This document shows positions 1 through 64,000 of a stretch of DNA of 64,000 bases, one piece after another. The position numbers were made by a program, and so were the translations under genes. Every line of letters begins with the position of its first letter. Position 1 is the first letter of the stretch. Below the pieces are notes generated by a model. That model was not told where the DNA came from. It made no database searches and saw nothing but the letters and a program-made list of their open reading frames with translations. The stretch comes from Hoeflea phototrophica DFL-43 (GTDB lineage Bacteria; Pseudomonadota; Alphaproteobacteria; Rhizobiales; Rhizobiaceae): the NCBI RefSeq assembly GCF_000154705.2, contig NZ_CM002917.1:62001-126000 (forward strand). Reading direction: 5' to 3'.

Positions 1-398
1 ACGGAAACGCCAACGCCATGCAGACCGCCCGAAACCTTGTAGGAATTCTGGTCGAACTTACCGCCCGCGTGCAATTGGGTCATGATCACTTCGGCGGCCG
101 AAATGCCTTCGCCCTGGTGCATATCAGTCGGAATGCCGCGGCCATTGTCGGTGACTGTGACCGAACCATCGGGATTGAGCGTTACCGTAACGCGGTCGGC
201 ATGCCCGGCCAGCGCTTCATCGATGGCGTTGTCGACGACCTCATAGACCATGTGGTGCAGTCCGGAGCCGTCATCGGTGTCGCCAATATACATGCCGGGC
301 CGTTTGCGAACGGCATCCAGGCCCTTGAGAACCTTGATCGAATCGGCGCCATATTCGGCCTCTACGGTCGGGTCTGTCTCAGGCGTATCTGTCATCAT
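1..398 (-). CDS. gyrB: DNA gyrase subunit B, N-terminal part (cut by window edge)
   Basis: This is the first ~132 residues of the ATPase subunit of DNA gyrase, which drives negative supercoiling in the cytoplasm. The reverse strand reads [20 protein letters not shown], then the GHKL ATP-binding segment with [12 protein letters not shown] (Mg/ATP Asn) and DNGRGIP, and ends in the lid motif GGLHGVGVS at the window edge. The [13 protein letters not shown] wording fits GyrB rather than ParE. Two start codons lie in tandem (396-398 and 393-395); I chose the outer one. The TOPRIM and C-terminal domains lie outside the window. It is divergent from the P450 gene. Confidence 0.93.
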
Positions 399-601
399 GC
401 AGGGTCTTTCAGTCCAAATCGGCCTAGCCGGGCGGAAAATCAGGAAAACACGGTGGCGAATCACCGCAGTTTGAATGCTGCACTATAGGCGTCTGGCCGG
501 TGAAAACCAAATCGCCGCAGCCATGGAATTGTGGGTATTTGAGTGCATATATGGGTATGAACAGGTCGCCTTCCAAGTGATCGTCCTCTGAGGGAATAAC
601 C

Positions 602-2026
602 ATGCTCGCATCTGCAAGCCCATTTGTACCGCCGGCGCCTGTTCCGCGCACCAAACCGCCCTCGCGGTTTGAGATCATTCGCACGGTCATGCGCAATCCG
701 CTGGAACTGTGGGGCGAGCCCTCATTCCGGCTGAAATGGATGAAAACCAAGTTCTTCAATGAACGCACACTGATCGCCAACCACCCCGGTCTGGTCCGCC
801 ATGTGTTGGTCGACAATGCGCAGAACTACCGGATGGCTACGATCCGGCAGCTTATTCTTCGTCCGATCCTGCGCGACGGTCTTCTTACAGCCGAGGGAGA
901 GACCTGGAAACGCTCGCGCAAGGCGATGGCACCGGTGTTTACGCCGCGCCACGCACGAGGTTTCGCCGAGCAGATGCTGGCGCAATCACAGGCCTTCAAG
1001 GATCGCTATGTGGCGGCTGTGGACAGCAATTCCGGCACTGGTGACGTCCGCGACATTGCCGTAGACATGACCGAACTGACCTTCGACATCCTGTCCGCGA
1101 CACTGTTTTCCGGTCATGTCGCCGGGTCCGAGGAGGAATTTGCCGGCGACATCGAACGGCTGCTGTCGACGATGGGCCAGGTTGATCCGATGGATCTGCT
1201 CAAGGCGCCGCGATGGATACCCCGGATCCGCCGGATGTTCGGTCAGAAGGTGCTCGACAAGTTCCGTGCCATCGTCAAGCAGACTATGGACGACCGGCAG
1301 AAAATGATGCGCGATGAACCTGACGCGGTGCCGGAGGATTTTCTCACGCTGCTGATCCGGTTGCATCATCCGGCCGGGCTGACATTGGACGAGATCGAGG
1401 ACAACATCATCACCTTCATCGGTGCTGGCCATGAGACCACAGCCCGGGCGCTTGGCTGGACACTCTACTGTCTGGCCAATTCGCCGGCGGACCGCGAGAA
1501 GGTTGAGGCGGAAATCGATGAGGTGATTGCGCGTGAGCCTGATCCGGTGAAATGGTTGGACCAGATGCCCTGGACCCGCGCTGTGTTCGAAGAAGCGATG
1601 CGGCTTTATCCACCCGCACCATCCATCAACCGAGCCGCTATCACCGATGATTCATGGCAGGATGAAAAGGGTGAGACGGTGACCATCGAGGCTGGCACGA
1701 CTGTGCTGGTCATGCCCTGGACCCTGCATCGCCACACGCTGTTGTGGGATCGTCCCGAAGCCTTCATTCCTTCGCGGTTCCTGCCGGAAAACCGGGGATC
1801 AATTGATCGCTATCAGTATCTGCCCTTCGGCGTCGGCCCGCGGATCTGCATCGGCGCGACCTTCGCGCTGCAGGAAGCGGTGATCGCGCTGGGCGCGCTT
1901 TTGTCGGAGTTTCGCTTCGACTGTGTCGCGGAAACCAAGCCCTGGCCGGTGCAGAAGCTTACCACCCAGCCCGAAGGTGGCCTGCCGATGCGTGTCAGCC
2001 GTCGACAGGGCAACGCAAGCCGATAG
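602..2026 (+). CDS. Cytochrome P450 monooxygenase
   Basis: A 474-residue soluble P450 that would hydroxylate a small, probably lipophilic substrate using electrons from a ferredoxin or reductase not encoded nearby. All signature elements are present: the I-helix oxygen-activation motif AGHETT (residues 275-280), the K-helix ExxR (E331, R334), and the haem loop FGVGPRICIG with axial Cys416. No membrane anchor or fused reductase is seen. The start follows a good Shine-Dalgarno (GAGGGAA, ~6 bases before ATG). A hydantoinase A-type gene follows after 74 bases and may be co-transcribed. The substrate cannot be read from sequence; the wording is closer to the CYP4/CYP102-like group than to CYP101 types. 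Confidence 0.9.
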   Translation: MLASASPFVPPAPVPRTKPPSRFEIIRTVMRNPLELWGEPSFRLKWMKTKFFNERTLIANHPGLVRHVLVDNAQNYRMATIRQLILRPILRDGLLTAEGETWKRSRKAMAPVFTPRHARGFAEQMLAQSQAFKDRYVAAVDSNSGTGDVRDIAVDMTELTFDILSATLFSGHVAGSEEEFAGDIERLLSTMGQVDPMDLLKAPRWIPRIRRMFGQKVLDKFRAIVKQTMDDRQKMMRDEPDAVPEDFLTLLIRLHHPAGLTLDEIEDNIITFIGAGHETTARALGWTLYCLANSPADREKVEAEIDEVIAREPDPVKWLDQMPWTRAVFEEAMRLYPPAPSINRAAITDDSWQDEKGETVTIEAGTTVLVMPWTLHRHTLLWDRPEAFIPSRFLPENRGSIDRYQYLPFGVGPRICIGATFALQEAVIALGALLSEFRFDCVAETKPWPVQKLTTQPEGGLPMRVSRRQGNASR

Positions 2027-2100
2027 CGCCGCCGCTCAAACACCGGTATGACATCGGTTGAACCGGGCATGACCCGGATTGTGCGGGAATTGAGGGCCTA

Positions 2101-4104
2101 ATGACATTACCGCTTTTTCTCGGGATCGACACCGGCGGCACATACACCGATGCTGTGCTCTACAGCGAAAGTGAAGGCATTCTCGCCTCCGCCAAGGCGC
2201 TGACCACCCGTCATGATCTGGCTGTCGGCGTGGCCGGCGCAGTGGAAACAGTGCTTTCGGATCTAAGTGGAGCGGCCGCGCGCATCTCGCTGGTTTCCCT
2301 GTCTACCACACTTGCCACCAATGCACTGGTCGAAGGTCAGGGTGGGCGTGCTGCGCTGGTGATGATCGGCTTTTCGCCGGAAGATTTGGGACGTGATGGT
2401 CTTGCAGATGCACTGGGCAATGATCCGGTGATCCAACTTCCTGGTGGACATGATGTCCACGGACGCGAAACCCCGCTCGATCTGACCTTGCTGGAAGAGC
2501 GGCTGGCATCGCTGCCAGATGAGGTCTCTGCAGTGGCGATCGCCGGATATTTCGCGGTGCGCAATCCCGCCCATGAAATCGCAGCGCGGGATCTGATCCG
2601 CGCCCGCACTGCATTGCCGGTCACCTGCAGCCACGATTTGTCGTCCAAGCTTGGCGGCCCGCGCCGGGCCTTGACCACCTTGCTCAACGCCCGGCTGATC
2701 TCCATGGTGGCGCGGCTGATCGATGCCACCAGTGGTTACCTCGAAAAGCGTGGCATCGACGCGCCGCTGATGGTCGTGCGCGGCGACGGCGCCCTGATTT
2801 CCGCCCAGGAGGCCTTGCTGCGGCCAATCGAAACCATTCTGTCCGGCCCCGCGGCAAGTCTTGTCGGCGCCCGCCACCTCACCGGGCTGTCCGACGCGGT
2901 GGTTTCAGACATTGGCGGCACCACCACCGATGTAGCCGTGCTTGAGAATGGCCGGCCGAGGCTGGACACCGAAGGCGCAACTGTCGGGCGTTATCGTACC
3001 ATGGTCGAAGCGGTGGCCATGCACACATTCGGTCTGGGCGGAGATTCCGAAGTGCGGACCGAGGAGGCAGGCCTTGAAGCCGGGTTGATCCTGGGACCGC
3101 GCCGTTTGATGCCGTTGAGCCTGGCTGGGCAGCTCTGGCCGGACACCGTTGTGCCTGCCTTGGAACGGCAGTTGCGTGCTTCTTTTCCCGGCCGTCTGGA
3201 TGGTCGTTTCGCGCTGCGCACCGGTCTTCCCGATGCGCTTGCCGCTGGCCTGGCCGCTCAGGAAAGCGCGCTTTACAGCAGAATCGAAGCTGAGCCCCAG
3301 CCGCTTGAAACCGTACTTACCGGAACCTCGCAACGCGCAACGCTGGATCGGCTTGTCGCCCGGGGGCTGGTGATGATTGCAGGCTTTACCCCCTCTGATG
3401 CGATGCATGTACTCGGACGGCAGGACCAGTGGAACGCCGAGGCAGCGCGTTTGGGTGCGGAGCTGTTCACCCGACGGAAGGCTGGCTCCGGCAAGGCGCT
3501 TGCCCAATCACCAGCCGAACTGGCGAACATGGTGTCAGAGCGGTTGACCCGGCAAAGCGCCGAAGCCATCCTCACTGCGCTGTTTGCCGATCAAGGGGTT
3601 CACGGCATCGATCCGAATCGCTCCGTGTTGATTGACCGTGCACTCAACCGGGCACCGGGCTTCGTCCGTTTCGGCCTCGGTCTTGATCGCCCATTGGTGG
3701 CTCTTGGTGCTTCTGCGCCGGTCCACTATCCGGCGATCGCGGCCATGCTTGATGCAGAAAGCTTCGTTCCCGTTCATGCCGGCGTTGCCAATGCCGTTGG
3801 TGCAGTCGTCGGCCAGGTGCGTGAAACCGTCATTGCCTTTGTCACAGAACCCGAAGAGGGCCGCTTTGCCGTCAATGGTGCTGGTGATGCCCGGATTGTC
3901 AAGAATCTCGATGAGGCTTTTGCCCTGGCCCGCGAGCTGGCACGGAACCAGGCGTGCGATGCCGCCATCCGCAGTGGTGCGGAAAACCCCGTCATCGAGA
4001 GTTTTGAGCACATCGACATGCCGCTCATTGAAGGGCTTGAAAAACTGGTGGAGGCCCGGTTCACGGCCATTGCTTCGGGCAGGCCCCGTATTGCCGGAAA
4101 ATGA
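2101..4104 (+). CDS. Hydantoinase/oxoprolinase family protein (HyuA-like)
   Basis: A 667-residue protein of the HyuA family, ATP-dependent enzymes that open cyclic amides such as hydantoins or 5-oxoproline, or act on related ketones. The N-terminal sugar-kinase-like fold begins with GIDTGGTYTDAVL, and a second phosphate-binding motif SDIGGTTTDVAVLENG lies near residues 262-277. The length matches a single HyuA subunit. A HyuB (hydantoinase B) partner, usually adjacent, is absent on both sides. The start is an ATG after GAGGGCC. Family assignment is firm; the substrate is unknown, and the P450 upstream is only a weak hint of joint metabolism. Confidence 0.85.
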   Translation: MTLPLFLGIDTGGTYTDAVLYSESEGILASAKALTTRHDLAVGVAGAVETVLSDLSGAAARISLVSLSTTLATNALVEGQGGRAALVMIGFSPEDLGRDGLADALGNDPVIQLPGGHDVHGRETPLDLTLLEERLASLPDEVSAVAIAGYFAVRNPAHEIAARDLIRARTALPVTCSHDLSSKLGGPRRALTTLLNARLISMVARLIDATSGYLEKRGIDAPLMVVRGDGALISAQEALLRPIETILSGPAASLVGARHLTGLSDAVVSDIGGTTTDVAVLENGRPRLDTEGATVGRYRTMVEAVAMHTFGLGGDSEVRTEEAGLEAGLILGPRRLMPLSLAGQLWPDTVVPALERQLRASFPGRLDGRFALRTGLPDALAAGLAAQESALYSRIEAEPQPLETVLTGTSQRATLDRLVARGLVMIAGFTPSDAMHVLGRQDQWNAEAARLGAELFTRRKAGSGKALAQSPAELANMVSERLTRQSAEAILTALFADQGVHGIDPNRSVLIDRALNRAPGFVRFGLGLDRPLVALGASAPVHYPAIAAMLDAESFVPVHAGVANAVGAVVGQVRETVIAFVTEPEEGRFAVNGAGDARIVKNLDEAFALARELARNQACDAAIRSGAENPVIESFEHIDMPLIEGLEKLVEARFTAIASGRPRIAGK

Positions 4105-4239
4105 ACCAACGGCAAATCACCTATTCCAAACTGGAACAAATCATTTGCACCTTAGATGAATTGACAGGCAATCAAGGGCACGTCAGGTTCCGGCCACATT
4201 TTGGCGGACTGGATTTCGCCCGACAAACGGAGACCGAGC

Positions 4240-6396
4240 GTGAACAGAATTGAGACAAATGGCCTGAAAATCAGCGCCGACTTGCATGAATTCATCGTCA
4301 ATGAGGCCTTGCCCGGCACGGGTGTCGAGGCAGCCCGGTTCTTTGAGGCACTTGGCACTGCCATCGCTGAACTGGCGCCGAAAAACCGCGCGCTGCTCGC
4401 CAAGCGCGATGAGTTGCAGGAGAAGATCGACGCCTGGCACCGCGAACACGGTGCGCCGGTGGATCTGGATGTCTACAAGGACTTCCTCACATCGATTGGC
4501 TATCTGCTGCCAGAGGGTGGCGAAGTCCGGGTTTCTACCGAGAATGTCGATCCTGAAATCGCATCGATTGCCGGTCCGCAGCTTGTCGTGCCTGTTATGA
4601 ACGCGCGCTTTGCGCTCAACGCTGCAAACGCCCGCTGGGGCTCGCTCTATGATGCGCTTTACGGCACCGATGCACTCGGCGACCTGCCTCAGGCGGGTGG
4701 ATATGACCAGGCACGTGGCGCACGCGTGATTGCATGGTCCAAGTCCTTCCTCGACGACAGCGTTCCGCTCGGCAACGCCAAATGGGCCGATGTGACCGGT
4801 TTCGACTTCGAAAGCGGCGAACTGAAAATCAAGACCGCAGCAGGTGAGACGGCTCTGGCTGACCCGGCTCAATACACCGGCTTCAAGCGCGAGAGCGACA
4901 ACGCCTACCGGCTCTATTTCCTCAAGAACGGCCTGCATGCGGTTGTGTTCGTGGACCCCGGCAGCGTGATCGGCAAGACCGATCCCGCCGGCATCGGCGA
5001 CATTTCTCTGGAATCTGCTGTCACCGCCATCATGGACTGCGAGGATTCGATTGCAGCCGTCGATGCCGAGGACAAGGTGCTGGTTTACCGCAACTGGCTT
5101 GGCCTTATGAAGGGTGATCTCGAAGAGGAAGTGCACAAAGGCGGCAAGAGTTTTGTTCGCCGCCTCAATGGCGACATCGATTTCACAGCCCGTGACGGCA
5201 AGCCTGCGACCCTCAAGGGCCGTTCCTTGATGCTGATCCGCAATGTCGGCCATCTGATGACCAACCCGGCCATCCATGATGCTGACGGAAATGAGGTTCC
5301 CGAGGGCATCATGGATGCCTTCATGACCGGTTTGATTGCGCTTCATGACATCGGTCCCAATGGTCGTCGCGCAAACTCCGCCACCGGATCGATGTATGTG
5401 GTCAAACCGAAGATGCACGGTCCGGAAGAAGTGGCTTTTGCCGTCGAGATTTTCGGCCGCGTCGAAGCTGCACTCGGCATGAAGCCCAACACCATCAAGA
5501 TGGGCATCATGGACGAGGAGCGCCGCACCACCGTCAACCTCAAGGAATGCATCCGGGCTGCAAGTCAACGGGTGGTGTTCATCAACACCGGCTTCCTCGA
5601 CCGTACTGGCGACGAGATCCACACCTCCATGGAAGCCGGGCCGATGATTCGCAAGGGCGACATGAAGCAGGCGGCATGGATCGCAGCCTATGAAAACTGG
5701 AATGTGGACATTGGTCTTGAATGTGGTCTTGCCGGCCACGCCCAGATCGGCAAGGGCATGTGGGCCATGCCGGATATGATGGAGGCCATGCTTGAACAGA
5801 AGATTGGCCATCCCAAGGCCGGGGCCAACACCGCATGGGTTCCCTCACCGACCGCAGCCACGCTGCACGCCACGCATTACCACAAGGTCAATGTCGCCGA
5901 TGTTCAGGCCGGACTGCGGTCGCGCAAACGCGCCAGCCTCGATGACATCCTGTCCATCCCAGTGGCGCGCAAACCGAACTGGACCCAGGAAGAGATCCAG
6001 CTTGAGATCGACAACAATGCCCAGGGCATTCTCGGATATGTGGTGCGCTGGATCGATCAGGGTGTCGGTTGCTCAAAGGTCCCCGACATCAACAATGTCG
6101 GCCTTATGGAAGACCGTGCCACGCTCAGGATCTCGGCCCAGCACATGGCCAACTGGATGCACCATGGCATTGTCAGCCGTGAGCAGATTGTTGAGACCAT
6201 GAAGCGCATGGCCGAGGTGGTGGACGGCCAGAATGTCGGTGATCCGGCTTACCGGCCGATGGCGGCTGATTTTGACGGCTCAGTGGCGTTCCAGGCAGCA
6301 CTCGAACTTGTGTTGGCAGGCCGTGAACAGCCCAATGGCTACACCGAGCCTGTGCTTCACCGCCGCCGCCTTGAGTTCAAGGCGAATATTGCCTGA
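4240..6396 (+). CDS. glcB: Malate synthase G
   Basis: Condenses glyoxylate and acetyl-CoA to malate, feeding two-carbon units into the TCA cycle. At ~718 residues it has the length of the G isoform (typically ~720), not the shorter A isoform. Typical segments include [40 protein letters not shown] and [20 protein letters not shown] take the GTG at 4240 (reading [11 protein letters not shown]) as start, because it begins where the family begins and is preceded by GGAGACC. The frame stays open to a TTG at 4201, but those 13 extra residues look unrelated to the family. A strong bidirectional terminator follows. Confidence 0.96.
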
Positions 6397-6426
6397 GCCG
6401 CTCCTGGCTGATTGCATCGTCTCCAC

Positions 6427-6461
6427 AAAAAAACCGCCCGGTTCGCATCGGGCGGTTTTTT
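6427..6461. terminator. Bidirectional rho-independent terminator
   Basis: A perfect inverted repeat CCGCCCG / CGGGCGG with an 8-base loop is flanked by an A-run on the left and a T-run on the right. It therefore works as a terminator in both directions. It sits between the convergent malate synthase G and L,D-transpeptidase genes. Confidence 0.9.
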
Positions 6462-6480
6462 ACATGAGTATCGCAGACGC

Positions 6481-7134
6481 TTACTGCTTGACGACAACCT
6501 TGGCGCCTCTGCCTGGACGAACCCGGTCATAAAGGTCGATGATGTCCTGGTTCATCAACCGGATGCAGCCTGATGAGGCTGCCGTTCCGATCGAGTTCCA
6601 CTCCGGTGTGCCATGCAAGCGGAACAGCGTATCCTCGCCATCTTCGTTGAAGAGATAGAGGGCGCGGGCGCCGAGCGGATTGCTCAGACCTGGCTTCATG
6701 CCATCCTTGCCATAGCGCGCCAGTTCCGGCTTGCGCTCAATCATCTCCTTTGGCGGTGTCCATTTCGGCCAGGCCTGTTTCCATGCGATATAGGCTTCGC
6801 CTTCCCAGGCAAATCCAGCTTTGCCGACGCCGATTCCGTAGCGGACGGCTTTCCGGCCCGGCAAAACGAAATAGAGATAGCGGTTGGGTGTATCGACAAT
6901 GATCGTTCCCGGCTTTTCCAGCGTGCGGTAGCTCACAATCTGACGATGATAACGATCTTTGACCTTGCTGATCGGGACTGCCGGAATCCTGTATCCGGCA
7001 TCCTTCACACTGCCATATTCGGACGTGAAGATTTGCGTCGTGGTGCCTGAAACACCGTCCTGAGAGCTTGAGCAGCCTGCAAGCGCAAGCGCAGCGATCA
7101 TGCCAACGAGGGTAAGCAGAAAACGAGGTGTCAT
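6481..7134 (-). CDS. L,D-transpeptidase (YkuD family) lipoprotein
   Basis: A 217-residue cell-envelope enzyme that would form 3-3 peptidoglycan cross-links or attach proteins to peptidoglycan. The N-terminus is a lipoprotein signal: a hydrophobic stretch ending in the lipobox LALAGC, with Cys about residue 20. The YkuD catalytic motif is clear near the C-terminus: HGTPEWNS followed by SSGCIRL, giving the catalytic His and Cys. I chose the ATG at 7134 because it starts the signal peptide and has GGAAGAG upstream. A longer frame to 7209 would add 25 residues before the signal peptide and spoil it. Confidence 0.9.
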   Translation of the reverse strand: MTPRFLLTLVGMIAALALAGCSSSQDGVSGTTTQIFTSEYGSVKDAGYRIPAVPISKVKDRYHRQIVSYRTLEKPGTIIVDTPNRYLYFVLPGRKAVRYGIGVGKAGFAWEGEAYIAWKQAWPKWTPPKEMIERKPELARYGKDGMKPGLSNPLGARALYLFNEDGEDTLFRLHGTPEWNSIGTAASSGCIRLMNQDIIDLYDRVRPGRGAKVVVKQ

Positions 7135-7340
7135 AGATGGTCTCTTCCGAAGCGAAGGAAATTGCGCCATTTGATTCGCGCGCACCTTGACCCGTTTTAT
7201 TTTAAACAAATCTTAACCATGCAATCGGCTTTTTCGAAAAACATGGCCAAGGGTCCCGCTTTGTCATCACGCATTGCTTTTGTGCAACAAAGAAGCCGCC
7301 GTGCGTTGCGATCAGCCGACTGCCGTGCCACCTATTGGTA

Positions 7341-7817
7341 ATGCCAATCGTCTCGCCACACAACGACAATCCGCTGATCGACGGACGTCAATCGGACCGG
7401 GCAATGATGGTGCGTCGCGGGGTGCAGCGATTTTTTTCGGATCTGCGGCTCTCGATGGTGCCGGAGATTGCACTTGCCTCGGGGCGCCGGGCCGACCTCA
7501 TGGCGCTCAACGATAAGGGTGAAATCTGGATCGTTGAGATCAAGTCCTCGGTCGAGGATTTTAGATCAGACCGGAAATGGCCCGACTATCGGGCGCATTG
7601 CGACCGGTTGTTCTTCGCCACCCACTCCGGCGTTCCGCCAGAGCTGTTTCCCGAAGACTGCGGTTTGATCGTATCCGATGGCTGGTCCGCGGATCTGTTG
7701 CGCGAGGCGCCTGAGCATCGGCTGGCGGCGGCTTCAAGAAAAGCGGTGCTGCTGCGTTTTGCTCGCGCTGCGGCAGACCGTCTGCTTCAAGCCGAATTGT
7801 CAGCCAACCCGATCTGA
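7341..7817 (+). CDS. mmcB: MmcB-family DNA repair protein
   Basis: A 158-residue member of the MmcB family, a short nuclease-like protein of alphaproteobacteria linked in Caulobacter to mitomycin C resistance and the SOS response. Visible features are a restriction-endonuclease-like core with RRADLMALNDKGEIWIVEIKSS, where the Asp and the ExK pair are the likely metal-binding residues. The ATG at 7341 is preferred over a TTG two codons upstream; neither has a strong ribosome site. Location beside actR/actS matches rhizobial gene order. I saw no clear LexA box upstream, so SOS control is not shown here. Confidence 0.82.
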   Translation: MPIVSPHNDNPLIDGRQSDRAMMVRRGVQRFFSDLRLSMVPEIALASGRRADLMALNDKGEIWIVEIKSSVEDFRSDRKWPDYRAHCDRLFFATHSGVPPELFPEDCGLIVSDGWSADLLREAPEHRLAAASRKAVLLRFARAAADRLLQAELSANPI

Positions 7818-7820
7818 AGG

Positions 7821-7839
7821 GCATCTCTGTCAGAGATGC
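7821..7839. terminator. Short hairpin between convergent mmcB and actR
   Basis: A perfect 8-base-pair stem (GCATCTCT / AGAGATGC) with a 3-base loop lies just after the mmcB stop and before the actR stop. It has no T-run on either side, so it may be a weak terminator or simply an mRNA end-stabilising hairpin. Confidence 0.35.
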
Positions 7840-7867
7840 GCGATCCATGCTTGAACGGCGGGGATCC

Positions 7868-8437
7868 TCAGCGAGGTGCACGCTTGGCGAGTATGCGTTG
7901 CAGCGTGCGTCGATGCATGTTCAGCCGCCGCGCGGTCTCGGACACATTGCGTTCGCACATTTCATAAACCCGCTGGATATGCTCCCAGCGAACCCGGTCT
8001 GCGGACATCGGATTTTCGGGCACCTCAGCCCGCTCACCGGGTTTGCGGGTCAGGGCAGCAAACACCTCGTCGGCATCGGCGGGCTTTGCAAGGTAGTCGA
8101 TTGCCCCCAACTTTACCGCAGTCACCGCGGTCGCAATATTGCCATAACCGGTCAGCACGATGATCCGGGTGTCGTCGCGCCGCTCACGGATCGCTTCGAT
8201 GACATCGAGCCCGTTTCCATCCTGCAGCCGCATGTCGACCACTGCATATTTGGGTGGATGATGGCGTGCCTTGGCGAGGCCTTCAGCGACGGTCTCGGCA
8301 ATGTCGACTGCAAAGCCACGCGCTTCCATAGCGCGGGCAAGTCGTCGCAGAAACGGTCCGTCATCATCGACAAGCAGGAGCGATGCATCCGGTCCGATGG
8401 ACTGGGTTTCTGTCAGATTGGCAGTGTCGCTGGTCAT
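7868..8437 (-). CDS. actR: Redox response regulator ActR/RegA/PrrA type
   Basis: A 189-residue response regulator that controls redox-, acid- and respiration-linked genes. The receiver domain shows the acidic pocket VDDD (residues 23-26), the phosphoacceptor in VVDMR (Asp68) and the conserved Lys118 (LAKPA). The C-terminal Fis-type helix-turn-helix (VSETARRLNMHRRTLQRIL) is the DNA-binding domain that is nearly invariant in the RegA/ActR/PrrA family. No sigma-54 activation domain is present, and the length is normal. It follows the sensor gene actS after 61 bases on the same strand, so the two form an operon. Confidence 0.94.
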   Translation of the reverse strand: MTSDTANLTETQSIGPDASLLLVDDDGPFLRRLARAMEARGFAVDIAETVAEGLAKARHHPPKYAVVDMRLQDGNGLDVIEAIRERRDDTRIIVLTGYGNIATAVTAVKLGAIDYLAKPADADEVFAALTRKPGERAEVPENPMSADRVRWEHIQRVYEMCERNVSETARRLNMHRRTLQRILAKRAPR

Positions 8438-8498
8438 ATTTCACCTCAAGGGCGCTAAAACGCATTCTCTCCTACTCGATTTAATGCGTTCGTGCGAT

Positions 8499-9839
8499 TT
8501 ATCCAGTTCCAGTCGGTGCAATCCGGCTGGAATCCGCACCCAGGACGTCCATTTTCTCTCTTGGCCATCTGACTTGTACATGTGCGCCGGTGGCCGGGAG
8601 CGGCCGATTCGCAAAAGAAAGGGTCGCCCCCGAACGCTCGAGCAGGGTCTTGGCGATGAACAGGCCGAGGCCCAACCCCCCGGCTTTCTCCCTGTCCAGC
8701 CGGCTGCGCCTGTTCATGAACGGGACACCGATCTGGGTCAGCACATCGGGCGCAAATCCGGGGCCGTCATCATCAATAGTGATGCTGACCCGGTCTGCAT
8801 CATGCGACACGGTCACCGTGACCTGACTGTCTGCGAAATCGACAGCGTTTTCGATCAGATTGCCAAGGCCGAAAATGATGCCGGGATTGCGCCGGCCCAC
8901 AGGCTCCTTCAAATCACTGTCGCCACTCACCACCTCGATCGCGATGCCGAACTCCCGGTGTGGTGCAATGATCTCTTCGATCAATGATCCAAGTGGCAAC
9001 CGCGCCATATGGACCTCGTCCTGGGTCGAAAGAGTGGTCAGGCGCCGCAGGATATCGCGGCAGCGTTCGCTCTGGCTGCGCAACAGCATTATGTCATCAG
9101 CGAATCGCGGGTCACTCGCCAAAGCCTTTTCCATTTCCCGTGCCACCACTGAGATCGTGGCAAGCGGCGTTCCCAGTTCATGTGCCGCCGCTGCCGCCAG
9201 GCCGTCGAGTGCAGAAAGATGTTGCTCACGCTGCAGCACCAGCTCAGTTGCAACCAGCGCATCTGCGAGCTGAGTGGCCTCTGCAGAAACCTGATAGGCA
9301 TAGACAGCCGCAAAAACCGTCGTTGAAACGATGGCAATCCAGGCTCCGACGATCAGCAGAAACGGAACCTCGAAATCACTGTCGGGATACCAGGGCAGCG
9401 GCAGTGAATAGAAGGCAAGCAGCGTCACCGCTGCCACCGAAAGCGCACCCAGGCCGACCGTATGCCGCACCGGTTGAGATGCTGACGAGATGATCACCGG
9501 GACGCACAGCAGAACCGAGAAGGGATTGGCAAGGCCTCCGGTCATGAACAGCAGGCCTGAAAGCTGCAGAACGTCGAAGGACAGCACCGCCATGGCCCCA
9601 AGCGGCGGCAGCCGGTGGGCCGCGGGAAACCGTACCGACAAAAACACATTGAGCCAGGCCGAACAGGCGATCAACGCAAAACACAGCGCCTCGGGAAACT
9701 CGAAACCGTAGCCATGAGCGATAATGACAACTGCGAGGCTCTGGCCTGCAACTGCCAGCCAGCGCAGCCGGGTCAGCGTTTGCAGCCGCAGGCGGTGGCG
9801 AAGCGATTGGTCTTCAAGAAAGGGCGGAAAAACTGTCAT
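8499..9839 (-). CDS. actS: Redox sensor histidine kinase ActS/RegB/PrrB type
   Basis: A 446-residue membrane histidine kinase, partner of ActR. The N-terminal half has about six membrane segments, with the quinone-binding heptapeptide GGLANPF at residues 101-107, the RegB-family signature. The dimerisation domain has the phosphorylated His220 in AAAHELGTPL. A cysteine (Cys260, in SERCRDIL) lies in the following helix, where the family carries its redox-active Cys. The ATPase domain has N (LGNLIENAVDF), G1 (DDGPGF) and G2 (GGLGLGLF) boxes. hrpB ends 43 bases upstream on the same strand, so read-through from there is possible. Confidence 0.94.
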   Translation of the reverse strand: MTVFPPFLEDQSLRHRLRLQTLTRLRWLAVAGQSLAVVIIAHGYGFEFPEALCFALIACSAWLNVFLSVRFPAAHRLPPLGAMAVLSFDVLQLSGLLFMTGGLANPFSVLLCVPVIISSASQPVRHTVGLGALSVAAVTLLAFYSLPLPWYPDSDFEVPFLLIVGAWIAIVSTTVFAAVYAYQVSAEATQLADALVATELVLQREQHLSALDGLAAAAAHELGTPLATISVVAREMEKALASDPRFADDIMLLRSQSERCRDILRRLTTLSTQDEVHMARLPLGSLIEEIIAPHREFGIAIEVVSGDSDLKEPVGRRNPGIIFGLGNLIENAVDFADSQVTVTVSHDADRVSITIDDDGPGFAPDVLTQIGVPFMNRRSRLDREKAGGLGLGLFIAKTLLERSGATLSFANRPLPATGAHVQVRWPREKMDVLGADSSRIAPTGTG

Positions 9840-9882
9840 GCGCCTGATTTACTCTGCTGTTGCAAGGCGCGGCAATGGTTTT

Positions 9883-12348
9883 TCACCGGGTGCGCGGTTT
9901 GGCCCGCCGTGTCGGCTCCGCCTCGCCTGGGTTTTCGGGCCAGGGATGGCGTGGATACCGGCCGCGCATCTCGCTGCGGACATCAGCCCATGACCCCTTC
10001 CAGAAACCGGGAAGATCTCGCGTGGTCTGGATCGGGCGCTGCGCCGGCGACAGCAATTCCAGCGTCAGCGGCAACCGCCCGCCACCGATTGAGGGATGCC
10101 CAGACAGACCGAACAACTCCTGCACCCGGATCGCCACCACCGGTCCTTCCTCACCATAACGGACCGGAAGCCGTGATCCGGTGGGTGCCTCGTAGTGAGT
10201 CGGCGCCAGACGGTTGATCTCCGTTTGGGCGCCAGGTGCGCAAAGTGACAGCAAGCCCTGATGAAGTCCGTCTCGGTCAATGGTCTTCAGCGCCGTAATT
10301 CCCGGCTGAAACGGCGCGAACCAGGTTTCGAGACTGTCCAGCAAGGCTGCATCTGATACATCCGGCCATGGGTCACCAAGGCTTTGGTGCAGAAAGCCGA
10401 TTCGATCTCGCAATTGCTGCCCAGCAGCCGAAAAAGGCAGGCACCTGAGCCCCAGCTTGCGAATCCCGGCACAAAGTGCGGCCATTGCCTCAGAAGTTTC
10501 GGGCTTTGGCAGCGGCGCTTCGGCAAGCGTGATTGCACCAAGCCGGGTGACACGCCGCGCCCGAACTGCGCCGCTCGCCTCGTCAAAGACGCATTCCTGC
10601 TTTGTTTCTGCCCGATCGGCCAGAAGCTCGTCGAGTTCAGACCCTGCCAGTTCGGCTGCGGCGAGAACCCGCGCCGCCTGGGCCTTGCCGCTCAGATCGG
10701 CCACCACGATGTAACCTGCGCCGGCCAGCCGATCTGTTTCGTCAATCACCGCACCACGCCCATTGGCAAGCACGAATTGCCCGCGCCCGCCCCGCTGTTT
10801 CGCGACCCGGTCCGGAAAGGCGGTGGCGAGCAGTCCTGCGGCCCCCGGCATTTCGGAACGCTCCGCTTTGCGTCCGGCTCCGGCCAGGCGCCCGGCCAGC
10901 GAGCGCGCCGCCGATGCCCGCGGACTGCGGTCACTGCGAAAGCGCTGCCAGCGGACGTCGAGGTCCGTTGCGGTGCCGCCAAGCCCCTGTTCTGTGAGCA
11001 GAACCGCCAGTTCTGCTGCGGCCTGCCCAACGCCCTGCTCGCGCCCGGCAACCACCATGGCGGCCAGTCGTGGCGGCAGCGCCAGCGCCCGCATCTGCTG
11101 GCCACGTGGTGTCAGCACACCTTTCGCATCAATTGCCCCAAGACCGGTGAGAAGGCTGCGGGCCTCCTCGATCGCCGGGCCGGGCGGCCCATCGATAAAG
11201 CGTAGTTCACGCGGGTCGGAGACACCCCAGGCTATGCAATCGAGCACCATCGAGGCAAGATCGCTCGCCAGGATCTGAGGTGTTGCAAAGGCAGGCAGCG
11301 CCTTGCCCTGCTCTTCCCTCCAGAGCCTGACGGCAATGCCTGGTTCGGTGCGTCCGGCACGGCCTGCCCGTTGATCAGCGGACGCGCGCGACGCGCGCAC
11401 GGTTTCGAGCCTTGTGATGCCGGTCGATGGCTCATAGACCGGTTGCCGCACAAGGCCGCTGTCGATGACGATGCGCACACCATCAATCGTGATCGAACTT
11501 TCCGCGACTGTGGTCGCCAGCACCACCTTGCGCCGCCCCTTCGGCGCCGGGCGGATCGCGGCATCCTGTTCGCCCGATCCAAGCCCGCCATAAAGCGGCT
11601 GCACATCTGTCTCAGGCCCCAATCGGCTCTCAAGCGCCTGTTCCACCCGCTTGATTTCGCCCTGGCCCGGCAGAAATGCGAGAATCGAACCGCTCTCTGC
11701 ACGGTGCAGGGTCTCGATCGCACGGGTCATGCTGAGCTCTATGCGTTCACCTGCAGTGCGGTCCAGATGCCGGATCTCGACCGGATGGCTCCGGCCCTGG
11801 CTCTCTATCACCGGGCAATTTTCAAGCAGGGTCGCAACCCGGGTCGTATCAAGCGTTGCAGACATCACCACAATGCGCAGATCCTCGCGCAGTCCGGACT
11901 GGATATCGAGCGCCAGCGCCAGGCCGAAATCGGCCTCCAGGGCGCGTTCGTGGAACTCGTCAAAGATCACGCATCCTATGCCTTCAAGATCCGGCGATTC
12001 CAGCGCCATGCGGGTGAACACGCCTTCGGTGACCACTTCGATGCGGGTGTTGCGTGAGACCCTGGTGTCGAGCCGCATACGGTAGCCCACCGTCGCGCCG
12101 ACCTCTTCGCCGAGCATTGCAGCCATCCGCCGTGCGGCGGCGCGCGCGGCGAGCCTGCGGGGTTCGATCAGGATGATCTTGCCTTCAAGCCAGCCTTGTT
12201 CGCGAAAGACCAGCGGAGCGAGAGTCGTCTTGCCGGCTCCCGGCGGGGCAGCGAGAACAGCGCGCGAGTGATGTGTCAGCGCCTCGCACAGCGCCGGCAG
12301 GACGTCACAGACCGGCAGGCTGGCGAAACGCGCGGCAATCCCGTTCAC
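9883..12348 (-). CDS. hrpB: ATP-dependent helicase HrpB
   Basis: An 821-residue DEAH/DExH-box helicase of the HrpB family, cytoplasmic; its cellular RNA targets are poorly known. Motif I is GAGKTT near residue 40, motif II is DEFHER near residue 120, SAT is motif III, and motif VI is QRAGRAGRTEPG. The family-specific C-terminal domain follows and the length is typical. The start is a GTG (12346-12348) whose bases overlap the stop of the ABC ATPase gene upstream (GTGA), so translation is probably coupled to the transporter operon, an unusual partnership. Confidence 0.93.
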   Translation of the reverse strand: MNGIAARFASLPVCDVLPALCEALTHHSRAVLAAPPGAGKTTLAPLVFREQGWLEGKIILIEPRRLAARAAARRMAAMLGEEVGATVGYRMRLDTRVSRNTRIEVVTEGVFTRMALESPDLEGIGCVIFDEFHERALEADFGLALALDIQSGLREDLRIVVMSATLDTTRVATLLENCPVIESQGRSHPVEIRHLDRTAGERIELSMTRAIETLHRAESGSILAFLPGQGEIKRVEQALESRLGPETDVQPLYGGLGSGEQDAAIRPAPKGRRKVVLATTVAESSITIDGVRIVIDSGLVRQPVYEPSTGITRLETVRASRASADQRAGRAGRTEPGIAVRLWREEQGKALPAFATPQILASDLASMVLDCIAWGVSDPRELRFIDGPPGPAIEEARSLLTGLGAIDAKGVLTPRGQQMRALALPPRLAAMVVAGREQGVGQAAAELAVLLTEQGLGGTATDLDVRWQRFRSDRSPRASAARSLAGRLAGAGRKAERSEMPGAAGLLATAFPDRVAKQRGGRGQFVLANGRGAVIDETDRLAGAGYIVVADLSGKAQAARVLAAAELAGSELDELLADRAETKQECVFDEASGAVRARRVTRLGAITLAEAPLPKPETSEAMAALCAGIRKLGLRCLPFSAAGQQLRDRIGFLHQSLGDPWPDVSDAALLDSLETWFAPFQPGITALKTIDRDGLHQGLLSLCAPGAQTEINRLAPTHYEAPTGSRLPVRYGEEGPVVAIRVQELFGLSGHPSIGGGRLPLTLELLSPAQRPIQTTRDLPGFWKGSWADVRSEMRGRYPRHPWPENPGEAEPTRRAKPRTR

Positions 12349-13004
12349 GATTGGCCAACCCTGTGGACTTCTCCGCCCGCAGCGCCCGCGTCGGCCTCAT
12401 CATGGGTGACCAGCACAACCGGCAGGCCTGCGCAGCGCGCCTTGGAGAACACCATCTGCCGGGTCTGGTCACGCAGATGGGCATCAAGCTTGGAAAACGG
12501 CTCGTCGAGCAGCAGCAGTCTGGGTTGCGACAGCAAGACCCGTTGCAGCGCCACCCTTGCCTTCTGCCCGCCTGAAAGGGTGTCCGGATCGCTGTTTCCG
12601 AACCCCGCAAGGCCTGCATCCTCAAGCGCCGCCTCGGCCATGGCCCGGCGTTGCTTGCGTCCGCGCACCGTGTCCGGGATTGCAATCGCAATGTTGTCGG
12701 CGACACTGAGATGGGGAAACAGCAGCGGGTCCTGAAACAGGATGCCGGCATGACGCTTCTCTGCCTCAAGGGCAATCAGATCGATACCATCAACATAAAC
12801 ACCACCGCTTGCGGTAAAAGCCGGGTCGAGAAAACCGCCGAGATAAGCCAGAAGCGTCGATTTGCCTGATCCGGAGGGTCCCATTACCGTCAGCGTTTCG
12901 CCGCACCTTATCCGGGCACTGATCGAAACGAGCTCCCGGCCTTCAAGCGCGATGCGCACATGGTCCAGAACCAGTCCCTGATTGTCTGTCATGCTGTTCA
13001 TCAT
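12345..13004 (-). CDS. ynjD: ABC transporter ATP-binding protein, YnjD type
   Basis: A short (219-residue) ATPase of the YnjBCD importer family, acting at the inner membrane face. It has Walker A GPSGSGKST, signature LSGGQKARVALQRVLL, Walker B LLLLDEP and the switch His in VLVTHDEAD. There is no regulatory C-terminal domain. Its start overlaps the stop of the permease gene (TAATG) and its end overlaps the hrpB start, so all three are translated as a coupled unit. A second ATG one codon in is an equal start candidate. The substrate of this family is not established. Confidence 0.85.
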   Translation of the reverse strand: MMNSMTDNQGLVLDHVRIALEGRELVSISARIRCGETLTVMGPSGSGKSTLLAYLGGFLDPAFTASGGVYVDGIDLIALEAEKRHAGILFQDPLLFPHLSVADNIAIAIPDTVRGRKQRRAMAEAALEDAGLAGFGNSDPDTLSGGQKARVALQRVLLSQPRLLLLDEPFSKLDAHLRDQTRQMVFSKARCAGLPVVLVTHDEADAGAAGGEVHRVGQS

Positions 13005-14695
13005 TACACCCGCAAACCGCGCCGGTTGCGGAATATCAAGCCTGGCAGCCCCATTGCAATGGCGAAGGCGATAAATGGCAGCAGTGTCTGCATGAAGGCA
13101 TAAACGCCAATCACCCTGCGGTTGCCGCCCGCAGCCAGCGCCACGGCCTCCGTCGTAACCGTGGTCAGACGGCCGGCGCCGATCAGCAGGGTTGGCAGAT
13201 ACTGGCCCACTGAAACCGAAAACCCGACCGCGGCTGCGGTCAAGATCGCGCGTGTGAGCATCGGCAGTCTGATGTGCAGAAGCGCCCGGCCCCGGCTTAT
13301 GCCGAGCCCGGCCGCGATCTGGTCGTGCCGCCGGTCATGGGCGCGCCACGGGTCGCTGAGCGAAAGGAAGACATATGGAAGGACAAACACCAGATGGGCC
13401 AGCACCAGCGCGCCGAAGCTCGCGTCGACACCGAGCCAGATTGAAAGCACCTGCAGCCCGAACATGAAGGAGATCTGCGGCACGATCAGGGGAAGATAGA
13501 TCAGCAGCAGAGCGTCGCGCCCGCGCCCGGTTTCATATTCACGTTCCAGGCACAGGATGGTCAGAACCAGGGCGATCAACGTCGACAGACCGGCCACGGC
13601 CAGCGTGGTTGCAAGCGGTCCACTCATCCTTGGCATGGCCTGCATCCACGATCGCATACTGAAGTTCGCAGGCAAGGCATCGGGGAACTGCCAAAGCCCG
13701 GAAACAGACCAAAGCGCCAGGATCGCAATTCCGCCAAACACCACAAGCGCCGAGCTCGACATCATTAGCCGTGCCAGGATTCGAACAATCAGGTCCCGGC
13801 GCATGCGCGCCCCTCTGTCGCGGACAAGGCACACAGCCAGAGCGCCGATGCGTTCGATCACAACCCAGATCAGCAGTGCGGCAAGGGTGACGCTCAATTG
13901 CATCACCGCGCCGGCCGATGCCAGAAACCGGGTTTCAAGATTGGGATCGTTCATCCAGTCAATCAACCGGACCGGCAGGGTGGGCGGCAGGTGCGGCCCC
14001 AGGATCAGTGCCACATCAACCACCGATGTCGCATAGGCCACCACGGCGAACACTGCGAGCCGGATCTGCCGGTAGAGTGGCGGCCACAGGAGGAATGTAA
14101 AGCTGGCGATCCGGCCATAGCCGAGCGAACGTCCCAGCCGCATGGTCTCGGAGTGCCGGGTCTGTGGCAGAGCTGCCAGTGTCACCAGAAACAGGAACGG
14201 GATTTCCTTGACGATCAACCCGGCCATCATCGACAGTGCCATCGGGTCGTTGACGATCAGCAGGTCGGGGGGCCGGTCAAGCCCGGTGGCCCATGGTGAG
14301 ATCAGCCGCATGATCATGCCTGACGGTGCAATCATGAAGGCCAGCCCGAAAGCCGCCGCGGCGTGGGGCACCGACAGCAATGGCGAGATCAGCCGGCGCA
14401 CCCGCGAGAAGGTCGTTGTTCCCAGATCGCTGGCGACAAAGGCCGCCACGGTGCCGAGCGAAATCAGCGTGGTGACCAGCCCGATCAGGATCGACAGCAG
14501 CGCCGAGCGGGCGATTCCAGGCTGTGCGCCAAGCACGCCGAAATGCTCTGTGGTGAAATGCTCGCCGCCCAGCTCCGGCAGGTAGCCAAACGCGGGAAGC
14601 GCGGTTCCCGCGAGCCCGAAGACCAACGGCCCCAGAAGGACGGCGAGCGTGAGCGGCGGCGCCACTCGCGCCAGGCGGACACCGCCCACCTTCAT
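13004..14695 (-). CDS. ynjC: ABC transporter permease, fused double-domain, YnjC type
   Basis: A 563-residue inner-membrane permease with about twelve membrane segments, carrying two binding-protein-dependent permease domains in one chain. Each half contains an EAA-like cytoplasmic loop (RLGRSLGYGRIASFTFLLWP in the first, AAGLGISRGRALLHIRLPML in the second). This fused layout matches YnjC and ThiP/FbpB-type permeases. Start choice is uncertain. An AGGAG touches the ATG at 14695 directly, while the GTG two codons later (14689) sits 6 bases after it, a better spacing. The permease lies 146 bases after the binding-protein gene. Confidence 0.85.
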   Translation of the reverse strand: MKVGGVRLARVAPPLTLAVLLGPLVFGLAGTALPAFGYLPELGGEHFTTEHFGVLGAQPGIARSALLSILIGLVTTLISLGTVAAFVASDLGTTTFSRVRRLISPLLSVPHAAAAFGLAFMIAPSGMIMRLISPWATGLDRPPDLLIVNDPMALSMMAGLIVKEIPFLFLVTLAALPQTRHSETMRLGRSLGYGRIASFTFLLWPPLYRQIRLAVFAVVAYATSVVDVALILGPHLPPTLPVRLIDWMNDPNLETRFLASAGAVMQLSVTLAALLIWVVIERIGALAVCLVRDRGARMRRDLIVRILARLMMSSSALVVFGGIAILALWSVSGLWQFPDALPANFSMRSWMQAMPRMSGPLATTLAVAGLSTLIALVLTILCLEREYETGRGRDALLLIYLPLIVPQISFMFGLQVLSIWLGVDASFGALVLAHLVFVLPYVFLSLSDPWRAHDRRHDQIAAGLGISRGRALLHIRLPMLTRAILTAAAVGFSVSVGQYLPTLLIGAGRLTTVTTEAVALAAGGNRRVIGVYAFMQTLLPFIAFAIAMGLPGLIFRNRRGLRV

Positions 14696-14787
14696 CTCCT
14701 GGGTGCTCCGTCATGTGCCATGAGGTCAGCATACACCACATAACCAAACCAGAAGCGGCGGGTCGGATTATATGGCGCAAGGCCCGG

Positions 14788-14803
14788 GATGCCGCGGCAT
14801 CCT
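14788..14803. repeat. 16-base perfect palindrome between ynjB and ynjC
   Basis: GGATGCCGCGGCATCC is self-complementary without a spacer and sits in the 146-base gap between the binding-protein gene and the permease gene. It has no T-run, so it is more likely an mRNA-stabilising or protein-binding element than a terminator. Its role is unknown. Confidence 0.4.
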
Positions 14804-14841
14804 TTGGCTGTCATGACGGTCGCCGTGCCAGCGCGCCGGTC

Positions 14842-16074
14842 TCAGTTGGCCGCACCATAGCGGCGAACCCACTCACCCTCGATCCGCTCCATCCAATCGG
14901 GATGGGGCTCATCAAGTGCCGGGCCGAGTTCGTCGGGCTTGAGGGTGGCGATGCCCAGATCCAGCGCGTCGAACGCGGCGCGGTCTTCATCCGAAAGCTT
15001 GTCCATGGACAGCACGGTCGGGTCGCCCCAGATTGCCGGATCCTGCTTGCGTGCCTGCGCTTCCGGCGAAATCAGGAAATCAGCCAGCACCAGCGCGCCT
15101 GCCTTGGCTGCTGCATTGTACGGGATGGCGACAAAATGCGTGTTGCCGAGTGTACCTGCGGGATAGGTGAAGGAACGCACGGTATCGGGCAGTTCGCCCG
15201 CTGCGATACCCGCCGAAGCCTCGGAAGGGTTGAAGGCGAAGATGATGTCGAGCTCGCCATCGGCCAGCTTCTGCTTCATGTCGGGATAATTCTGCGGATA
15301 GGCCTTGCCGCTGCGCCAAAGATTTGGGTGCAACGCATCAAGATAGGCAAACAGCGGCGCGGCGTCTTCTGCAAAACTTGCATCATCAACCGGCTTTGAG
15401 AGTTTGGATTTGTCGACGATGACTTCCGAAAGCACCTGCTTGAGAAATGACGAGCCGATGAAATCCGGCGGTTGCGGATAGGAAAAGCGTCCTGGATTTT
15501 CCTGGGCCCATTTCAGAAGATCGGCCGAGGACTGGGGAACACTGTCAGCGGGTGTGCGCGCGGTGTCATGGAAGAACACCAGCTTGGCACCGCCCCACGG
15601 GCTCTCGAGTCCGTCGGTGGGAATGGTGAAATCAGTCAGAATTGTCGGCTTGTTCTCATGGTCGACATAGGCCCAGTTGGGCAGGCCGGTGGTCCAGTCC
15701 GGCGACATCAGCAATTCCTGCCGTTTCATCGAGGCGAAATTCTCGCCATTGATCCAGATGAGATCGACCGATCCGCCTTCGTTCTTCCCGGTCGCCTTTT
15801 CCGCCAGAACCTTTGCCACGGCATTCGCCGTGTCATCGAGCTTTACGTGAACCACATTGACCCCGTAGCGCTCCTTGAGCGTGCTGCCGGCCCAGTCGAT
15901 ATAGCTGTTGATGTTTTCCGAGCCGCCCCAGGCATTGAAATAAACGGTCTGGCCGCGCGCTTCCTCTAGCACGGCATCCCAGTTCCGCGGATCCGGATCA
16001 GCGGCCAGAGCTGGTTGGGACAACGCCATGGCGGCGGTCAAAACGCCAGCAAAGAAGGTCGAAATCTTGATCAT
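14842..16074 (-). CDS. ynjB: ABC transporter substrate-binding protein, YnjB type
   Basis: A ~410-residue periplasmic binding protein of an importer completed by the downstream YnjC and YnjD homologues. A Sec signal peptide is clear: IKISTFFAGVLTAAMALSQP followed by ALA cleavage. The mature part starts with a segment containing VYFNAWGGSENINSYIDW, typical of YnjB. I chose the ATG at 16074 because GAGGAC precedes it and the signal peptide begins there; a longer frame to 16116 would put a hydrophobic stretch before it. The ligand of YnjB proteins is unproven. I looked for a thiamine riboswitch upstream and found none. Confidence 0.86.
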   Translation of the reverse strand: MIKISTFFAGVLTAAMALSQPALAADPDPRNWDAVLEEARGQTVYFNAWGGSENINSYIDWAGSTLKERYGVNVVHVKLDDTANAVAKVLAEKATGKNEGGSVDLIWINGENFASMKRQELLMSPDWTTGLPNWAYVDHENKPTILTDFTIPTDGLESPWGGAKLVFFHDTARTPADSVPQSSADLLKWAQENPGRFSYPQPPDFIGSSFLKQVLSEVIVDKSKLSKPVDDASFAEDAAPLFAYLDALHPNLWRSGKAYPQNYPDMKQKLADGELDIIFAFNPSEASAGIAAGELPDTVRSFTYPAGTLGNTHFVAIPYNAAAKAGALVLADFLISPEAQARKQDPAIWGDPTVLSMDKLSDEDRAAFDALDLGIATLKPDELGPALDEPHPDWMERIEGEWVRRYGAAN

Positions 16075-16246
16075 GAAAGTCCTCACCAAAAAGCAAACTG
16101 CAGGGCCAAACACCACAGGGGCAGATTTCCGTCAATTGTCGCGGCCTTTCAACAGCGTCACAATTTGGTGATTCGCATGTGTGAAGGCTGCTGTGGGCTG
16201 CAAGCGCCGTGATGACGGTCGGGATCCGGTTGGACAAACACCTTGC

Positions 16247-16272
16247 AAAACGGCCGCCAGCGCGCGCGGCGG
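16247..16272 (-). terminator. Possible polA terminator
   Basis: On the minus strand, just after the polA stop, a CCGCC / GGCGG stem with a GC-rich 9-base loop is followed by CCGTTTTGC. The stem is short and the T-run only four bases, so this is a weak candidate. Confidence 0.4.
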
Positions 16273-16284
16273 TTCCCAACGTCA

Positions 16285-19227
16285 TCAGTGCGCTTGGTCC
16301 CAGTTCTTGGCCGCACGCGCGTCGACCTGCAGTGGCACCGCCATGTCGATGGCTGGCATGGCGGCGTTCTCCATCACCTCGACTATCACAGGAATGATCT
16401 TGTCCGCATCCGCTTCCGCGGTCTCGAAGATCAGTTCATCATGAACCTGCAACAGCATGCGCGCCTGCATTCCGGCCGCTTCAAGCGCTGGTTCCATGCG
16501 CACCATCGCGCGGCGGATGATGTCGGCAGCAGAGCCCTGGATCGGCGCATTGATTGCTGCCCGCTCATTGAAGGCACGGACCTGCGGGTTGGAGGATCGG
16601 ATTTCCGGGTAATGGGCGCGGCGGCCAAATATGGTCGTCACATAGCCATTCTCCTTGGCCTCTGCCTTGGTGGCGTCCATGTAGTCCTTGATGCCCGGGA
16701 ACCGCTCGAAATACTTGCGGATGTAGTCTCCGGCCTCGGAACGCTCGATGCTGAGCTGGTTGGCGAGGCCAAAGGCGGAGATCCCGTAAATAATGCCGAA
16801 ATTGATCGCCTTGGCCCTGCGACGAACCTCTGAAGGCATGCCCTCGATCGGCACGCCAAACATTTCCGAGGCGGTCATCGCGTGGATGTCCACCCCGTCG
16901 GCGAAGGCCTGTGTGAGCTGTGGAATGTTGGCGACATGGGCAAGCACCCGCAGTTCGATCTGGCTGTAGTCAGCCGAAATCAACACATTGCCCGGTTCGG
17001 CAACGAACGCGGTTCGGATCTTGCGCCCTTCCGCCGTGCGTACCGGAATGTTCTGAATGTTGGGGTCGGATGAGGACAGCCGACCGGTTGTTGTCGCCGC
17101 CATCGCAAAGGACGTATGCACCCGCTTGGTCTCGGGGTTGATGAAGCCCGGAAGCGCATCGGTGTAGGTGGATTTAAGCTTGGTCAGCTGCCGCCAGTCG
17201 ACGATCTTGCGCGGCAGCTCATGTCCGGCGGCCGCCAGGTCCTCAAGCGCCTGGGCGGATGTCGACCACTGCCCGGTCTTGGTTTTCGAGCCACCCGGCA
17301 GGCTCATCTTGTCAAACAGGATCTCGCCCAGCTGTTTGGGCGATCCGACATTGAAGTTTTCCCCTGCCAGCTCCTGAATTTCCGCTTCGAGAGCTGCTGC
17401 GCCCTGGGCCAGTTCGCCCGACAGCCGCGACAGGATCTGCCGGTCAACTCTAATGCCGCGTTGCTCCATACGCATCAGAACCGGCGCCAGCGGGCGCTCA
17501 AGCCGCTCGTAGACGCTTGTCATGCCTTCAGAAACCAGCCGTACTTTCAGGGCATGCCACAGCCTGAGGGTTACCTCGGCGTCCTCGGCCGCATAAGCGG
17601 TTGCCTTGTCGATGGCCACTTGCGCAAACGGAATCGCGCTTTTGCCCGAGCCGGTCACGTCTTTGTAGCCGATTGTCTTGTGGCCCAGCCAGCGCTCCGA
17701 AAGAGCATCCATGCCATGGCCACCCTGGCCCGCATCGAGCACATAGGACAAAAGCATGGTGTCATCGAAACTCTTTATTTCGATGTTGTGCTGCGCCATC
17801 ACCAGCATGTCGTATTTAAGGTTCTGTCCGATCTTGAGAACCGCGGGCTCCTCGAGCAGCGCCTTGAGTTCATCAAGTGCGGCTCGCACCGGCATCTGGC
17901 CCGGCTGCAGGCCGCCGCCGCCAAGCAGATCGCCAACCCCGTTGGAGTGGGCCAGCGGCGCGTAGCAGGCGCGCACCTTCAGCTCACCGGTATCGGGTGC
18001 AGCCTCCGGAACGGCCAATGAAAAACCCACAAGTTCGGCCTGCATCGCATCAAGCGAGGTGGTTTCAGTGTCGAAAGCGACGACACCGGTCTCGCGTGCC
18101 ATGGCGCACCAGGCCTTGAGTTGCTCAATGTCGCTCAGGGTCTCGTAAGCCGTTGTGTCGATCTTGGCTGAACCCGCTTCTGCCGCGCGCCGCTTGGCGA
18201 GGCCCTGAGGCGTATCGTCATTCTGGCCGGTTGCGGTGACTGCCGCATTCGCCGCATCGCCGGGATCAAGATCGGGCCCGCGCATCTCGGCGGCCGCGTC
18301 AACGGCCACGTCCGCGGCATCCACCGCACTGGCATCGGTGTCGGTCGCGTCAGCCACCCGCCGTGTCAGCGAGGTGAATTCCATGCCCTTGAGGAAGGCA
18401 ACCAGCTTCGGTCCGTTAAGCGGGTTGAGCACCAGCTCTCCAAGCTTCTCGGAAACCTCGACGTCATCTCTTAATCGAACCAGTTCACGCGAAATCCGTG
18501 CCTTGTCGGCGAACTCGACAATGTTCTCGCGCCGCTTGTTCTGCTTGATCTCACCGGCACGCTCGAGCAGCGTGTCCAGATCGCCGAATTGCTCGATCAG
18601 CTGTGCGGCGGTTTTTGGCCCGATCCCCGGGATGCCTGGCACGTTGTCGACCGAATCACCGGTCAGCGCCTGCAGGTCGATCATCTTTTCGGGCGGCACG
18701 CCCCATTTCTCGATGACCTCCGGGACACCGATCTGCCGGTCCTTCATGCTGTCATACATCGACACCTGCGGGCCGACGAGCTGCATCAGATCCTTGTCCG
18801 ACGAGATCACGGTCACATCTGCGCCAGCTTCACGCGCGAGCCGTGCATAGGTGGCGATCAGATCGTCGGCCTCGAAACCCTCCATCTCGATGCAGGGCAG
18901 GTCAAAGGCACGGGTTGCCTCGCGAATCACGGCGAATTGCGGCACCAGATCCTCGGGCGGCGCCGAGCGGTTGGCCTTGTATTCCGGATAAAGCTCGTTG
19001 CGGAAGGTTTTTGACGAATGGTCGAAAATCACCGCGAAATGGGTTGGTGTCACGCCCACGGACGTGTCGCGTGCCTCTGACACCAGCTTCCAAAGCATGT
19101 TGCAAAAGCCAGACACCGCGCCAACCGGCAGGCCGTCAGACTTGCGTGTCAGCGGTGGAAGCGCATGATAAGCACGGAAAATATAGCCCGAACCGTCGAC
19201 GAGAAAGAGATGATCACCTTTTTTCAT
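16285..19227 (-). CDS. polA: DNA polymerase I
   Basis: A 980-residue repair and Okazaki-fragment polymerase. Three domains are read in order: a 5'-3' exonuclease (starting FLVDGSGYIFRAYHALPPL), a 3'-5' proofreading exonuclease and the polymerase. Proofreading residues look intact: DTETTSLD (Exo I), GQNLKYDM (Exo II) and YAAEDAEV (Exo III). Polymerase motifs A (ADYSQIELRVLAH), B (RRAKAINFGIIYG) and C (LLQVHDELIFE) are all present. An Ala/Asp-rich linker (roughly residues 288-345) separates the first two domains. I chose the ATG at 19227 (MKKGDHLFLVDG) over a frame extending to 19257. Confidence 0.97.
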   Translation of the reverse strand: MKKGDHLFLVDGSGYIFRAYHALPPLTRKSDGLPVGAVSGFCNMLWKLVSEARDTSVGVTPTHFAVIFDHSSKTFRNELYPEYKANRSAPPEDLVPQFAVIREATRAFDLPCIEMEGFEADDLIATYARLAREAGADVTVISSDKDLMQLVGPQVSMYDSMKDRQIGVPEVIEKWGVPPEKMIDLQALTGDSVDNVPGIPGIGPKTAAQLIEQFGDLDTLLERAGEIKQNKRRENIVEFADKARISRELVRLRDDVEVSEKLGELVLNPLNGPKLVAFLKGMEFTSLTRRVADATDTDASAVDAADVAVDAAAEMRGPDLDPGDAANAAVTATGQNDDTPQGLAKRRAAEAGSAKIDTTAYETLSDIEQLKAWCAMARETGVVAFDTETTSLDAMQAELVGFSLAVPEAAPDTGELKVRACYAPLAHSNGVGDLLGGGGLQPGQMPVRAALDELKALLEEPAVLKIGQNLKYDMLVMAQHNIEIKSFDDTMLLSYVLDAGQGGHGMDALSERWLGHKTIGYKDVTGSGKSAIPFAQVAIDKATAYAAEDAEVTLRLWHALKVRLVSEGMTSVYERLERPLAPVLMRMEQRGIRVDRQILSRLSGELAQGAAALEAEIQELAGENFNVGSPKQLGEILFDKMSLPGGSKTKTGQWSTSAQALEDLAAAGHELPRKIVDWRQLTKLKSTYTDALPGFINPETKRVHTSFAMAATTTGRLSSSDPNIQNIPVRTAEGRKIRTAFVAEPGNVLISADYSQIELRVLAHVANIPQLTQAFADGVDIHAMTASEMFGVPIEGMPSEVRRRAKAINFGIIYGISAFGLANQLSIERSEAGDYIRKYFERFPGIKDYMDATKAEAKENGYVTTIFGRRAHYPEIRSSNPQVRAFNERAAINAPIQGSAADIIRRAMVRMEPALEAAGMQARMLLQVHDELIFETAEADADKIIPVIVEVMENAAMPAIDMAVPLQVDARAAKNWDQAH

Positions 19228-19408
19228 GGCGCAAGGATTAGCGCGCAGCTGGCGCAAGGTCCATCATGGTTTTGGGTTGCGATGCCGATTGGTGCAGGCC
19301 GCTGCTCACGAAATGGTTACCAAATTGTAATCTTTGGAAACACTTCGTGTCCTTGAAAAGCCATAATCTGAACGCCAACTCCCAATCATCGGCGCACTAA
19401 CAAGCCGT

Positions 19409-19541
19409 TGTCTGGATTTTTCGGCTCGTCCCCCGCCGCTTCCAGACGAAGGACAAGGGCCTCCCCGCCCCCTCTTATGGTCCTTGTCCTGCCAATATGC
19501 CGCCATGGCCCTTCCCCTCCGGCCATGGCGGCTTTTCTTTT
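19409..19541 (+). ncRNA. Candidate small RNA with three C-rich-loop hairpins
   Basis: In the 375-base gap between polA and the M20 peptidase gene, three consecutive stems can be read. Stem 1 is GTCTGGA/TCCAGAC (19410-19416 with 19441-19447) with an inner CGGC/GCCG. Stem 2 is AGGACAAGG/CCTTGTCCT (19450-19458 with 19482-19490). Stem 3 is a 12-base-pair terminator stem (19499-19532) followed by TTTTCTTTT. All three loops are C/U-rich (TCGTCCCCC, CCTCCCCGCCCCCT, CTTCCCCTCC), as in rhizobial small RNAs whose loops pair with Shine-Dalgarno sequences. The family (ar14/suhB-like or another) is not established, and no clear promoter was found. Confidence 0.55.
19499..19541 (+). terminator. Rho-independent terminator of the candidate small RNA
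   Basis: A perfect 12-base-pair stem, GCCGCCATGGCC paired with GGCCATGGCGGC around a 10-base pyrimidine loop, is followed directly by TTTTCTTTT on the plus strand. It lies 62 bases before the peptidase start with no plus-strand gene before it, so it must end a non-coding or leader transcript. Confidence 0.8.
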
Positions 19542-19602
19542 GCCGCAGCAGGGTTCTAAGATCACCGCTTCTGATTCCCCATCCCGGAGCTTGGATCCTT
19601 CC

Positions 19603-20994
19603 ATGACAGACCTCAATGCCGTCCTTTCCGCAGCCGATGCCAATCTCGACGCGAGTCTCGAGAGACTGTTCGGGCTGTTGCGCATCCAGTCGATTTCAAC
19701 CGACCCCGCCTATGCTCCTGAATGCCGCCGCGCCGGGCAATGGCTTGTCGATGAACTCAATGGTCTGGGCTTTGATGCCAGCCTGCGTGACACCCCCGGC
19801 CATCCGATGGTCGTCGCCCATCACGATGGCGCCACGCCCGATGCACCGCATTATCTTTTCTATGGCCATTATGATGTGCAGCCGGTCGATCCGCTGGATC
19901 TGTGGACCGACCCGCCGTTCGAGCCTGCAATCAAGCAAATCGAACCGGGCCGCAAGGCAATCACCGGCCGGGGTGCGGCCGATGACAAGGGTCAGCTGAT
20001 GACATTTGTCGAGGCCTGCCGCGCCTGGAAGGCCGTCTCGGGAGCGTTGCCCTGCCGAATCACCATCCTGTTTGAGGGCGAGGAAGAGTCCGGTTCCCCC
20101 TCGCTCAGGCCGTTCCTCAAGGCCAATGCGGAGGAGCTGAAAGCGGAATGCGCACTGGTCTGCGACACCGGGATGTGGGACGCGAAAACACCGGCGATCT
20201 CGGTCGGGCTTCGCGGACTGGTCGGCGAGCAAGTCACCATCCATGCCGCAGACCGTGACCTGCATTCGGGTCTGTTTGGCGGTGCTGCGGCCAATCCACT
20301 GCATATCTTGTCGAAGATCCTCGCCGATCTTCATGGCGAAACCGGCCGGGTGACGCTTGAAGGTTTTTATGATGGCGTAACGGACACCCCTGCACAGATT
20401 CTCGCGAGCTGGGAGAGTCTCGGCAAGACGGCCGAAAGCTTTCTGGGAGAGGTTGGTCTGTCGGTTCCCGCAGGCGAGACCGGGCGGTCGGTGCTCGAGC
20501 AGACCTGGGCGCGGCCCACTGCGGAAGTCAACGGCATGTGGGGCGGCTACACCGGTGAGGGCTTCAAGACCGTGATCGCCGCCGAGGCCTCGGCAAAGGT
20601 TTCCTTCCGGCTTGTCGGGAAGCAGGATCCTGACCAGATCCGTGCCGCATTCCGCGCCCATGTCGAGGCGCGGCTCCCAGCCGATTGCAGCGCCAGCTTT
20701 GCCCCGCATGGCGGTTCGCCGGCGATCCAGCTGCCGTTTGATTCTCCGGTTGTCACCAAAGCGCGCAACGCGCTCACCGACGAGTGGCCGAACCCGGCTG
20801 TGATGATCGGCATGGGCGGTTCCATTCCGATTGTCGGGGATTTCCAGAACATTCTGGGACTTCAGTCCATGCTGTGTGGCTTCGGCCTGACAGATGACCG
20901 GATTCACTCACCCAACGAGAAATATGATCTGACTTCATTTGCAGGCGGAATACGGTCCTGGGTGCGCATTCTGGATGCGCTCTCGCGGAAGTGA
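19603..20994 (+). CDS. M20 family dipeptidase
   Basis: A 463-residue cytoplasmic zinc dipeptidase of the M20 family (PepV/carnosinase-like branch). Metal-site motifs are HYDVQPVDP (His and the following Asp), GRGAADDKGQ (bridging Asp) and EGEEESGSPS (catalytic Glu pair). The dimerisation (lid) domain lies in the middle, with HSGLFGGAAANP. I chose the ATG at 19603 (MTDLNAVLSAADANLDASLER) because the family begins there. The frame runs open 65 codons upstream, but that stretch is the candidate small RNA and its terminator, not protein. Confidence 0.9.
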   Translation: MTDLNAVLSAADANLDASLERLFGLLRIQSISTDPAYAPECRRAGQWLVDELNGLGFDASLRDTPGHPMVVAHHDGATPDAPHYLFYGHYDVQPVDPLDLWTDPPFEPAIKQIEPGRKAITGRGAADDKGQLMTFVEACRAWKAVSGALPCRITILFEGEEESGSPSLRPFLKANAEELKAECALVCDTGMWDAKTPAISVGLRGLVGEQVTIHAADRDLHSGLFGGAAANPLHILSKILADLHGETGRVTLEGFYDGVTDTPAQILASWESLGKTAESFLGEVGLSVPAGETGRSVLEQTWARPTAEVNGMWGGYTGEGFKTVIAAEASAKVSFRLVGKQDPDQIRAAFRAHVEARLPADCSASFAPHGGSPAIQLPFDSPVVTKARNALTDEWPNPAVMIGMGGSIPIVGDFQNILGLQSMLCGFGLTDDRIHSPNEKYDLTSFAGGIRSWVRILDALSRK

Positions 20995-21225
20995 CCGGAG
21001 CGTATGACGCTGCTTTGGTTTGCGGCGCCATCATATGAAATTCCTTAACCACCCCTTAAATCGTCGCATTTAGGGTGTTTTGCAGTCGCCTTGCGGTGCC
21101 AGAACGGGACAGGCCTCCGGTTCCGGCATTGCGGCGATGTCAAACACCGGATGTTGCGCGCGGTTGCCACTTGCTGCGCAAACGATCCGGGTCGAGACCC
21201 GCCCGAAACGGAACCCGGACCTTTC

Positions 21226-23409
21226 ATGCCGCGCAAGATCACCCCACAAAGCCGCATCGAACCGTCTTTTGAAAAGACCAGATCGAAATCGGCAAAGCGG
21301 ACCGTCGCTGACGAGCGTGTCGCCGGCAAATCTGCACCGGCCAAACGCCGCAAGAAACCGGCTTCCAAAGCGCGCAAGCCCAAGGCTCGTAATGGTCGAA
21401 GCCGCCTGGGCCGCGCGTTTCGTAGCTTGATCTATTGGAGTTTCGTGCTGGCCATCTGGGGCGGCATCGCCATTGCCGGTGTGGTGGCCTATTACGGTGC
21501 CCGCATGCCAAGTGCGGCCACCTGGTCGATCCCTGATCGCCCACCCAACGTCAAGATCGTTTCGGTTCGTGGCGAGGTCATGGCAAATCGCGGCGCAACC
21601 GGTGGTGAGGCGGTGCTTCTGGGCGACATGTCGCCCTACATTCCGCAAGCGGTGATTGCCATCGAGGACCGCCGCTTCTACTCGCATTTCGGCGTTGATC
21701 CGATCGGACTGGCCCGCGCCATGGTGGCCAATGTGAGCGCTGGTCGAATGGTCCAGGGCGGTTCGACGCTGACTCAGCAATTGGCCAAGAACCTGTTCCT
21801 GTCGCCCGAGCGCACAATTGAGCGAAAAGTTCAGGAAGTGCTTTTGTCGCTTTGGCTCGAGCATAAGTTCGCCAAGGATCAGATCCTTGAAATGTATCTC
21901 AACCGGGTCTTCTTCGGTTCCGGCGCCTATGGTGTCGAAGCAGCGTCGCGTCGCTATTTCCGCAAACCGGCCCGTGATGTGACGCTGGCCGAGGCAGCGC
22001 TGCTTGCCGGTCTTCTCAAGGCGCCGTCCCGGCTGTCGCCGGCGCGGAATCCGAAAGGTGCGGAAGAGCGCGCGCAGGTGGTTCTTGCAGCCATGCGCGA
22101 ACATGGCGTCGTCTCCGACCGTGAAATTGCCACCGCACTGACCAGTCCGCAAATCCGGGCCAAAAGCTATTGGACCGGATCAGAAAATTATGTGGCTGAT
22201 ATGGTCATGAAACGGCTGCCCGATCTGGTGGGACCCGTGACTGAGGATCTGGTGGTCGACACCACCATTGATTTCCACCTACAGCGCGAGGCCGAAAAAG
22301 CCTTGCGTGCGAGCCTTGAGGCCAATGGTGCGAAGCTTGCAGTCAGCCAGGGTGCGCTGGTTTCGGTTGATGGAACCGGTGCGGTGCGGGCGCTGATTGG
22401 AGGCCGTGAATATGCGACCAGCCAGTTTGACCGTGCCACCGAGGCCAAACGGCAGCCGGGTTCGGCCTTCAAGCCTTTCGTCTACGCCGCGGCGCTCGAA
22501 CAAGGCCGGACGCCCCTCTCGGTGCGCAATGATGCGCCGGTCAGGATCGGCAAATGGACGCCGGAAAACTACGATGGCAAGTACCGCGGCGCGGTCACGC
22601 TGTCGGATGCGCTGACCTTTTCGCTCAACACTGTGGCGGCGCAACTGGCGATGGAGGTCGGACCCAAAACGGTGGTGCAGACAGCCCGGCGGCTGGGCAT
22701 CGAAGCCGATATGAAAGCCAACGCCTCGATCGCGCTGGGAACCTCCGAAGTTACCCTGATGGAGCTCACGGCGGCCTATGCCCCATTCATGAATGGCGGC
22801 TACAAGGCCACACCGCACGTGATCCGCCGCGTCTCCACCCAGGATGGAAAGGTGCTTTACGAGAACACCTATGACAATCCGCCTCGGGTGATTGATCCAC
22901 TGGTTGCCGCAATGATGAACCAGATGCTGGTTCGTGTCGTCAGTGAAGGCACAGGCAAGAAGGCCGGACTGGATGGCTGGATGGCAGCAGGCAAGACCGG
23001 CACCAGCCAGTCATTCCGCGATGCCCTGTTCGTCGGATACACGGCAAACCTGGCAACAGGGGTGTGGTTCGGAAACGATAATGGTGCGCCGATGAAAAAG
23101 GTTACCGGTGGCGCGCTTCCGGCCCAAACCTGGAAAACCTTCATGCAGGCCGCTCACAAGGGTTTGCCGGCAGTGCGCTTGCCGCTTGCCGGTCCGGTTC
23201 CACCGGTATCGATTGGAGGCTCATCGATAGCTGAGGATGATCCGGTGGCAGGCCTGATGCGCGATCTGATTCCCATCCCCTTGTCGCGTGATTCGACTGG
23301 AGCGACCGGAGACAGCCCGCTGGTCCCGCCGGCTGATGTGGGGGTCTCGCCGCAACCCGGTGGCAATGCTCCCCGCACAACCCTTCTCGATATCCTTATG
23401 GGGAACTAG
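21226..23409 (+). CDS. Class A penicillin-binding protein (transglycosylase/transpeptidase)
   Basis: A 727-residue bifunctional peptidoglycan synthase at the inner membrane. It has a Lys/Arg-rich cytoplasmic tail, one membrane anchor (LIYWSFVLAIWGGIAIAGVV) and a glycosyltransferase domain with catalytic Glu in IEDRRFYSHFGVD plus GGSTLTQQLAKNL. The transpeptidase domain has SxxK in GSAFKPF, SxN in SLNTVAAQ and KTG in AGKTGTSQ. The length is shorter than E. coli PBP1a and the OB insertion is not obvious. The ATG at 21226 is preferred; an upstream frame to 21091 lacks support. The tail ends in a Pro-rich periplasmic extension. Confidence 0.92.
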   Translation: MPRKITPQSRIEPSFEKTRSKSAKRTVADERVAGKSAPAKRRKKPASKARKPKARNGRSRLGRAFRSLIYWSFVLAIWGGIAIAGVVAYYGARMPSAATWSIPDRPPNVKIVSVRGEVMANRGATGGEAVLLGDMSPYIPQAVIAIEDRRFYSHFGVDPIGLARAMVANVSAGRMVQGGSTLTQQLAKNLFLSPERTIERKVQEVLLSLWLEHKFAKDQILEMYLNRVFFGSGAYGVEAASRRYFRKPARDVTLAEAALLAGLLKAPSRLSPARNPKGAEERAQVVLAAMREHGVVSDREIATALTSPQIRAKSYWTGSENYVADMVMKRLPDLVGPVTEDLVVDTTIDFHLQREAEKALRASLEANGAKLAVSQGALVSVDGTGAVRALIGGREYATSQFDRATEAKRQPGSAFKPFVYAAALEQGRTPLSVRNDAPVRIGKWTPENYDGKYRGAVTLSDALTFSLNTVAAQLAMEVGPKTVVQTARRLGIEADMKANASIALGTSEVTLMELTAAYAPFMNGGYKATPHVIRRVSTQDGKVLYENTYDNPPRVIDPLVAAMMNQMLVRVVSEGTGKKAGLDGWMAAGKTGTSQSFRDALFVGYTANLATGVWFGNDNGAPMKKVTGGALPAQTWKTFMQAAHKGLPAVRLPLAGPVPPVSIGGSSIAEDDPVAGLMRDLIPIPLSRDSTGATGDSPLVPPADVGVSPQPGGNAPRTTLLDILMGN

Positions 23410-23726
23410 GGCCGGGACAGCGGGCGCATTGTCCTCCAATCCCGGAGAAGCGGTCTACCGCGCTTCAAAAAAGTGCGGTTTGATCCAAAAAACAGGCCGT
23501 CATCAATAATCAGACCTGTTGCGGGCGCTTGCAGTCTGGAAGTGACATTCTTATATACCCCCCAACGCTTCCGGCATCAGTGTTATGGAAACAGACTGTG
23601 CCCAGGCAGCGCAAACGGACAAGACATGGAAAATCATGCCGTCCGCTTCTTAGTATTGTCCCGTTAGGGGCTGTCGAATGGAACGCCTGACCGGGTCCCG
23701 GCAGCTCGCTTCAAGGAGAAAGTAAC
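23410..23726. other. 317-base gap holding the dnaK promoter and leader
   Basis: No coding gene is seen. The first ~110 bases are unremarkable. A partial inverted repeat AACAGG...CCTGTT lies near 23489-23520 and has no T-run. A clear promoter is at 23529-23557, followed by a leader of about 165 bases to the dnaK ribosome site (AAGGAG). No CIRCE element (TTAGCACTC-N9-GAGTGCTAA) is present, so HrcA control of dnaK is unlikely here. Confidence 0.6.
23529..23557 (+). promoter_or_regulatory. dnaK promoter
   Basis: TTGCAG (23529-23534) and TATATA (23552-23557) are separated by 17 bases, upstream of dnaK. The -35 lies in CTTGCAG and the -10 is followed by a C-run (TATATACCCCCC). This could serve the housekeeping or the heat-shock (RpoH) sigma factor of alphaproteobacteria; the sequence alone does not decide. 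Confidence 0.55.
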
Positions 23727-25646
23727 ATGGCGAAAGTAATCGGAATCGACCTCGGAACCACCAATTCGTGCGTCGCAGTGATGGATGGCAAGGATGCCCG
23801 CGTGATCGAAAACGCGGAAGGCTCCCGTACCACGCCCTCGATGGTGGCATTTAGTGAAGATGGTGAGCGTCTGGTCGGCCAGCCGGCCAAACGACAGGCG
23901 GTCACCAACCCGGAAAACACCCTTTTTGCAGTCAAGCGCCTTATCGGCCGCCGCTACGAAGACAAGGCCGTGACCAAGGACAAGGAACTTGTCCCCTTCA
24001 AGATCAGCCGTGGCGACAATGGCGATGCCTGGGTCGAAGCAAATGGCGAGAGCTATTCGCCTGCACAGATCTCGGCCATGATCCTTCAGAAGATGAAGGA
24101 AACCGCCGAATCCTATCTTGGTGAGAGCGTCGACAAGGCCGTTATCACCGTTCCTGCCTACTTCAACGACGCCCAGCGGCAGGCCACCAAGGACGCCGGC
24201 AAGATTGCCGGACTTGAAGTGCTCCGCATCATCAACGAGCCGACAGCTGCTGCACTGGCCTATGGTCTGGACAAGACCGAAGGCAAGACGATTGCAGTCT
24301 ACGACCTTGGCGGCGGCACCTTCGACGTCTCCATTCTCGAAATCGGCGATGGCGTCTTTGAAGTGAAGTCGACCAATGGCGACACCTTCCTGGGCGGTGA
24401 AGACTTCGACATGCGCCTGGTCGGCTATCTGGCCGACGAATTCAAGAAGGATCAGGGCATTGATCTGAAGAAGGACAAGCTCGCGCTGCAGCGCCTCAAG
24501 GAAGCTGCCGAAAAAGCCAAGATCGAGCTGTCTTCGGCATCGCAGACCGAAATCAACCTGCCCTTCATCACCGCTGATGCGTCCGGTCCGAAGCACCTGA
24601 CATTGAAGCTGACCCGGTCGAAGTTCGAAAGCCTTGTCGACGATTTTGTCCAGCGCACCATCGCGCCGTGCAAGGCCGCGCTCAAGGACGCCGGTCTGCA
24701 GGCTGCAGAAATCGACGAAGTGGTGCTGGTTGGCGGCATGACCCGCATGCCCAAGATCCAGGAAGTGGTGAAGCAGTTCTTCGGCAAGGATCCGCATAAG
24801 GGCGTGAACCCGGATGAAGTTGTTGCCATGGGTGCTGCCATCCAGGCCGGCGTTCTCCAGGGTGACGTCAAGGACGTGCTGCTTCTCGATGTGACCCCGC
24901 TGTCGCTCGGAATCGAAACGCTTGGCGGTGTCTTCACCCGCCTGATCGACCGCAACACCACGATCCCGACCAAGAAGTCCCAGGTTTTCTCCACCGCTGA
25001 AGACAACCAGAATGCGGTGACGATCCGGGTCTTCCAGGGCGAGCGTGAAATGGCTGCCGACAACAAGATGCTGGGTCAGTTCGATCTGGTCGGTATCCCG
25101 CCCGCACCGCGTGGCGTGCCGCAGATCGAGGTCACCTTCGACATCGATGCCAATGGCATCGTCAACGTGTCGGCCAAGGACAAGGGCACCGGCAAGGAGC
25201 ACCAGATCCGCATTCAGGCCTCTGGCGGCCTGTCCGACAGCGACATCGAGGCGATGATCAAGGAAGCTGAAACCAACGCCGAGGCCGATAAGAAGCGTCG
25301 CGCTGTGGTGGAAGCCAAGAACCAGGGCGAAAGTCTGGTCCATTCCTCGGAGCAGTCGCTCAAGGACTATGGCGACAAGGTCTCCGAAGAAGATCGCACT
25401 GCGATTGCCAATGCCATTGCCGCATTGAAGGCTGCAGTGGAAGCTGAAGAGCCGGACGCAGAGGACATTCAGGCCAAGAGCCAGACACTGATGGAAGTGT
25501 CGATGAAGCTTGGCCAGGCGATGTACGAGCAAAACCAGGCCGAAGCTGAAGCCGAGGACGGTGCCGAGGGTGGCTCCGACGACAAGGTCGTCGACGCAGA
25601 CTTCGAAGAGGTCAAGGACGACGACGATCAGAAGAAGTCGGCCTAA
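23727..25646 (+). CDS. dnaK: Molecular chaperone DnaK (Hsp70)
   Basis: A 639-residue ATP-driven protein-folding chaperone, working with DnaJ (encoded downstream) and GrpE. The ATPase domain starts [17 protein letters not shown], with the second phosphate motif [15 protein letters not shown] and the adenosine motif [14 protein letters not shown]. The interdomain linker [18 protein letters not shown] is intact. The acidic C-terminal tail is standard. A strong AAGGAG lies 8 bases before the ATG. Unlike in most relatives, dnaJ does not follow directly; a terminator and an acyltransferase gene intervene. Confidence 0.99.
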
Positions 25647-25673
25647 GTATCAATAAGCGCAGAAAACAGTCAG

Positions 25674-25698
25674 AGGGTGCCCGGAAGGGCACCCTTTT
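25674..25698 (+). terminator. Terminator after dnaK
   Basis: A perfect 9-base-pair stem AGGGTGCCC / GGGCACCCT closes on a GGAA tetraloop and is followed by a short T-run (TTTT). It should stop most dnaK transcripts before the acyltransferase gene. Confidence 0.8.
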
Positions 25699-25804
25699 CG
25701 CGTTAATACTAACAGACGAAAGTTCGCAGCGGTTGCTTGTTTTGTGATCCTTTTCTGATCTACAGACCCGGTTTGCTCATAGAATGATTGGTGAGGCGGG
25801 CGGG

Positions 25805-26902
25805 ATGAAACAGAACTATCGGTTGTTTGGCGCATGGCGCTTGCTGGCTGCGTTGCTCGTGATGGCTTATCATTTCGCCCATCATGCCCCCAACCCTGAT
25901 CCGATTACGGACTGGTTCGAGCATATGCTTCCTTTGCTCGACATGTTCTTCATAATGTCAGGGTTCCTGATCTTCGAGCATTACGGAGCCATGAGGAACG
26001 ACCGGGACCACTACGTCCGCTTTCTGATCAAGCGTCTGGCGCGGCTGTATCCGCTGCATTTAGCGACATTGTCCGTCTTTGTCCTGTTTGCCATTGCCAT
26101 CCATGCGGGACTGCTGTCGTCACAGGGTGCGGACAGCCGCTACAATCTGATGGCGCTGCCCTCGAATCTGCTTTTGCTACAGGCGTGGGGCGTCAATTCG
26201 GAGCTGACCTTCAATTATGTGTCCTGGTCTTTGTCCGGGGAATGGTTTGCCTATCTTCTGTTCCCACTGGTGCTGTTCGCTTTCTCGTCGGGACGGGTTT
26301 GGGGGCTTGCCTTGCTGTTGGCATTCTTCGTCGCGATCCTCGAATTCCTCGATCGGGGGGCGACGGAAAAATACGACTTCTGGTTCAACACCAAGCTTTG
26401 GGCTGCCTATCGTATTGCCGCAGACTTTGTGTTTGGAGCAATGCTGTGCGCCATTGCACGGCAATTGGACGTGCCGCGCCATAGCCAGCTCTTGGCATGG
26501 AGTATTTTGGGCCTGGTTTTCGTCGCCATGTTCTCAGATGCGAACATCTATCTTATCCTCGGGCTCTTTGGCGTTGCCATCGTTCTGGCCGCTCTTGCGG
26601 ATAAAACAGGTGGCGATGAAACCGCCTGGTTGAATCCTGCCGCGTCCGTGATGGCTGTGTCCTTCGGGATCTACCTTTGGCATCCTGTGATTGAACTCTT
26701 CGCCTATTCGCTGATCTGGAACCGCATTCTTGGTATCGACGACCCGCTCCTTTTCTGGCTGTTCATGCCGATTCCTGCACTGGCAACAATCATGGTTGCA
26801 TTGTACTCAGCCCGTTACCTTGAGCGGCCGGCTGGCAAATGGATTGAGAGATCCCTGACGAAAGCTTGGTCAGAGCGTGTCCTGGAGCGGAAAACAGCCT
26901 GA
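25805..26902 (+). CDS. Acyltransferase family 3 membrane protein (OafA-like)
   Basis: A ~365-residue inner-membrane protein with about ten hydrophobic segments, of the acyltransferase-3 family that O-acetylates or otherwise acylates surface polysaccharides and lipids. It opens [20 protein letters not shown], which carries the conserved Arg and His of the family, followed by [13 protein letters not shown]. The start is taken at the second ATG (25805), 8 bases after GGTGAGG; the first ATG (25784) lacks a ribosome site. It sits between dnaK and dnaJ behind the dnaK terminator, which suggests later insertion. Its acceptor molecule is unknown. Confidence 0.85.
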
Positions 26903-27086
26903 AACACGGCAATATCTTCCATCCTTTCATTGCCGGGGCTGGAAATTTTTCCAGTCAATGACTACATCTCGCTCAAAGCAAAAGTCCTGCCCGCTTGTTC
27001 GCGGCTTCAAACAACAAGAGTCTTCTGCGTCCCGGTTGCCTCACGGTTCATCTGCTGGACGCCCCGGAAAAGAGATAACGGATACA

Positions 27087-28232
27087 ATGGCCAAGCCAGA
27101 CTTCTATGAAACGCTTGGTGTGGCGCGCGGCGCCGACGAGAAAGAGCTCAAGAGCGCTTTCCGCAAGCTTGCCATGAAATACCATCCGGACAAGAATCCG
27201 GACGACGCTGATGCCGAACGCAAGTTCAAGGAGATCAACGAGGCTTACGAGTTCTTGAAGGACCCCCAGAAGCGCGCGGCCTATGACCGTTTTGGCCATG
27301 CTGCCTTCGAGCAGGGTGGCCCCGGCGGCATGGGCGGAGGTGGGTTCGGTGCCGGCGGTGGCGGCGGATTCTCCGATATCTTCGAGGACATCTTCGGCGA
27401 GATGATGGGGGGTGGCCGCGGCCGTCGTTCATCCGGCGGGCGCGAGCGTGGAGCAGATCTGCGCTACAACATGGAGATCTCTCTGGAAGAGGCCTATGCC
27501 GGCAAGACAGCGCAGATCCGTGTTCCGACCTCAATCACTTGCGATACGTGCACCGGATCGGGCGCGAAGCCCGGCACCCAGCCTTCGACCTGTTCCACCT
27601 GCGGTGGATCGGGACGTGTTCGTGCTGCGCAAGGCTTCTTCTCCATCGAGCGTACCTGTCCAACGTGCCACGGACGTGGCCAGACCATCACCGACCCGTG
27701 CACCAAATGCTCCGGTCAGGGGCGGGTGACCGAAGAGCGCTCGTTGTCGGTCAACATTCCAGCCGGAATCGAGGACGGAACCCGGATCCGGCTCGCAGGC
27801 GAAGGTGAAGCCGGCATGCGCGGCGGGCCGACCGGAGACCTGTATATTTTCCTCTCGGTGCGGCCGCATGCAGTTTTCCAGCGCGAAGGCGCTGATCTGT
27901 TTTGCACAGTCCCGATCTCGATGACGACGGCGGCACTCGGCGGCAAGTTCGACATCACCACAATGGACGGGGCCCGCTCGCGTGTCACCGTTCCTGAGGG
28001 CACCCAGCCTGGCAAGGAGCTCAGGTTGCGTGGCAAAGGGATGCCGGTGTTGCGATCGGCGCAGTTCGGAGATCTCTACATCCGGATCACAATCGAGACA
28101 CCGCAGAAACTGTCCAAGCGCCAGCGTGAGCTGCTGGAAGAGTTCCAGGAACTGTCCTCCAAGGAGAACAGCCCCGAATCGGCCGGCTTCTTTTCGCGGA
28201 TGAAAGGGTTCTTTGACACGCTGACGGATTGA
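27087..28232 (+). CDS. dnaJ: Co-chaperone DnaJ (Hsp40)
   Basis: A 381-residue type I J-protein that delivers clients to DnaK and stimulates its ATPase. The J-domain (residues 1-70) has the HPD motif in [12 protein letters not shown] Gly/Phe-rich region follows, then four zinc-binding CxxCxGxG repeats ([32 protein letters not shown]) and the C-terminal substrate domains. The ATG at 27087 begins the family sequence; the frame runs open to 26877 but overlaps the acyltransferase. Because of the dnaK terminator and 1.4-kb spacing, dnaJ probably needs its own promoter or read-through. Confidence 0.98.
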
Positions 28233-28331
28233 CACAGCTGCCCCAGAGCACATCTTATGCACTGGGTGGGTTGGGGTGCCGGAAACAGGTTTTCCGGTGC
28301 TGTATTGGGGCCACCTTGGAGGGCACCTCGC

Positions 28332-28928
28332 GTGACCATGAACTTTCCCCGGCGTTTTGCAGAACACTTTGATGAGGAAATCCGGTTTTTCAGAACCTGG
28401 ATGAACGGGCCCAGAAACACTGGCGCCATCCTTCCCACATCCACCATTGCCGCCCGCTCCATGGCATCTCTTGTAGAGCCGGCTTCCGGCTTGCCTGTCC
28501 TCGAGCTTGGTCCCGGTACAGGTGTGATTACGCGGGCCATTCTTGATCGCGGTGTAGAGCCTTCCAACCTTATGTCGGTTGAATTTTGTGCGGAGTTTCA
28601 TGCGCGTCTGATGCTGGACCTGCCTCGGGTCAACTTTATCCACGGCAATGCATTTGACCTGGACACGACACTTGGTGAAAATCGCAAGCTCGAATTTGAT
28701 TGCGTCATTTCCGGCATTCCGCTGCTCAATTTTCCGGTCTCTGACCGGCTGATGCTGCTTGAGGATCTGCTTGATCGCCTGCCCGCCGGCCGGCCGGTGG
28801 TGCAGTTCTCCTACGGGCTGGCCTCACCGGTGCCTGCGCAAAGCGGTAGCTTTGAGGTCATCCATCATGACTTCGTCATGCGCAACGTCCCCCCGGCGCG
28901 GATCTGGCTCTATCGCAGAGGAGCGTAG
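28332..28928 (+). CDS. pmtA: Phospholipid N-methyltransferase PmtA
   Basis: A ~198-residue SAM-dependent methyltransferase that would convert phosphatidylethanolamine to phosphatidylcholine at the membrane surface. SAM motif I is VLELGPGTGVIT, and the N-terminal RRFAEHFDEEIRFFRTWMNGP helix is typical of the rhizobial/Rhodobacter PmtA group. The GTG at 28332 is 8 bases after GGAGGG; the ATG two codons later (28338) is 14 bases away and is the alternative. A dnaKJ-pmtA neighbourhood is known in Bradyrhizobium, which supports the assignment. Confidence 0.82.
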   Translation: MTMNFPRRFAEHFDEEIRFFRTWMNGPRNTGAILPTSTIAARSMASLVEPASGLPVLELGPGTGVITRAILDRGVEPSNLMSVEFCAEFHARLMLDLPRVNFIHGNAFDLDTTLGENRKLEFDCVISGIPLLNFPVSDRLMLLEDLLDRLPAGRPVVQFSYGLASPVPAQSGSFEVIHHDFVMRNVPPARIWLYRRGA

Positions 28929-28999
28929 CGTCGCCCTTCCAAACCCGGGGTATGGACGATGATGTCAGGCACGTTGGATCAGCATGGCCCGCCCATCTG

Positions 29000-29027
29000 T
29001 TTACGGCTTAACCTTGACGCCTATATA
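29000..29027 (+). promoter_or_regulatory. Possible promoter of the FMN reductase-pyrF segment
   Basis: TTTACG and TATATA are separated by 16 bases, 54 bases before the start of the FMN reductase gene. This is a plausible housekeeping promoter, judged by eye only. Confidence 0.35.
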
Positions 29028-29080
29028 GGCAAACAAGCCCTTTTTCCCGACTGCCAGGCCGTCCCCAAATCGGAGATCCC

Positions 29081-29662
29081 ATGACCTCAAGAATCCTTGT
29101 TCTTCCCGGTTCCAACCGGTCCGGCTCTTTCAATGCTGCCTTGGCCGCAGCCGCTTCCGTCGAGCTGGCGCGGCAAGGTGCCGACGTTACCCGGATTTCG
29201 CTGATCGACTATCCGCTGCCTTTGGTTGACGAGGATCTCAAGAACGAATCCGGGGTTCCTGAAAACGCCATGAAACTCGGCCGGTTGATCGCTGCTCATG
29301 ATGGCGTTTTCCTGTGTTGTCCTGAGTACAATTCATCGATACCGCCGCTGTTGAAAAATATGATCGACTGGGTCAGCATGATTTCCAAGGATGGGGACAA
29401 GCCGCTCAAGCCCTGGGCCGGCCGCTACGTGGCTCTCGGATCCGCTTCGAACGGCAAGTTTGCGGGCATTCGTGGACTCTATCACGTGCGCTCGGTGATG
29501 ATGAATGTCGGCGCACAGGTGATTACTCAGCAATGTTCTGTGGGCGGAGCCGCCAGTGCGTTTGATGAATCGGGCAGTCTGATTGATGAACGCACCAACA
29601 CCATGCTTGTTGGTGCCTGCCGTTCACTGATCACCCATTGCGCCTTGGCATCGACAGCATAG
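29081..29662 (+). CDS. NAD(P)H-dependent FMN reductase family protein
   Basis: A 193-residue flavodoxin-like oxidoreductase. The phosphate-binding loop LPGSNRSGSFN near residue 10 and the FMN-ring segment CPEYNSSIPPLLKNMIDWVS (around residues 84-105) are classic for the NADPH-dependent FMN reductase/azoreductase group, including ChrR-like quinone reductases. It is probably cytoplasmic and would reduce flavins or quinones; its physiological partner is unknown. It lies 86 bases before pyrF on the same strand, an arrangement shared with other rhizobia, so co-transcription is likely. Confidence 0.87.
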   Translation: MTSRILVLPGSNRSGSFNAALAAAASVELARQGADVTRISLIDYPLPLVDEDLKNESGVPENAMKLGRLIAAHDGVFLCCPEYNSSIPPLLKNMIDWVSMISKDGDKPLKPWAGRYVALGSASNGKFAGIRGLYHVRSVMMNVGAQVITQQCSVGGAASAFDESGSLIDERTNTMLVGACRSLITHCALASTA

Positions 29663-29748
29663 CGGCAATCATCTGATACGTGGGGCAGTCCTGGGCTTGC
29701 GATCCAGCCATCATCATGCGAGGACCGGATCAACGGAAGGGATGAGTC

Positions 29749-30489
29749 ATGCCAGATGCCATGCTTGATTTGAATGCTTCTGCCCCGCAGACGGCCGATC
29801 CGCGCCTGATCGTGGGGCTCGATGTCCCCACAGTCGCCGAGGCCGTAGCCAAGGTGGAGCAGATCGGCGATGAAGCCGTTTTCTTCAAGATCGGCTATCA
29901 ACTCGCATTTGCAGGCGGCCTGTCTCTGGCGCGCGATCTCAAGGCCTCGGGCCGCAAGGTCTTTCTCGACATGAAGTTGCTCGATATCGACAATACGGTG
30001 GCCAAGGGCGTCGAGAACATCGTCAAGATGGGCGTCGACATGCTTACACTTCATGCCTATCCGAAGGCGATGAGGGCTGCGGTGGAAGCTGCCAAAGGCA
30101 GCGATCTTTGTCTGCTTGGCGTAACGGTTCTAACGTCAATGGATGCTGCCGACCTCAAAGAAGCGGGTTACGCGCTGTCTCCCGAGGAGCTGGTGCTGCG
30201 CCGCGTAGCGCAGGCCCGTACTGCGGGTATGGGTGGAATTGTCTGCGCGGCGACCGAAGCCAGAGCCGTGCGCGAGGTGGTCGGACCGGACATGGCAATT
30301 GTCACGCCGGGCATCCGGCCCGCCGGTGCTGATCATGGCGATCAGAAACGGGTGATGACCCCGGCGGATGCGCTCATGGCGGGCGCCACCCATCTGGTGG
30401 TGGCGAGGCCCATCGTTGCCGCTGAAGACCCGGCCGCTGCCGCGCGCGCCATTCGCATGGAAATGTCTCAATATCAGGAGAAGGTTTGA
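29749..30489 (+). CDS. pyrF: Orotidine 5'-phosphate decarboxylase
   Basis: The 246-residue enzyme for the last step of UMP synthesis. The catalytic segment [18 protein letters not shown] carries the Asp-Lys pair of the active site (DxKxxDI), and the phosphate-gripping loop VTPGIRP is present. The first ~18 residues before LIVGLDVP are a short extension; a later start is not supported. Its stop lies only two bases before the ATG of the following DUF1330 gene, so the two are translationally coupled. Confidence 0.97.
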
Positions 30490-30491
30490 TT

Positions 30492-30785
30492 ATGGCAAAA
30501 GCATACTGGATCGCACGTGTCGACGTTCATGATGCGGAGGGCTACAAGGCATATGTTGAAACCGCGAAACCGGCTTTTGTGGAATTTGGAGCCCAGTTTC
30601 TGGTCCGCGGTGGTGCCTGTGACGCTGTCGAGGGCCAAGGCCGCGCCCGCAACGTGGTGATCGAGTTCCCGAGCGTTGAAGCTGCCAAATCCTGCTACCA
30701 CTCAGAAACCTACCAGAAGGCCCGGGCAATTCGGCAGAAGGTTTCGGAAGGCGAAATCATCATAGTTGAAGGCTATGAGGGTTAA
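30492..30785 (+). CDS. DUF1330 domain protein
   Basis: A 97-residue protein filled by one DUF1330 domain, a ferredoxin-like alpha/beta barrel of unknown biochemical role. The typical pattern YWIARVDVHDAEGYKAYV at the start and VVIEFPSVEAAKSCYHSETY in the middle are visible. Its ribosome site (AGGAGAAGG) lies within the last codons of pyrF, so expression is tied to pyrimidine synthesis, a neighbourhood also common in related genomes. A TTG at 30486 in the same frame is a less likely start. Confidence 0.85.
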   Translation: MAKAYWIARVDVHDAEGYKAYVETAKPAFVEFGAQFLVRGGACDAVEGQGRARNVVIEFPSVEAAKSCYHSETYQKARAIRQKVSEGEIIIVEGYEG

Positions 30786-30938
30786 GTCTGACGCCTGAAG
30801 TCGTCATGGGCGGTTTGGAAGAGCTTTTGGGCCTTCACCTCGCGGTGGTTTTTGACTAAGAGCTTGGTAAGTTCCGCGCGCGGAGCAATAAGCCAAGCTT
30901 TGCCGGGCAGCACCAGGATTCTTTCAGGGAGTGCATCA

Positions 30939-31919
30939 ATGTCAACGCTGAACCAACCCAAGCTCGTCACTGTTTTTGGCGGGTCAGGTTTCGTGGGCCG
31001 CCATGTTGTACGGGCGCTCGCCCGGCGCGGCTACAGCATCCGCGTCGCGGTCCGTCGCCCTGATCTGGCCGGTCATTTGCAGCCGCTGGGAGGTGTCGGC
31101 CAGATTGTTGCCGTTCAGGCCAATCTGCGCAACCGGGATTCCGTCGACCGCGCGGTCAGGGGCGCTGATCATGTGATCAACTGCGTTGGTATTCTGTTTG
31201 AGTCCGGCCGCAACAAGTTTGATTCGGTGCAGGCTTTCGGTGCCCGCGCAGTGGCGGAAGCCGCCCGGGCCCAAGGTGCCGGCCTCACCCATATCTCCGC
31301 CATCGGCGCAGACCCGGATTCTGACTCTGATTATGCGCGGACAAAGGGTTATGCCGAATTGGCCGTGGCCGAAGTCATGCCGGACGCCCGGATCATGCGC
31401 CCCTCGATCATTTTCGGGCCTGAGGACGGCTTCTTCAACAAATTCGCCGGAATGGCCCGTCTCGCGCCGGCATTGCCGCTGGTTGGTGGCGGCGAAACGA
31501 AATTCCAGCCGGTCTATGTTGGCGATGTCGCCGAAGCTGTGGCGCGCAGCGTTGATGGCACCCTCGTGCCTGGTGCAATTTACGAACTTGGTGGCCCGCG
31601 GGTGATGACCTTCAGGCAGTGCCTTGAGGAAATGCTTGAAACCATCCACCGCAAGCGCCCGCTGGTCACGCTGCCTTGGGGCGTCGCTTCACTCATGGGC
31701 AAAATCACATCGCTGATCCCCTTCATCGATCCGCCATTGACCGCCGACCAGGTCAAGCTGCTCAAATCCGACAATGTCGTCTCTGATGAAGCCGCGCGTG
31801 AGAACCGCACCCTCGCTGGCATCGGTATCCGCCAGACCACGGTTGAAGCGATCCTGCCCACCTATCTTGGCCGTTTTCGGCCGCATGGCCAGTACAGCGG
31901 GACAGGGAGTGAAGCCTGA
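30939..31919 (+). CDS. NAD(P)-binding oxidoreductase, complex I NDUFA9-like
   Basis: A 326-residue extended-SDR-type protein related to the NDUFA9 accessory subunit of respiratory complex I and to NAD-dependent epimerases. The Rossmann motif is VFGGSGFVGRHVVRAL at the N-terminus, with further family features SAIGADPDSDSDYARTKGYAE (Tyr-x3-Lys) and MRPSIIFGPEDGFFNKFA. In alphaproteobacteria such proteins may associate with complex I, but this is not shown. I chose the ATG at 30939 with AGGGAG before it; the 29 codons upstream have no ribosome site. Confidence 0.83.
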   Translation: MSTLNQPKLVTVFGGSGFVGRHVVRALARRGYSIRVAVRRPDLAGHLQPLGGVGQIVAVQANLRNRDSVDRAVRGADHVINCVGILFESGRNKFDSVQAFGARAVAEAARAQGAGLTHISAIGADPDSDSDYARTKGYAELAVAEVMPDARIMRPSIIFGPEDGFFNKFAGMARLAPALPLVGGGETKFQPVYVGDVAEAVARSVDGTLVPGAIYELGGPRVMTFRQCLEEMLETIHRKRPLVTLPWGVASLMGKITSLIPFIDPPLTADQVKLLKSDNVVSDEAARENRTLAGIGIRQTTVEAILPTYLGRFRPHGQYSGTGSEA

Positions 31920-31963
31920 GTCCTGACCTGGCGCCCTTTCTTGCGGCCCTGGCGCCGCAGGGA

Positions 31964-32701
31964 ATGGAAAGCTGGTCAGCCCTTGCGCTGATATTCGCAA
32001 GTTTCTTCACATCTGCGCTGACCGCCTCGGCCGGAATCGGCGGCGGCTTGGCCCTGCTTGCCTTGATGGGCTACCTGGTCCCGGTCGCTGCGATCATCCC
32101 GATCCACGGTGTGGTGCAACTGGGGTCCAATGTCGGTCGCTCCGTTGTTCTGCGCCATCATATCGCCTGGGGCTGTCTTGCCGCTTTTCTGGCTGGCGCC
32201 ATACCCGGTGGCTGGATCGGCGGACAGGCTGTCGGCGCTCTTCCTGACACTGTGCTCAAGGCCGCATTGGGCGGGTTCATTCTTGTGCTCACCTGGGTAA
32301 GCTTGCCCAGACTGGCCGCCATCAGCCTGCCGGGTTTCACGCTGACTGGCATGATCACCACATTTCTGACCATGCTGTTTGGTGCCACCGGTCCGTTGAA
32401 CGCCGTTGTGCTGTCCAAGACTTTCCCTGAACGTCTGGGGTTTCAGGCCACCACCGCAGCGGTGATGAGCTTGCAGCACCTGGTCAAGACCCTTGCTTTC
32501 GGCTTAGCTGGTTTCGCCTTTGCGCCATGGGCGCCGCTGATCGCTCTTATGGTTCTGACCGGTTTGGCCGGAACCTGGGTTGGCACGAATGTTCTGCGCC
32601 GAACGCCCGAAAAACGGTTTAGGTTGATCTTCAGGATATGCCTTACGCTTCTGGCGCTCGATCTTTTCCGCCAGGGTGTTGCCGGAATGGCGCATGGTTA
32701 A
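31964..32701 (+). CDS. TauE/SafE family anion permease
   Basis: A 245-residue inner-membrane protein with about seven to eight membrane segments, of the TauE/SafE (DUF81) family that exports sulfite, sulfoacetate or related anions. The repeated half motifs SAGIGGGLALLALMGYLVP and FGATGPLNAVVLSK are visible. It starts 44 bases after the NDUFA9-like gene, with CAGGGA in front of the ATG; no earlier start codon is available in frame. The substrate is unknown, since no sulfur-metabolism gene lies nearby. Confidence 0.82.
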   Translation: MESWSALALIFASFFTSALTASAGIGGGLALLALMGYLVPVAAIIPIHGVVQLGSNVGRSVVLRHHIAWGCLAAFLAGAIPGGWIGGQAVGALPDTVLKAALGGFILVLTWVSLPRLAAISLPGFTLTGMITTFLTMLFGATGPLNAVVLSKTFPERLGFQATTAAVMSLQHLVKTLAFGLAGFAFAPWAPLIALMVLTGLAGTWVGTNVLRRTPEKRFRLIFRICLTLLALDLFRQGVAGMAHG

Positions 32702-32859
32702 CTATCAGTAAAGAATCATGGGTTTTTATGTGCCGATCAGCGGCCTGGCACTTGATTGCGCCGGGCAGTCCGGCTAGATCGCTCCAGCTTCGTCACGTGC
32801 GGGAGATCTCTGATCTGGAGAGGTGGGTATTGTGACCGTTAAAAGCAGGGAAGATTGAG

Positions 32860-33006
32860 ATGGCCAAGACTGTTGTAACTGCATTCGCATTCGCGGCGGT
32901 CTTGATTCTGTCTGCTGCGGCTTTTTCGCCGGGTAGCGTGGCTGGTTCCAAGGGCTGTGCTCCCGCCTATGGGGTGGACCCGTGCACGCTGCAGGTCGGC
33001 AAGTAA
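32860..33006 (+). CDS. Small secreted or membrane-anchored peptide
   Basis: A 48-residue reading frame that is not a shadow of another gene. The ATG follows GGGAAG by 7 bases. The product has a positively charged start (MAKT), a hydrophobic stretch (VVTAFAFAAVLILSAAAF), then a short tail with two cysteines (CAPAYGVDPC). This looks like a Sec signal or single membrane segment with a ~20-residue exported tail that could form one disulfide. It ends 5 bases before the convergent uppP stop. I do not recognise a family. Confidence 0.55.
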   Translation: MAKTVVTAFAFAAVLILSAAAFSPGSVAGSKGCAPAYGVDPCTLQVGK

Positions 33007-33011
33007 CCCGC

Positions 33012-33815
33012 TCAGAACAACCACAATCCAATCAGGCCGAGTGTCCCAACCGCGATACGCCACCAGGCGAATGGCGCGAACCCGTGCTTTGAAACAAAAT
33101 CAAGCAGGCTGCGCACCACAATAACGCCGGCGATGAAAGCCATGACAAAACCGATGATGATGGCCGTAACATCGTCCATGCCGAGCTTGTCGTAATTCTT
33201 GTAGAGATCATAGGCAAAGGCACCGGCCATGGTCGGCATGGCGAGAAAGAACGAAAACTCGGCCGCCGACCGCTTGTCTGCGCCCAGCAGCAAGGCCCCT
33301 GCTATGGTTGCGCCCGAACGCGACGTCCCCGGTATCATCGCCAGGCACTGGACCAACCCGATCTTGAAAGCAAGCGACAGCGGATAGTCCATCACATTGG
33401 TGTATTTCGGCCTGAGCGGCATCCTGTCGATGATCAGCAGCACGATTCCGCCGCCGATCAGCACCCAGCAAATCAATGCGGTTGATTCGAACAGCACCGT
33501 CTTGATAAACCCATGCGCCATCACCCCGATCACCGCAGCGGGCAGAAATGCCAGCAGGATGGCGCCGACAAAACGCCGCGCTTCGGCGCTGGTCGGCAAA
33601 TCCATGGCGAGCTTCCACAGCCGTGCGAAATAAACCGACAGGATTGCCAGGATAGCACCCAGCTGGATCAACACTTCGAAGCTGTTGCCGGGAGAGTTGA
33701 ACCCGAGGAAATGACCCGCCAGCAACAAATGGGCCGTGGATGAGACCGGAATGAACTCGGTCAGGCCTTCCAGCAGACCCAAAAGGGCCGCTCCCACAAG
33801 TGTTGTTCCATCCAT
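33012..33815 (-). CDS. uppP: Undecaprenyl-diphosphatase UppP (BacA)
   Basis: A 267-residue polytopic membrane enzyme that dephosphorylates undecaprenyl diphosphate to recycle the lipid carrier for peptidoglycan and other glycans. Both family motifs are intact: [18 protein letters not shown] at the N-terminus (catalytic Glu region and Ser/His) and [20 protein letters not shown] (the PGxSRSG motif with its Arg). Length and topology are typical. It may also confer some bacitracin resistance, as known for the family. It converges with the small-peptide gene. Confidence 0.96.
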
Positions 33816-33912
33816 TCAGGTACGCCTTTGTTTCGCCCGAGAGCTGATGTAGAGCTTTGTCATGTCCGCATCCGTAAAAAAACACAAGGTCCGCACATGG
33901 CTCGTGATTCGC

Positions 33913-33941
33913 TTGTCTTGCCGCGGGCCAATCCGTATAGC
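33913..33941 (+). promoter_or_regulatory. Possible promoter of the GST-queG segment
   Basis: TTGTCT and TATAGC are spaced by 17 bases, 64 bases before the start of the GST gene in the divergent gap to uppP. Judged by eye only. Confidence 0.35.
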
Positions 33942-34005
33942 TCTATTTTCCGGAATCTGACCAGCCCTGCGCACCAGCGCCAACCCGATCCTTGTTTGCG
34001 TCACC

Positions 34006-34698
34006 ATGCCAGTTCTCTATCACCACACGGTTTCTTCAGCGTCACGGTTCATCCGCTTGTGCTTTGGAGAAGTCGATTATGCCGCCGACCTGGTTGAGGA
34101 ACTGCCCTGGGAAAAGCGCCCGGAGTTCATCAAGATCAATCCCGCCGGGACCCTGCCGGTATGCGTCTGCGACAACGACTATGCACTTTGTGGTCCACAC
34201 ATCATTGCCGAATGGCTCGACGAATCATTCGGCGTGTTCAAGCGTGACCGGCGTCTCCTGGCCGAAGACCCGTTTCAGCGCGCCGAAACAAGGCGGTTGA
34301 TGGAGTGGTTCCTGATCAAGTTCGAACAGGACGTCGTGCGGCCGCTTGTGCGTGAGCGCATTTTCAAGGTTCAGCTTTCCGCCAAGGACGGCGGTGGATC
34401 CCCCGATCCGAAGATGTTGCGTGCGGGCCGCGCCAATATTCGTCAGCACATGAAGTATCTCTCATGGCTCGCCGGGTCACGTGCCTGGCTTGCCGGCGAC
34501 CGTCTGAGCTATGCCGATCTCGCTGCCGCCGCTGCACTTTCGGTGATGGATTATCTCGGCGAAATTGACTGGAATGAGAGCCCGCAGGCCAAGGATTGGT
34601 ACCAGCGGGTGAAATCGCGTCCCTCGTTCAGACCGCTGCTGGGCGACAGGGTCCGCAACATTCCGCCGGTCTCCCACTACGCTGACCTCGATTTCTAG
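34006..34698 (+). CDS. Glutathione S-transferase family protein
   Basis: A 230-residue cytoplasmic GST-fold protein. The thioredoxin-like N-terminal domain has SSASRFIRLCFGE, the cis-Pro region INPAGTLPVCV and the glutathione-contact segment GPHIIAEWLDE. The all-helical C-terminal half ends with WLAGDRLSYADLAAAAALSVMDYLG, the N-capping motif region typical of the family. The substrate is unknown. Its stop is four bases before the queG start, so the two are co-transcribed, a pairing seen in other rhizobia. Confidence 0.87.
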   Translation: MPVLYHHTVSSASRFIRLCFGEVDYAADLVEELPWEKRPEFIKINPAGTLPVCVCDNDYALCGPHIIAEWLDESFGVFKRDRRLLAEDPFQRAETRRLMEWFLIKFEQDVVRPLVRERIFKVQLSAKDGGGSPDPKMLRAGRANIRQHMKYLSWLAGSRAWLAGDRLSYADLAAAAALSVMDYLGEIDWNESPQAKDWYQRVKSRPSFRPLLGDRVRNIPPVSHYADLDF

Positions 34699-34702
34699 CG
34701 CT

Positions 34703-35914
34703 GTGGCTTCCGATGGCTCCCCCGCGCAGGACAGCGAAGGCCGGAGCGCCAGGACCGATGCTGCCGACCATCTCAAATCCTTTCTGAAGAAAGAGGCTGC
34801 GGCACTCGGTTTCTCCGATCTTGCGATTGCCCCCTCCGATATCGGCGCCGAAGCTTCCGACAGACTGGCGCGATTTGTCGAACTGGGCCGCCACGGCTCG
34901 ATGGAATGGCTCGCAGACACAAGAGACCGCCGCGCCAATCCCAAGAGCCTTTGGCCTGAGGTCCGTTCGGTGATCATGCTGGCAATGAATTACGGCCCGG
35001 CGACCAGTCCGTTGGAGGGGCTTGCGCAAAAATCGCGCGCGTCGATCTCGGTCTATGCCCGCAACCGGGATTATCACGACATCATCAAGGGCCGGCTCAA
35101 ACAGCTCGCCGGCAAGTTTGCCGCGCGGGCTGGTGGCGATGTGAAGGTGTTTGTCGACACGGCGCCAGTCATGGAAAAACCGCTGGCCGAGGCTGCCGGA
35201 CTGGGCTGGATCGGCAAGCACACCAATCTGGTCAGCCGCAGCCACGGCTCCTGGTTGTTTCTGGGTTCGATCTTCACCACGGTCGAACTGATGCCGGATG
35301 TGGCGGAGACGGATCATTGCGGTTCATGCCGGGCCTGTCTTTCAGCCTGCCCGACAGACGCGTTCCCGGCGCCCTATCAGATTGATGCGCGGCGCTGCAT
35401 TTCCTATCTCACCATCGAGAACAAGGGGCCGATTCCCCATGAATTCCGTGCCCCCATGGGCAACCGGATCTATGGTTGCGATGATTGCCTGGCCGTGTGC
35501 CCCTGGAACAAATACGCCCAATCCGCGAGCGAAATGAAGTTGATCGCCCGCGAAGATCTGCAATCGCCAAGGCTTGCTGAATTTCTGGCGCTGGATGATG
35601 CCGGATTTCGCGCTTTCTTCTCCGGCTCGCCCATCAAGCGGATCGGCCGCAACAGGTTTCTGCGCAATGTGCTGGTTGCGGCTGGCAACAGTGGTGATCA
35701 GACGCTTGTTCCCGCCTGCGAGACCTTGCTGAGCGATCCGTCACCCCTGGTACGCGGCGCCTCTGTCTGGGCATTGTCGCAGTTGACACTGCCCACACGA
35801 ATGCGCGAATTGGCCCAGAGCCGAATCGGAGTTCAGGACGGGGTTGTATTGGGAGAAACGGATCCGGAAGTCCGAGCTGAATGGGACCTCGCGCTCAATC
35901 GGCCAAATGCGTGA
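34703..35914 (+). CDS. queG: Epoxyqueuosine reductase QueG
   Basis: A 403-residue cobalamin- and iron-sulfur-dependent enzyme performing the last step of queuosine tRNA modification. Two 4Fe-4S clusters are visible in CGSCRACLSACP and CDDCLAVCPWNKYA, with the linker CISYLTIENKGPIPHEFR typical of QueG. The N-terminal cobalamin-binding part includes GRHGSMEWLADTRDRRANP. A C-terminal HEAT-like segment (ETLLSDPSPLVRGASVWAL) completes it. The start is a GTG four bases after the GST stop; a clear ribosome site is missing, suggesting translational coupling. Confidence 0.96.
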   Translation: MASDGSPAQDSEGRSARTDAADHLKSFLKKEAAALGFSDLAIAPSDIGAEASDRLARFVELGRHGSMEWLADTRDRRANPKSLWPEVRSVIMLAMNYGPATSPLEGLAQKSRASISVYARNRDYHDIIKGRLKQLAGKFAARAGGDVKVFVDTAPVMEKPLAEAAGLGWIGKHTNLVSRSHGSWLFLGSIFTTVELMPDVAETDHCGSCRACLSACPTDAFPAPYQIDARRCISYLTIENKGPIPHEFRAPMGNRIYGCDDCLAVCPWNKYAQSASEMKLIAREDLQSPRLAEFLALDDAGFRAFFSGSPIKRIGRNRFLRNVLVAAGNSGDQTLVPACETLLSDPSPLVRGASVWALSQLTLPTRMRELAQSRIGVQDGVVLGETDPEVRAEWDLALNRPNA

Positions 35915-35929
35915 AAAACAGGTGAAACA

Positions 35930-36802
35930 ATGCGATTGATGATCTTCGGTGCTGGTTTTTCCGGCCTTGCCATTGCCCGTGCTCTGGCAGGCGATTGCGA
36001 TTTTGCCGGCGGCACCACCCGCAGCATGGAACGTTTTGCCAAGCTCGAGGCTGCCGGCCTTACTCCATTGATCTACCAGGGCGGTGCTCCGGACGGAGAT
36101 CTGCGCACCCATATGGCTGGCATCACCCATCTGGTGATGTCGATCGCACCCGATGCTGAGGGTGACCCTTTGCTTGCCGCCTTTGCCGACGGTCTGAAGA
36201 ACCATCTTCCTGCGCTTGAGTGGGCGGGATATCTCTCCACAGTCGGCGTCTATGGTGACCATGGCGGTGATTGGGTTGACGAGGAGACCATCTGCAAGCC
36301 TGTGTCCAAACGCTCCATCGCGCGGGTGGAAGCCGAACAGGGTTGGCAGGAGCTTGCCCTCGCCGCAGATGTACCGCTGGCTGTCCTCAGGCTGTCAGGC
36401 ATCTACGGGCCAGGCCGCAATGCGCTCAAGACCCTTGATGCCGGCAAGGCGCGACGGCTTATAAAGCCGGGCCAGGTGTTCAACCGCATCCACGTCGCTG
36501 ATATCGGTGGCGCGACCACATTGCTGGCGCGCAACAATCTTGGCGGGGTCTTCAATGTTACGGATGATATGCCTGCACCGCCACAGGATGTGGTCGCCCA
36601 TGCCGCAGACCTGATGGGCGTGGCGCCGCCGCCGGAAACAGATTTCGAAACTGCCGACCTTACGCCCATGGCACGGTCATTTTACGGCGAGAACAAGCGC
36701 GTCGCCAATTCAAGAATAAAGGCTGCGGGCTATCGGTTCACCTATCCCGACTATATGGAAGGCCTTGGCGCGCTGTGGCGGGACGGCGGCTGGAAAGGCT
36801 GA
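35930..36802 (+). CDS. SDR-type NAD(P)-binding protein (YeeZ-like)
   Basis: A 290-residue Rossmann-fold protein starting LMIFGAGFSGLAIARALAG, with the dinucleotide GxGxxG loop at residues 7-12. Further atypical-SDR features are WAGYLSTVGVYGDHGGDWVDE and VLRLSGIYGPGRNALKTL. It resembles E. coli YeeZ and other epimerase-like SDRs whose substrates are not known. It follows queG by 15 bases and is probably in the same transcript. Fold assignment is sound; function open. Confidence 0.8.
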   Translation: MRLMIFGAGFSGLAIARALAGDCDFAGGTTRSMERFAKLEAAGLTPLIYQGGAPDGDLRTHMAGITHLVMSIAPDAEGDPLLAAFADGLKNHLPALEWAGYLSTVGVYGDHGGDWVDEETICKPVSKRSIARVEAEQGWQELALAADVPLAVLRLSGIYGPGRNALKTLDAGKARRLIKPGQVFNRIHVADIGGATTLLARNNLGGVFNVTDDMPAPPQDVVAHAADLMGVAPPPETDFETADLTPMARSFYGENKRVANSRIKAAGYRFTYPDYMEGLGALWRDGGWKG

Positions 36803-36904
36803 TCCACCGCAGCGCAACATTCGGCCATAAAAAGTGATGCCGACGTCCATTGTTGCGCCTTTTTGTTGTTCGAACAGGGGGTCCAGCTCATCAAGGACCA
36901 AGAC

Positions 36905-37267
36905 ATGACCCTGATCACTTCCAGCAAGCCGCTCGGTGCCTTGCTTCTCGCCACTGCACTTGTTGCTTTGTCAGTGGCACCGGCCAGCGCAGCCTGTGGC
37001 CGTGCCTCCTGGTATGCGTTGACCTCCAAGACCGCATCCGGTGAGCGCATGGATCCGGCCAAGTTCACCGCCGCGCACCCCAGGCTCCGGTTCGGAACCA
37101 TGGTGGAGGTGGTCAACCCGCGCAACGGCAAATCCGTGGTCGTTCGCATCAATGACCGCGGCCCCTTCATCAAGGGCCGCATCATCGACGTGTCCAAGGC
37201 CGCCGCCAGGGAGTTGGGAATGATCCGGTCCGGCGTCGCGAAAGTCTGCTACAAGGTGGTGTCCTGA
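36905..37267 (+). CDS. RlpA-like double-psi beta-barrel secreted protein
   Basis: A 120-residue exported protein. A Sec signal peptide ([20 protein letters not shown], cleavage after ASA) precedes a small RlpA/DPBB domain: [38 protein letters not shown] and [20 protein letters not shown]. The motif set is that of RlpA septal lytic transglycosylases, but there is no lipobox and no SPOR domain, so it is a minimal periplasmic version. The ATG at 36905 has AAGGACC before it and starts the signal peptide. Confidence 0.88.
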
Positions 37268-37309
37268 CACCGCGACGGAGCCGACGGCCTTTATGAGCTC
37301 CGGTTAATG

Positions 37310-37332
37310 TGCTAAATATCATATACTTAGCA
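37310..37332. promoter_or_regulatory. AT-rich imperfect palindrome, candidate operator
   Basis: TGCTAAATAT and ATACTTAGCA (one mismatch over 10-base arms, 3-base spacer) lie about 90 bases before the deacylase gene that opens the Dpp-type operon. AT-rich composition in a GC-rich setting and the symmetric arms suggest a regulator binding site. No regulator gene lies next to it. Confidence 0.4.
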
Positions 37333-37423
37333 GCTTCCGACTTTCCCTGAAAATTGCTCAAACTGCTTGTCAGTTGCGTCCATCCCGCTATGGTGAACCA
37401 CGGTTTACCAGGAGACCGTTGTG

Positions 37424-38731
37424 ATGATCGAGGGGCAGGACATAGAGACGCGGCAAAACGCTTTGGCGCGAGAAATTGCCGCCCGGCGCGATGATCTCGT
37501 CGCGCTGACCCAGGACCTGATCCGCATCCCCACGCTCAATCCCCCTGGCGAGTGCTACCGCGATATCTGTGACTATCTGGCCCGGCGTCTGAAGCCATCC
37601 GGATTCGAGATCAAGTTACTGCGCGCCGAAGGCACGCCTGGAGACAGCGCCCGATATCCGCGCTGGAACGTGGTCGCCCGCCGGGAGGGTGGACGCGTTG
37701 GCCCTTGTGTGCACTTCAACTCCCACATCGATGTGGTCGAGGCTGGCGCCGGCTGGACCTTCGATCCCTTCGGCGGAACCGTATCGGACGGCAAGATCTA
37801 TGGCCGTGGCGCCTGTGACATGAAGGGCGGGCTGGCAGCCTCCATCATCGCGGCCGAGGCATTCATCGCGTTGTGGCCCGAATATCCTGGCGCGATCGAA
37901 ATCTCCGGCACGGCTGACGAGGAGACCGGCGGCTACGGCGGCGTCGCCTGGCTCGCCGAACAGGGTTATTTCTCGCCTGAACGGGTGCAGCATGTGATTA
38001 TTCCCGAACCGCTCAACAAGGACAGGATCTGTTTGGGCCACCGAGGCGTGATGTGGGCGCAGATCAAGACCCATGGCCGCATCGCCCACGGCTCCATGCC
38101 GTTTCTGGGCGATTGCGCCGTGCGCCACATGGGTGCTGTCATCTCCGAAATGGAATCGTCGCTTTTCCCGGCGCTGGCACAAAAGCACACCTCCATGCCG
38201 GTGGTGCCTGATGGTGCGCGGCAATCGACCATGAACATCAACTCCCTGCATGGCGGACAGGCAGAACCGGCCCCCGATTTCACCGGCTTTCCCTCGGCCT
38301 GCGTGCCTGATGAGGCGCGTATGGTCATCGACCGGCGCTATCTCATCGAAGAACAGGCCGACGAGGTGCGTGAGGAAATCATAACGCTCTTGGAGCGGGT
38401 GAAGGCTGAACGGGCAGGCTTCCGCTATGATTTTGAAGAGCTTTGGCAGGTCAGTCCGACCATGACCTCGGTTGATGCGCCCGTTGTCAAGGCGGTGGAA
38501 CGCGGGATCCGTTCGGCACTGTCTTGTGAACCGGTGCATGTGGTCTCGCCCGGCACCTATGATCAGAAACATATTGACCGTATTGGCCGCTTGAAATACT
38601 GTATTGCCTATGGACCCGGTATTCTCGACCTGGCGCATCAGCCTGATGAATATGTCGGGATCGACGACATGGTGGATTCAGCGAAGGTGATGGCCTTTGC
38701 CCTGGATGATCTTTTGTACGGGCGCACCTGA
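37424..38731 (+). CDS. ArgE/DapE-family deacylase (M20 hydrolase)
   Basis: A ~435-residue zinc-dependent amidohydrolase of the ArgE/DapE branch, which removes acyl groups from amino acids or related amides. Metal motifs are HFNSHIDVVEAG, GRGACDMKGGLAAS and GTADEETGGYGG (catalytic Glu pair); HRGVMWAQIKTHGRIAHGSMP begins the lid domain. The ATG at 37424 lies 9 bases after AGGAG; a GTG one codon earlier is equally possible. As the first gene of an operon with a Dpp-type importer, an aldehyde dehydrogenase and an SDR, it probably acts on the imported compound. Confidence 0.88.
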   Translation: MIEGQDIETRQNALAREIAARRDDLVALTQDLIRIPTLNPPGECYRDICDYLARRLKPSGFEIKLLRAEGTPGDSARYPRWNVVARREGGRVGPCVHFNSHIDVVEAGAGWTFDPFGGTVSDGKIYGRGACDMKGGLAASIIAAEAFIALWPEYPGAIEISGTADEETGGYGGVAWLAEQGYFSPERVQHVIIPEPLNKDRICLGHRGVMWAQIKTHGRIAHGSMPFLGDCAVRHMGAVISEMESSLFPALAQKHTSMPVVPDGARQSTMNINSLHGGQAEPAPDFTGFPSACVPDEARMVIDRRYLIEEQADEVREEIITLLERVKAERAGFRYDFEELWQVSPTMTSVDAPVVKAVERGIRSALSCEPVHVVSPGTYDQKHIDRIGRLKYCIAYGPGILDLAHQPDEYVGIDDMVDSAKVMAFALDDLLYGRT

Positions 38732-38775
38732 CAGGGCCCGGCAGGTCAGCATCTCAACGTGAGTGAGGAATCGCA

Positions 38776-40266
38776 ATGACAAACAACCCGATTATGGCAG
38801 CAGCCGTTTCGATCCTGGCTTTGAGCCTGGGTCTGGGCGTGGCCCCGGCCATGGCCGCCAAGATGGACGCAACCATCGGCATGCAGCTCGAGCCACCGAA
38901 TCTGGATCCGACCGGGGGGGCTGCGGCCGCGATTGACGAGGTGGTCTACGCCAATGTGTTCGAGGGCCTGACCCGATTCGGTGCTGACGGGTCTATTCTT
39001 CCGGCACTCGCGGAAAGCTGGGAGATTTCGGATGACGGGCTGACCTACACATTCAACCTGCGCGAGGGTGTGAAGTTTCACGACGGATCCGATTTCAACG
39101 CCGATGATGTGAAGTTCTCGCTTGATCGCGCGCGTGCCGACGATTCCACCAATGCCCAGAAGGCCCTGTTTGCCGACATCGCTTCGGTCGATGTGGTCGA
39201 TCCGGCCACTGTCAAGGTGACGCTTTCCAAGCCGAACGGTTCTTTCCTGTTCAACACCGCCTGGGGTGATGCGGTTATCGTCGCGCCGGAAACCGCCGCC
39301 GACAATGCCGCCAAGCCTGTGGGCACCGGACCCTTCAGCTTTGGCGAATGGGTCAAGGGCGACCGCGTCGATCTTGTCCGCAACCCCGATTACTGGGGCG
39401 AGGCGGTGAGGCTCGACAAGGTGACCTTCAAGTTCATTTCCGACCCGACTGCGGCCTTTGCCGCAATGATGGCTGGTGACCTTGACGCCTTTCCTGTTTT
39501 CCCGGCTCCGGAAAACCTTGTTCAGTTTGAAGCCGACCCGCGCTTTTCCGTGATTATCGGGTCAACCGAAGGCGAAACCATTCTCGCCATGAACAACAAG
39601 AAGGCCCCGCTCGACAACATCAAGGTCCGCCAGGCGATCACCCACGCGATTGACCGGCAGGCGATCATCGATGGTGCGATGTTCGGCTATGGCACGCCGA
39701 TCGGCACCCATTTCGCCCCGCACAATCCTGCCTATGTCGATCTGACAGCGCAATCTGCCTATGATCCGGAACAGGCCAAGGCGTTGCTCGCCGAAGCTGG
39801 TGTCAGCGATCTGACGCTCACGCTGAAGCTTCCGCCACCGAGCTATGCCCGCCGCGGCGGTGAAATCATCGCAGCGCAATTGCGCGAAGTCGGCATTGCC
39901 ACCGAAATTACAAATGTCGAGTGGGCGCAGTGGCTCGAGGACGTCTTCAAGGCCAAGAATTTTGATCTGACCATCGTATCGCACACCGAACCGATGGACA
40001 TCGGGATTTATGGCCGCGAGGACTATTACTTCCAGTATGGGGATGCGGATTTCAAGGCGATCATGGCGGACCTGGCCAACGCCACCGACCCGGCCAAGCG
40101 CACTGAGTTGATGCAGGCAGCCCAGAAGAAGATCGCTGATGACTACGTCAACGGCTACCTCTTCCAGCTTGCCCGCACCGGCGTCGCCGATGCCAAGCTC
40201 AAGGGCCTCTGGCCCAATTCGCCGACCCAGGCCAATGACATGACCGGGGTTTACTGGGAAGAGTGA
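38776..40266 (+). CDS. ABC transporter substrate-binding protein, peptide/opine (DppA/OppA) family
   Basis: A 496-residue periplasmic binding protein of family SBP_bac_5. A Sec signal peptide (PIMAAAVSILALSLGLGV, cleavage after AMA) is followed by family motifs NVFEGLTRFGADGSILPALAE and VGTGPFSFGEWVKGDRVDLVR. Such proteins bind peptides, opines, nickel or amino acid conjugates. The start has GAGTGAGGAA in front. It is the second gene of the operon, 44 bases after the deacylase. The ligand is unknown. Confidence 0.9.
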   Translation: MTNNPIMAAAVSILALSLGLGVAPAMAAKMDATIGMQLEPPNLDPTGGAAAAIDEVVYANVFEGLTRFGADGSILPALAESWEISDDGLTYTFNLREGVKFHDGSDFNADDVKFSLDRARADDSTNAQKALFADIASVDVVDPATVKVTLSKPNGSFLFNTAWGDAVIVAPETAADNAAKPVGTGPFSFGEWVKGDRVDLVRNPDYWGEAVRLDKVTFKFISDPTAAFAAMMAGDLDAFPVFPAPENLVQFEADPRFSVIIGSTEGETILAMNNKKAPLDNIKVRQAITHAIDRQAIIDGAMFGYGTPIGTHFAPHNPAYVDLTAQSAYDPEQAKALLAEAGVSDLTLTLKLPPPSYARRGGEIIAAQLREVGIATEITNVEWAQWLEDVFKAKNFDLTIVSHTEPMDIGIYGREDYYFQYGDADFKAIMADLANATDPAKRTELMQAAQKKIADDYVNGYLFQLARTGVADAKLKGLWPNSPTQANDMTGVYWEE

Positions 40267-40280
40267 AGCCCGAGATCTGC

Positions 40281-40310
40281 CCGAAGGCCGGAAAAGCACC
40301 CGGCCTTCGG
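40281..40310 (+). other. Intercistronic hairpin after the binding-protein gene
   Basis: An 11-base-pair perfect stem, CCGAAGGCCGG / CCGGCCTTCGG, with an 8-base loop begins 14 bases after the binding-protein stop and has no T-run. Such stems commonly protect the upstream mRNA and raise binding-protein levels over the permeases. Confidence 0.6.
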
Positions 40311-40336
40311 ATCCTATTCGCGTTGGATCCTGTCTG

Positions 40337-41287
40337 ATGACCGCCTATCTCCTGCGGCGCTTCCTATCGCTTTCGCTCAGTCTCGTTGCGGCAAGCCTGG
40401 TGATCTTCCTGGTCATGGAGGTGGTGCCTGGAGATCCCGCGTCCTTCATGATGGGTATCAATGCCGATCCTGCGGCAGTGGTAGCCCTGCGCACCCAGCT
40501 CGGGCTCGATGATCCGCTGCCGTTGCGTTATCTGAGTTGGGTTGCCGGCCTGCTGCAAGGCGACTTCGGCGTCTCCTACACCTACCGTGTCCCGGTTTCG
40601 GAACTGATTTCAGAACGGGTGGCGATCTCGCTGCCCTTGACACTCTATGCCCTCGCACTGTCGACGCTGATTGCCTTTCCCGCCGGCATTCTCGCCGCGG
40701 CAAAGCGCAATTCGGCGGCCGATGTTTCGGTGATGGGCGCCACCCAGCTTGGCGTGGCCATTCCCAACTTCTGGTTCGCAATGATCCTCGTTCTGGTCTT
40801 TGCGATCAATCTGCGCTGGTTTTCCGCTGGTGGATTTCCTGGTTGGGAAGCCGGCTTCTGGCCTGCCATCAAAGCACTCACCCTGCCGGCAATCGCACTG
40901 GCGCTGCCTCAGGCGTCGATTCTTGCGCGGGTGATGCGATCATCGCTGATCGACACGCTGGATGAGGACTTCATGCGCACCGCCCGCGCCAAAGGACTGA
41001 GCCGGGGTCAGGCGCTCAGGCGGCATGCGCTGCGCAACGCGCTGATCCCGGTGTTGACCATCATCGGTCTTCAGTTCTCATTTCTGCTGGCCGGCGGCAT
41101 CATCATCGAGAATGTCTTCTATCTGCCTGGCCTCGGCAGGCTGGTGTTTCAGGCGATCACCCAACGCGATCTCATTGTGGTGCGCTCGGTGGTAATCCTT
41201 CTGGTGTTTGCGGTCATTGTCGTCACCTTCCTGGTTGATCTTGCCTATGCTGCGGCAGATCCGCGGTTGAGGAGGCGGCGCGCATGA
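40337..41287 (+). CDS. ABC transporter permease, DppB type
   Basis: A 316-residue inner-membrane permease with six membrane segments, first of the pair in a peptide-type importer. The N-terminal TM helix [23 protein letters not shown] with a following [10 protein letters not shown] is typical of DppB/OppB. The EAA loop that docks the ATPase is [21 protein letters not shown] (shown in two parts as RTARAKGLS and [11 protein letters not shown]). Its stop overlaps the start of the next permease (ATGA). Confidence 0.93.
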
Positions 41288-42144
41288 GTGCGAACCCGAC
41301 CGACCGCAGCTTTCTGCGCATGGCACTTGGTCACCCGGCTTTTGTCACCGGCTTCGTGCTTTCGGCGTTCTTCGTGATCCTGGCGCTTGTCTCCTTTGCC
41401 TGGACACCGTTTGATCCAACCAAGCTTGATATCGCCTCCAAACTGAAAACGCCGTCGCTTGATCATTGGTTTGGAAAAGATCATTTCGGTCGCGATATGT
41501 TTTCCATGATCATGGTCGGTGCGCGTGTTTCCATCGCCGTGGCCTTTGTTGCGGTCGGCGTTGGGATGCTGCTCGGTGTCCCACTTGGGCTCTATGCTGC
41601 TGCGCACCGCGGGAGCCTGATCGACGAATTCATCATGCGCGGCAATGATCTGGTCTTTGCCTTTCCATCGCTGCTCCTGGCGATCATGATCACAGCCGTC
41701 TTTGGCCCCGGCGCCGTCAACGCCATCATCGCCATCGGCATTTTCAACATTCCGGTGTTTGCAAGGCTTGCGCGCGGCGCAGCTCTCTCGCTTTGGACCC
41801 GGGATTACATCCTCGCTGCCCGGGTGGCGGGCAAGGGCCGGGCGCGAATTTCAGCCGAACATATCCTGCCCAACATAGCCAATCTGCTCATCGTCCAGGG
41901 CACCATCCAGTTTTCGCTGGCCATTCTCGCAGAAGCGGCGCTGGCCTATGTCGGGCTTGGCGCGCAGCCACCGCTGCCAAGCTGGGGCCGGATGCTGGCC
42001 GATGCACAGACCCTGATTTCGCTGGCACCGCACATGGCTTTGTTTCCCGGCTTTGCAATCATCATCACCGTGCTTGGGCTCAATCTGATGGGCGACGGCC
42101 TGCGTGATCTTTTCGATCCGAAGCTCAGGCGGGGGCGGGGATGA
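41284..42144 (+). CDS. ABC transporter permease, DppC type
   Basis: A 286-residue inner-membrane permease, partner of the DppB-type protein. The N-terminal segment [19 protein letters not shown] and the following [14 protein letters not shown] (the DxxGRD motif of DppC/OppC) are diagnostic. The ATPase-contact loop is [20 protein letters not shown]. Start and stop codons overlap both neighbours by four bases, showing a tightly coupled operon. Confidence 0.94.
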
Positions 42145-43751
42145 ACGGGCTCTCGATTTCCAACTTACGGGTCGACATCCACGGCAAGACCGTGCTGCAC
42201 GACATCGATCTCGAGCTTGAACCGGGCAAGATCCTCGGGGTCGTCGGCGAATCCGGCTCAGGAAAATCCATGACCGCGCTGTCGGTGATGCAGCTCCTGC
42301 CGCGCGGCAGTCAGTGGACGGGTCGGCTCGAGGTCGCGGGAAACGATCTTGCCACTATGGATGAGCCGGCGCTGTGCCAGATGCGTGGCCGCGATGTCGG
42401 GATGATCTTTCAGGAGCCTATGACCGCGCTCAATCCGGTACGCACCATTGGCGACCAGGTGGCTGAAACGGTGATGGTGCATACCGCGGCCGGCCGGCGT
42501 GAGGCTTTGGCCATTGCCCGGACCATGCTCGACCGTGTCGGCCTGCCGGAAGACCGGTTCCCGCTTGATCGGTTCCCGCATGATCTCTCCGGCGGCCAGC
42601 GTCAGCGCGTGGTCATCGCTCAGGCTATCGCATTGCGCCCCAAAATTCTGATCGCCGACGAGCCGACCACAGCCCTTGATGTGACCACCCAGGCACAGAT
42701 CCTCGACCTGCTCAGGGAACTCGTGCATGAGCAGGATATGGGTCTGATGCTGATCACCCATGATCTTGCAGTGGTGGCGGGTCTGGCCGATAGGATTGCT
42801 ATCATGAAGGATGGCGCCGTGGTTGAAGCGGGGCCAACCCGCAAGATCTTCGAGGGCATGCAGCATCCTTACACGCGCGCATTGCTTGAGGCTTCGGCCC
42901 ATGCGCCCGAACGCCGCCGACGGGCCGAACCTCAACAGGTTCCGGTGCTTTCGGTCAGTGACGTGGTGCGCGACTACCAGCAACCGCGCCGAAACCTGTT
43001 TGTCCGCCCGCCACCCTTCCGTGCCGTGGACCATGTGGGATTTGAGATTTTTCACGGTGAGAATGTCGGGCTGGTTGGCGAATCCGGTTGCGGCAAGTCA
43101 ACGCTGGCCCGCGCCATTCTTGCGCTGGATCCGCTTCAGGGTGGTGAAATCAAGCTCAATGGCCATGTCTTCTCAAGCGCCGGTGATGGTCCACACCCGG
43201 AGCTCCGTGCCCGCATGCAGGTGGTGTTTCAGGATCCCTACGGGTCATTCAATCCGCGTCACAGGGTAAAACGGCTTGTTACGGAACCGTTCCACCTCAT
43301 GAAAGACAGGCCTCAGGGCATTGATCTTGAGCGTAGGATCGATCGCGCTCTGACCGAGGTCGGGTTGTCTTCCGCGGATGCGGACAAATACATCCATGAG
43401 TTTTCCGGCGGCCAGCGTCAGCGCATTGCCATTGCTCGGGCCCTTATTATTGAGCCGGCTTTGATTGTTCTGGATGAAGCGGTCTCCGCGCTTGATGTCT
43501 CAATTCGCGCACAAGTGCTGGACCTGCTGGCAGATCTGTCGGATCGGCTGGACCTGTCCTATCTCTTCATTTCCCATGATCTCTCGGTGGTCCGGGCCAT
43601 CACCGACCGGGTTCTGGTGATGAAAGATGGCCGTATCGTCGAGGAGGGCGACACCGAAACCGTGTTTCACAATCCGCAGCACCCCTATACACAAACCCTT
43701 GTTGCCGCGACGCCCTCACTCGAAGCCGCTTTGGCGGAATCCGCCGGATGA
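42141..43751 (+). CDS. ABC transporter fused double ATP-binding protein, DppDF type
   Basis: A 536-residue protein with two complete ATPase domains in one chain, replacing separate DppD and DppF. Domain 1 has Walker A GESGSGKS, signature [14 protein letters not shown] and Walker [13 protein letters not shown]. Domain 2 has [24 protein letters not shown] and [12 protein letters not shown]. Each half carries the C-terminal oligopeptide-transporter tail ([20 protein letters not shown]). The start overlaps the DppC-type gene. With this the importer is complete. Confidence 0.94.
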
Positions 43752-43799
43752 CGGGCTATCGCTTATGTTGCTGGCCTCAAACTGCCGAAAGGACTCGCC

Positions 43800-45266
43800 A
43801 TGCCCGCCACGCTTGATGCCGGCTTCGACACCCGCCAATGCCTGATTGGTGGCCGCTGGATCAACACCCGCAGCGGACTCACCCTGCCGGTGGAAGATCC
43901 TTCCACCGGGCAGGAGATCGGCCGCATTGCCCGCGGTGCTGCCGATGATATCGAGGCTGCCGTGATCGCCGCGCGCATGTCGCTGTCAGGCGACTGGGGC
44001 TTGATGACAGCCGCCGAACGCGGCCGTCTGCTTGCCAAAATTGGCCGCGCGGTGGAGGAACACATCGAATGGCTCGCCAATCTCGAGGCCCATGATGTCG
44101 GCAAACCACTGACCCAGGCCCGTGCAGATGCGCGCGCTCTAGCCCGCTATCTCGAGTTCTACGGCGGTGCTTGCGACAAGATCCATGGCGAGACCATTCC
44201 TTACCTCACCGACTACACGGTCTATACCCTGCGCGAACCCCACGGCGTGACCGGTCACATCATTCCCTGGAACTATCCGATGCAGATCCTTGGCCGCTCG
44301 GTCGGAGCCGCATTGGCGATGGGCAACGCCGCTGTTCTGAAGCCGGCTGAGGAAGCCTCGCTGACCGCCCTGGCTTTCGCCCGGATCGCCACCGATTGCG
44401 GCTTGCCCGATGGCGCGCTCAATGTCGTGCCCGGCCTCGGCGAGGAAGCCGGTGCCGCGCTCTGTGCCCATCACGATGTCAATCATCTCTCCTTCACCGG
44501 ATCGCTTGAAACCGGCCGCAAGGTGCAACAGGCCGCAGCGCAGAATGTCGTCCCGGTAACGCTGGAACTGGGCGGAAAATCGCCGCAGATTGTCTTTGCT
44601 GACGCCGATCTCGACCGTGCCCTGCCGTTTCTGGTCAATGCGGGCATTCAGAATTGCGGCCAGACCTGCTCCGCCTCCTCGCGCATTCTGGTCGAAGCGT
44701 CGCGGCATGTCGAAGTGGTGCGTTTGATGAGCGAGCGCTACCGGTCGCTCACCGTCGGCGCCGCCATAGAGGACCAGTCGGTTGGCCCACTGATCTCCGC
44801 GCGGCAGAAAACCATCGTCCAGGGCTTTCTGGCCCGCGCCGATGAAGACGGACTTGCCCCGGTGGCCGAGGGTCAGATGCCGAAATCGGCGCCCATGGGC
44901 GGCCATTATGTGCGCCCGACACTTTATGGCGACGTCGACCCGAGCCATGCATTGGCTCGTGATGAGATCTTTGGCCCGGTTCAGGTGATCATTCCGTTCC
45001 GCGACGAGGATGAAGCGGTCGCCATCGCCAACGGCACCGACTACGGTCTAGTCGCAGGTGTCTGGACGCAGGATGGCGGCCGGCAGATGCGGCTCGCGCG
45101 AGCGATCCGCTCCGGTCAGGTGTTTGTCAACAACTATGGCGCCGGCGGCGGGGTTGAGCTGCCCTTCGGCGGTGTTGGCAAATCCGGCCATGGCCGCGAA
45201 AAGGGTTTCGAGGCGCTTTACGGTTTCTCGGCGCTAAAGACCGTTGCTGTCTGGCATGGCAAGTAA
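43800..45266 (+). CDS. Aldehyde dehydrogenase (NAD(P)+)
   Basis: A 488-residue ALDH-superfamily enzyme oxidising an aldehyde to its acid in the cytoplasm. Catalytic residues are in place: Asn158 in IPWNYP, Glu256 in LELGGK and the nucleophile Cys290 in NCGQTCSAS. The FTGSLETGRKV coenzyme turn is present. The general pattern is that of broad betaine/semialdehyde-type ALDHs. It follows the ABC ATPase by 48 bases and precedes an SDR by 18 bases, so it likely acts on a product of the imported compound. Confidence 0.92.
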   Translation: MPATLDAGFDTRQCLIGGRWINTRSGLTLPVEDPSTGQEIGRIARGAADDIEAAVIAARMSLSGDWGLMTAAERGRLLAKIGRAVEEHIEWLANLEAHDVGKPLTQARADARALARYLEFYGGACDKIHGETIPYLTDYTVYTLREPHGVTGHIIPWNYPMQILGRSVGAALAMGNAAVLKPAEEASLTALAFARIATDCGLPDGALNVVPGLGEEAGAALCAHHDVNHLSFTGSLETGRKVQQAAAQNVVPVTLELGGKSPQIVFADADLDRALPFLVNAGIQNCGQTCSASSRILVEASRHVEVVRLMSERYRSLTVGAAIEDQSVGPLISARQKTIVQGFLARADEDGLAPVAEGQMPKSAPMGGHYVRPTLYGDVDPSHALARDEIFGPVQVIIPFRDEDEAVAIANGTDYGLVAGVWTQDGGRQMRLARAIRSGQVFVNNYGAGGGVELPFGGVGKSGHGREKGFEALYGFSALKTVAVWHGK

Positions 45267-45284
45267 TCTCAGGAGGAATTTTCG

Positions 45285-46031
45285 ATGAGACTTCAAGGCA
45301 AGACCGCGCTGGTGACGGGTGGGGCATCGGGCTTTGGTGCCGGCATTGTGCGCAAGTTTGTTACCGAGGGTGCCCGCGTGGCCATTGCTGACATCAACGC
45401 GCAATCGGCAGAGGCCTTCGCCTCCGAGCTTGGCGACCAGGTCTTCGCGGTAGGCGTTGACGTTTCCAAAAATGACAGCGTCGTTGCAATGTCGGAACTG
45501 GTTCTGGAGCGCTTTGGTGGCCTCGATATCCTCATCAACAATGCCGGCGTCACCCATCTGCCCACCGCGCTGGAAGAGGTCAGCGAAGAAGAGTTCGACC
45601 GTGTGCTCGCAATCAATGTGAAGTCGGTTTACTTGACTGCGCGACATTTTGTTCCGGTCATGAAACAAAATGGGTCAGGCGCGATCCTCAATGTTGCGTC
45701 GACCGCCGGTGTCAGCCCGCGGCCGCGGCTCAACTGGTACAATTGCTCCAAGGGGTGGATGATCACGGCGACCAAAACCATGGCCGTAGAGTTGGCGCCT
45801 GCAGGCATTCGCGTCAACGCGATCAACCCGGTGGCGGGCGAAACCCCGCTGCTCAAATCCTTCATGGGAGAAGACACGCCCGAAATCCGGACCAAGTTTC
45901 TCTCCACCATTCCCCTGGGGCGGTTCTCGACGCCTGAGGATATGGGCAATGCCGCATGCTTCCTGTGTTCCGATGAAGCGGCGATGATCACCGGCGTGGC
46001 GATGGAGGTGGATGGAGGACGCTGCATCTGA
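45285..46031 (+). CDS. SDR family dehydrogenase (classical)
   Basis: A 248-residue classical short-chain dehydrogenase. The cofactor loop is TGGASGFGAG, with ADIN after strand 2 suggesting NAD rather than NADP preference. NNAG, the catalytic Ser in NVASTAG and the YxxxK site (YNCSK) are intact. The glucose 1-dehydrogenase-like C-terminal part ends in EVDGGRCI. An AGGAGG ribosome site precedes the ATG. It is the last gene of the deacylase-Dpp-ALDH operon; the substrate is probably an alcohol or 3-hydroxy acid from the same pathway. Confidence 0.9.
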   Translation: MRLQGKTALVTGGASGFGAGIVRKFVTEGARVAIADINAQSAEAFASELGDQVFAVGVDVSKNDSVVAMSELVLERFGGLDILINNAGVTHLPTALEEVSEEEFDRVLAINVKSVYLTARHFVPVMKQNGSGAILNVASTAGVSPRPRLNWYNCSKGWMITATKTMAVELAPAGIRVNAINPVAGETPLLKSFMGEDTPEIRTKFLSTIPLGRFSTPEDMGNAACFLCSDEAAMITGVAMEVDGGRCI

Positions 46032-46100
46032 GGCAAGCCGCCCCGCGCTTGCTATGCGTCATCCAAGCCTGTAGCAGAAGCCAACCCTGGAGTTATCATC

Positions 46101-47393
46101 ATGCGCCTTGGCGGACGCCTGCAAGCAGCCATTGAAGTTCTGACCGAGATCGAGACCCGCCACCGGCCGGTTCCCGATGGGCTCAAGGATTGGGGCCTCT
46201 CGCACCGCTTCGCAGGATCCGGAGATCGTGCTGCGATTTCCAATCTGGTTCATGACGCTTTGAGAATGAAGCTGTCTCATGGTTTCATGATGAACGGCGA
46301 TGCGCCAGCCGATCTGGCGGTTGCCACCTTGCTCAGGCAATGGCGGATCAGTCCAGAGGAACTGACCGCCACGCTTGAAGGAGATCGTTTCGCCCCCGAA
46401 ATCCCCTCGGCGGAGAGTCTCGCCGATTGCCTGGCTAGGGATCTGGCGCAAGCGCCTGCCCATGTCCGCGCCGACATCCCGGAATGGCTCGCGGGCTCGT
46501 TCGAGCGGGCGTTTGGCCCGGAATGGGAGCTAGAGGCCCAGGCGCTGACATCCCGGCCGCCGCTGGACCTCAGGGTCAACACGCTTCTCTCCAACCGCGA
46601 TCAGGTCCTCGAGGCTTTTTCCGACCGGGATCCCAAGCCAACCCGGCTGGCACCGTTCGGTGTCCGGTTTGAAGCCGGCGAAGGACCGCAGCGCCAGATC
46701 GCTGCCGCGAGCGAGGTCAGCTTTGCCCGCGGCTGGTTCGAGATCCAGGATGAAGGTTCACAACTGGCGGCCGGACTGGTCGACGCACAGCCTGGTGAGG
46801 ACGTGCTCGATTACTGCGCCGGCGGCGGTGGCAAGTCTTTGGCCTTTGCGGCGATGATGAACAATGAGGGTCGGATTTTTGCCTATGACGCAGACCGGCG
46901 CCGGCTCGCCCCGATGGTTGAACGCATGCGCCGTGCCGGCGCGGACATCATCGACATCAGGGAACGCGCCGCTGACCTGAATGGCCTGGAGAGCAAGATG
47001 GACCGGGTGCTGATCGACGCGCCCTGCACCGGAACCGGCACCTGGCGCAGGCGGCCCGATGCCAAATGGCGTATTTCAGAGAAGAACATCACGGACCGTA
47101 TGGCCGATCAGGACAAGGTGCTCGATGCGGCCTGTGCCTATGTCAGGCCTGGTGGCGAGTTGGCCTATGTCACCTGCTCCCTGCTTCCGGAAGAAAACAC
47201 CGACCGGGTAAAGGCCTTTCTGCAGCGGCATCCGGAATTTGAAACCATCAGCCTCAAGCAGCGCTGGCGGTCTGTTGCCGCGGATTCGGAGGCCCCTGTC
47301 CCCTATGCGGATCAGAATCTCGGCCTGCTGCTGTCGCCCAGACGCACCGGAACCGATGGTTTCTATTTTGCCGGCTTCCGGCGGAAGTCATAA
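46101..47393 (+). CDS. RsmB/NOP family RNA 5-methylcytosine methyltransferase
   Basis: A 430-residue SAM-dependent RNA methyltransferase likely acting on 16S rRNA. An N-terminal helical NusB-like segment is followed by the catalytic fold with SAM motif I region (VLDYCAGGGGKSLAFAAMM). The two functional cysteines are in DAPCTGTGTWRR (motif IV) and VTCSLLPEEN (motif VI). The length matches alphaproteobacterial RsmB homologues that often sit next to guaA. The ATG has TGGAG in front. Confidence 0.92.
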   Translation: MRLGGRLQAAIEVLTEIETRHRPVPDGLKDWGLSHRFAGSGDRAAISNLVHDALRMKLSHGFMMNGDAPADLAVATLLRQWRISPEELTATLEGDRFAPEIPSAESLADCLARDLAQAPAHVRADIPEWLAGSFERAFGPEWELEAQALTSRPPLDLRVNTLLSNRDQVLEAFSDRDPKPTRLAPFGVRFEAGEGPQRQIAAASEVSFARGWFEIQDEGSQLAAGLVDAQPGEDVLDYCAGGGGKSLAFAAMMNNEGRIFAYDADRRRLAPMVERMRRAGADIIDIRERAADLNGLESKMDRVLIDAPCTGTGTWRRRPDAKWRISEKNITDRMADQDKVLDAACAYVRPGGELAYVTCSLLPEENTDRVKAFLQRHPEFETISLKQRWRSVAADSEAPVPYADQNLGLLLSPRRTGTDGFYFAGFRRKS

Positions 47394-47458
47394 AACATCG
47401 CCGCACTCTGGTAGGCGTTTACCAAGCATCAGGGAATGAAGGATCGGAGAACCGGATC

Positions 47459-47923
47459 ATGAGCAAATCCAATGCACTCATCTTGCTGGCGTTTGTGGTG
47501 TTCACCGTGGCCGGTGGAAGTTTCATTGGCTATTTTTCCATTCCCGGCGCCTGGTATGCGGCCCTCAACAAGCCGGTCTTCAATCCGCCCAACTGGATTT
47601 TCGGCCCGGTCTGGACCGTGCTCTACATCCTCATCGGCATAGCCGGTGCCCGGGTCTGGCTCAATCACCGCCAAAGCCCCTTGCCAAAGCTGTGGTTTGC
47701 CCAGATGGCGCTGAACTTTGCCTGGCCTCTGGTGTTCTTCACGGCACAGCGCCCTGATCTGGCGCTGCCGGTGCTCATCGCCATGTTGATCGCGATCCTG
47801 GCGTTTATCGCGCTGGCCTGGCGCCGCGATCGCCCTGCGGCGCTGATGTTTATCCCCTATGCCGCCTGGGTCAGCTTTGCCGGACTTTTGAATGGCGCGA
47901 TCTGGTGGCTCAACCGGGGCTGA
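47459..47923 (+). CDS. tspO: TspO/MBR family tryptophan-rich sensory protein
   Basis: A 154-residue membrane protein with five predicted membrane helices, homologous to the mitochondrial benzodiazepine receptor. Characteristic features are AALNKPVFNPPNWIFGPVWTVLY near residues 38-60 and the C-terminal LMFIPYAAWVSFAGLLNGAIWWLNR. In Rhodobacter and Sinorhizobium, TspO binds porphyrins and influences tetrapyrrole efflux or oxygen-regulated genes. Here it lies 65 bases after the RsmB-type gene, with no tetrapyrrole gene close by. Confidence 0.93.
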   Translation: MSKSNALILLAFVVFTVAGGSFIGYFSIPGAWYAALNKPVFNPPNWIFGPVWTVLYILIGIAGARVWLNHRQSPLPKLWFAQMALNFAWPLVFFTAQRPDLALPVLIAMLIAILAFIALAWRRDRPAALMFIPYAAWVSFAGLLNGAIWWLNRG

Positions 47924-48017
47924 CCGGTTTGTGGGCCAGGGATCGCCTGTTTCACAAAGCGCTTGCGGTTTGCCGCGCTGCTTGGCACCTTCGCAACTGC
48001 GAAAAGAGGTGTTGCGC

Positions 48018-48467
48018 ATGATGGACAAACCGGACGAGAATTTCCGCAACCGCGTGGCATCGAGCTTTGCCCGGCAGGAGGTCATGCGCACCATCGGGGC
48101 GGAGCTTACCAAGGTGGATTACGGTGTCATCGAGATCGAAATGCCGTTTCGCGCTGATCTCACCCAACAGCATGGATTTCTCCATGCCGGAATTCTGTCC
48201 ACCGCGCTCGATTCGGCCTGTGGCTATGCGGCCCTGTCGGTCATGCCCCATGATGCGGCAGTGCTGACCATCGAATTCAAGATCAATCTGCTCTCGCCTG
48301 GCCGTGGTGACCGGTTCCTGTTTCGCGGTGAAGTGACCAAGCCGGGCAGCACCATCATTGTCACCGATGGCCGTGCCTATGCCGTGGCTGACGGGCCGGC
48401 GAAACTGATAGCATCGATGACGGGCAGCATGATGGTGGTCCGCGGACGTGAGGGGATTGAAGGATGA
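48018..48467 (+). CDS. PaaI-type hotdog thioesterase
   Basis: A 149-residue hotdog-fold protein. The family motif HGFLHAGILSTALDSACGYAAL, with the catalytic Asp, and a C-terminal strand pattern VTKPGSTIIVTDGRAYA fit PaaI/YdiI-like acyl-CoA thioesterases. The ATG at 48018 follows AGAGGTG; the frame runs open to 47892 but overlaps the TspO gene. Its stop overlaps the next start (ATGA), so it is coupled to the nucleosidase-like gene. Natural substrate unknown. Confidence 0.85.
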   Translation: MMDKPDENFRNRVASSFARQEVMRTIGAELTKVDYGVIEIEMPFRADLTQQHGFLHAGILSTALDSACGYAALSVMPHDAAVLTIEFKINLLSPGRGDRFLFRGEVTKPGSTIIVTDGRAYAVADGPAKLIASMTGSMMVVRGREGIEG

Positions 48468-49096
48468 CGGGCGAAATCAAACCGGCGGGAGACCGCCGCA
48501 TCTTGTACGTGATGGCGGCAGAAGCCGAATATGGCCAACATTTGAGGGCCCGTTTTGCGCCGCTGATCACCGGCGTGGGCCCGGTGGAAGCGGCGGTCGC
48601 GGTGTCCGCGCGCCTGGCGCAATGTGGCCCGGACCTGCCTGATTGCATCGTCTCGCTCGGCTCCGCCGGCTCCAACGTTCTTGAGCAGGCCGGCATCTAT
48701 CAGGTGTCTTCGGTGAGCTATCGCGACATGGATGCAAGACCGCTCGGTTTCGAGAAGGGGCGAACCCCGTTTCTGGATCTGCCTGCGGTTCTGCCGCTGC
48801 CGGTGATTGCCGATGATATCGCATCGGCCAGCCTTTCCACTGGGGCCAACATCGTCTCGGGTGCCGCCTATGATAGGATCGATGCCGAGATGGTGGATAT
48901 GGAAACATTCGCCGTGCTGCGCGCGGCAAGCCGTTTCGCAGTCCCCGTCCTCGGGCTGCGCGGCATCTCGGATGGCAAGTCCGAGCTCAATCACATCGAT
49001 GATTGGACCGAATATCTGCACATCATCGACGAAAAACTGGCGCAAGCGGTGGATCGCGTCGAGGCGGCGATTGCATCCGGCGCGGCTTTGGCTTAA
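48464..49096 (+). CDS. MTA/SAH nucleosidase-like phosphorylase-fold protein
   Basis: A 210-residue protein of the nucleoside phosphorylase/nucleosidase fold. The pattern LITGVGPVEAAVAVSARLAQ, CIVSLGSAGS (phosphate or ribose loop), and AEMVDMETFAVLRAASRF (ribose-binding Met-Glu pair) followed by GLRGISDGKSE (catalytic Asp) is that of 5'-methylthioadenosine/S-adenosylhomocysteine nucleosidase. It would cleave adenine from these by-products. The protein is slightly shorter than E. coli Pfs (232 residues). It is tightly placed between a thioesterase gene and guaA. Confidence 0.78.
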   Translation: MTGEIKPAGDRRILYVMAAEAEYGQHLRARFAPLITGVGPVEAAVAVSARLAQCGPDLPDCIVSLGSAGSNVLEQAGIYQVSSVSYRDMDARPLGFEKGRTPFLDLPAVLPLPVIADDIASASLSTGANIVSGAAYDRIDAEMVDMETFAVLRAASRFAVPVLGLRGISDGKSELNHIDDWTEYLHIIDEKLAQAVDRVEAAIASGAALA

Positions 49097-49105
49097 TCGC
49101 TCGCC

Positions 49106-50677
49106 ATGAACGAGATCCTCCACACCACCCATCCTGATTCCATCCTGATTATCGATTTCGGCAGTCAGGTGACACAGCTTATTGCCCGCCGGGTTCGCGA
49201 AGCCGGCGTGTATTGCGAGATTGTGCCGTTCCAGCTGGCCGATGACGGCTTTGCCCGGATGAAGCCGAAAGGTGTTATCTTTTCCGGCGGACCGGATTCG
49301 GTCACCCGCGAAGGCTCGCCGCGCGCACCGCAGGCAGTCTTCGAGTCCGGCGTGCCGATCCTTGCCATCTGCTACGGGCAACAGACGCTTTGTTTGCAGA
49401 TCGGTGGCCAGGTTGAGGGCGGTCATCACCGTGAATTCGGCCGAGCCGATGTTGAAATCCTCAAATCCAGTCCGCTGTTTGAAGGGATCTGGGAGGTCGG
49501 AAAGAAATACCCGGTCTGGATGAGCCATGGCGACCGTGTCACCGTGGCGCCGGAAGGTTTCGAGGTGATCGGCACATCGCCCAATGCGCCCTTTGCGATC
49601 TGCGTCAATGAAGCCAAGCGCTACTACACCACCATGTTTCACCCGGAAGTGGTGCATACGCCTGATGGCGCGAAACTCCTGTCGAATTTCGTGCACAAGA
49701 TCGTCGGTCTGAAATCCGATTGGTCGATGGCGGCCTACCGCGCTGAGATGGTCCAGAAGATCCGCGATCAGGTCGGGTCCGGAAAAGTCATCTGTGCGCT
49801 GTCGGGTGGGGTCGATTCCTCCGTTGCGGCCCTGCTGATCCACGAGGCGATCGGCGATCAGCTCAGCTGTATCCTGGTCGATCACGGGTTGATGCGCATG
49901 AACGAGGCCGCTGATGTGGTGGCGATGTTCCGCGAGCATTACAATCTCTCGCTCAAGCTGGTGGATGCGTCAGACCGCTTCATTTCCCAGCTTGAGGGCG
50001 AAGCCGACCCGGAAACCAAGCGCAAGACAATCGGCCGGCTGTTCATCGAGGTCTTCGAGGAAGAAGCGAAAAAGATTGGCGGTGCGGATTTCCTCGCCCA
50101 GGGCACGCTTTATCCCGATGTCATCGAAAGCGTTTCATTTTCTGGCGGTCCTTCGGTCACCATCAAGTCGCACCACAATGTCGGCGGTCTGCCCGAGCGC
50201 ATGAACATGCAGCTGGTCGAACCGTTGCGCGAACTGTTCAAGGATGAGGTCCGGGTGCTCGGCCGTGAACTCGGCCTGCCCGACAGCTTCATCGGCCGTC
50301 ATCCCTTCCCCGGCCCGGGTCTGGCGATCCGCTGCCCCGGCGGCATCACCCGTGAAAAGCTCGATATCCTGCGTCAGGCTGACGCCATCTATCTCGACGA
50401 GATCCGCAAGGCCGGACTCTACGACACCATCTGGCAGGCCTTTGCCGTGCTGTTGCCGGTTCAGACGGTCGGCGTGATGGGCGATGGCCGGACCTATGAA
50501 TTTGTCTGCGCCCTGCGCGCTGTGACCTCGGTCGACGGCATGACCGCGGATTTCTATCCCTATGACATGGATTTCCTTGGTAAGACCGCGACCCGGATCA
50601 TCAATGAGGTCAAGGGCATCAACCGCGTCGTGTACGACGTCACCTCCAAGCCCCCCGGCACCATCGAGTGGGAATAG
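49106..50677 (+). CDS. guaA: GMP synthase (glutamine-hydrolysing)
   Basis: A 523-residue enzyme converting XMP to GMP. The N-terminal class I glutamine amidotransferase domain has the nucleophile Cys89 in ILAICYGQQ and the His-Glu pair in FHPEVVHT. The ATP-pyrophosphatase domain has the P-loop [12 protein letters not shown], and the C-terminal dimer domain ends [18 protein letters not shown]. Length and motifs are standard. It begins 9 bases after the nucleosidase-like gene, and the whole run from the thioesterase on is one transcript. Confidence 0.98.
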
Positions 50678-50691
50678 CCCGGACGTGACAT

Positions 50692-50719
50692 TGCATTTCG
50701 ATCAATCGACCGAAATGCA
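50692..50719. terminator. Hairpin between convergent guaA and oiaX
   Basis: TGCATTTCG and CGAAATGCA form a perfect 9-base-pair stem with a 10-base loop just after guaA. It has no T-run, but its place between convergent genes suggests an mRNA end for one or both. Confidence 0.4.
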
Positions 50720-50755
50720 CCACTGATGCCGAGCCGGATACGGCACCGGTCAAGT

Positions 50756-52021
50756 TCACAAGTCTATTGAAGGTTTTTTGAATGTTTCCAATGCGCTTTT
50801 CAGTTCCGGCGCATTGGCGGCATACATTTCGATATCAACGCCTTCTTTGGCTGCAGCTGCAGCTTGTCTAAGCGCAATCACGCCGGCACCAATTCCGGAC
50901 GGATGGCTCATGATGCCGCCACCTGCGCAGAAGATGAAATCGTCATTTCCCAGCAACCGTCTTGCCGGGTCTATCTGCCAGACTGTCTGTCCGGATGAAT
51001 AGACCGGCATGGCGAGATGCTGAGGGCCGTCGCCCTCGCAGACCGGCTGTTGAACCGATCGTGCCGATTGGGCGACGACCTCATCGCTTTCCGTGAACTT
51101 GCTCGCCAGTCCGTTGACATGGAGATGGTCTGCACCCGCCAGCCGCCAGAGTTTCTGAAAGGCGGTGAAACTGATGCCGATATCGGGAGAACGGGAAAAA
51201 AGGCCCCACCCTGCACGGTGCCCATGGACAATCATCGGGCTGCGATCCCGCACTGCGCGAAGACCGGTAAGGCCAACGGAGTTCATGCAGACCATGGCGC
51301 ATATGCCATCATGTTCCTGCAACAGATCCAGATTGCGCCACATCTGGTCAATTTCATCGGTGATGTTGAACGCATACATCACCCTTTTGCCGGTTTTTTC
51401 CGCATGTAGATTGATGACCCTGGAGACGAGTTTCAGCCGTTCTTCGAAAGGGCAATGCGGGCCGTTTGCCTGCAGTTCATCGTCCTTGATGAAATCAATC
51501 CCGGCTTCGATAAGCGTTTGTACGAGCTCAGCCGTCTCGCTTGGGCTCAAACCGACACTGGGCTTGATGATGGTGCCGATGACTGGCCCTTCGTGACCTC
51601 CCATCAGTTCCCGTGTTCCATCTGCGCCGAACTGCGGCCCCGGATGGGCCAGGGCGAATTCCTTCGGCAAACCTATGTCCAAAAGGCGGATCGCAGAAAG
51701 CTCAGCCAGTTCAAACAGATTTCCGGCCAATGTCGAAAACAGGCTTGGGAGGGAGACGCCAAAATTGTCCAGCGACCAGCTGATGGTGACCGTCCCTCGT
51801 TCATATGCGGGGCCACTTTTGCGGCTGGGCAGCGAGGGGTTTGGTGACGAACCTGTAATGGTTAAGCTTTCAATGCGGGCTGCGGAGCGCTCGCGAAGCT
51901 CGTCTGTCTCAGCCGCCAATCGCGTAAAGGTGCCGGTGGATTGTTCACCAGCCAGAACCGTCGCGGCGTGGTCCACGCCCAACGGTGACTCGATGTCATA
52001 AGTTGCTGTAATCCGGTTCAT
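50756..52021 (-). CDS. oiaX: RuBisCO-like protein, 3-oxo-isoapionate-4-phosphate decarboxylase type
   Basis: A 421-residue form IV RuBisCO-like protein. The activating Lys and metal residues are present in FIKDDE (Lys179, Asp181, Glu182), with HGHRAGWG (His268, Arg269) and CAGGG (phosphate loop). The KPK motif of true RuBisCO is KPS here (Ser155), and loop 6 is shortened around NGLASKF, so it cannot be a CO2-fixing RuBisCO. Its ATGA overlap with a DUF1537 kinase gene, and the ApnO-type gene next door, match OiaX, which decarboxylates 3-oxo-isoapionate 4-phosphate to L-erythrulose 1-phosphate. Family certain; exact reaction inferred from context. Confidence 0.8.
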   Translation of the reverse strand: MNRITATYDIESPLGVDHAATVLAGEQSTGTFTRLAAETDELRERSAARIESLTITGSSPNPSLPSRKSGPAYERGTVTISWSLDNFGVSLPSLFSTLAGNLFELAELSAIRLLDIGLPKEFALAHPGPQFGADGTRELMGGHEGPVIGTIIKPSVGLSPSETAELVQTLIEAGIDFIKDDELQANGPHCPFEERLKLVSRVINLHAEKTGKRVMYAFNITDEIDQMWRNLDLLQEHDGICAMVCMNSVGLTGLRAVRDRSPMIVHGHRAGWGLFSRSPDIGISFTAFQKLWRLAGADHLHVNGLASKFTESDEVVAQSARSVQQPVCEGDGPQHLAMPVYSSGQTVWQIDPARRLLGNDDFIFCAGGGIMSHPSGIGAGVIALRQAAAAAKEGVDIEMYAANAPELKSALETFKKPSIDL

Positions 52022-53403
52022 CTTCGTCCTCCACCACTTCGGATCCAGCCGAAATAGTCCTTGCTTCCCATTTGCCCGCCTTTCAAGGCGAGCTCCAGTC
52101 CATCCATGGGGCCGTTCGCATGCGCCCTGAAAATCGAGGCGCCCGGTATGGTCGGTGCCAAGGCGGTCAGCGCAAAAATTCCCAATTGGCGGGTTGCGTG
52201 TCCCGAGGTGTCCCCGCCCGACACAACGGCTCGTCTTGTGCCGGTTCGAAGAAGTACGGTGTGAAGAACCCGCCCCAGCGCTTCGCCAATCATCTGGTTC
52301 GCTGATGACATGTCATGAGCTGAGTGAGCAACCGCCGATTTGAAGGCGTCGACTGCCGGATCATCGGGGCCTTCAGCCGTGTGAATGAGCGGATCCTTGT
52401 TTGCTGCAATGGCATTCAGTGCAGCAGCCACAGCGCGGTCGATTTCGCGTTCCACCGCTTCGGTGCCGCCACATGCGGCCGCGGCGTCGAACTCGATGGA
52501 GGCAAAGCCATTGGATTTGGACCAGGCTATCTGCTCTGCGGTCGTTGGCGACACGGATCCGGAAACCACGACCATGGGCTCTGCTTCGCCGATGCCTTCC
52601 GGAGCCTCAGCGACAGGTATCAGTCCGCTTTCCTGCCAATGGCGCACTAGGGCATATGTCACGCCCTGCGAGCCAACGACAAATGGATTGGTGTGCCGTT
52701 CATTCCAGATCAGGTGTCCCGCTGCGGATTCGGATGATGCATCCATGCAATCCAGGGTGATCAGTGTAATTCGATCGTCTCCGTCGGAAGGCAGCGAAGG
52801 ATAGGTGCCTGGACGTTTAGCCAACGCCTCCAGCGAAAGACAATGCACATCGAGCCGCTCAGACTGCTTTGCCACATGCCGCGCAACATCGGATTCATTC
52901 ATCGGTGTCACGGGATGGCGAGACATCACCGGATGCCGGTCCAACCGGTAGATCTCGTCGCCCATCCCCGCAAACAGGTGCCCGAAAGCCTGATAACGGC
53001 GCATCTGTGGCGCGGCGACCAGAAGCGGAACGGTCGTTGGCGAAAACAGATCATGCCCGATCTCGATTGCGCGCCCGATCGATCCGACCTCCGGTGAGGA
53101 GTCGAGTGTCGAACAGACCTTGTAGTGCACCAACAATGGTTTGAGGCGGCTCAACTTCGCAAAAACTGCCGGAAGTTCCGTGGCCATCCAACCGGGTGAT
53201 TGCGCCCGTGCGGTTGAAGCTACGCCAATCCCTTTCAGATCAGGAAAGCGTGCCAACTGCTCTTCAGTCGGGGCCTCAAGGAACAGCATTGAAGGCAGTC
53301 CGGCAAAGGCGAGAACCTCCATAACGGCAGATGCGCCGGTGAAGTCATCGCCATACCAGGCAATCAGTGGGCCATCAGGGAGCGTTTTGCTGGGAGCGTC
53401 CAT
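52018..53403 (-). CDS. oiaK: DUF1537 (four-carbon acid sugar) kinase, 3-oxo-isoapionate kinase type
   Basis: A 461-residue kinase of the DUF1537 family, which phosphorylates four- and five-carbon sugar acids. The N-terminal substrate domain begins IAWYGDDFTGASAVMEVLAF with the DD-x-TGA motif. The C-terminal nucleotide domain has VVSGGDTSG and KGGQMGSKDYF, both diagnostic. Its stop overlaps the start of the RuBisCO-like gene by four bases (ATGA), so the two act together, as in the known OiaK-OiaX pair: phosphorylation of 3-oxo-isoapionate, then decarboxylation. Divergent from apnO across 116 bases. Confidence 0.78.
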   Translation of the reverse strand: MDAPSKTLPDGPLIAWYGDDFTGASAVMEVLAFAGLPSMLFLEAPTEEQLARFPDLKGIGVASTARAQSPGWMATELPAVFAKLSRLKPLLVHYKVCSTLDSSPEVGSIGRAIEIGHDLFSPTTVPLLVAAPQMRRYQAFGHLFAGMGDEIYRLDRHPVMSRHPVTPMNESDVARHVAKQSERLDVHCLSLEALAKRPGTYPSLPSDGDDRITLITLDCMDASSESAAGHLIWNERHTNPFVVGSQGVTYALVRHWQESGLIPVAEAPEGIGEAEPMVVVSGSVSPTTAEQIAWSKSNGFASIEFDAAAACGGTEAVEREIDRAVAAALNAIAANKDPLIHTAEGPDDPAVDAFKSAVAHSAHDMSSANQMIGEALGRVLHTVLLRTGTRRAVVSGGDTSGHATRQLGIFALTALAPTIPGASIFRAHANGPMDGLELALKGGQMGSKDYFGWIRSGGGRR

Positions 53404-53437
53404 GTGAATTGGCCCAATTTCAAACCGTAGGGGGTTG

Positions 53438-53449
53438 ACACAATTGTGT
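53438..53449. promoter_or_regulatory. 12-base palindrome in the oiaK-apnO divergent promoter
   Basis: ACACAATTGTGT is a perfect palindrome overlapping a TTGACA (53435-53440) in the 116-base gap between divergent oiaK and apnO. The gap is AT-rich and also holds AATTGGCCCAATT near oiaK. It is a good candidate site for the nearby GntR-type regulator, but no second copy of the same 12 bases was found in the locus. Confidence 0.4.
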
Positions 53450-53519
53450 AATTAGTACCTCATTATACCAGTTGTCAATTGGCTCTTGTTTCTTTCGAAG
53501 CGCCTTTGGGAGGATTACA

Positions 53520-54350
53520 ATGACAAAGCTCGCCTTGTTTGGCGCTGGTGGAAAAATGGGCATGCGCCTGGGTGCGAACCTGGCAAAAGCACCTGATTTC
53601 GAGACATTGCACGTGGAAGTCTCAGACGAGGGGCGTGCCCGTGTTCGCGAGGCTTACGGCGTTGACTGTGTGGATACCGATGTTGCTCTCGACGGTGCAG
53701 ACATCATTGTCCTGGCCGTGCCTGATACCGCGATCGGCAAGGTTTCACACGCCATCATCGACAGGGTGAAGCCGGGCGCCATGGTGTTTGTTCTTGATGG
53801 CGCTGCTCCCTTTGCCGGCCATCTGCCCGAGCGAGCCGACATTACATATTTCGTATCTCATCCGTGCCATCCGCCGATCTGGAACGATGAAACGGAGATG
53901 GAAGCCAAGCGCGATTACTTCGGCGGTATCGCTGCCGCCCAGGGCATCGTCAACGTGTTGGTGCAGGGTCCGGAAGAAGATTATGAATTGGGCGAACGGG
54001 TCGGCAAGACCATTTATGCACCGGTTGTGCGCTCCCATCGCGTCACGCTGCAGCAATTCGCACTTCTGGAACCGGGCCTCTCGGAAACCGTCAATGGCTC
54101 TCTGATGAAAGTCCTGCGAATGGCCATGGATGAGGTTGTCAGGAAAGGCGTGCCCTACGATTGCGCCCGGGATTTCCTCCTTGGTCACATGAACATCATG
54201 GGTGCGGTGATGTTCGACCAGCATCAAGGTGTCTTTTCTGACGCCGCCAACAAGGCAATCGAGTTCGGAATTCCGGTGCTGATGAAAGATGACTGGATCC
54301 GCTGTTTTGACGACGACGAAATTGCAGCAAGCGTCGATCGGATCACCTGA
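53520..54350 (+). CDS. apnO: D-apionate oxidoisomerase-type dehydrogenase (ApnO-like)
   Basis: A 276-residue NAD(P)-dependent protein with an N-terminal Rossmann fold (LFGAGGKMGMRLGANL) and a phosphogluconate-dehydrogenase-like C-terminal domain (LEPGLSETVNGSLMKVLRMA, FLLGHMNIMGAV). Characterised ApnO proteins of this family convert D-apionate to 3-oxo-isoapionate, the substrate of OiaK and OiaX encoded divergently. GGGAGGA lies 7 bases before the ATG; a frame extending to 53472 is not supported. A decayed lactonase-like segment follows downstream. The assignment depends partly on these neighbours. Confidence 0.75.
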   Translation: MTKLALFGAGGKMGMRLGANLAKAPDFETLHVEVSDEGRARVREAYGVDCVDTDVALDGADIIVLAVPDTAIGKVSHAIIDRVKPGAMVFVLDGAAPFAGHLPERADITYFVSHPCHPPIWNDETEMEAKRDYFGGIAAAQGIVNVLVQGPEEDYELGERVGKTIYAPVVRSHRVTLQQFALLEPGLSETVNGSLMKVLRMAMDEVVRKGVPYDCARDFLLGHMNIMGAVMFDQHQGVFSDAANKAIEFGIPVLMKDDWIRCFDDDEIAASVDRIT

Positions 54351-54770
54351 GCCAACTCTTTTCGCATATTGTCAGTCCTGAAGCGCGGTTCACTATGTAC
54401 CCATTGTGACCGGGGCTTTATTTGATTTTGGGTTCGGCCGCAGCAAGTCCCACAATGGCTGGTCCAATTGTCTGCATGGCTCAATTCCAAAACCGGATGA
54501 CCCTGTATCTTTTTGCAGCTCAATGGGGGGCTGCAGCTTGGATGGCCAATGTTGGCAGGTTTCAGACACCAGTTCCCAAAGCCTCGGGACAGTCTTTTCA
54601 TGTCTGGCCGTGGAGTGTCCTCGACATTTGTCGCTTCTGCGCTCGCAGGCTTGGCGCGTCGAGCCAGGATAGGGGCGCCGGTGGCAGGGAACTGCACAGC
54701 GAGATCTGGAAAGCGCTTGAGGACATTTTGGTTGGCATGGTCAGTTTTTTCCCGAGTTCAACCGAAAGTG
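54351..54770. other. Non-coding or decayed stretch after apnO
   Basis: Open frames exist on both strands (for example 54422-54937 plus and 54224-54697 minus), but none starts with a ribosome site, has recognisable domains or shows even codon use; they overlap one another. I read this as decayed DNA belonging to the lactonase-like remnant that follows. Confidence 0.45.
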
Positions 54771-54989
54771 TTCCCCAGCGGAGATATCGGATTTTGCCAG
54801 CCATGGCCTTTGGTCGGCACCTTGAAGCAGCTGGCCTTGGCCGCGGGGGAACCGGTGCTTTCAATCCGGCAAGAGAACGGCTTGGCACGGCTTCATGTTG
54901 GAGAAGCAGAATTTGTGGTGAACCTGACCGGAGTTGAGCGTTCTGGGCTTGGACCCTATGAATGGCAGGCAAAAATCAAACAGGCTTAG
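54771..54989 (+). pseudogene. C-terminal remnant of a lactonase- or glycosidase-like gene
   Basis: About 70 residues ending in a TAG read like the last part of a TIM-barrel hydrolase with a C-terminal beta domain: DIGFCQPWPLVGTLKQLAL, GEPVLSIRQENGLARLHVG, EFVVNLTGVERSGLGPYE. The NLTG plus GPYE ending is typical of such C-terminal domains. No start and no catalytic part exist upstream. In apionate loci the gene found here would be the D-apionate lactonase apnL, so I suspect an apnL relic. The stop overlaps the convergent GntR gene. The identity is a guess from pattern and context. Confidence 0.4.
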
Positions 54990-55711
54990 CGTTTGCCGGC
55001 TGAAATGAAGCTGGATTGTGAACGATTGAGATGTGCTTCCATAGCCCGAACGGCGCCTTCGGAATCATTGGATTTGAGAAAGCTCAAGATGGTTGCATGC
55101 TCGCCGAGTGTCGTTTCCTCGCGGCCAGGCCATATCAGTAGCGAAGAGTGATACTCAAACAGCCATGTCAGCATCATCTCGGTAATCGAATAGATGAGAG
55201 GATTTGTGGTGATGGATGCAATGCGTGTGTGAAAGGCAATATCGGCCTTCATAAACGCTTCCGGGCTTTTAATTTGTGAGCGCTGATCTTCGATCAGCTT
55301 GGCCAGTTCCGCAGCATCCTTGGAGGTACATTTCTGGGCTGCTATCTTGATCGTGCCAAGTTCAAGAATGTGCCGGACTTGTTTGAGGTAGTCGATATTG
55401 GCCGGCTCGCTGGAAAGCAGCAGCTTTGCGATGTCGTCTAGCTGATTGAAAGCCAGGCCAGCGGTGAGGGCGTTTACACGGCTGCGCCCGCCATGTGTGA
55501 TCGTGATCAGTCCCTTGCTCTGCATTGATTGCAATGCTTCGCGCACTGCCGGACGGCCGACACCGAAGAGCTCCATCAGATCGCGTTCGGAGGGAACGGT
55601 GTCTCCGGCTGCAAGTTCTCCACTCGCAAGCATCTCACGAAGGCGTTCAAAAACCTGGTCAGACAGTTTAAGACGGACAATCTTGCTGTCTGCGGCATTG
55701 GTTTTGTTCAT
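54986..55711 (-). CDS. GntR family regulator with FCD domain (FadR type)
   Basis: A 241-residue transcription factor. The N-terminal winged helix has the GntR signature VFERLREMLASGELAAGDTV, PSERDLMELFGVGRPAVREAL and a wing LITITHGGRSRV. The C-terminal FCD ligand domain carries the metal-binding His pattern (ADIAFHTRIA, the ARMLTW-like helix and LGEHATIL, then MEAHLNR). It would bind a sugar acid or pathway intermediate and lift repression. It stands in the centre of the locus and probably controls both arms. Upstream is a spaced inverted repeat, a possible own operator. Confidence 0.92.
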   Translation of the reverse strand: MNKTNAADSKIVRLKLSDQVFERLREMLASGELAAGDTVPSERDLMELFGVGRPAVREALQSMQSKGLITITHGGRSRVNALTAGLAFNQLDDIAKLLLSSEPANIDYLKQVRHILELGTIKIAAQKCTSKDAAELAKLIEDQRSQIKSPEAFMKADIAFHTRIASITTNPLIYSITEMMLTWLFEYHSSLLIWPGREETTLGEHATILSFLKSNDSEGAVRAMEAHLNRSQSSFISAGKR

Positions 55712-55751
55712 ATCAAACTGCTTTCCGTTCGGCGCAGATTGGCCAAAAGCT

Positions 55752-55778
55752 CAACTTATCAACAGATGCTACAAGTTG
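55752..55778. promoter_or_regulatory. Spaced inverted repeat upstream of the GntR gene
   Basis: CAACTTAT and ACAAGTTG form inverted half-sites (7 of 8 matching) with 11 bases between, 41 bases before the GntR start. This could be an autoregulatory operator. I found no clear second copy at the other promoters of the locus. Confidence 0.3.
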
Positions 55779-55856
55779 ATCAAAAAAGCAAGAATCCGAA
55801 CAGGTCAGATGAGTTGCGAGTTGTGCGTCTGGCGCCCAATCGTGTTCTGAACCGGA

Positions 55857-57308
55857 TTAGCGGCAGGCGCGTGCGATGGCGATCTTCCATTCGTTGCGCG
55901 CGCCGCGCCGCGCCGTCGCATCGGTGGCGGGATCGAAGATTCGGATCTCTTTGGCTCCGGCCACAATCGGCATTCCAAGCGCCTCGGCAGCCATGCTGGC
56001 AACACCGAAAGCGCCGATCTCGGCAATTTCGCGCCGCTCCACCGGTTTGCCGATGAAATCGGCCTGAAGCTGCATCAGGAAGGAATTGGCGGAGGCACCG
56101 CCATCGGCGCTCAGCCCGTTGAGCGGGTGGCCGAGATCCTGTTCCATTGCCTCCAACACATCGGTCACCTGGTGCGCGATGGCCTCAAAGGTTGCGCGCG
56201 CCAGATGCGCCGGGCGTGATCCCAGCGACAACCCGCTGACCAGACCACGGGCGTCGTCCTGCCAGTGCGGTGCCCCCAGCCCCGCGAGTGCCGGCACGAA
56301 ACAGACCCCGCCATTGTCGGAAACCTGCAGGGCCAGATCCGAGAGCTCGGCGGGTCCATTGAGCCCAAGCATCTCCGCCATGAAAGCTGCCGCCTGTGCG
56401 GACACGGTGATATTGCCTTCAAGCGCATGGGCAGTGTTGCCATCCTGCGTCCAGGCGATGGTGCCCGAGAGGCCGTGGCTTGAGAGGGTGCGTTGCCGGG
56501 TCAGGGTCATCAGAGATGATCCTGTTCCGTAGGTCGCTTTGACCTTTCCAGGCCCGCGCACACCATGACCGAACAGCGCTGCATGGCTGTCACCCATCAT
56601 CGCATGGATCGGGACGCCGGCGGGCAGGGTTGTGGCGCCTTGCGCGGTTTCGCCAAACCGGGCATCGGAGGCCATGGGTGTGGCAAGACAATCAATCGGT
56701 GCACCAAAAATCTCACCGAGCCGGGGGCTCCAGGCGAGCCTTTCGGTGTCGAACAGAAGCGTGCGCGAGGCGTTGGAGTGGTCCGTGGCAAACACCGCCC
56801 GGCCGGTGAGGTTCCAGAGCAACCAGGAATCGACGGTTCCGGCCCGCAGCCGCCCGACCCGGTGGAGATCTTCAGGCTCGGGGCGGTTCTTGAGAACCCA
56901 GGCAAGTTTGGATGCAGGAAACAGGGGGTTGATGCCGAGCCCGGTCAATGTGCTGACCTCATCGGAATGACCGGCTTCAATCAGCGCGGCGCATTCATCA
57001 GCCGTGCGCCGGCATTGCCAGATTGGCGCCGGCCCGACTGGCTCGCCGGTTGTTGCGTCCCAGACCACCAGGGTCTCGCGCTGGTTGGATATCCCGATGG
57101 CCGCGATTTCGGTTTCGATACCGGCACAGGCGTCGCCAATGACTTGACGCGTGGTGGCCCAGATCTCCGAGGCAGATTGCTCCGCCCATCCCGGATGCGG
57201 GTAATCCGTGTGGCAGGATGCTGAAGCGCTTCGTACGACCTCGCCATCCTGCGCAAACACCAGCGCCTTGGTGTTGGTCGTGCCCTGATCGATGGCCAGA
57301 ACAAACAT
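55857..57308 (-). CDS. FGGY family carbohydrate kinase
   Basis: A 483-residue sugar kinase of the FGGY family, closest in wording to glycerol kinase-like members. The phosphate-binding loop DQGTTNTKALVF opens it; other motifs are ISNQRETLVVWD, the catalytic Asp in GDSHAALFG, GTGSSLM and ADGGASANSFLMQLQAD. It lies 2 bases after the C-terminal transketolase gene and ends the four-gene minus-strand operon. In this context it would phosphorylate the ketose made by the isomerase; a D-apulose kinase (AplK) role is my preferred hypothesis, with other ketoses open. Confidence 0.85.
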   Translation of the reverse strand: MFVLAIDQGTTNTKALVFAQDGEVVRSASASCHTDYPHPGWAEQSASEIWATTRQVIGDACAGIETEIAAIGISNQRETLVVWDATTGEPVGPAPIWQCRRTADECAALIEAGHSDEVSTLTGLGINPLFPASKLAWVLKNRPEPEDLHRVGRLRAGTVDSWLLWNLTGRAVFATDHSNASRTLLFDTERLAWSPRLGEIFGAPIDCLATPMASDARFGETAQGATTLPAGVPIHAMMGDSHAALFGHGVRGPGKVKATYGTGSSLMTLTRQRTLSSHGLSGTIAWTQDGNTAHALEGNITVSAQAAAFMAEMLGLNGPAELSDLALQVSDNGGVCFVPALAGLGAPHWQDDARGLVSGLSLGSRPAHLARATFEAIAHQVTDVLEAMEQDLGHPLNGLSADGGASANSFLMQLQADFIGKPVERREIAEIGAFGVASMAAEALGMPIVAGAKEIRIFDPATDATARRGARNEWKIAIARACR

Positions 57309-57310
57309 GG

Positions 57311-58279
57311 TCAGCCCGTCTTGCGTGCGAGAGCTCGGCGTGAAGCATCAGCGATGCCAATCGGGGTCAGCCCGTTCTGTTCGAACAGCCAGTCCACCGA
57401 ACCGGTCGTCTGGAAGGTCTTGAAGCCGACCCGTTCTACCGGCACCGGTCGGTTCGACGATGTCAGTTCCGCAACGGCGCCACCAAATCCGCCGCGCACA
57501 AGCGCCTCCTCGCAGGTCACGATCGCGCCGGTTTCCTCGGCAGCCGCCAGAACGGCTGCCTCGTCGAGCGGATTGAGTGTGTGGACCGAGAAAACCCGTG
57601 CCGAGATGCCGTCACTTGCCAGAGCATCAGCTGCGGCCAATGCAATATGCACGATCGTGCCCGAGGCAAGGATCGTCACATCATCTCCCTTTCGCATCAA
57701 TCGTGCCGTGCCGGGTGTGAAATCGCGGCGGCCATGAGCATCCGGTCCGAGATCAGGCACCTGCATCCGCGACAGACGCAGATAGACCGGGCCCTCATGC
57801 TCTGCCGCCCACCGCACCGCCATCTCCGTTTCCCACGGGTCGGCTGGTGCAATCACCGTCAGCGGCTCAAGCGCGCGAAGCCAGGCAAAATCCTCGATGG
57901 AATGATGGGTCGCGCCAAGTTCGCCATAGGCGATGCCGGAGGACTGGCCGACCAGCTTCACATTGTATCCGGAATAGGCAATGTCGGCCTTGATCTGTTC
58001 CAACGCCCGGCCGGTCAGAAAACAGGAGGCGGCCGACACGAATGGAATGCGCCCGCCATTGGCCAGCCCGGCGCTGACACCAACCATGTTCTGTTCGGCA
58101 ATGCCGACATTGACCAGCCGGTCGGCGAAAGCGTTCTGAAAACCGCCCAGATTGGACGAACCGACCGAATCATTGACCACTGCCACGATCCGTTCGTCGT
58201 CAGCCGCCAGCGTCTCAAGCGTCGTTGCCCAGGCCTTGCGGCAGTCGAACAGACCTTCCACTTTTTCCACTGCGTTCAT
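57311..58279 (-). CDS. Transketolase, C-terminal subunit
   Basis: A 322-residue protein holding the pyrimidine-binding and C-terminal domains of a split transketolase. The catalytic pyrimidine-contact Glu lies in NVGIAEQNMVGVSAGLANGG; the substrate-side His pair is suggested by ELGATHHSIEDFAWLR. The C-terminal domain ends EALVRGGFGGAVAEL and KTFQTTGSVDWLF. Its start overlaps the stop of the N-terminal subunit gene by four bases (ATGA), so the subunits are made together. Apulose-4-phosphate transketolase (AptB) is a candidate, given the kinase and isomerase in the operon. Confidence 0.85.
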   Translation of the reverse strand: MNAVEKVEGLFDCRKAWATTLETLAADDERIVAVVNDSVGSSNLGGFQNAFADRLVNVGIAEQNMVGVSAGLANGGRIPFVSAASCFLTGRALEQIKADIAYSGYNVKLVGQSSGIAYGELGATHHSIEDFAWLRALEPLTVIAPADPWETEMAVRWAAEHEGPVYLRLSRMQVPDLGPDAHGRRDFTPGTARLMRKGDDVTILASGTIVHIALAAADALASDGISARVFSVHTLNPLDEAAVLAAAEETGAIVTCEEALVRGGFGGAVAELTSSNRPVPVERVGFKTFQTTGSVDWLFEQNGLTPIGIADASRRALARKTG

Positions 58280-59112
58280 CGGCTGAGCTCTTTCATCGCC
58301 AGTTCGAATTCGTCGTCATTGGGCACGCCATGGTGCCACTTGGCCTTGTCTTCCATGAAGGAGACGCCCTTGCCCTTGATCGTGTTGGCGATGATGCAGC
58401 GCGGACGGCCTTGTGCCGGTGCCGCGTCCAGCGTGTTGAGCAGCTTTGCATGGTCGTGCCCGTCAACCTCGATCACGTCCCAGCCGAATGACCGGTACTT
58501 CTCACCCAGCGGATCGAGCGAGACGGTGTCCTCGGTGCGGGCGCCCTGCTGCAGCCGGTTGCGGTCGATGATCAGCGTCAGGTCTTGAAGTTGCTTGTGG
58601 CCCGCTGTCATCGCGGCTTCCCAGTTCGATCCTTCCTGCTGCTCGCCGTCTCCGGTAAGCACGAAGGTGCGGTGGGCGGAGCCGGACATCTGGCCGGCAA
58701 TGGCCATCCCCAAAGCGATTGGGAAGCCATGGCCAAGCGGCCCGGTATTGGCTTCCACGCCCGGAAGATAGTTCCGGTTGGGGTGCCCGTTCAGGCGCGA
58801 GCCCGGCCCCATATAGGTTTTGAGCCAGTCCTCGGGAAAATAGCCTGCAGCACACAGCACAGTGTAAAGTGCGCCTGTTGCATGTCCTTTCGACATCACG
58901 AAACGATCCCGCTCCGGCCAGTCCGGCTTTACTGGGTCATAGCGCAGCACTCCGAAATAGAGCGTCGCGAGTATATCGGTGGCTGAGAAATCACCGCCGA
59001 TGTGCCCCAGCTTCTTGCCGTGCACCATCTCCAGCGCCCTGCGGCGCATCCAGTTGGCTTTCTGCCGGATCTGCGGCAGTCGCGTGTCTTCGTCTTCAAG
59101 CGGCATCGCCAT
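58276..59112 (-). CDS. Transketolase, N-terminal (thiamine diphosphate-binding) subunit
   Basis: A 278-residue protein corresponding to the thiamine-diphosphate-binding half of transketolase. The cofactor motif GDGEQQEGSNWEA with Asn in DRNRLQQGA is intact, as are GHIGGDFSATDIL, SKGHATGALYTVL and GPLGHGFPIALGMAIAG. It pairs with the C-terminal subunit encoded directly after it. Split transketolases are often dedicated catabolic enzymes and not the pentose-phosphate one; an AptA-like role (apulose 4-phosphate plus glyceraldehyde 3-phosphate to dihydroxyacetone phosphate and xylulose 5-phosphate) fits the locus. Confidence 0.86.
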   Translation of the reverse strand: MAMPLEDEDTRLPQIRQKANWMRRRALEMVHGKKLGHIGGDFSATDILATLYFGVLRYDPVKPDWPERDRFVMSKGHATGALYTVLCAAGYFPEDWLKTYMGPGSRLNGHPNRNYLPGVEANTGPLGHGFPIALGMAIAGQMSGSAHRTFVLTGDGEQQEGSNWEAAMTAGHKQLQDLTLIIDRNRLQQGARTEDTVSLDPLGEKYRSFGWDVIEVDGHDHAKLLNTLDAAPAQGRPRCIIANTIKGKGVSFMEDKAKWHHGVPNDDEFELAMKELSR

Positions 59113-59121
59113 GCGGTTCCC

Positions 59122-60588
59122 TCAGAAACGGTTTGGAATGAAAAGCTGCGGCTCGGGATCGCCGCCGTGATGATAGGTTGCCCAGCCGAGATAGCGCGTG
59201 ACCGCCTCGTTGACGACATCGGCATGTTGGCCCCGGACCATCGCCACGTGATGCTCGAACCCATTCTGGGTGACAAAGCGCATCAGCCGGCGCAAATCCT
59301 TGACCCGTGTGACCGCAATCCCGCCATCCATGCCGAATGGGTCATCGGTGAACTCACCTTCGCCCACATAGCATTTGAGCCGGCCTGCATTGTCGTCCGA
59401 GGAGAGGCGGAAATAGGTCATGTCGCCTGCTTTCACCTTGCCCTTGACTGCACCAAAGCACTTGCCGCGCCCGATGGTCTCACCAAGCACATCGAGCTCG
59501 GAGATTTCAGGTGTGTCGCCGATAAAGCTCTTGGGATAATTGCCGCAATGGGTGCACACGCACATGTCGGGGGAATTGCCGTAATTGTTGTTCCAGTCGA
59601 GAATGGCCGCCGGCGCGCCGGACGCGAGTGTGAGCGCATACATCGAAACGGCCCCCATCACATCCACTTCGCAGGCAGACGGCATCAGCTCCTCGCCCAT
59701 CATCGACATGGTCAGGCAGGTCGCGCAGCCAAAATTGTCCTGCAGCGAACGCCAGCACTGGATCGCCGAGGCGTCACACTCGTTCTCGTCAATCCAGCGG
59801 TTGACTGCCAGCGTCCATTTGGCCTGGGTCAACACCTGTTCGGATTTGATGTAAGTCGGGATCGTGCCGTAGGCCTCGATCTTGCGGAGTTTCTCCAGCA
59901 ATTCAGGGGCGTCGTCGGCGATCTGCCCGGCTGCATGCATCATTTCCGACAGATCGACCGTAACCACCGTTACGCCACTGGTCTGCAGGAGCTTTTCTGA
60001 ATAGCGCATGGTCTGAAACGGTCCGGTCCGGGCGCCGATGGCGCCGATCCGCGCCCCCTTTAGTCCGCCAACTGTCCGGCAGATGCGCGCGAAACGATCC
60101 AGGTCCGCGGCGAATTCATCCGATTCGATATCGACCGTATGGTTGGTCGTTTCGGTGAAAGGGACGCCATACTGCCAGAAATTATTGGAGATCGAGATCT
60201 TGCCGCAGAAGGCATCCCGCCGCGAATGAACGTCGACCTTGTCGATCTCGTCATTGCAGGCCTGGAGCAGGATGGGCACATCGAGTTTGGCCCGGCCCAC
60301 CAGTTCGGCCACGGCAATCTCGTCGCCGAAATTGGGCAGGCAGATGACAATCCCGTCGATCTTGTCCCGATTGGCCGCAAAATGGTCCGCGTAAAGCTTG
60401 GCGTCGGAGATTGACTGCACTGCACCATTGTCCGTTGCTTCAAAAGGGAGCGTTACGGCATTGATGCCGAGCCTCTCCATTTGCGCCAGAACGGCATCGC
60501 GCGCCTGCTTGCAGGGCGCTGGACTGAAGAACGCCCGGCTGCCGATAACGACGCCGAGTGATACCGGCCGGTTGACTGTGCGATCCAT
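59122..60588 (-). CDS. L-fucose/L-arabinose isomerase family protein
   Basis: A 488-residue protein of the fucose/arabinose isomerase fold, which interconverts aldoses and ketoses with a metal ion. Visible family features are DGIVICLPNFGDEIAVAEL, ARIGAIGARTGPFQTMRYSE, AIQCWRSLQDNFGCATC (metal-ligand region) and SACEVDVMGAVSMYAL. It is the first gene of the minus-strand operon ahead of the split transketolase and kinase, and divergent from the importer, so it should isomerise the imported sugar. GGGGGGAG precedes the ATG. Which sugar it uses is not visible. Confidence 0.82.
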   Translation of the reverse strand: MDRTVNRPVSLGVVIGSRAFFSPAPCKQARDAVLAQMERLGINAVTLPFEATDNGAVQSISDAKLYADHFAANRDKIDGIVICLPNFGDEIAVAELVGRAKLDVPILLQACNDEIDKVDVHSRRDAFCGKISISNNFWQYGVPFTETTNHTVDIESDEFAADLDRFARICRTVGGLKGARIGAIGARTGPFQTMRYSEKLLQTSGVTVVTVDLSEMMHAAGQIADDAPELLEKLRKIEAYGTIPTYIKSEQVLTQAKWTLAVNRWIDENECDASAIQCWRSLQDNFGCATCLTMSMMGEELMPSACEVDVMGAVSMYALTLASGAPAAILDWNNNYGNSPDMCVCTHCGNYPKSFIGDTPEISELDVLGETIGRGKCFGAVKGKVKAGDMTYFRLSSDDNAGRLKCYVGEGEFTDDPFGMDGGIAVTRVKDLRRLMRFVTQNGFEHHVAMVRGQHADVVNEAVTRYLGWATYHHGGDPEPQLFIPNRF

Positions 60589-60632
60589 GGTTTTCTCCCC
60601 CCAAAGATTGCGAAAACTTTCGATATTTTTTG

Positions 60633-60659
60633 AATATATAGTTTGTCGATCTGTGGCAA
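60633..60659 (-). promoter_or_regulatory. Possible promoter of the isomerase-transketolase-kinase operon
   Basis: On the minus strand TTGCCA is followed after 15 bases by TATATT (or after 17 by TATTCA), 45-70 bases before the isomerase start. The 257-base divergent gap (60589-60845) is unusually AT-rich, mainly around 60605-60645 and 60715-60770, and also contains a TTGACA facing the importer at 60763. No gene is present in it. Confidence 0.35.
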
Positions 60660-60749
60660 CCCCCAGCTCTGCTCTTATGGACTGAGATACCCCAATACAT
60701 GGAGTTGATGCTTAATTTAGGGCTTTGTAATGAAAATAAACAAAATTAA

Positions 60750-61796
<1,047 letters not shown>

Positions 61797-61804
61797 CCTC
61801 CCCG

Positions 61805-61834
61805 GGGAGCCTGAGCCCTGGGCGTCAGGCTCCC
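61805..61834 (+). other. Intercistronic hairpin after the binding-protein gene
   Basis: GGGAGCCTGA and TCAGGCTCCC form a perfect 10-base-pair stem with a 10-base loop, 8 bases after the binding-protein stop. It is not followed by a T-run, so it probably stabilises the upstream mRNA or partly attenuates expression of the downstream genes. Confidence 0.6.
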
Positions 61835-61858
61835 TGGTGATCTTGAAGGCGTGCGTGC

Positions 61859-62500
61859 ATGAAACAGGCGATTCCTGTCATTCTCATTTTGTGCCTTGCG
61901 GCCCTTCCGGGCTGCAAGATCATTCATGAGAGTGAAAAGACGGAAGTGGTATCGGTAGGGCCTGAGGGTGATGCTGCTCGCAATCAGGCACGTCTCGAAG
62001 AGACATTCGACAGCCAGCTTCTGCCATTGATAACGACCGGACCGCTCGATGTTGCCGGGCTTCGCGCCGCACTTGCCTCGGACGGGCTCGAAGCCGCAGG
62101 CTCTGCCCATGGCAACCAGGGATCCGGCCGGGGGGCAGCCTGGAACTTCCCCGTTCAGGGCGACGGCATCATCGTCGCAGCCAAACTCGACACCAGCGCG
62201 CGCACCGTGTCCGTCGATGTCGATAAAGACGGGGTGGGCGATGTCACCGTGCAATTGGGGCCGGTGATCCGCGGCACTGCATTGCGGGATGTCGCGCCTT
62301 TCTACAATTTTGATGATTTCCGCGATCAGATCGAGTTCGCCAAACTGGCCCGTGCCATCAATGACCGGATCAAGCCGCTGCTCAAGGTGCCGGACGGCGA
62401 TCTCGTCGGCATGACCATGTCCTTTGTCGGCGTGACGCCTCTCAAGTCTCCTCAGGAGACCATGGTTGTTACGCCCGTTGAGATGAGTTTCGCGAAATGA
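61859..62500 (+). CDS. DUF2291 family lipoprotein
   Basis: A 213-residue exported protein with a lipoprotein signal (IPVILILCLAALPGC, Cys about residue 19) and one DUF2291 domain, including TALRDVAPFYNFDDFRDQIEFA. DUF2291 proteins occur almost only inside sugar ABC operons, between binding protein and ATPase, as here; their role is unknown and an accessory role in uptake is my inference. It overlaps the ATPase gene start by four bases (ATGA). The start ATG is preceded by GAAGG. Confidence 0.82.
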   Translation: MKQAIPVILILCLAALPGCKIIHESEKTEVVSVGPEGDAARNQARLEETFDSQLLPLITTGPLDVAGLRAALASDGLEAAGSAHGNQGSGRGAAWNFPVQGDGIIVAAKLDTSARTVSVDVDKDGVGDVTVQLGPVIRGTALRDVAPFYNFDDFRDQIEFAKLARAINDRIKPLLKVPDGDLVGMTMSFVGVTPLKSPQETMVVTPVEMSFAK

Positions 62501-64000
62501 GCGAAGATCACCCAATCGGGCTGTCTATCCGCGGGGCCGTCAAGGTCTATCCCGGCACCCGCGCGCTCAAGGGTGTGGATTTCGATATCCGCATGGGCGC
62601 CGTGAACGTGCTTGTCGGCGAGAATGGCGCGGGCAAATCCACCCTGATGAAAATCATCGCCGGCGTTGAGGAACTGAACGAGGGCGAGATCCTGCTCAAT
62701 GGAGAGGCAGTCACCTTCCGCTCCAAGGATGATGCGGTCCGCGCGGGCATCGGAATTGTTTTCCAGGAGCTCAATCTCTTCGCCGAGATGACGGTGGCCG
62801 AGAATGTCTTCATCGGCCGGGAGCGGGCCCGCATGGGCATCGACATCGATGGCGACGCCGAAACCGAGCAGACGTCGCTTCTGATGAAGCGCCTGGAGCA
62901 GACAATTGCACCCGATACGGTGCTGGGCCATCTCAGGATCGGCCAGCAGCAAATCGTGGAGATTGCCAAGGCGCTGGCACAGGACGTCAACATTCTCATC
63001 CTCGACGAGCCCACATCGGCGCTGTCCGCGCATGAAGTTGATGTCCTGTTCCGGGTTATCGAGGACCTCAAGCGCCAGGGCGTCGGGATCGTCTACATCT
63101 CACACAGGCTCGAGGAACTGATCCGCGTCGGTGATTACATCACCGTCCTCAGGGATGGTGAAATCACCGGTGCGCGATCGATGCAGGGCGTGGACATCCC
63201 CTGGATCGTTCACGCCATGATCGGCGACAAGTCGAAGGATTTCGCCTCCGCCACAAATCACGAGTTCGGCGTTGAAGCCTTTCGCGCCGAAGATGTCTGC
63301 CTGCCGCGGCCCGGCGGCGGCTTCATTGTCGACCACCTGTCGCTCTCCGTTCGCGCCGGAGAGGTTCTGGGGCTCTACGGTCTTATGGGGGCTGGCCGGA
63401 CCGAGTTTCTCGAATGCGTCATGGCCCAGCACCATGGCTCGACAGGACGTTACTACGTCTACGCAGAGGAGCTGCGCTCGCACAGTGTCGCCGGACGCAT
63501 CAGCAAGGGGATTGCCCTGGTCCCCGAGGACCGCAAGCGCGATGGGCTGGTGCAGATCATGTCGATCCGCGAGAACCTGACACTGTCCTCGATCCGCCGG
63601 ATTGCACGCCTGTTTCATCTTGACCCGGTCCGCGAGGTCAAGAAGGCCGCTGAATACATCAAGCGCCTGACGATCAAGGTCTCGAACCCTGAAAATCCGG
63701 TCTCGTCACTGTCGGGCGGCAATCAGCAAAAGGTCGTCATTGGCAAGGCCCTCATGACGGAACCCCGCGTTCTGCTGATGGATGAGCCGTCCCGCGGCAT
63801 CGACATCGGTGCCAAGGCGGAGATCTACCGGTTGATCCGCAAGCTTGCCTCAGAAGGTCTGGCGATTCTCTTCGTCACCTCCGACCTCGAAGAAGTGATG
63901 GCGCTCGCCGACCGGATCGCTGTCATGGCTGACGGGCGCAAGACCGGGGAGTTTCCCAACACAGCCCGTGCCGCCGACATCATTGCAGCTGCCACGCCAA
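62497..64000 (+). CDS. Sugar ABC transporter ATP-binding protein (RbsA family), cut at window end
   Basis: At least 501 residues with two ATPase domains, as in RbsA/XylG/MglA proteins that energise monosaccharide importers. Domain 1: Walker A GENGAGKST, signature LRIGQQQIVEIAKAL, Walker B ILILDEPTSALS. Domain 2 has a degenerate Walker A (GLMGAGRTE), the signature LSGGNQQKVVIGKAL and LLMDEPSRGIDIG, the usual asymmetry of this family. No stop codon occurs before the window edge; only the last residues are missing. The permease gene presumably follows outside the window. Confidence 0.94.
   Translation, partial: MSEDHPIGLSIRGAVKVYPGTRALKGVDFDIRMGAVNVLVGENGAGKSTLMKIIAGVEELNEGEILLNGEAVTFRSKDDAVRAGIGIVFQELNLFAEMTVAENVFIGRERARMGIDIDGDAETEQTSLLMKRLEQTIAPDTVLGHLRIGQQQIVEIAKALAQDVNILILDEPTSALSAHEVDVLFRVIEDLKRQGVGIVYISHRLEELIRVGDYITVLRDGEITGARSMQGVDIPWIVHAMIGDKSKDFASATNHEFGVEAFRAEDVCLPRPGGGFIVDHLSLSVRAGEVLGLYGLMGAGRTEFLECVMAQHHGSTGRYYVYAEELRSHSVAGRISKGIALVPEDRKRDGLVQIMSIRENLTLSSIRRIARLFHLDPVREVKKAAEYIKRLTIKVSNPENPVSSLSGGNQQKVVIGKALMTEPRVLLMDEPSRGIDIGAKAEIYRLIRKLASEGLAILFVTSDLEEVMALADRIAVMADGRKTGEFPNTARAADIIAAATP

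Follow-up and report, generated by a model that had tools for sequence, protein, structure and literature searches.

In Hoeflea phototrophica DFL-43 two catabolic modules adjoin: module 2, at 50756–55711, and module 1, from 55857 to approximately 65937. Coordinates are those of the window, the whole 64,000-nt stretch of DNA that was analysed; module 1 extends beyond it. From sequence comparison we infer that module 1 is a non-oxidative D-apiose operon, apparently complete, and that module 2 serves oxidative use of D-apionate in a shortened form. The whole explanation, namely a transketolase-type apiose operon beside a trimmed apionate module with an OiaT-like RuBisCO-like protein (RLP), a separate regulator for each, and loss of ApnL and ApsD, has in our estimate a probability of about 0.6.

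Two routes form the background. In one, ApnO, OiaK and OiaX convert D-apionate to L-erythrulose 1-phosphate; in the other, an isomerase, a kinase and the split transketolase AptA/AptB take D-apiose through apulose 4-phosphate to dihydroxyacetone phosphate. An earlier note on this DNA had placed both arms side by side, with an ApnO/OiaK/RLP tail on the left and an apiose isomerase/kinase/split-transketolase operon on the right. Both halves match these descriptions, and such pairs recur within the genus. Every gene that the note named in 50756..64000 (RLP, kinases, PGDH_C protein, isomerase, split transketolase, GntR/FCD regulator, RbsB with DUF2291) is an open frame with the expected domains according to the ORF list and a domain search. 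The surveyed part of the apiose literature yielded no description of an apiose operon paired with an apionate arm. The names ApnO, OiaK, OiaX, OiaT and D-apiose isomerase were assigned through curated models and gene neighbours; the substrates and products of every enzyme, the pairing of regulator with site and the source of apionate given below are predictions.

The oxidative module

Module 2 consists of the following features:

50756..52021, minus strand: RLP of a non-OiaX clade, a predicted OiaT-like 3-oxo-isoapionate-4-phosphate transcarboxylase/hydrolase (model score, tree)
52018..53403, minus strand: OiaK-like 3-oxo-isoapionate kinase (DUF1537; SBD_N and NBD_C domains)
53452..53472, minus strand: conserved element ACTGGTATnATnAGnTACTAA, putative FCD operator of the oxidative arm (sequence search)
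53520..54350, plus strand: ApnO-like D-apionate oxidoisomerase (PGDH_C)
approximately 54730..54974, plus strand: ApnL (D-apionate lactonase) relic between ApnO and FCD, with an internal deletion and a broken frame
54986..55711, minus strand: GntR/FCD (NanR-like) regulator, putative partner of the oxidative arm

ApnO would convert D-apionate to 3-oxo-isoapionate, OiaK would phosphorylate this, and the RLP would cleave the OiaK product. The ApnO-like protein scores 389 bits to 5t57, which we take to be an ApnO, and is 85–90% identical to proteins of three relatives (L113, L117 and L120); its gene neighbours in relatives agree with the assignment. The OiaK-like kinase falls under the cut-off of the curated model NF042436 (472 versus 700 bits), although that model remains its best-scoring one.

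The RLP had been called OiaX in the earlier note, with L-erythrulose 1-phosphate as its product, and this part did not hold. It scores 403 bits against the OiaX model NF042437, whose cut-off is 700, and in the tree the OiaX proteins form a long branch of their own with 100% support, with the window RLP outside it in a clade that includes Xanthobacteraceae members (L155 and L162). On these two results we rejected the OiaX label. Partner genes are distributed in the same sense. In the family, 26 of 151 genomes pass the NF042437 cut-off and are here termed OiaX genomes. An RpiB-type isomerase is found in all 26 of them, in 29 of the 125 others and in 2 of the 13 that have the window-type clade only; for a second TIM gene the counts are 25 of 26 OiaX genomes and 0 of 13. 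Both genes also serve erythritol use, and shared lineage may therefore explain part of their association with OiaX. Searches of the DFL-43 genome found no RpiB and a single TIM gene without a second.

We therefore consider it unlikely that the RLP acts as OiaX and yields L-erythrulose 1-phosphate as the end product of the oxidative tail, even though OiaX is the best-scoring curated model for this protein and its ApnO and OiaK neighbours are of the kinds found in OiaX operons: the score, the tree and the missing partner isomerases all stand against it. The most likely products are those of OiaT, 3-phosphoglycerate and glycolate. The genome also has a GlcD-like protein (467 bits, cut-off 568), with a second match to the GlcD model directly downstream.

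Probable loss of the upstream steps

The ApnL relic is detected as two pieces with HMM E-values of 1.3e-9 and 1.9e-5 (the next best piece in the window has 0.94) and shows 74.7% DNA identity over 75 bp to the relative at L118; a search with the curated model for ApnL missed it. Genome searches found no intact ApnL and no close homologue of ApsD (best match 29% identical). What is present is thus short of a complete oxidative D-apiose pathway. The absence of an apiose dehydrogenase, noted earlier for the window, extends to the whole genome as far as close homologues are concerned, while the implication that the upstream enzymes were never there gives way to loss of at least one of them, since the ApnL relic remains. 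The ancestor of module 2 would have encoded ApnL, the lactonase, and presumably also ApsD, the dehydrogenase. Their loss would have ended the flow of apiose into module 2, which would now depend on external apionate or on apionate made by some unrelated oxidase. A TRAP transporter for apionate was rejected as a component of the window, where a search with five TRAP queries, taken from L113 and L117, gave no match.

With no apionate transporter found in the window and no ApsD or intact ApnL in the genome, module 2 may be idle. A stronger version, in which it is a decaying relic without present function and module 1 alone matters, would fit these losses and also the state of the nearest RLP relative (87% identical, genome G039), in which the RLP frame has a stop, the OiaK match lacks its first 86 residues and no ApnO occurs in the stretch read. 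Against it, the window's ApnO, OiaK and RLP retain their full length, show zero deviations at conserved columns (0/79, 0/76 and 0/103, respectively) and have dN/dS values of 0.036–0.074 in five of seven pairs, the other two giving no value; they look intact. The conserved element is kept exactly as well, and similar module pairs recur in the genus. We judge decay improbable, and retain the reading of module 2 as a shortened module for apionate.

An RLP with oxygenase activity is said to have been described by Kim et al. in 2018 in a D-hamamelose pathway. A different branched sugar acid such as D-hamamelonate is accordingly a conceivable substrate for module 2, the more so as RLP and OiaK both score below curated cut-offs and an Ochrobactrum RLP adjoins hamamelose genes according to PMC8914248; close relatives of the window RLP, however, are accompanied by ApsD, ApnL and an importer of the apiose type, and we regard this alternative as very unlikely.

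The non-oxidative operon

Module 1 consists of the following features, the last two of which lie outside the window and are given in window-equivalent coordinates:

55857..57308, minus strand: FGGY kinase, AplK-like (apulose kinase)
57311..58279, minus strand: transketolase C half, AptB-like (39–43% to AptB of E. coli, Rahnella and Sodalis)
58276..59112, minus strand: transketolase N half, AptA-like (46–51% to AptA of E. coli, Rahnella and Sodalis)
59122..60588, minus strand: sugar isomerase of the L-fucose isomerase family (Fucose_iso_C), by homology a predicted D-apiose isomerase
60783..61796, plus strand: D-apiose-type ABC binding protein (RbsB family)
61859..62500, plus strand: DUF2291 lipoprotein of the importer (domain search, neighbours)
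62497..64002, plus strand: RbsA-type ATPase, ending past the window's position 64000
64023–65087, plus strand: RbsC permease
65113–65937, plus strand: DeoR regulator (DeoRC and HTH_DeoR domains)

D-apiose would enter through the ABC importer and be converted by the isomerase to apulose, by the FGGY kinase to apulose 4-phosphate, and by the split transketolase to dihydroxyacetone phosphate and a pentulose phosphate. The binding protein scores 474.7 bits to 5ibq, presumably the structure solved with D-apiose, and is 65% identical to its counterparts in the apiose-type operons of Rahnella and Sodalis and 69–80% identical to the binding proteins of nine importers encoded at OiaX or RLP loci. The isomerase is 46–47% identical to the one between AptB and AplK in the Rahnella and Sodalis clusters. 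The kinase is 42–46% identical to those of E. coli and Rahnella and shares with them a signature of sub-cut-off matches to GlpK models, and the adjacent transketolase halves are homologous to those of a cluster type tested by growth: strains of E. coli and E. fergusonii carrying importer, kinase and split transketolase grew on D-apiose, according to PMC13001218. That module 1 acts on some other sugar is highly improbable, since its binding protein and the place of its isomerase match the Rahnella and Sodalis operons, even though split transketolases elsewhere accompany FGGY kinases and other importers (Rhizobium Pop5; L085, L086).

Regulation

The region has two regulators: an FCD protein adjoins the oxidative arm, and a DeoR protein belongs to the non-oxidative operon. 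The earlier note had seen a single GntR/FCD regulator between the arms; its control of both was rejected on the presence of DeoR and on the conserved element, which was not found at the promoter region between isomerase and RbsB (ISO-RbsB). The FCD protein is 81% identical to the one beside ApnL in L115. The element has one match in the window, without mismatches and on the oxidative arm only, with none in 100 shuffles, and it is exact in six relatives, among them L114, L115 and L118. It was not found, at up to four mismatches, in the oxidative loci L087, L088, L090, L119, L122, L123, L137, L139 and L219. FCD would control module 2 through this element at 53452–53472, and DeoR would control module 1; a k-mer search for a DeoR site was unproductive, giving TTGACAA, some short words rich in A and T, and a single 9-mer that occurred in three of five regions.

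Recurrence and meaning

Two other members of the genus (genomes G543 and G546) also have side-by-side pairs; in them a different oxidative module is joined to the opposite end of the same apiose operon; this suggests that the pairing was put together at least twice in the genus, in which the isomerase search covered 3 of 18 genomes. A same-genus genome (G046, L084) has the module 1 operon without module 2, as does one of another family (G190, L215). Locus L219 also holds an oxidative module. A Rhizobium Pop5 plasmid was considered as a case of both routes together, but its RLP and split transketolase are approximately 141 kb apart, and the transketolase sits with TpiA and SDR genes, without such an isomerase.

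One tentative explanation, to which we give somewhat less than even odds, is that in this genus the apiose operon gained an acid arm repeatedly, with distantly related copies at opposite ends, because cells meet sugar and acid together; the sugar would be used through transketolase and the acid through the RLP to 3-phosphoglycerate and glycolate, each under its own regulator. If so, a single plant sugar is served by two established routes that have been assembled as interchangeable modules. The locus would also be a clean place to test the reaction of the large non-OiaX RLP clade, because the bacterium that naturally carries it is missing the isomerases required by the OiaX product. It is also a warning that such RLPs should not be called OiaX from their neighbours alone.

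Comparison with known systems

The content of Carter et al. 2018 is taken here as relayed in PMC6302742 and PMC13001218, with further background from PMC10176493, PMC10103415 and PMC8319343. The Enterobacterales apiose operon (E. coli SE15, Rahnella, Sodalis) shares with module 1 the RbsB-DUF2291-RbsA-RbsC importer, the split transketolase and the FGGY kinase, and in Rahnella and Sodalis the isomerase family too. Its enzymes are 39–51% identical to those of the window, its regulator is annotated as a ‘sugar-binding transcriptional regulator’ whereas that of module 1 is of the DeoR type, and only the window has an oxidative module attached.

Oxidative D-apiose operons (L114, L115, L118; Roseibium plasmid L099) have ApnO, OiaK, RLP and FCD in common with module 2. 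They also have ApsD and ApnL, whereas the window has no ApsD, only the ApnL relic, and an arm without its own importer. At L114 RLP relatives at 70–72% sit with ApsD, ApnL, ApnO, OiaK and an apiose-type importer; those at L115, L116 and L118 are in similar loci with the binding protein beyond the edge. A Rhodobacteraceae strain with an oxidative D-apiose operon grows on D-apiose, according to PMC11747546.

OiaX operons (e.g. L092; Sinorhizobium plasmids) have similar kinds of neighbours around a distantly homologous RLP (38–43% identical) of another clade, in genomes that all have RpiB and, with one exception, the second TIM gene, both of which DFL-43 lacks. The ApnO-TRAP-FCD/OiaK-RLP cassettes (L113, L117, L120) share with the window a closely similar ApnO and a divergent OiaK-RLP unit; they differ in carrying TRAP transporter genes, to which no match was found in the window.

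Gene content

The locus combines two known parts; which substrates it uses, which products it forms and where its apionate comes from are inferred. All genes named in the earlier note are open frames where it had placed them, with the expected domains. They form an oxidative module (50756-55711) and a non-oxidative operon (55857 to ∼65937), whose importer genes extend beyond the window end, where RbsC, the permease, and a regulator of the DeoR family follow.

Oxidative module

The PGDH_C protein is ApnO-like (389 bits to 5t57). OiaK and OiaX are the best-scoring models for the DUF1537 kinase and the RuBisCO-like protein (RLP), whose scores of 472 and 403 bits fall well short of the cut-off of 700. 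RLPs above the OiaX cut-off occur in 26 of 151 family genomes; others form a distinct group at 380-454 bits. In a midpoint-rooted tree of 133 RLPs, the 25 OiaX rows group on a single long branch (support 100%), and the window RLP belongs to the second large clade, whose 96 rows include two Xanthobacteraceae. Outside both clades is a further one (loci L047-L054, L220 and L221; 42-45% identical to the window RLP), paired with DUF1537 kinases of 28-33%; L220 and L221 adjoin TRAP genes. The window genome (G000) has a second DUF1537 kinase at G000:C1:948732-949406 (236 bits to SBD_N), ∼5 kb from a GlcD-model match (359 bits) at 953988. Besides the window RLP, the genome has another, distant match to the RuBisCO family at G000:C1:2898009-2898446 (OiaX model, 60 bits).

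A cell whose RLP forms L-erythrulose 1-phosphate, the product named in the earlier note, would need isomerases of the second-TIM and RpiB types, as in erythritol use. RpiB is present in all 26 OiaX genomes versus 29 of 125 others (Fisher p 3e-14) and in 2 of the 13 family genomes having the window-type RLP clade only; it was not found in the window genome. The second TIM gene is in 25/26 OiaX genomes versus 0/13 with the window-type clade only. This pattern fits an RLP product that enters central metabolism directly. Lineage may partly explain the association of OiaX with these isomerases, because erythritol use needs the same enzymes.

At columns that 95% or more of the relatives used conserve, none of the three enzymes deviates (ApnO 0/79, OiaK 0/76, RLP 0/103; relatives used: 55, 73 and 86 rows, the window not counted). 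Five of the seven pairs compared have dN/dS ratios of 0.036-0.074, with dS near or beyond saturation, and the other two gave no value.

ApnL pieces, probably the remains of a lost upstream step, lie in order, in differing frames, within the 635 bp separating ApnO from the FCD regulator:

54730-54810, + strand, ApnL piece, residues ∼385-407
54774-54974, + strand, ApnL piece, residues ∼510-576

With a model of seven ApnL proteins these two rank top in the window six-frame set (E 1.3e-9 and 1.9e-5; next 0.94), and with a broader 30-protein model they are still best (E 2.7e-4 and 0.76); a further piece at 54554-54616 fits the order and is not significant (E 0.12). Two results count against a relic: a whole-genome search with the curated ApnL model did not list the site, and in tblastn one of the seven proteins also matches 12765-13112, an unrelated site (E 0.003). 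The ApnL query passes its own model (923 bits, cut-off 750). No intact ApnL was found in the genome, and the best of 13 genome matches to ApsD is 29% identical.

Conserved element

Between OiaK and ApnO, at 53452-53472, is the 21-base element ACTGGTATnATnAGnTACTAA, the single window match at up to 3 mismatches (0 in 100 shuffles). Among 46 other loci scanned it is exact in L114, L115, L116, L117, L118 and L120, has 3 mismatches in L113 and 2-4 in many others. At up to 4 mismatches the scan gave no copy for L084, L215, L222 and L223, which are non-oxidative stretches, for the oxidative loci L087, L088, L090, L119, L122, L123, L137 and L139, or for L219, which holds part of both G543 modules; in G546 (L217) a 3-mismatch copy lies inside the oxidative module. 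The element is a putative operator to which the FCD regulator would bind.

Origin and neighbourhood

G+C is 0.568 in the oxidative block and 0.522 in the FCD gene, versus 0.598 for the window and 0.616 for the non-oxidative enzymes, and the window RLP has its nearest rows in Yoonia and in G039, a genome of the same family, own-genus RLPs being placed elsewhere. Composition and phylogeny thus point to probable horizontal gain of the oxidative block. In G039 (L095), the closest RLP relative (87%), a stop interrupts the RLP frame, the OiaK match is without its first 86 residues and ApnO was not found in the 20 kb read; an IS110-type transposase adjoins this degraded set.

Neither the isomerase nor a transketolase half was found in any of 25 family RLP loci, or in any of the 80 named RLP loci from genome_contigs that are the best 80 of 558 confirmed (up to 9 kb per side, 55 nearly full length). 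Ten of these best 80 hold RLP, OiaK, ApnO, ApnL, ApsD and an apiose-type permease together, the binding protein also being in view in five. In L113, L117 and L120 the genes DctP, DctQ and DctM separate ApnO from FCD, and OiaK-RLP is divergent (the TRAP domain check covered L117 and the DctP of L113). Window ApnO is 85-90% identical to the ApnO of these TRAP cassettes and 69-71% to that of L114-L116 and L118; window FCD is 54-61% identical to the FCD of the cassettes and 81% to that of L115.

Pairing of modules in the genus

RLPs at E 1e-40 occur in 7 of 18 genus genomes, the window genome included, and for each of the remaining six the RLP surroundings were read. In G543 and G546 the non-oxidative operon is the same (isomerase 78-79%), but at its DeoR end is attached an oxidative module that differs from that of the window (ApnO 61%, ABC transporter, ApnL-like protein 35-36%, RLP 51%, OiaK 45-46%). 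This module type also occurs in G549, and the operon was not found in the ∼58 kb read there; nor was it in the stretches read around the RLPs of G548, G539 and G536. The protein preceding the ApnL-like one in G549 is SMP-30/gluconolactonase-like, with a similar protein in G546. It is uncertain that apionate is the substrate of this second module, because its model scores are below cut-offs (G549: ApnL-like 412 of 750, OiaK 545 of 700; RLP 428 in G549 and 427 in G546, of 700). In G543, at ∼3-5 kb in L226 and ∼2 kb past the composite-locus ApnO, lie a second transketolase pair (27-31%) and another RLP-like match (27%).

The window module is attached at the opposite operon end, and its RLP and those of G543/G546 fall in separate supported clades; the pairing therefore appears to have been made at least twice, although it may instead have been made once, with the oxidative module replaced later.

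Comparison with known apiose operons

The operon is rare: its isomerase is found at 67% identity or more in 4 of 151 family genomes (the window genome included). Matches at E 1e-20 occur in 24 of the 151, and at E 1e-60 in 4 of 385 genomes of the class. The operon, with DeoR, is also present in G046, which belongs to the same genus, and in G190, from another family; oxidative genes were not found beside it in the 20 kb read, and the G046 genome has no RLP at E 1e-40. In two 1.4-Mb genomes of the class (L213 of G180, L214 of G487), an isomerase 44-45% identical accompanies transketolase halves, an FGGY kinase and a different ABC importer, which suggests that the route exists there in streamlined form.

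Taken together, the isomerase, transketolase N and C halves, FGGY kinase and RbsB-DUF2291-RbsA-RbsC importer match the gene set of apiose operons. The top solved-structure match of the binding protein (474.7 bits, 284 residues) is 5ibq, which we take to be solved with D-apiose. In the isomerase E307, D331 and H446/H447 are invariant, with what is presumably the spacing of the L-fucose isomerase metal ligands.

The Escherichia coli SE15 cluster shares importer layout, kinase and split transketolase with the window operon (identity: kinase 42%, N half 46%, C half 39%, binding protein 48%). In PMC13001218, SE15 is the source of query sequences, and growth on D-apiose is reported for E. fergusonii and further E. 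coli strains that carry an SE15-type cluster. The E. coli cluster lacks the isomerase, whereas the window operon has it; in the Rahnella and Sodalis plasmid operons the isomerase, to which that of the window is 46-47% identical, sits between transketolase and kinase.
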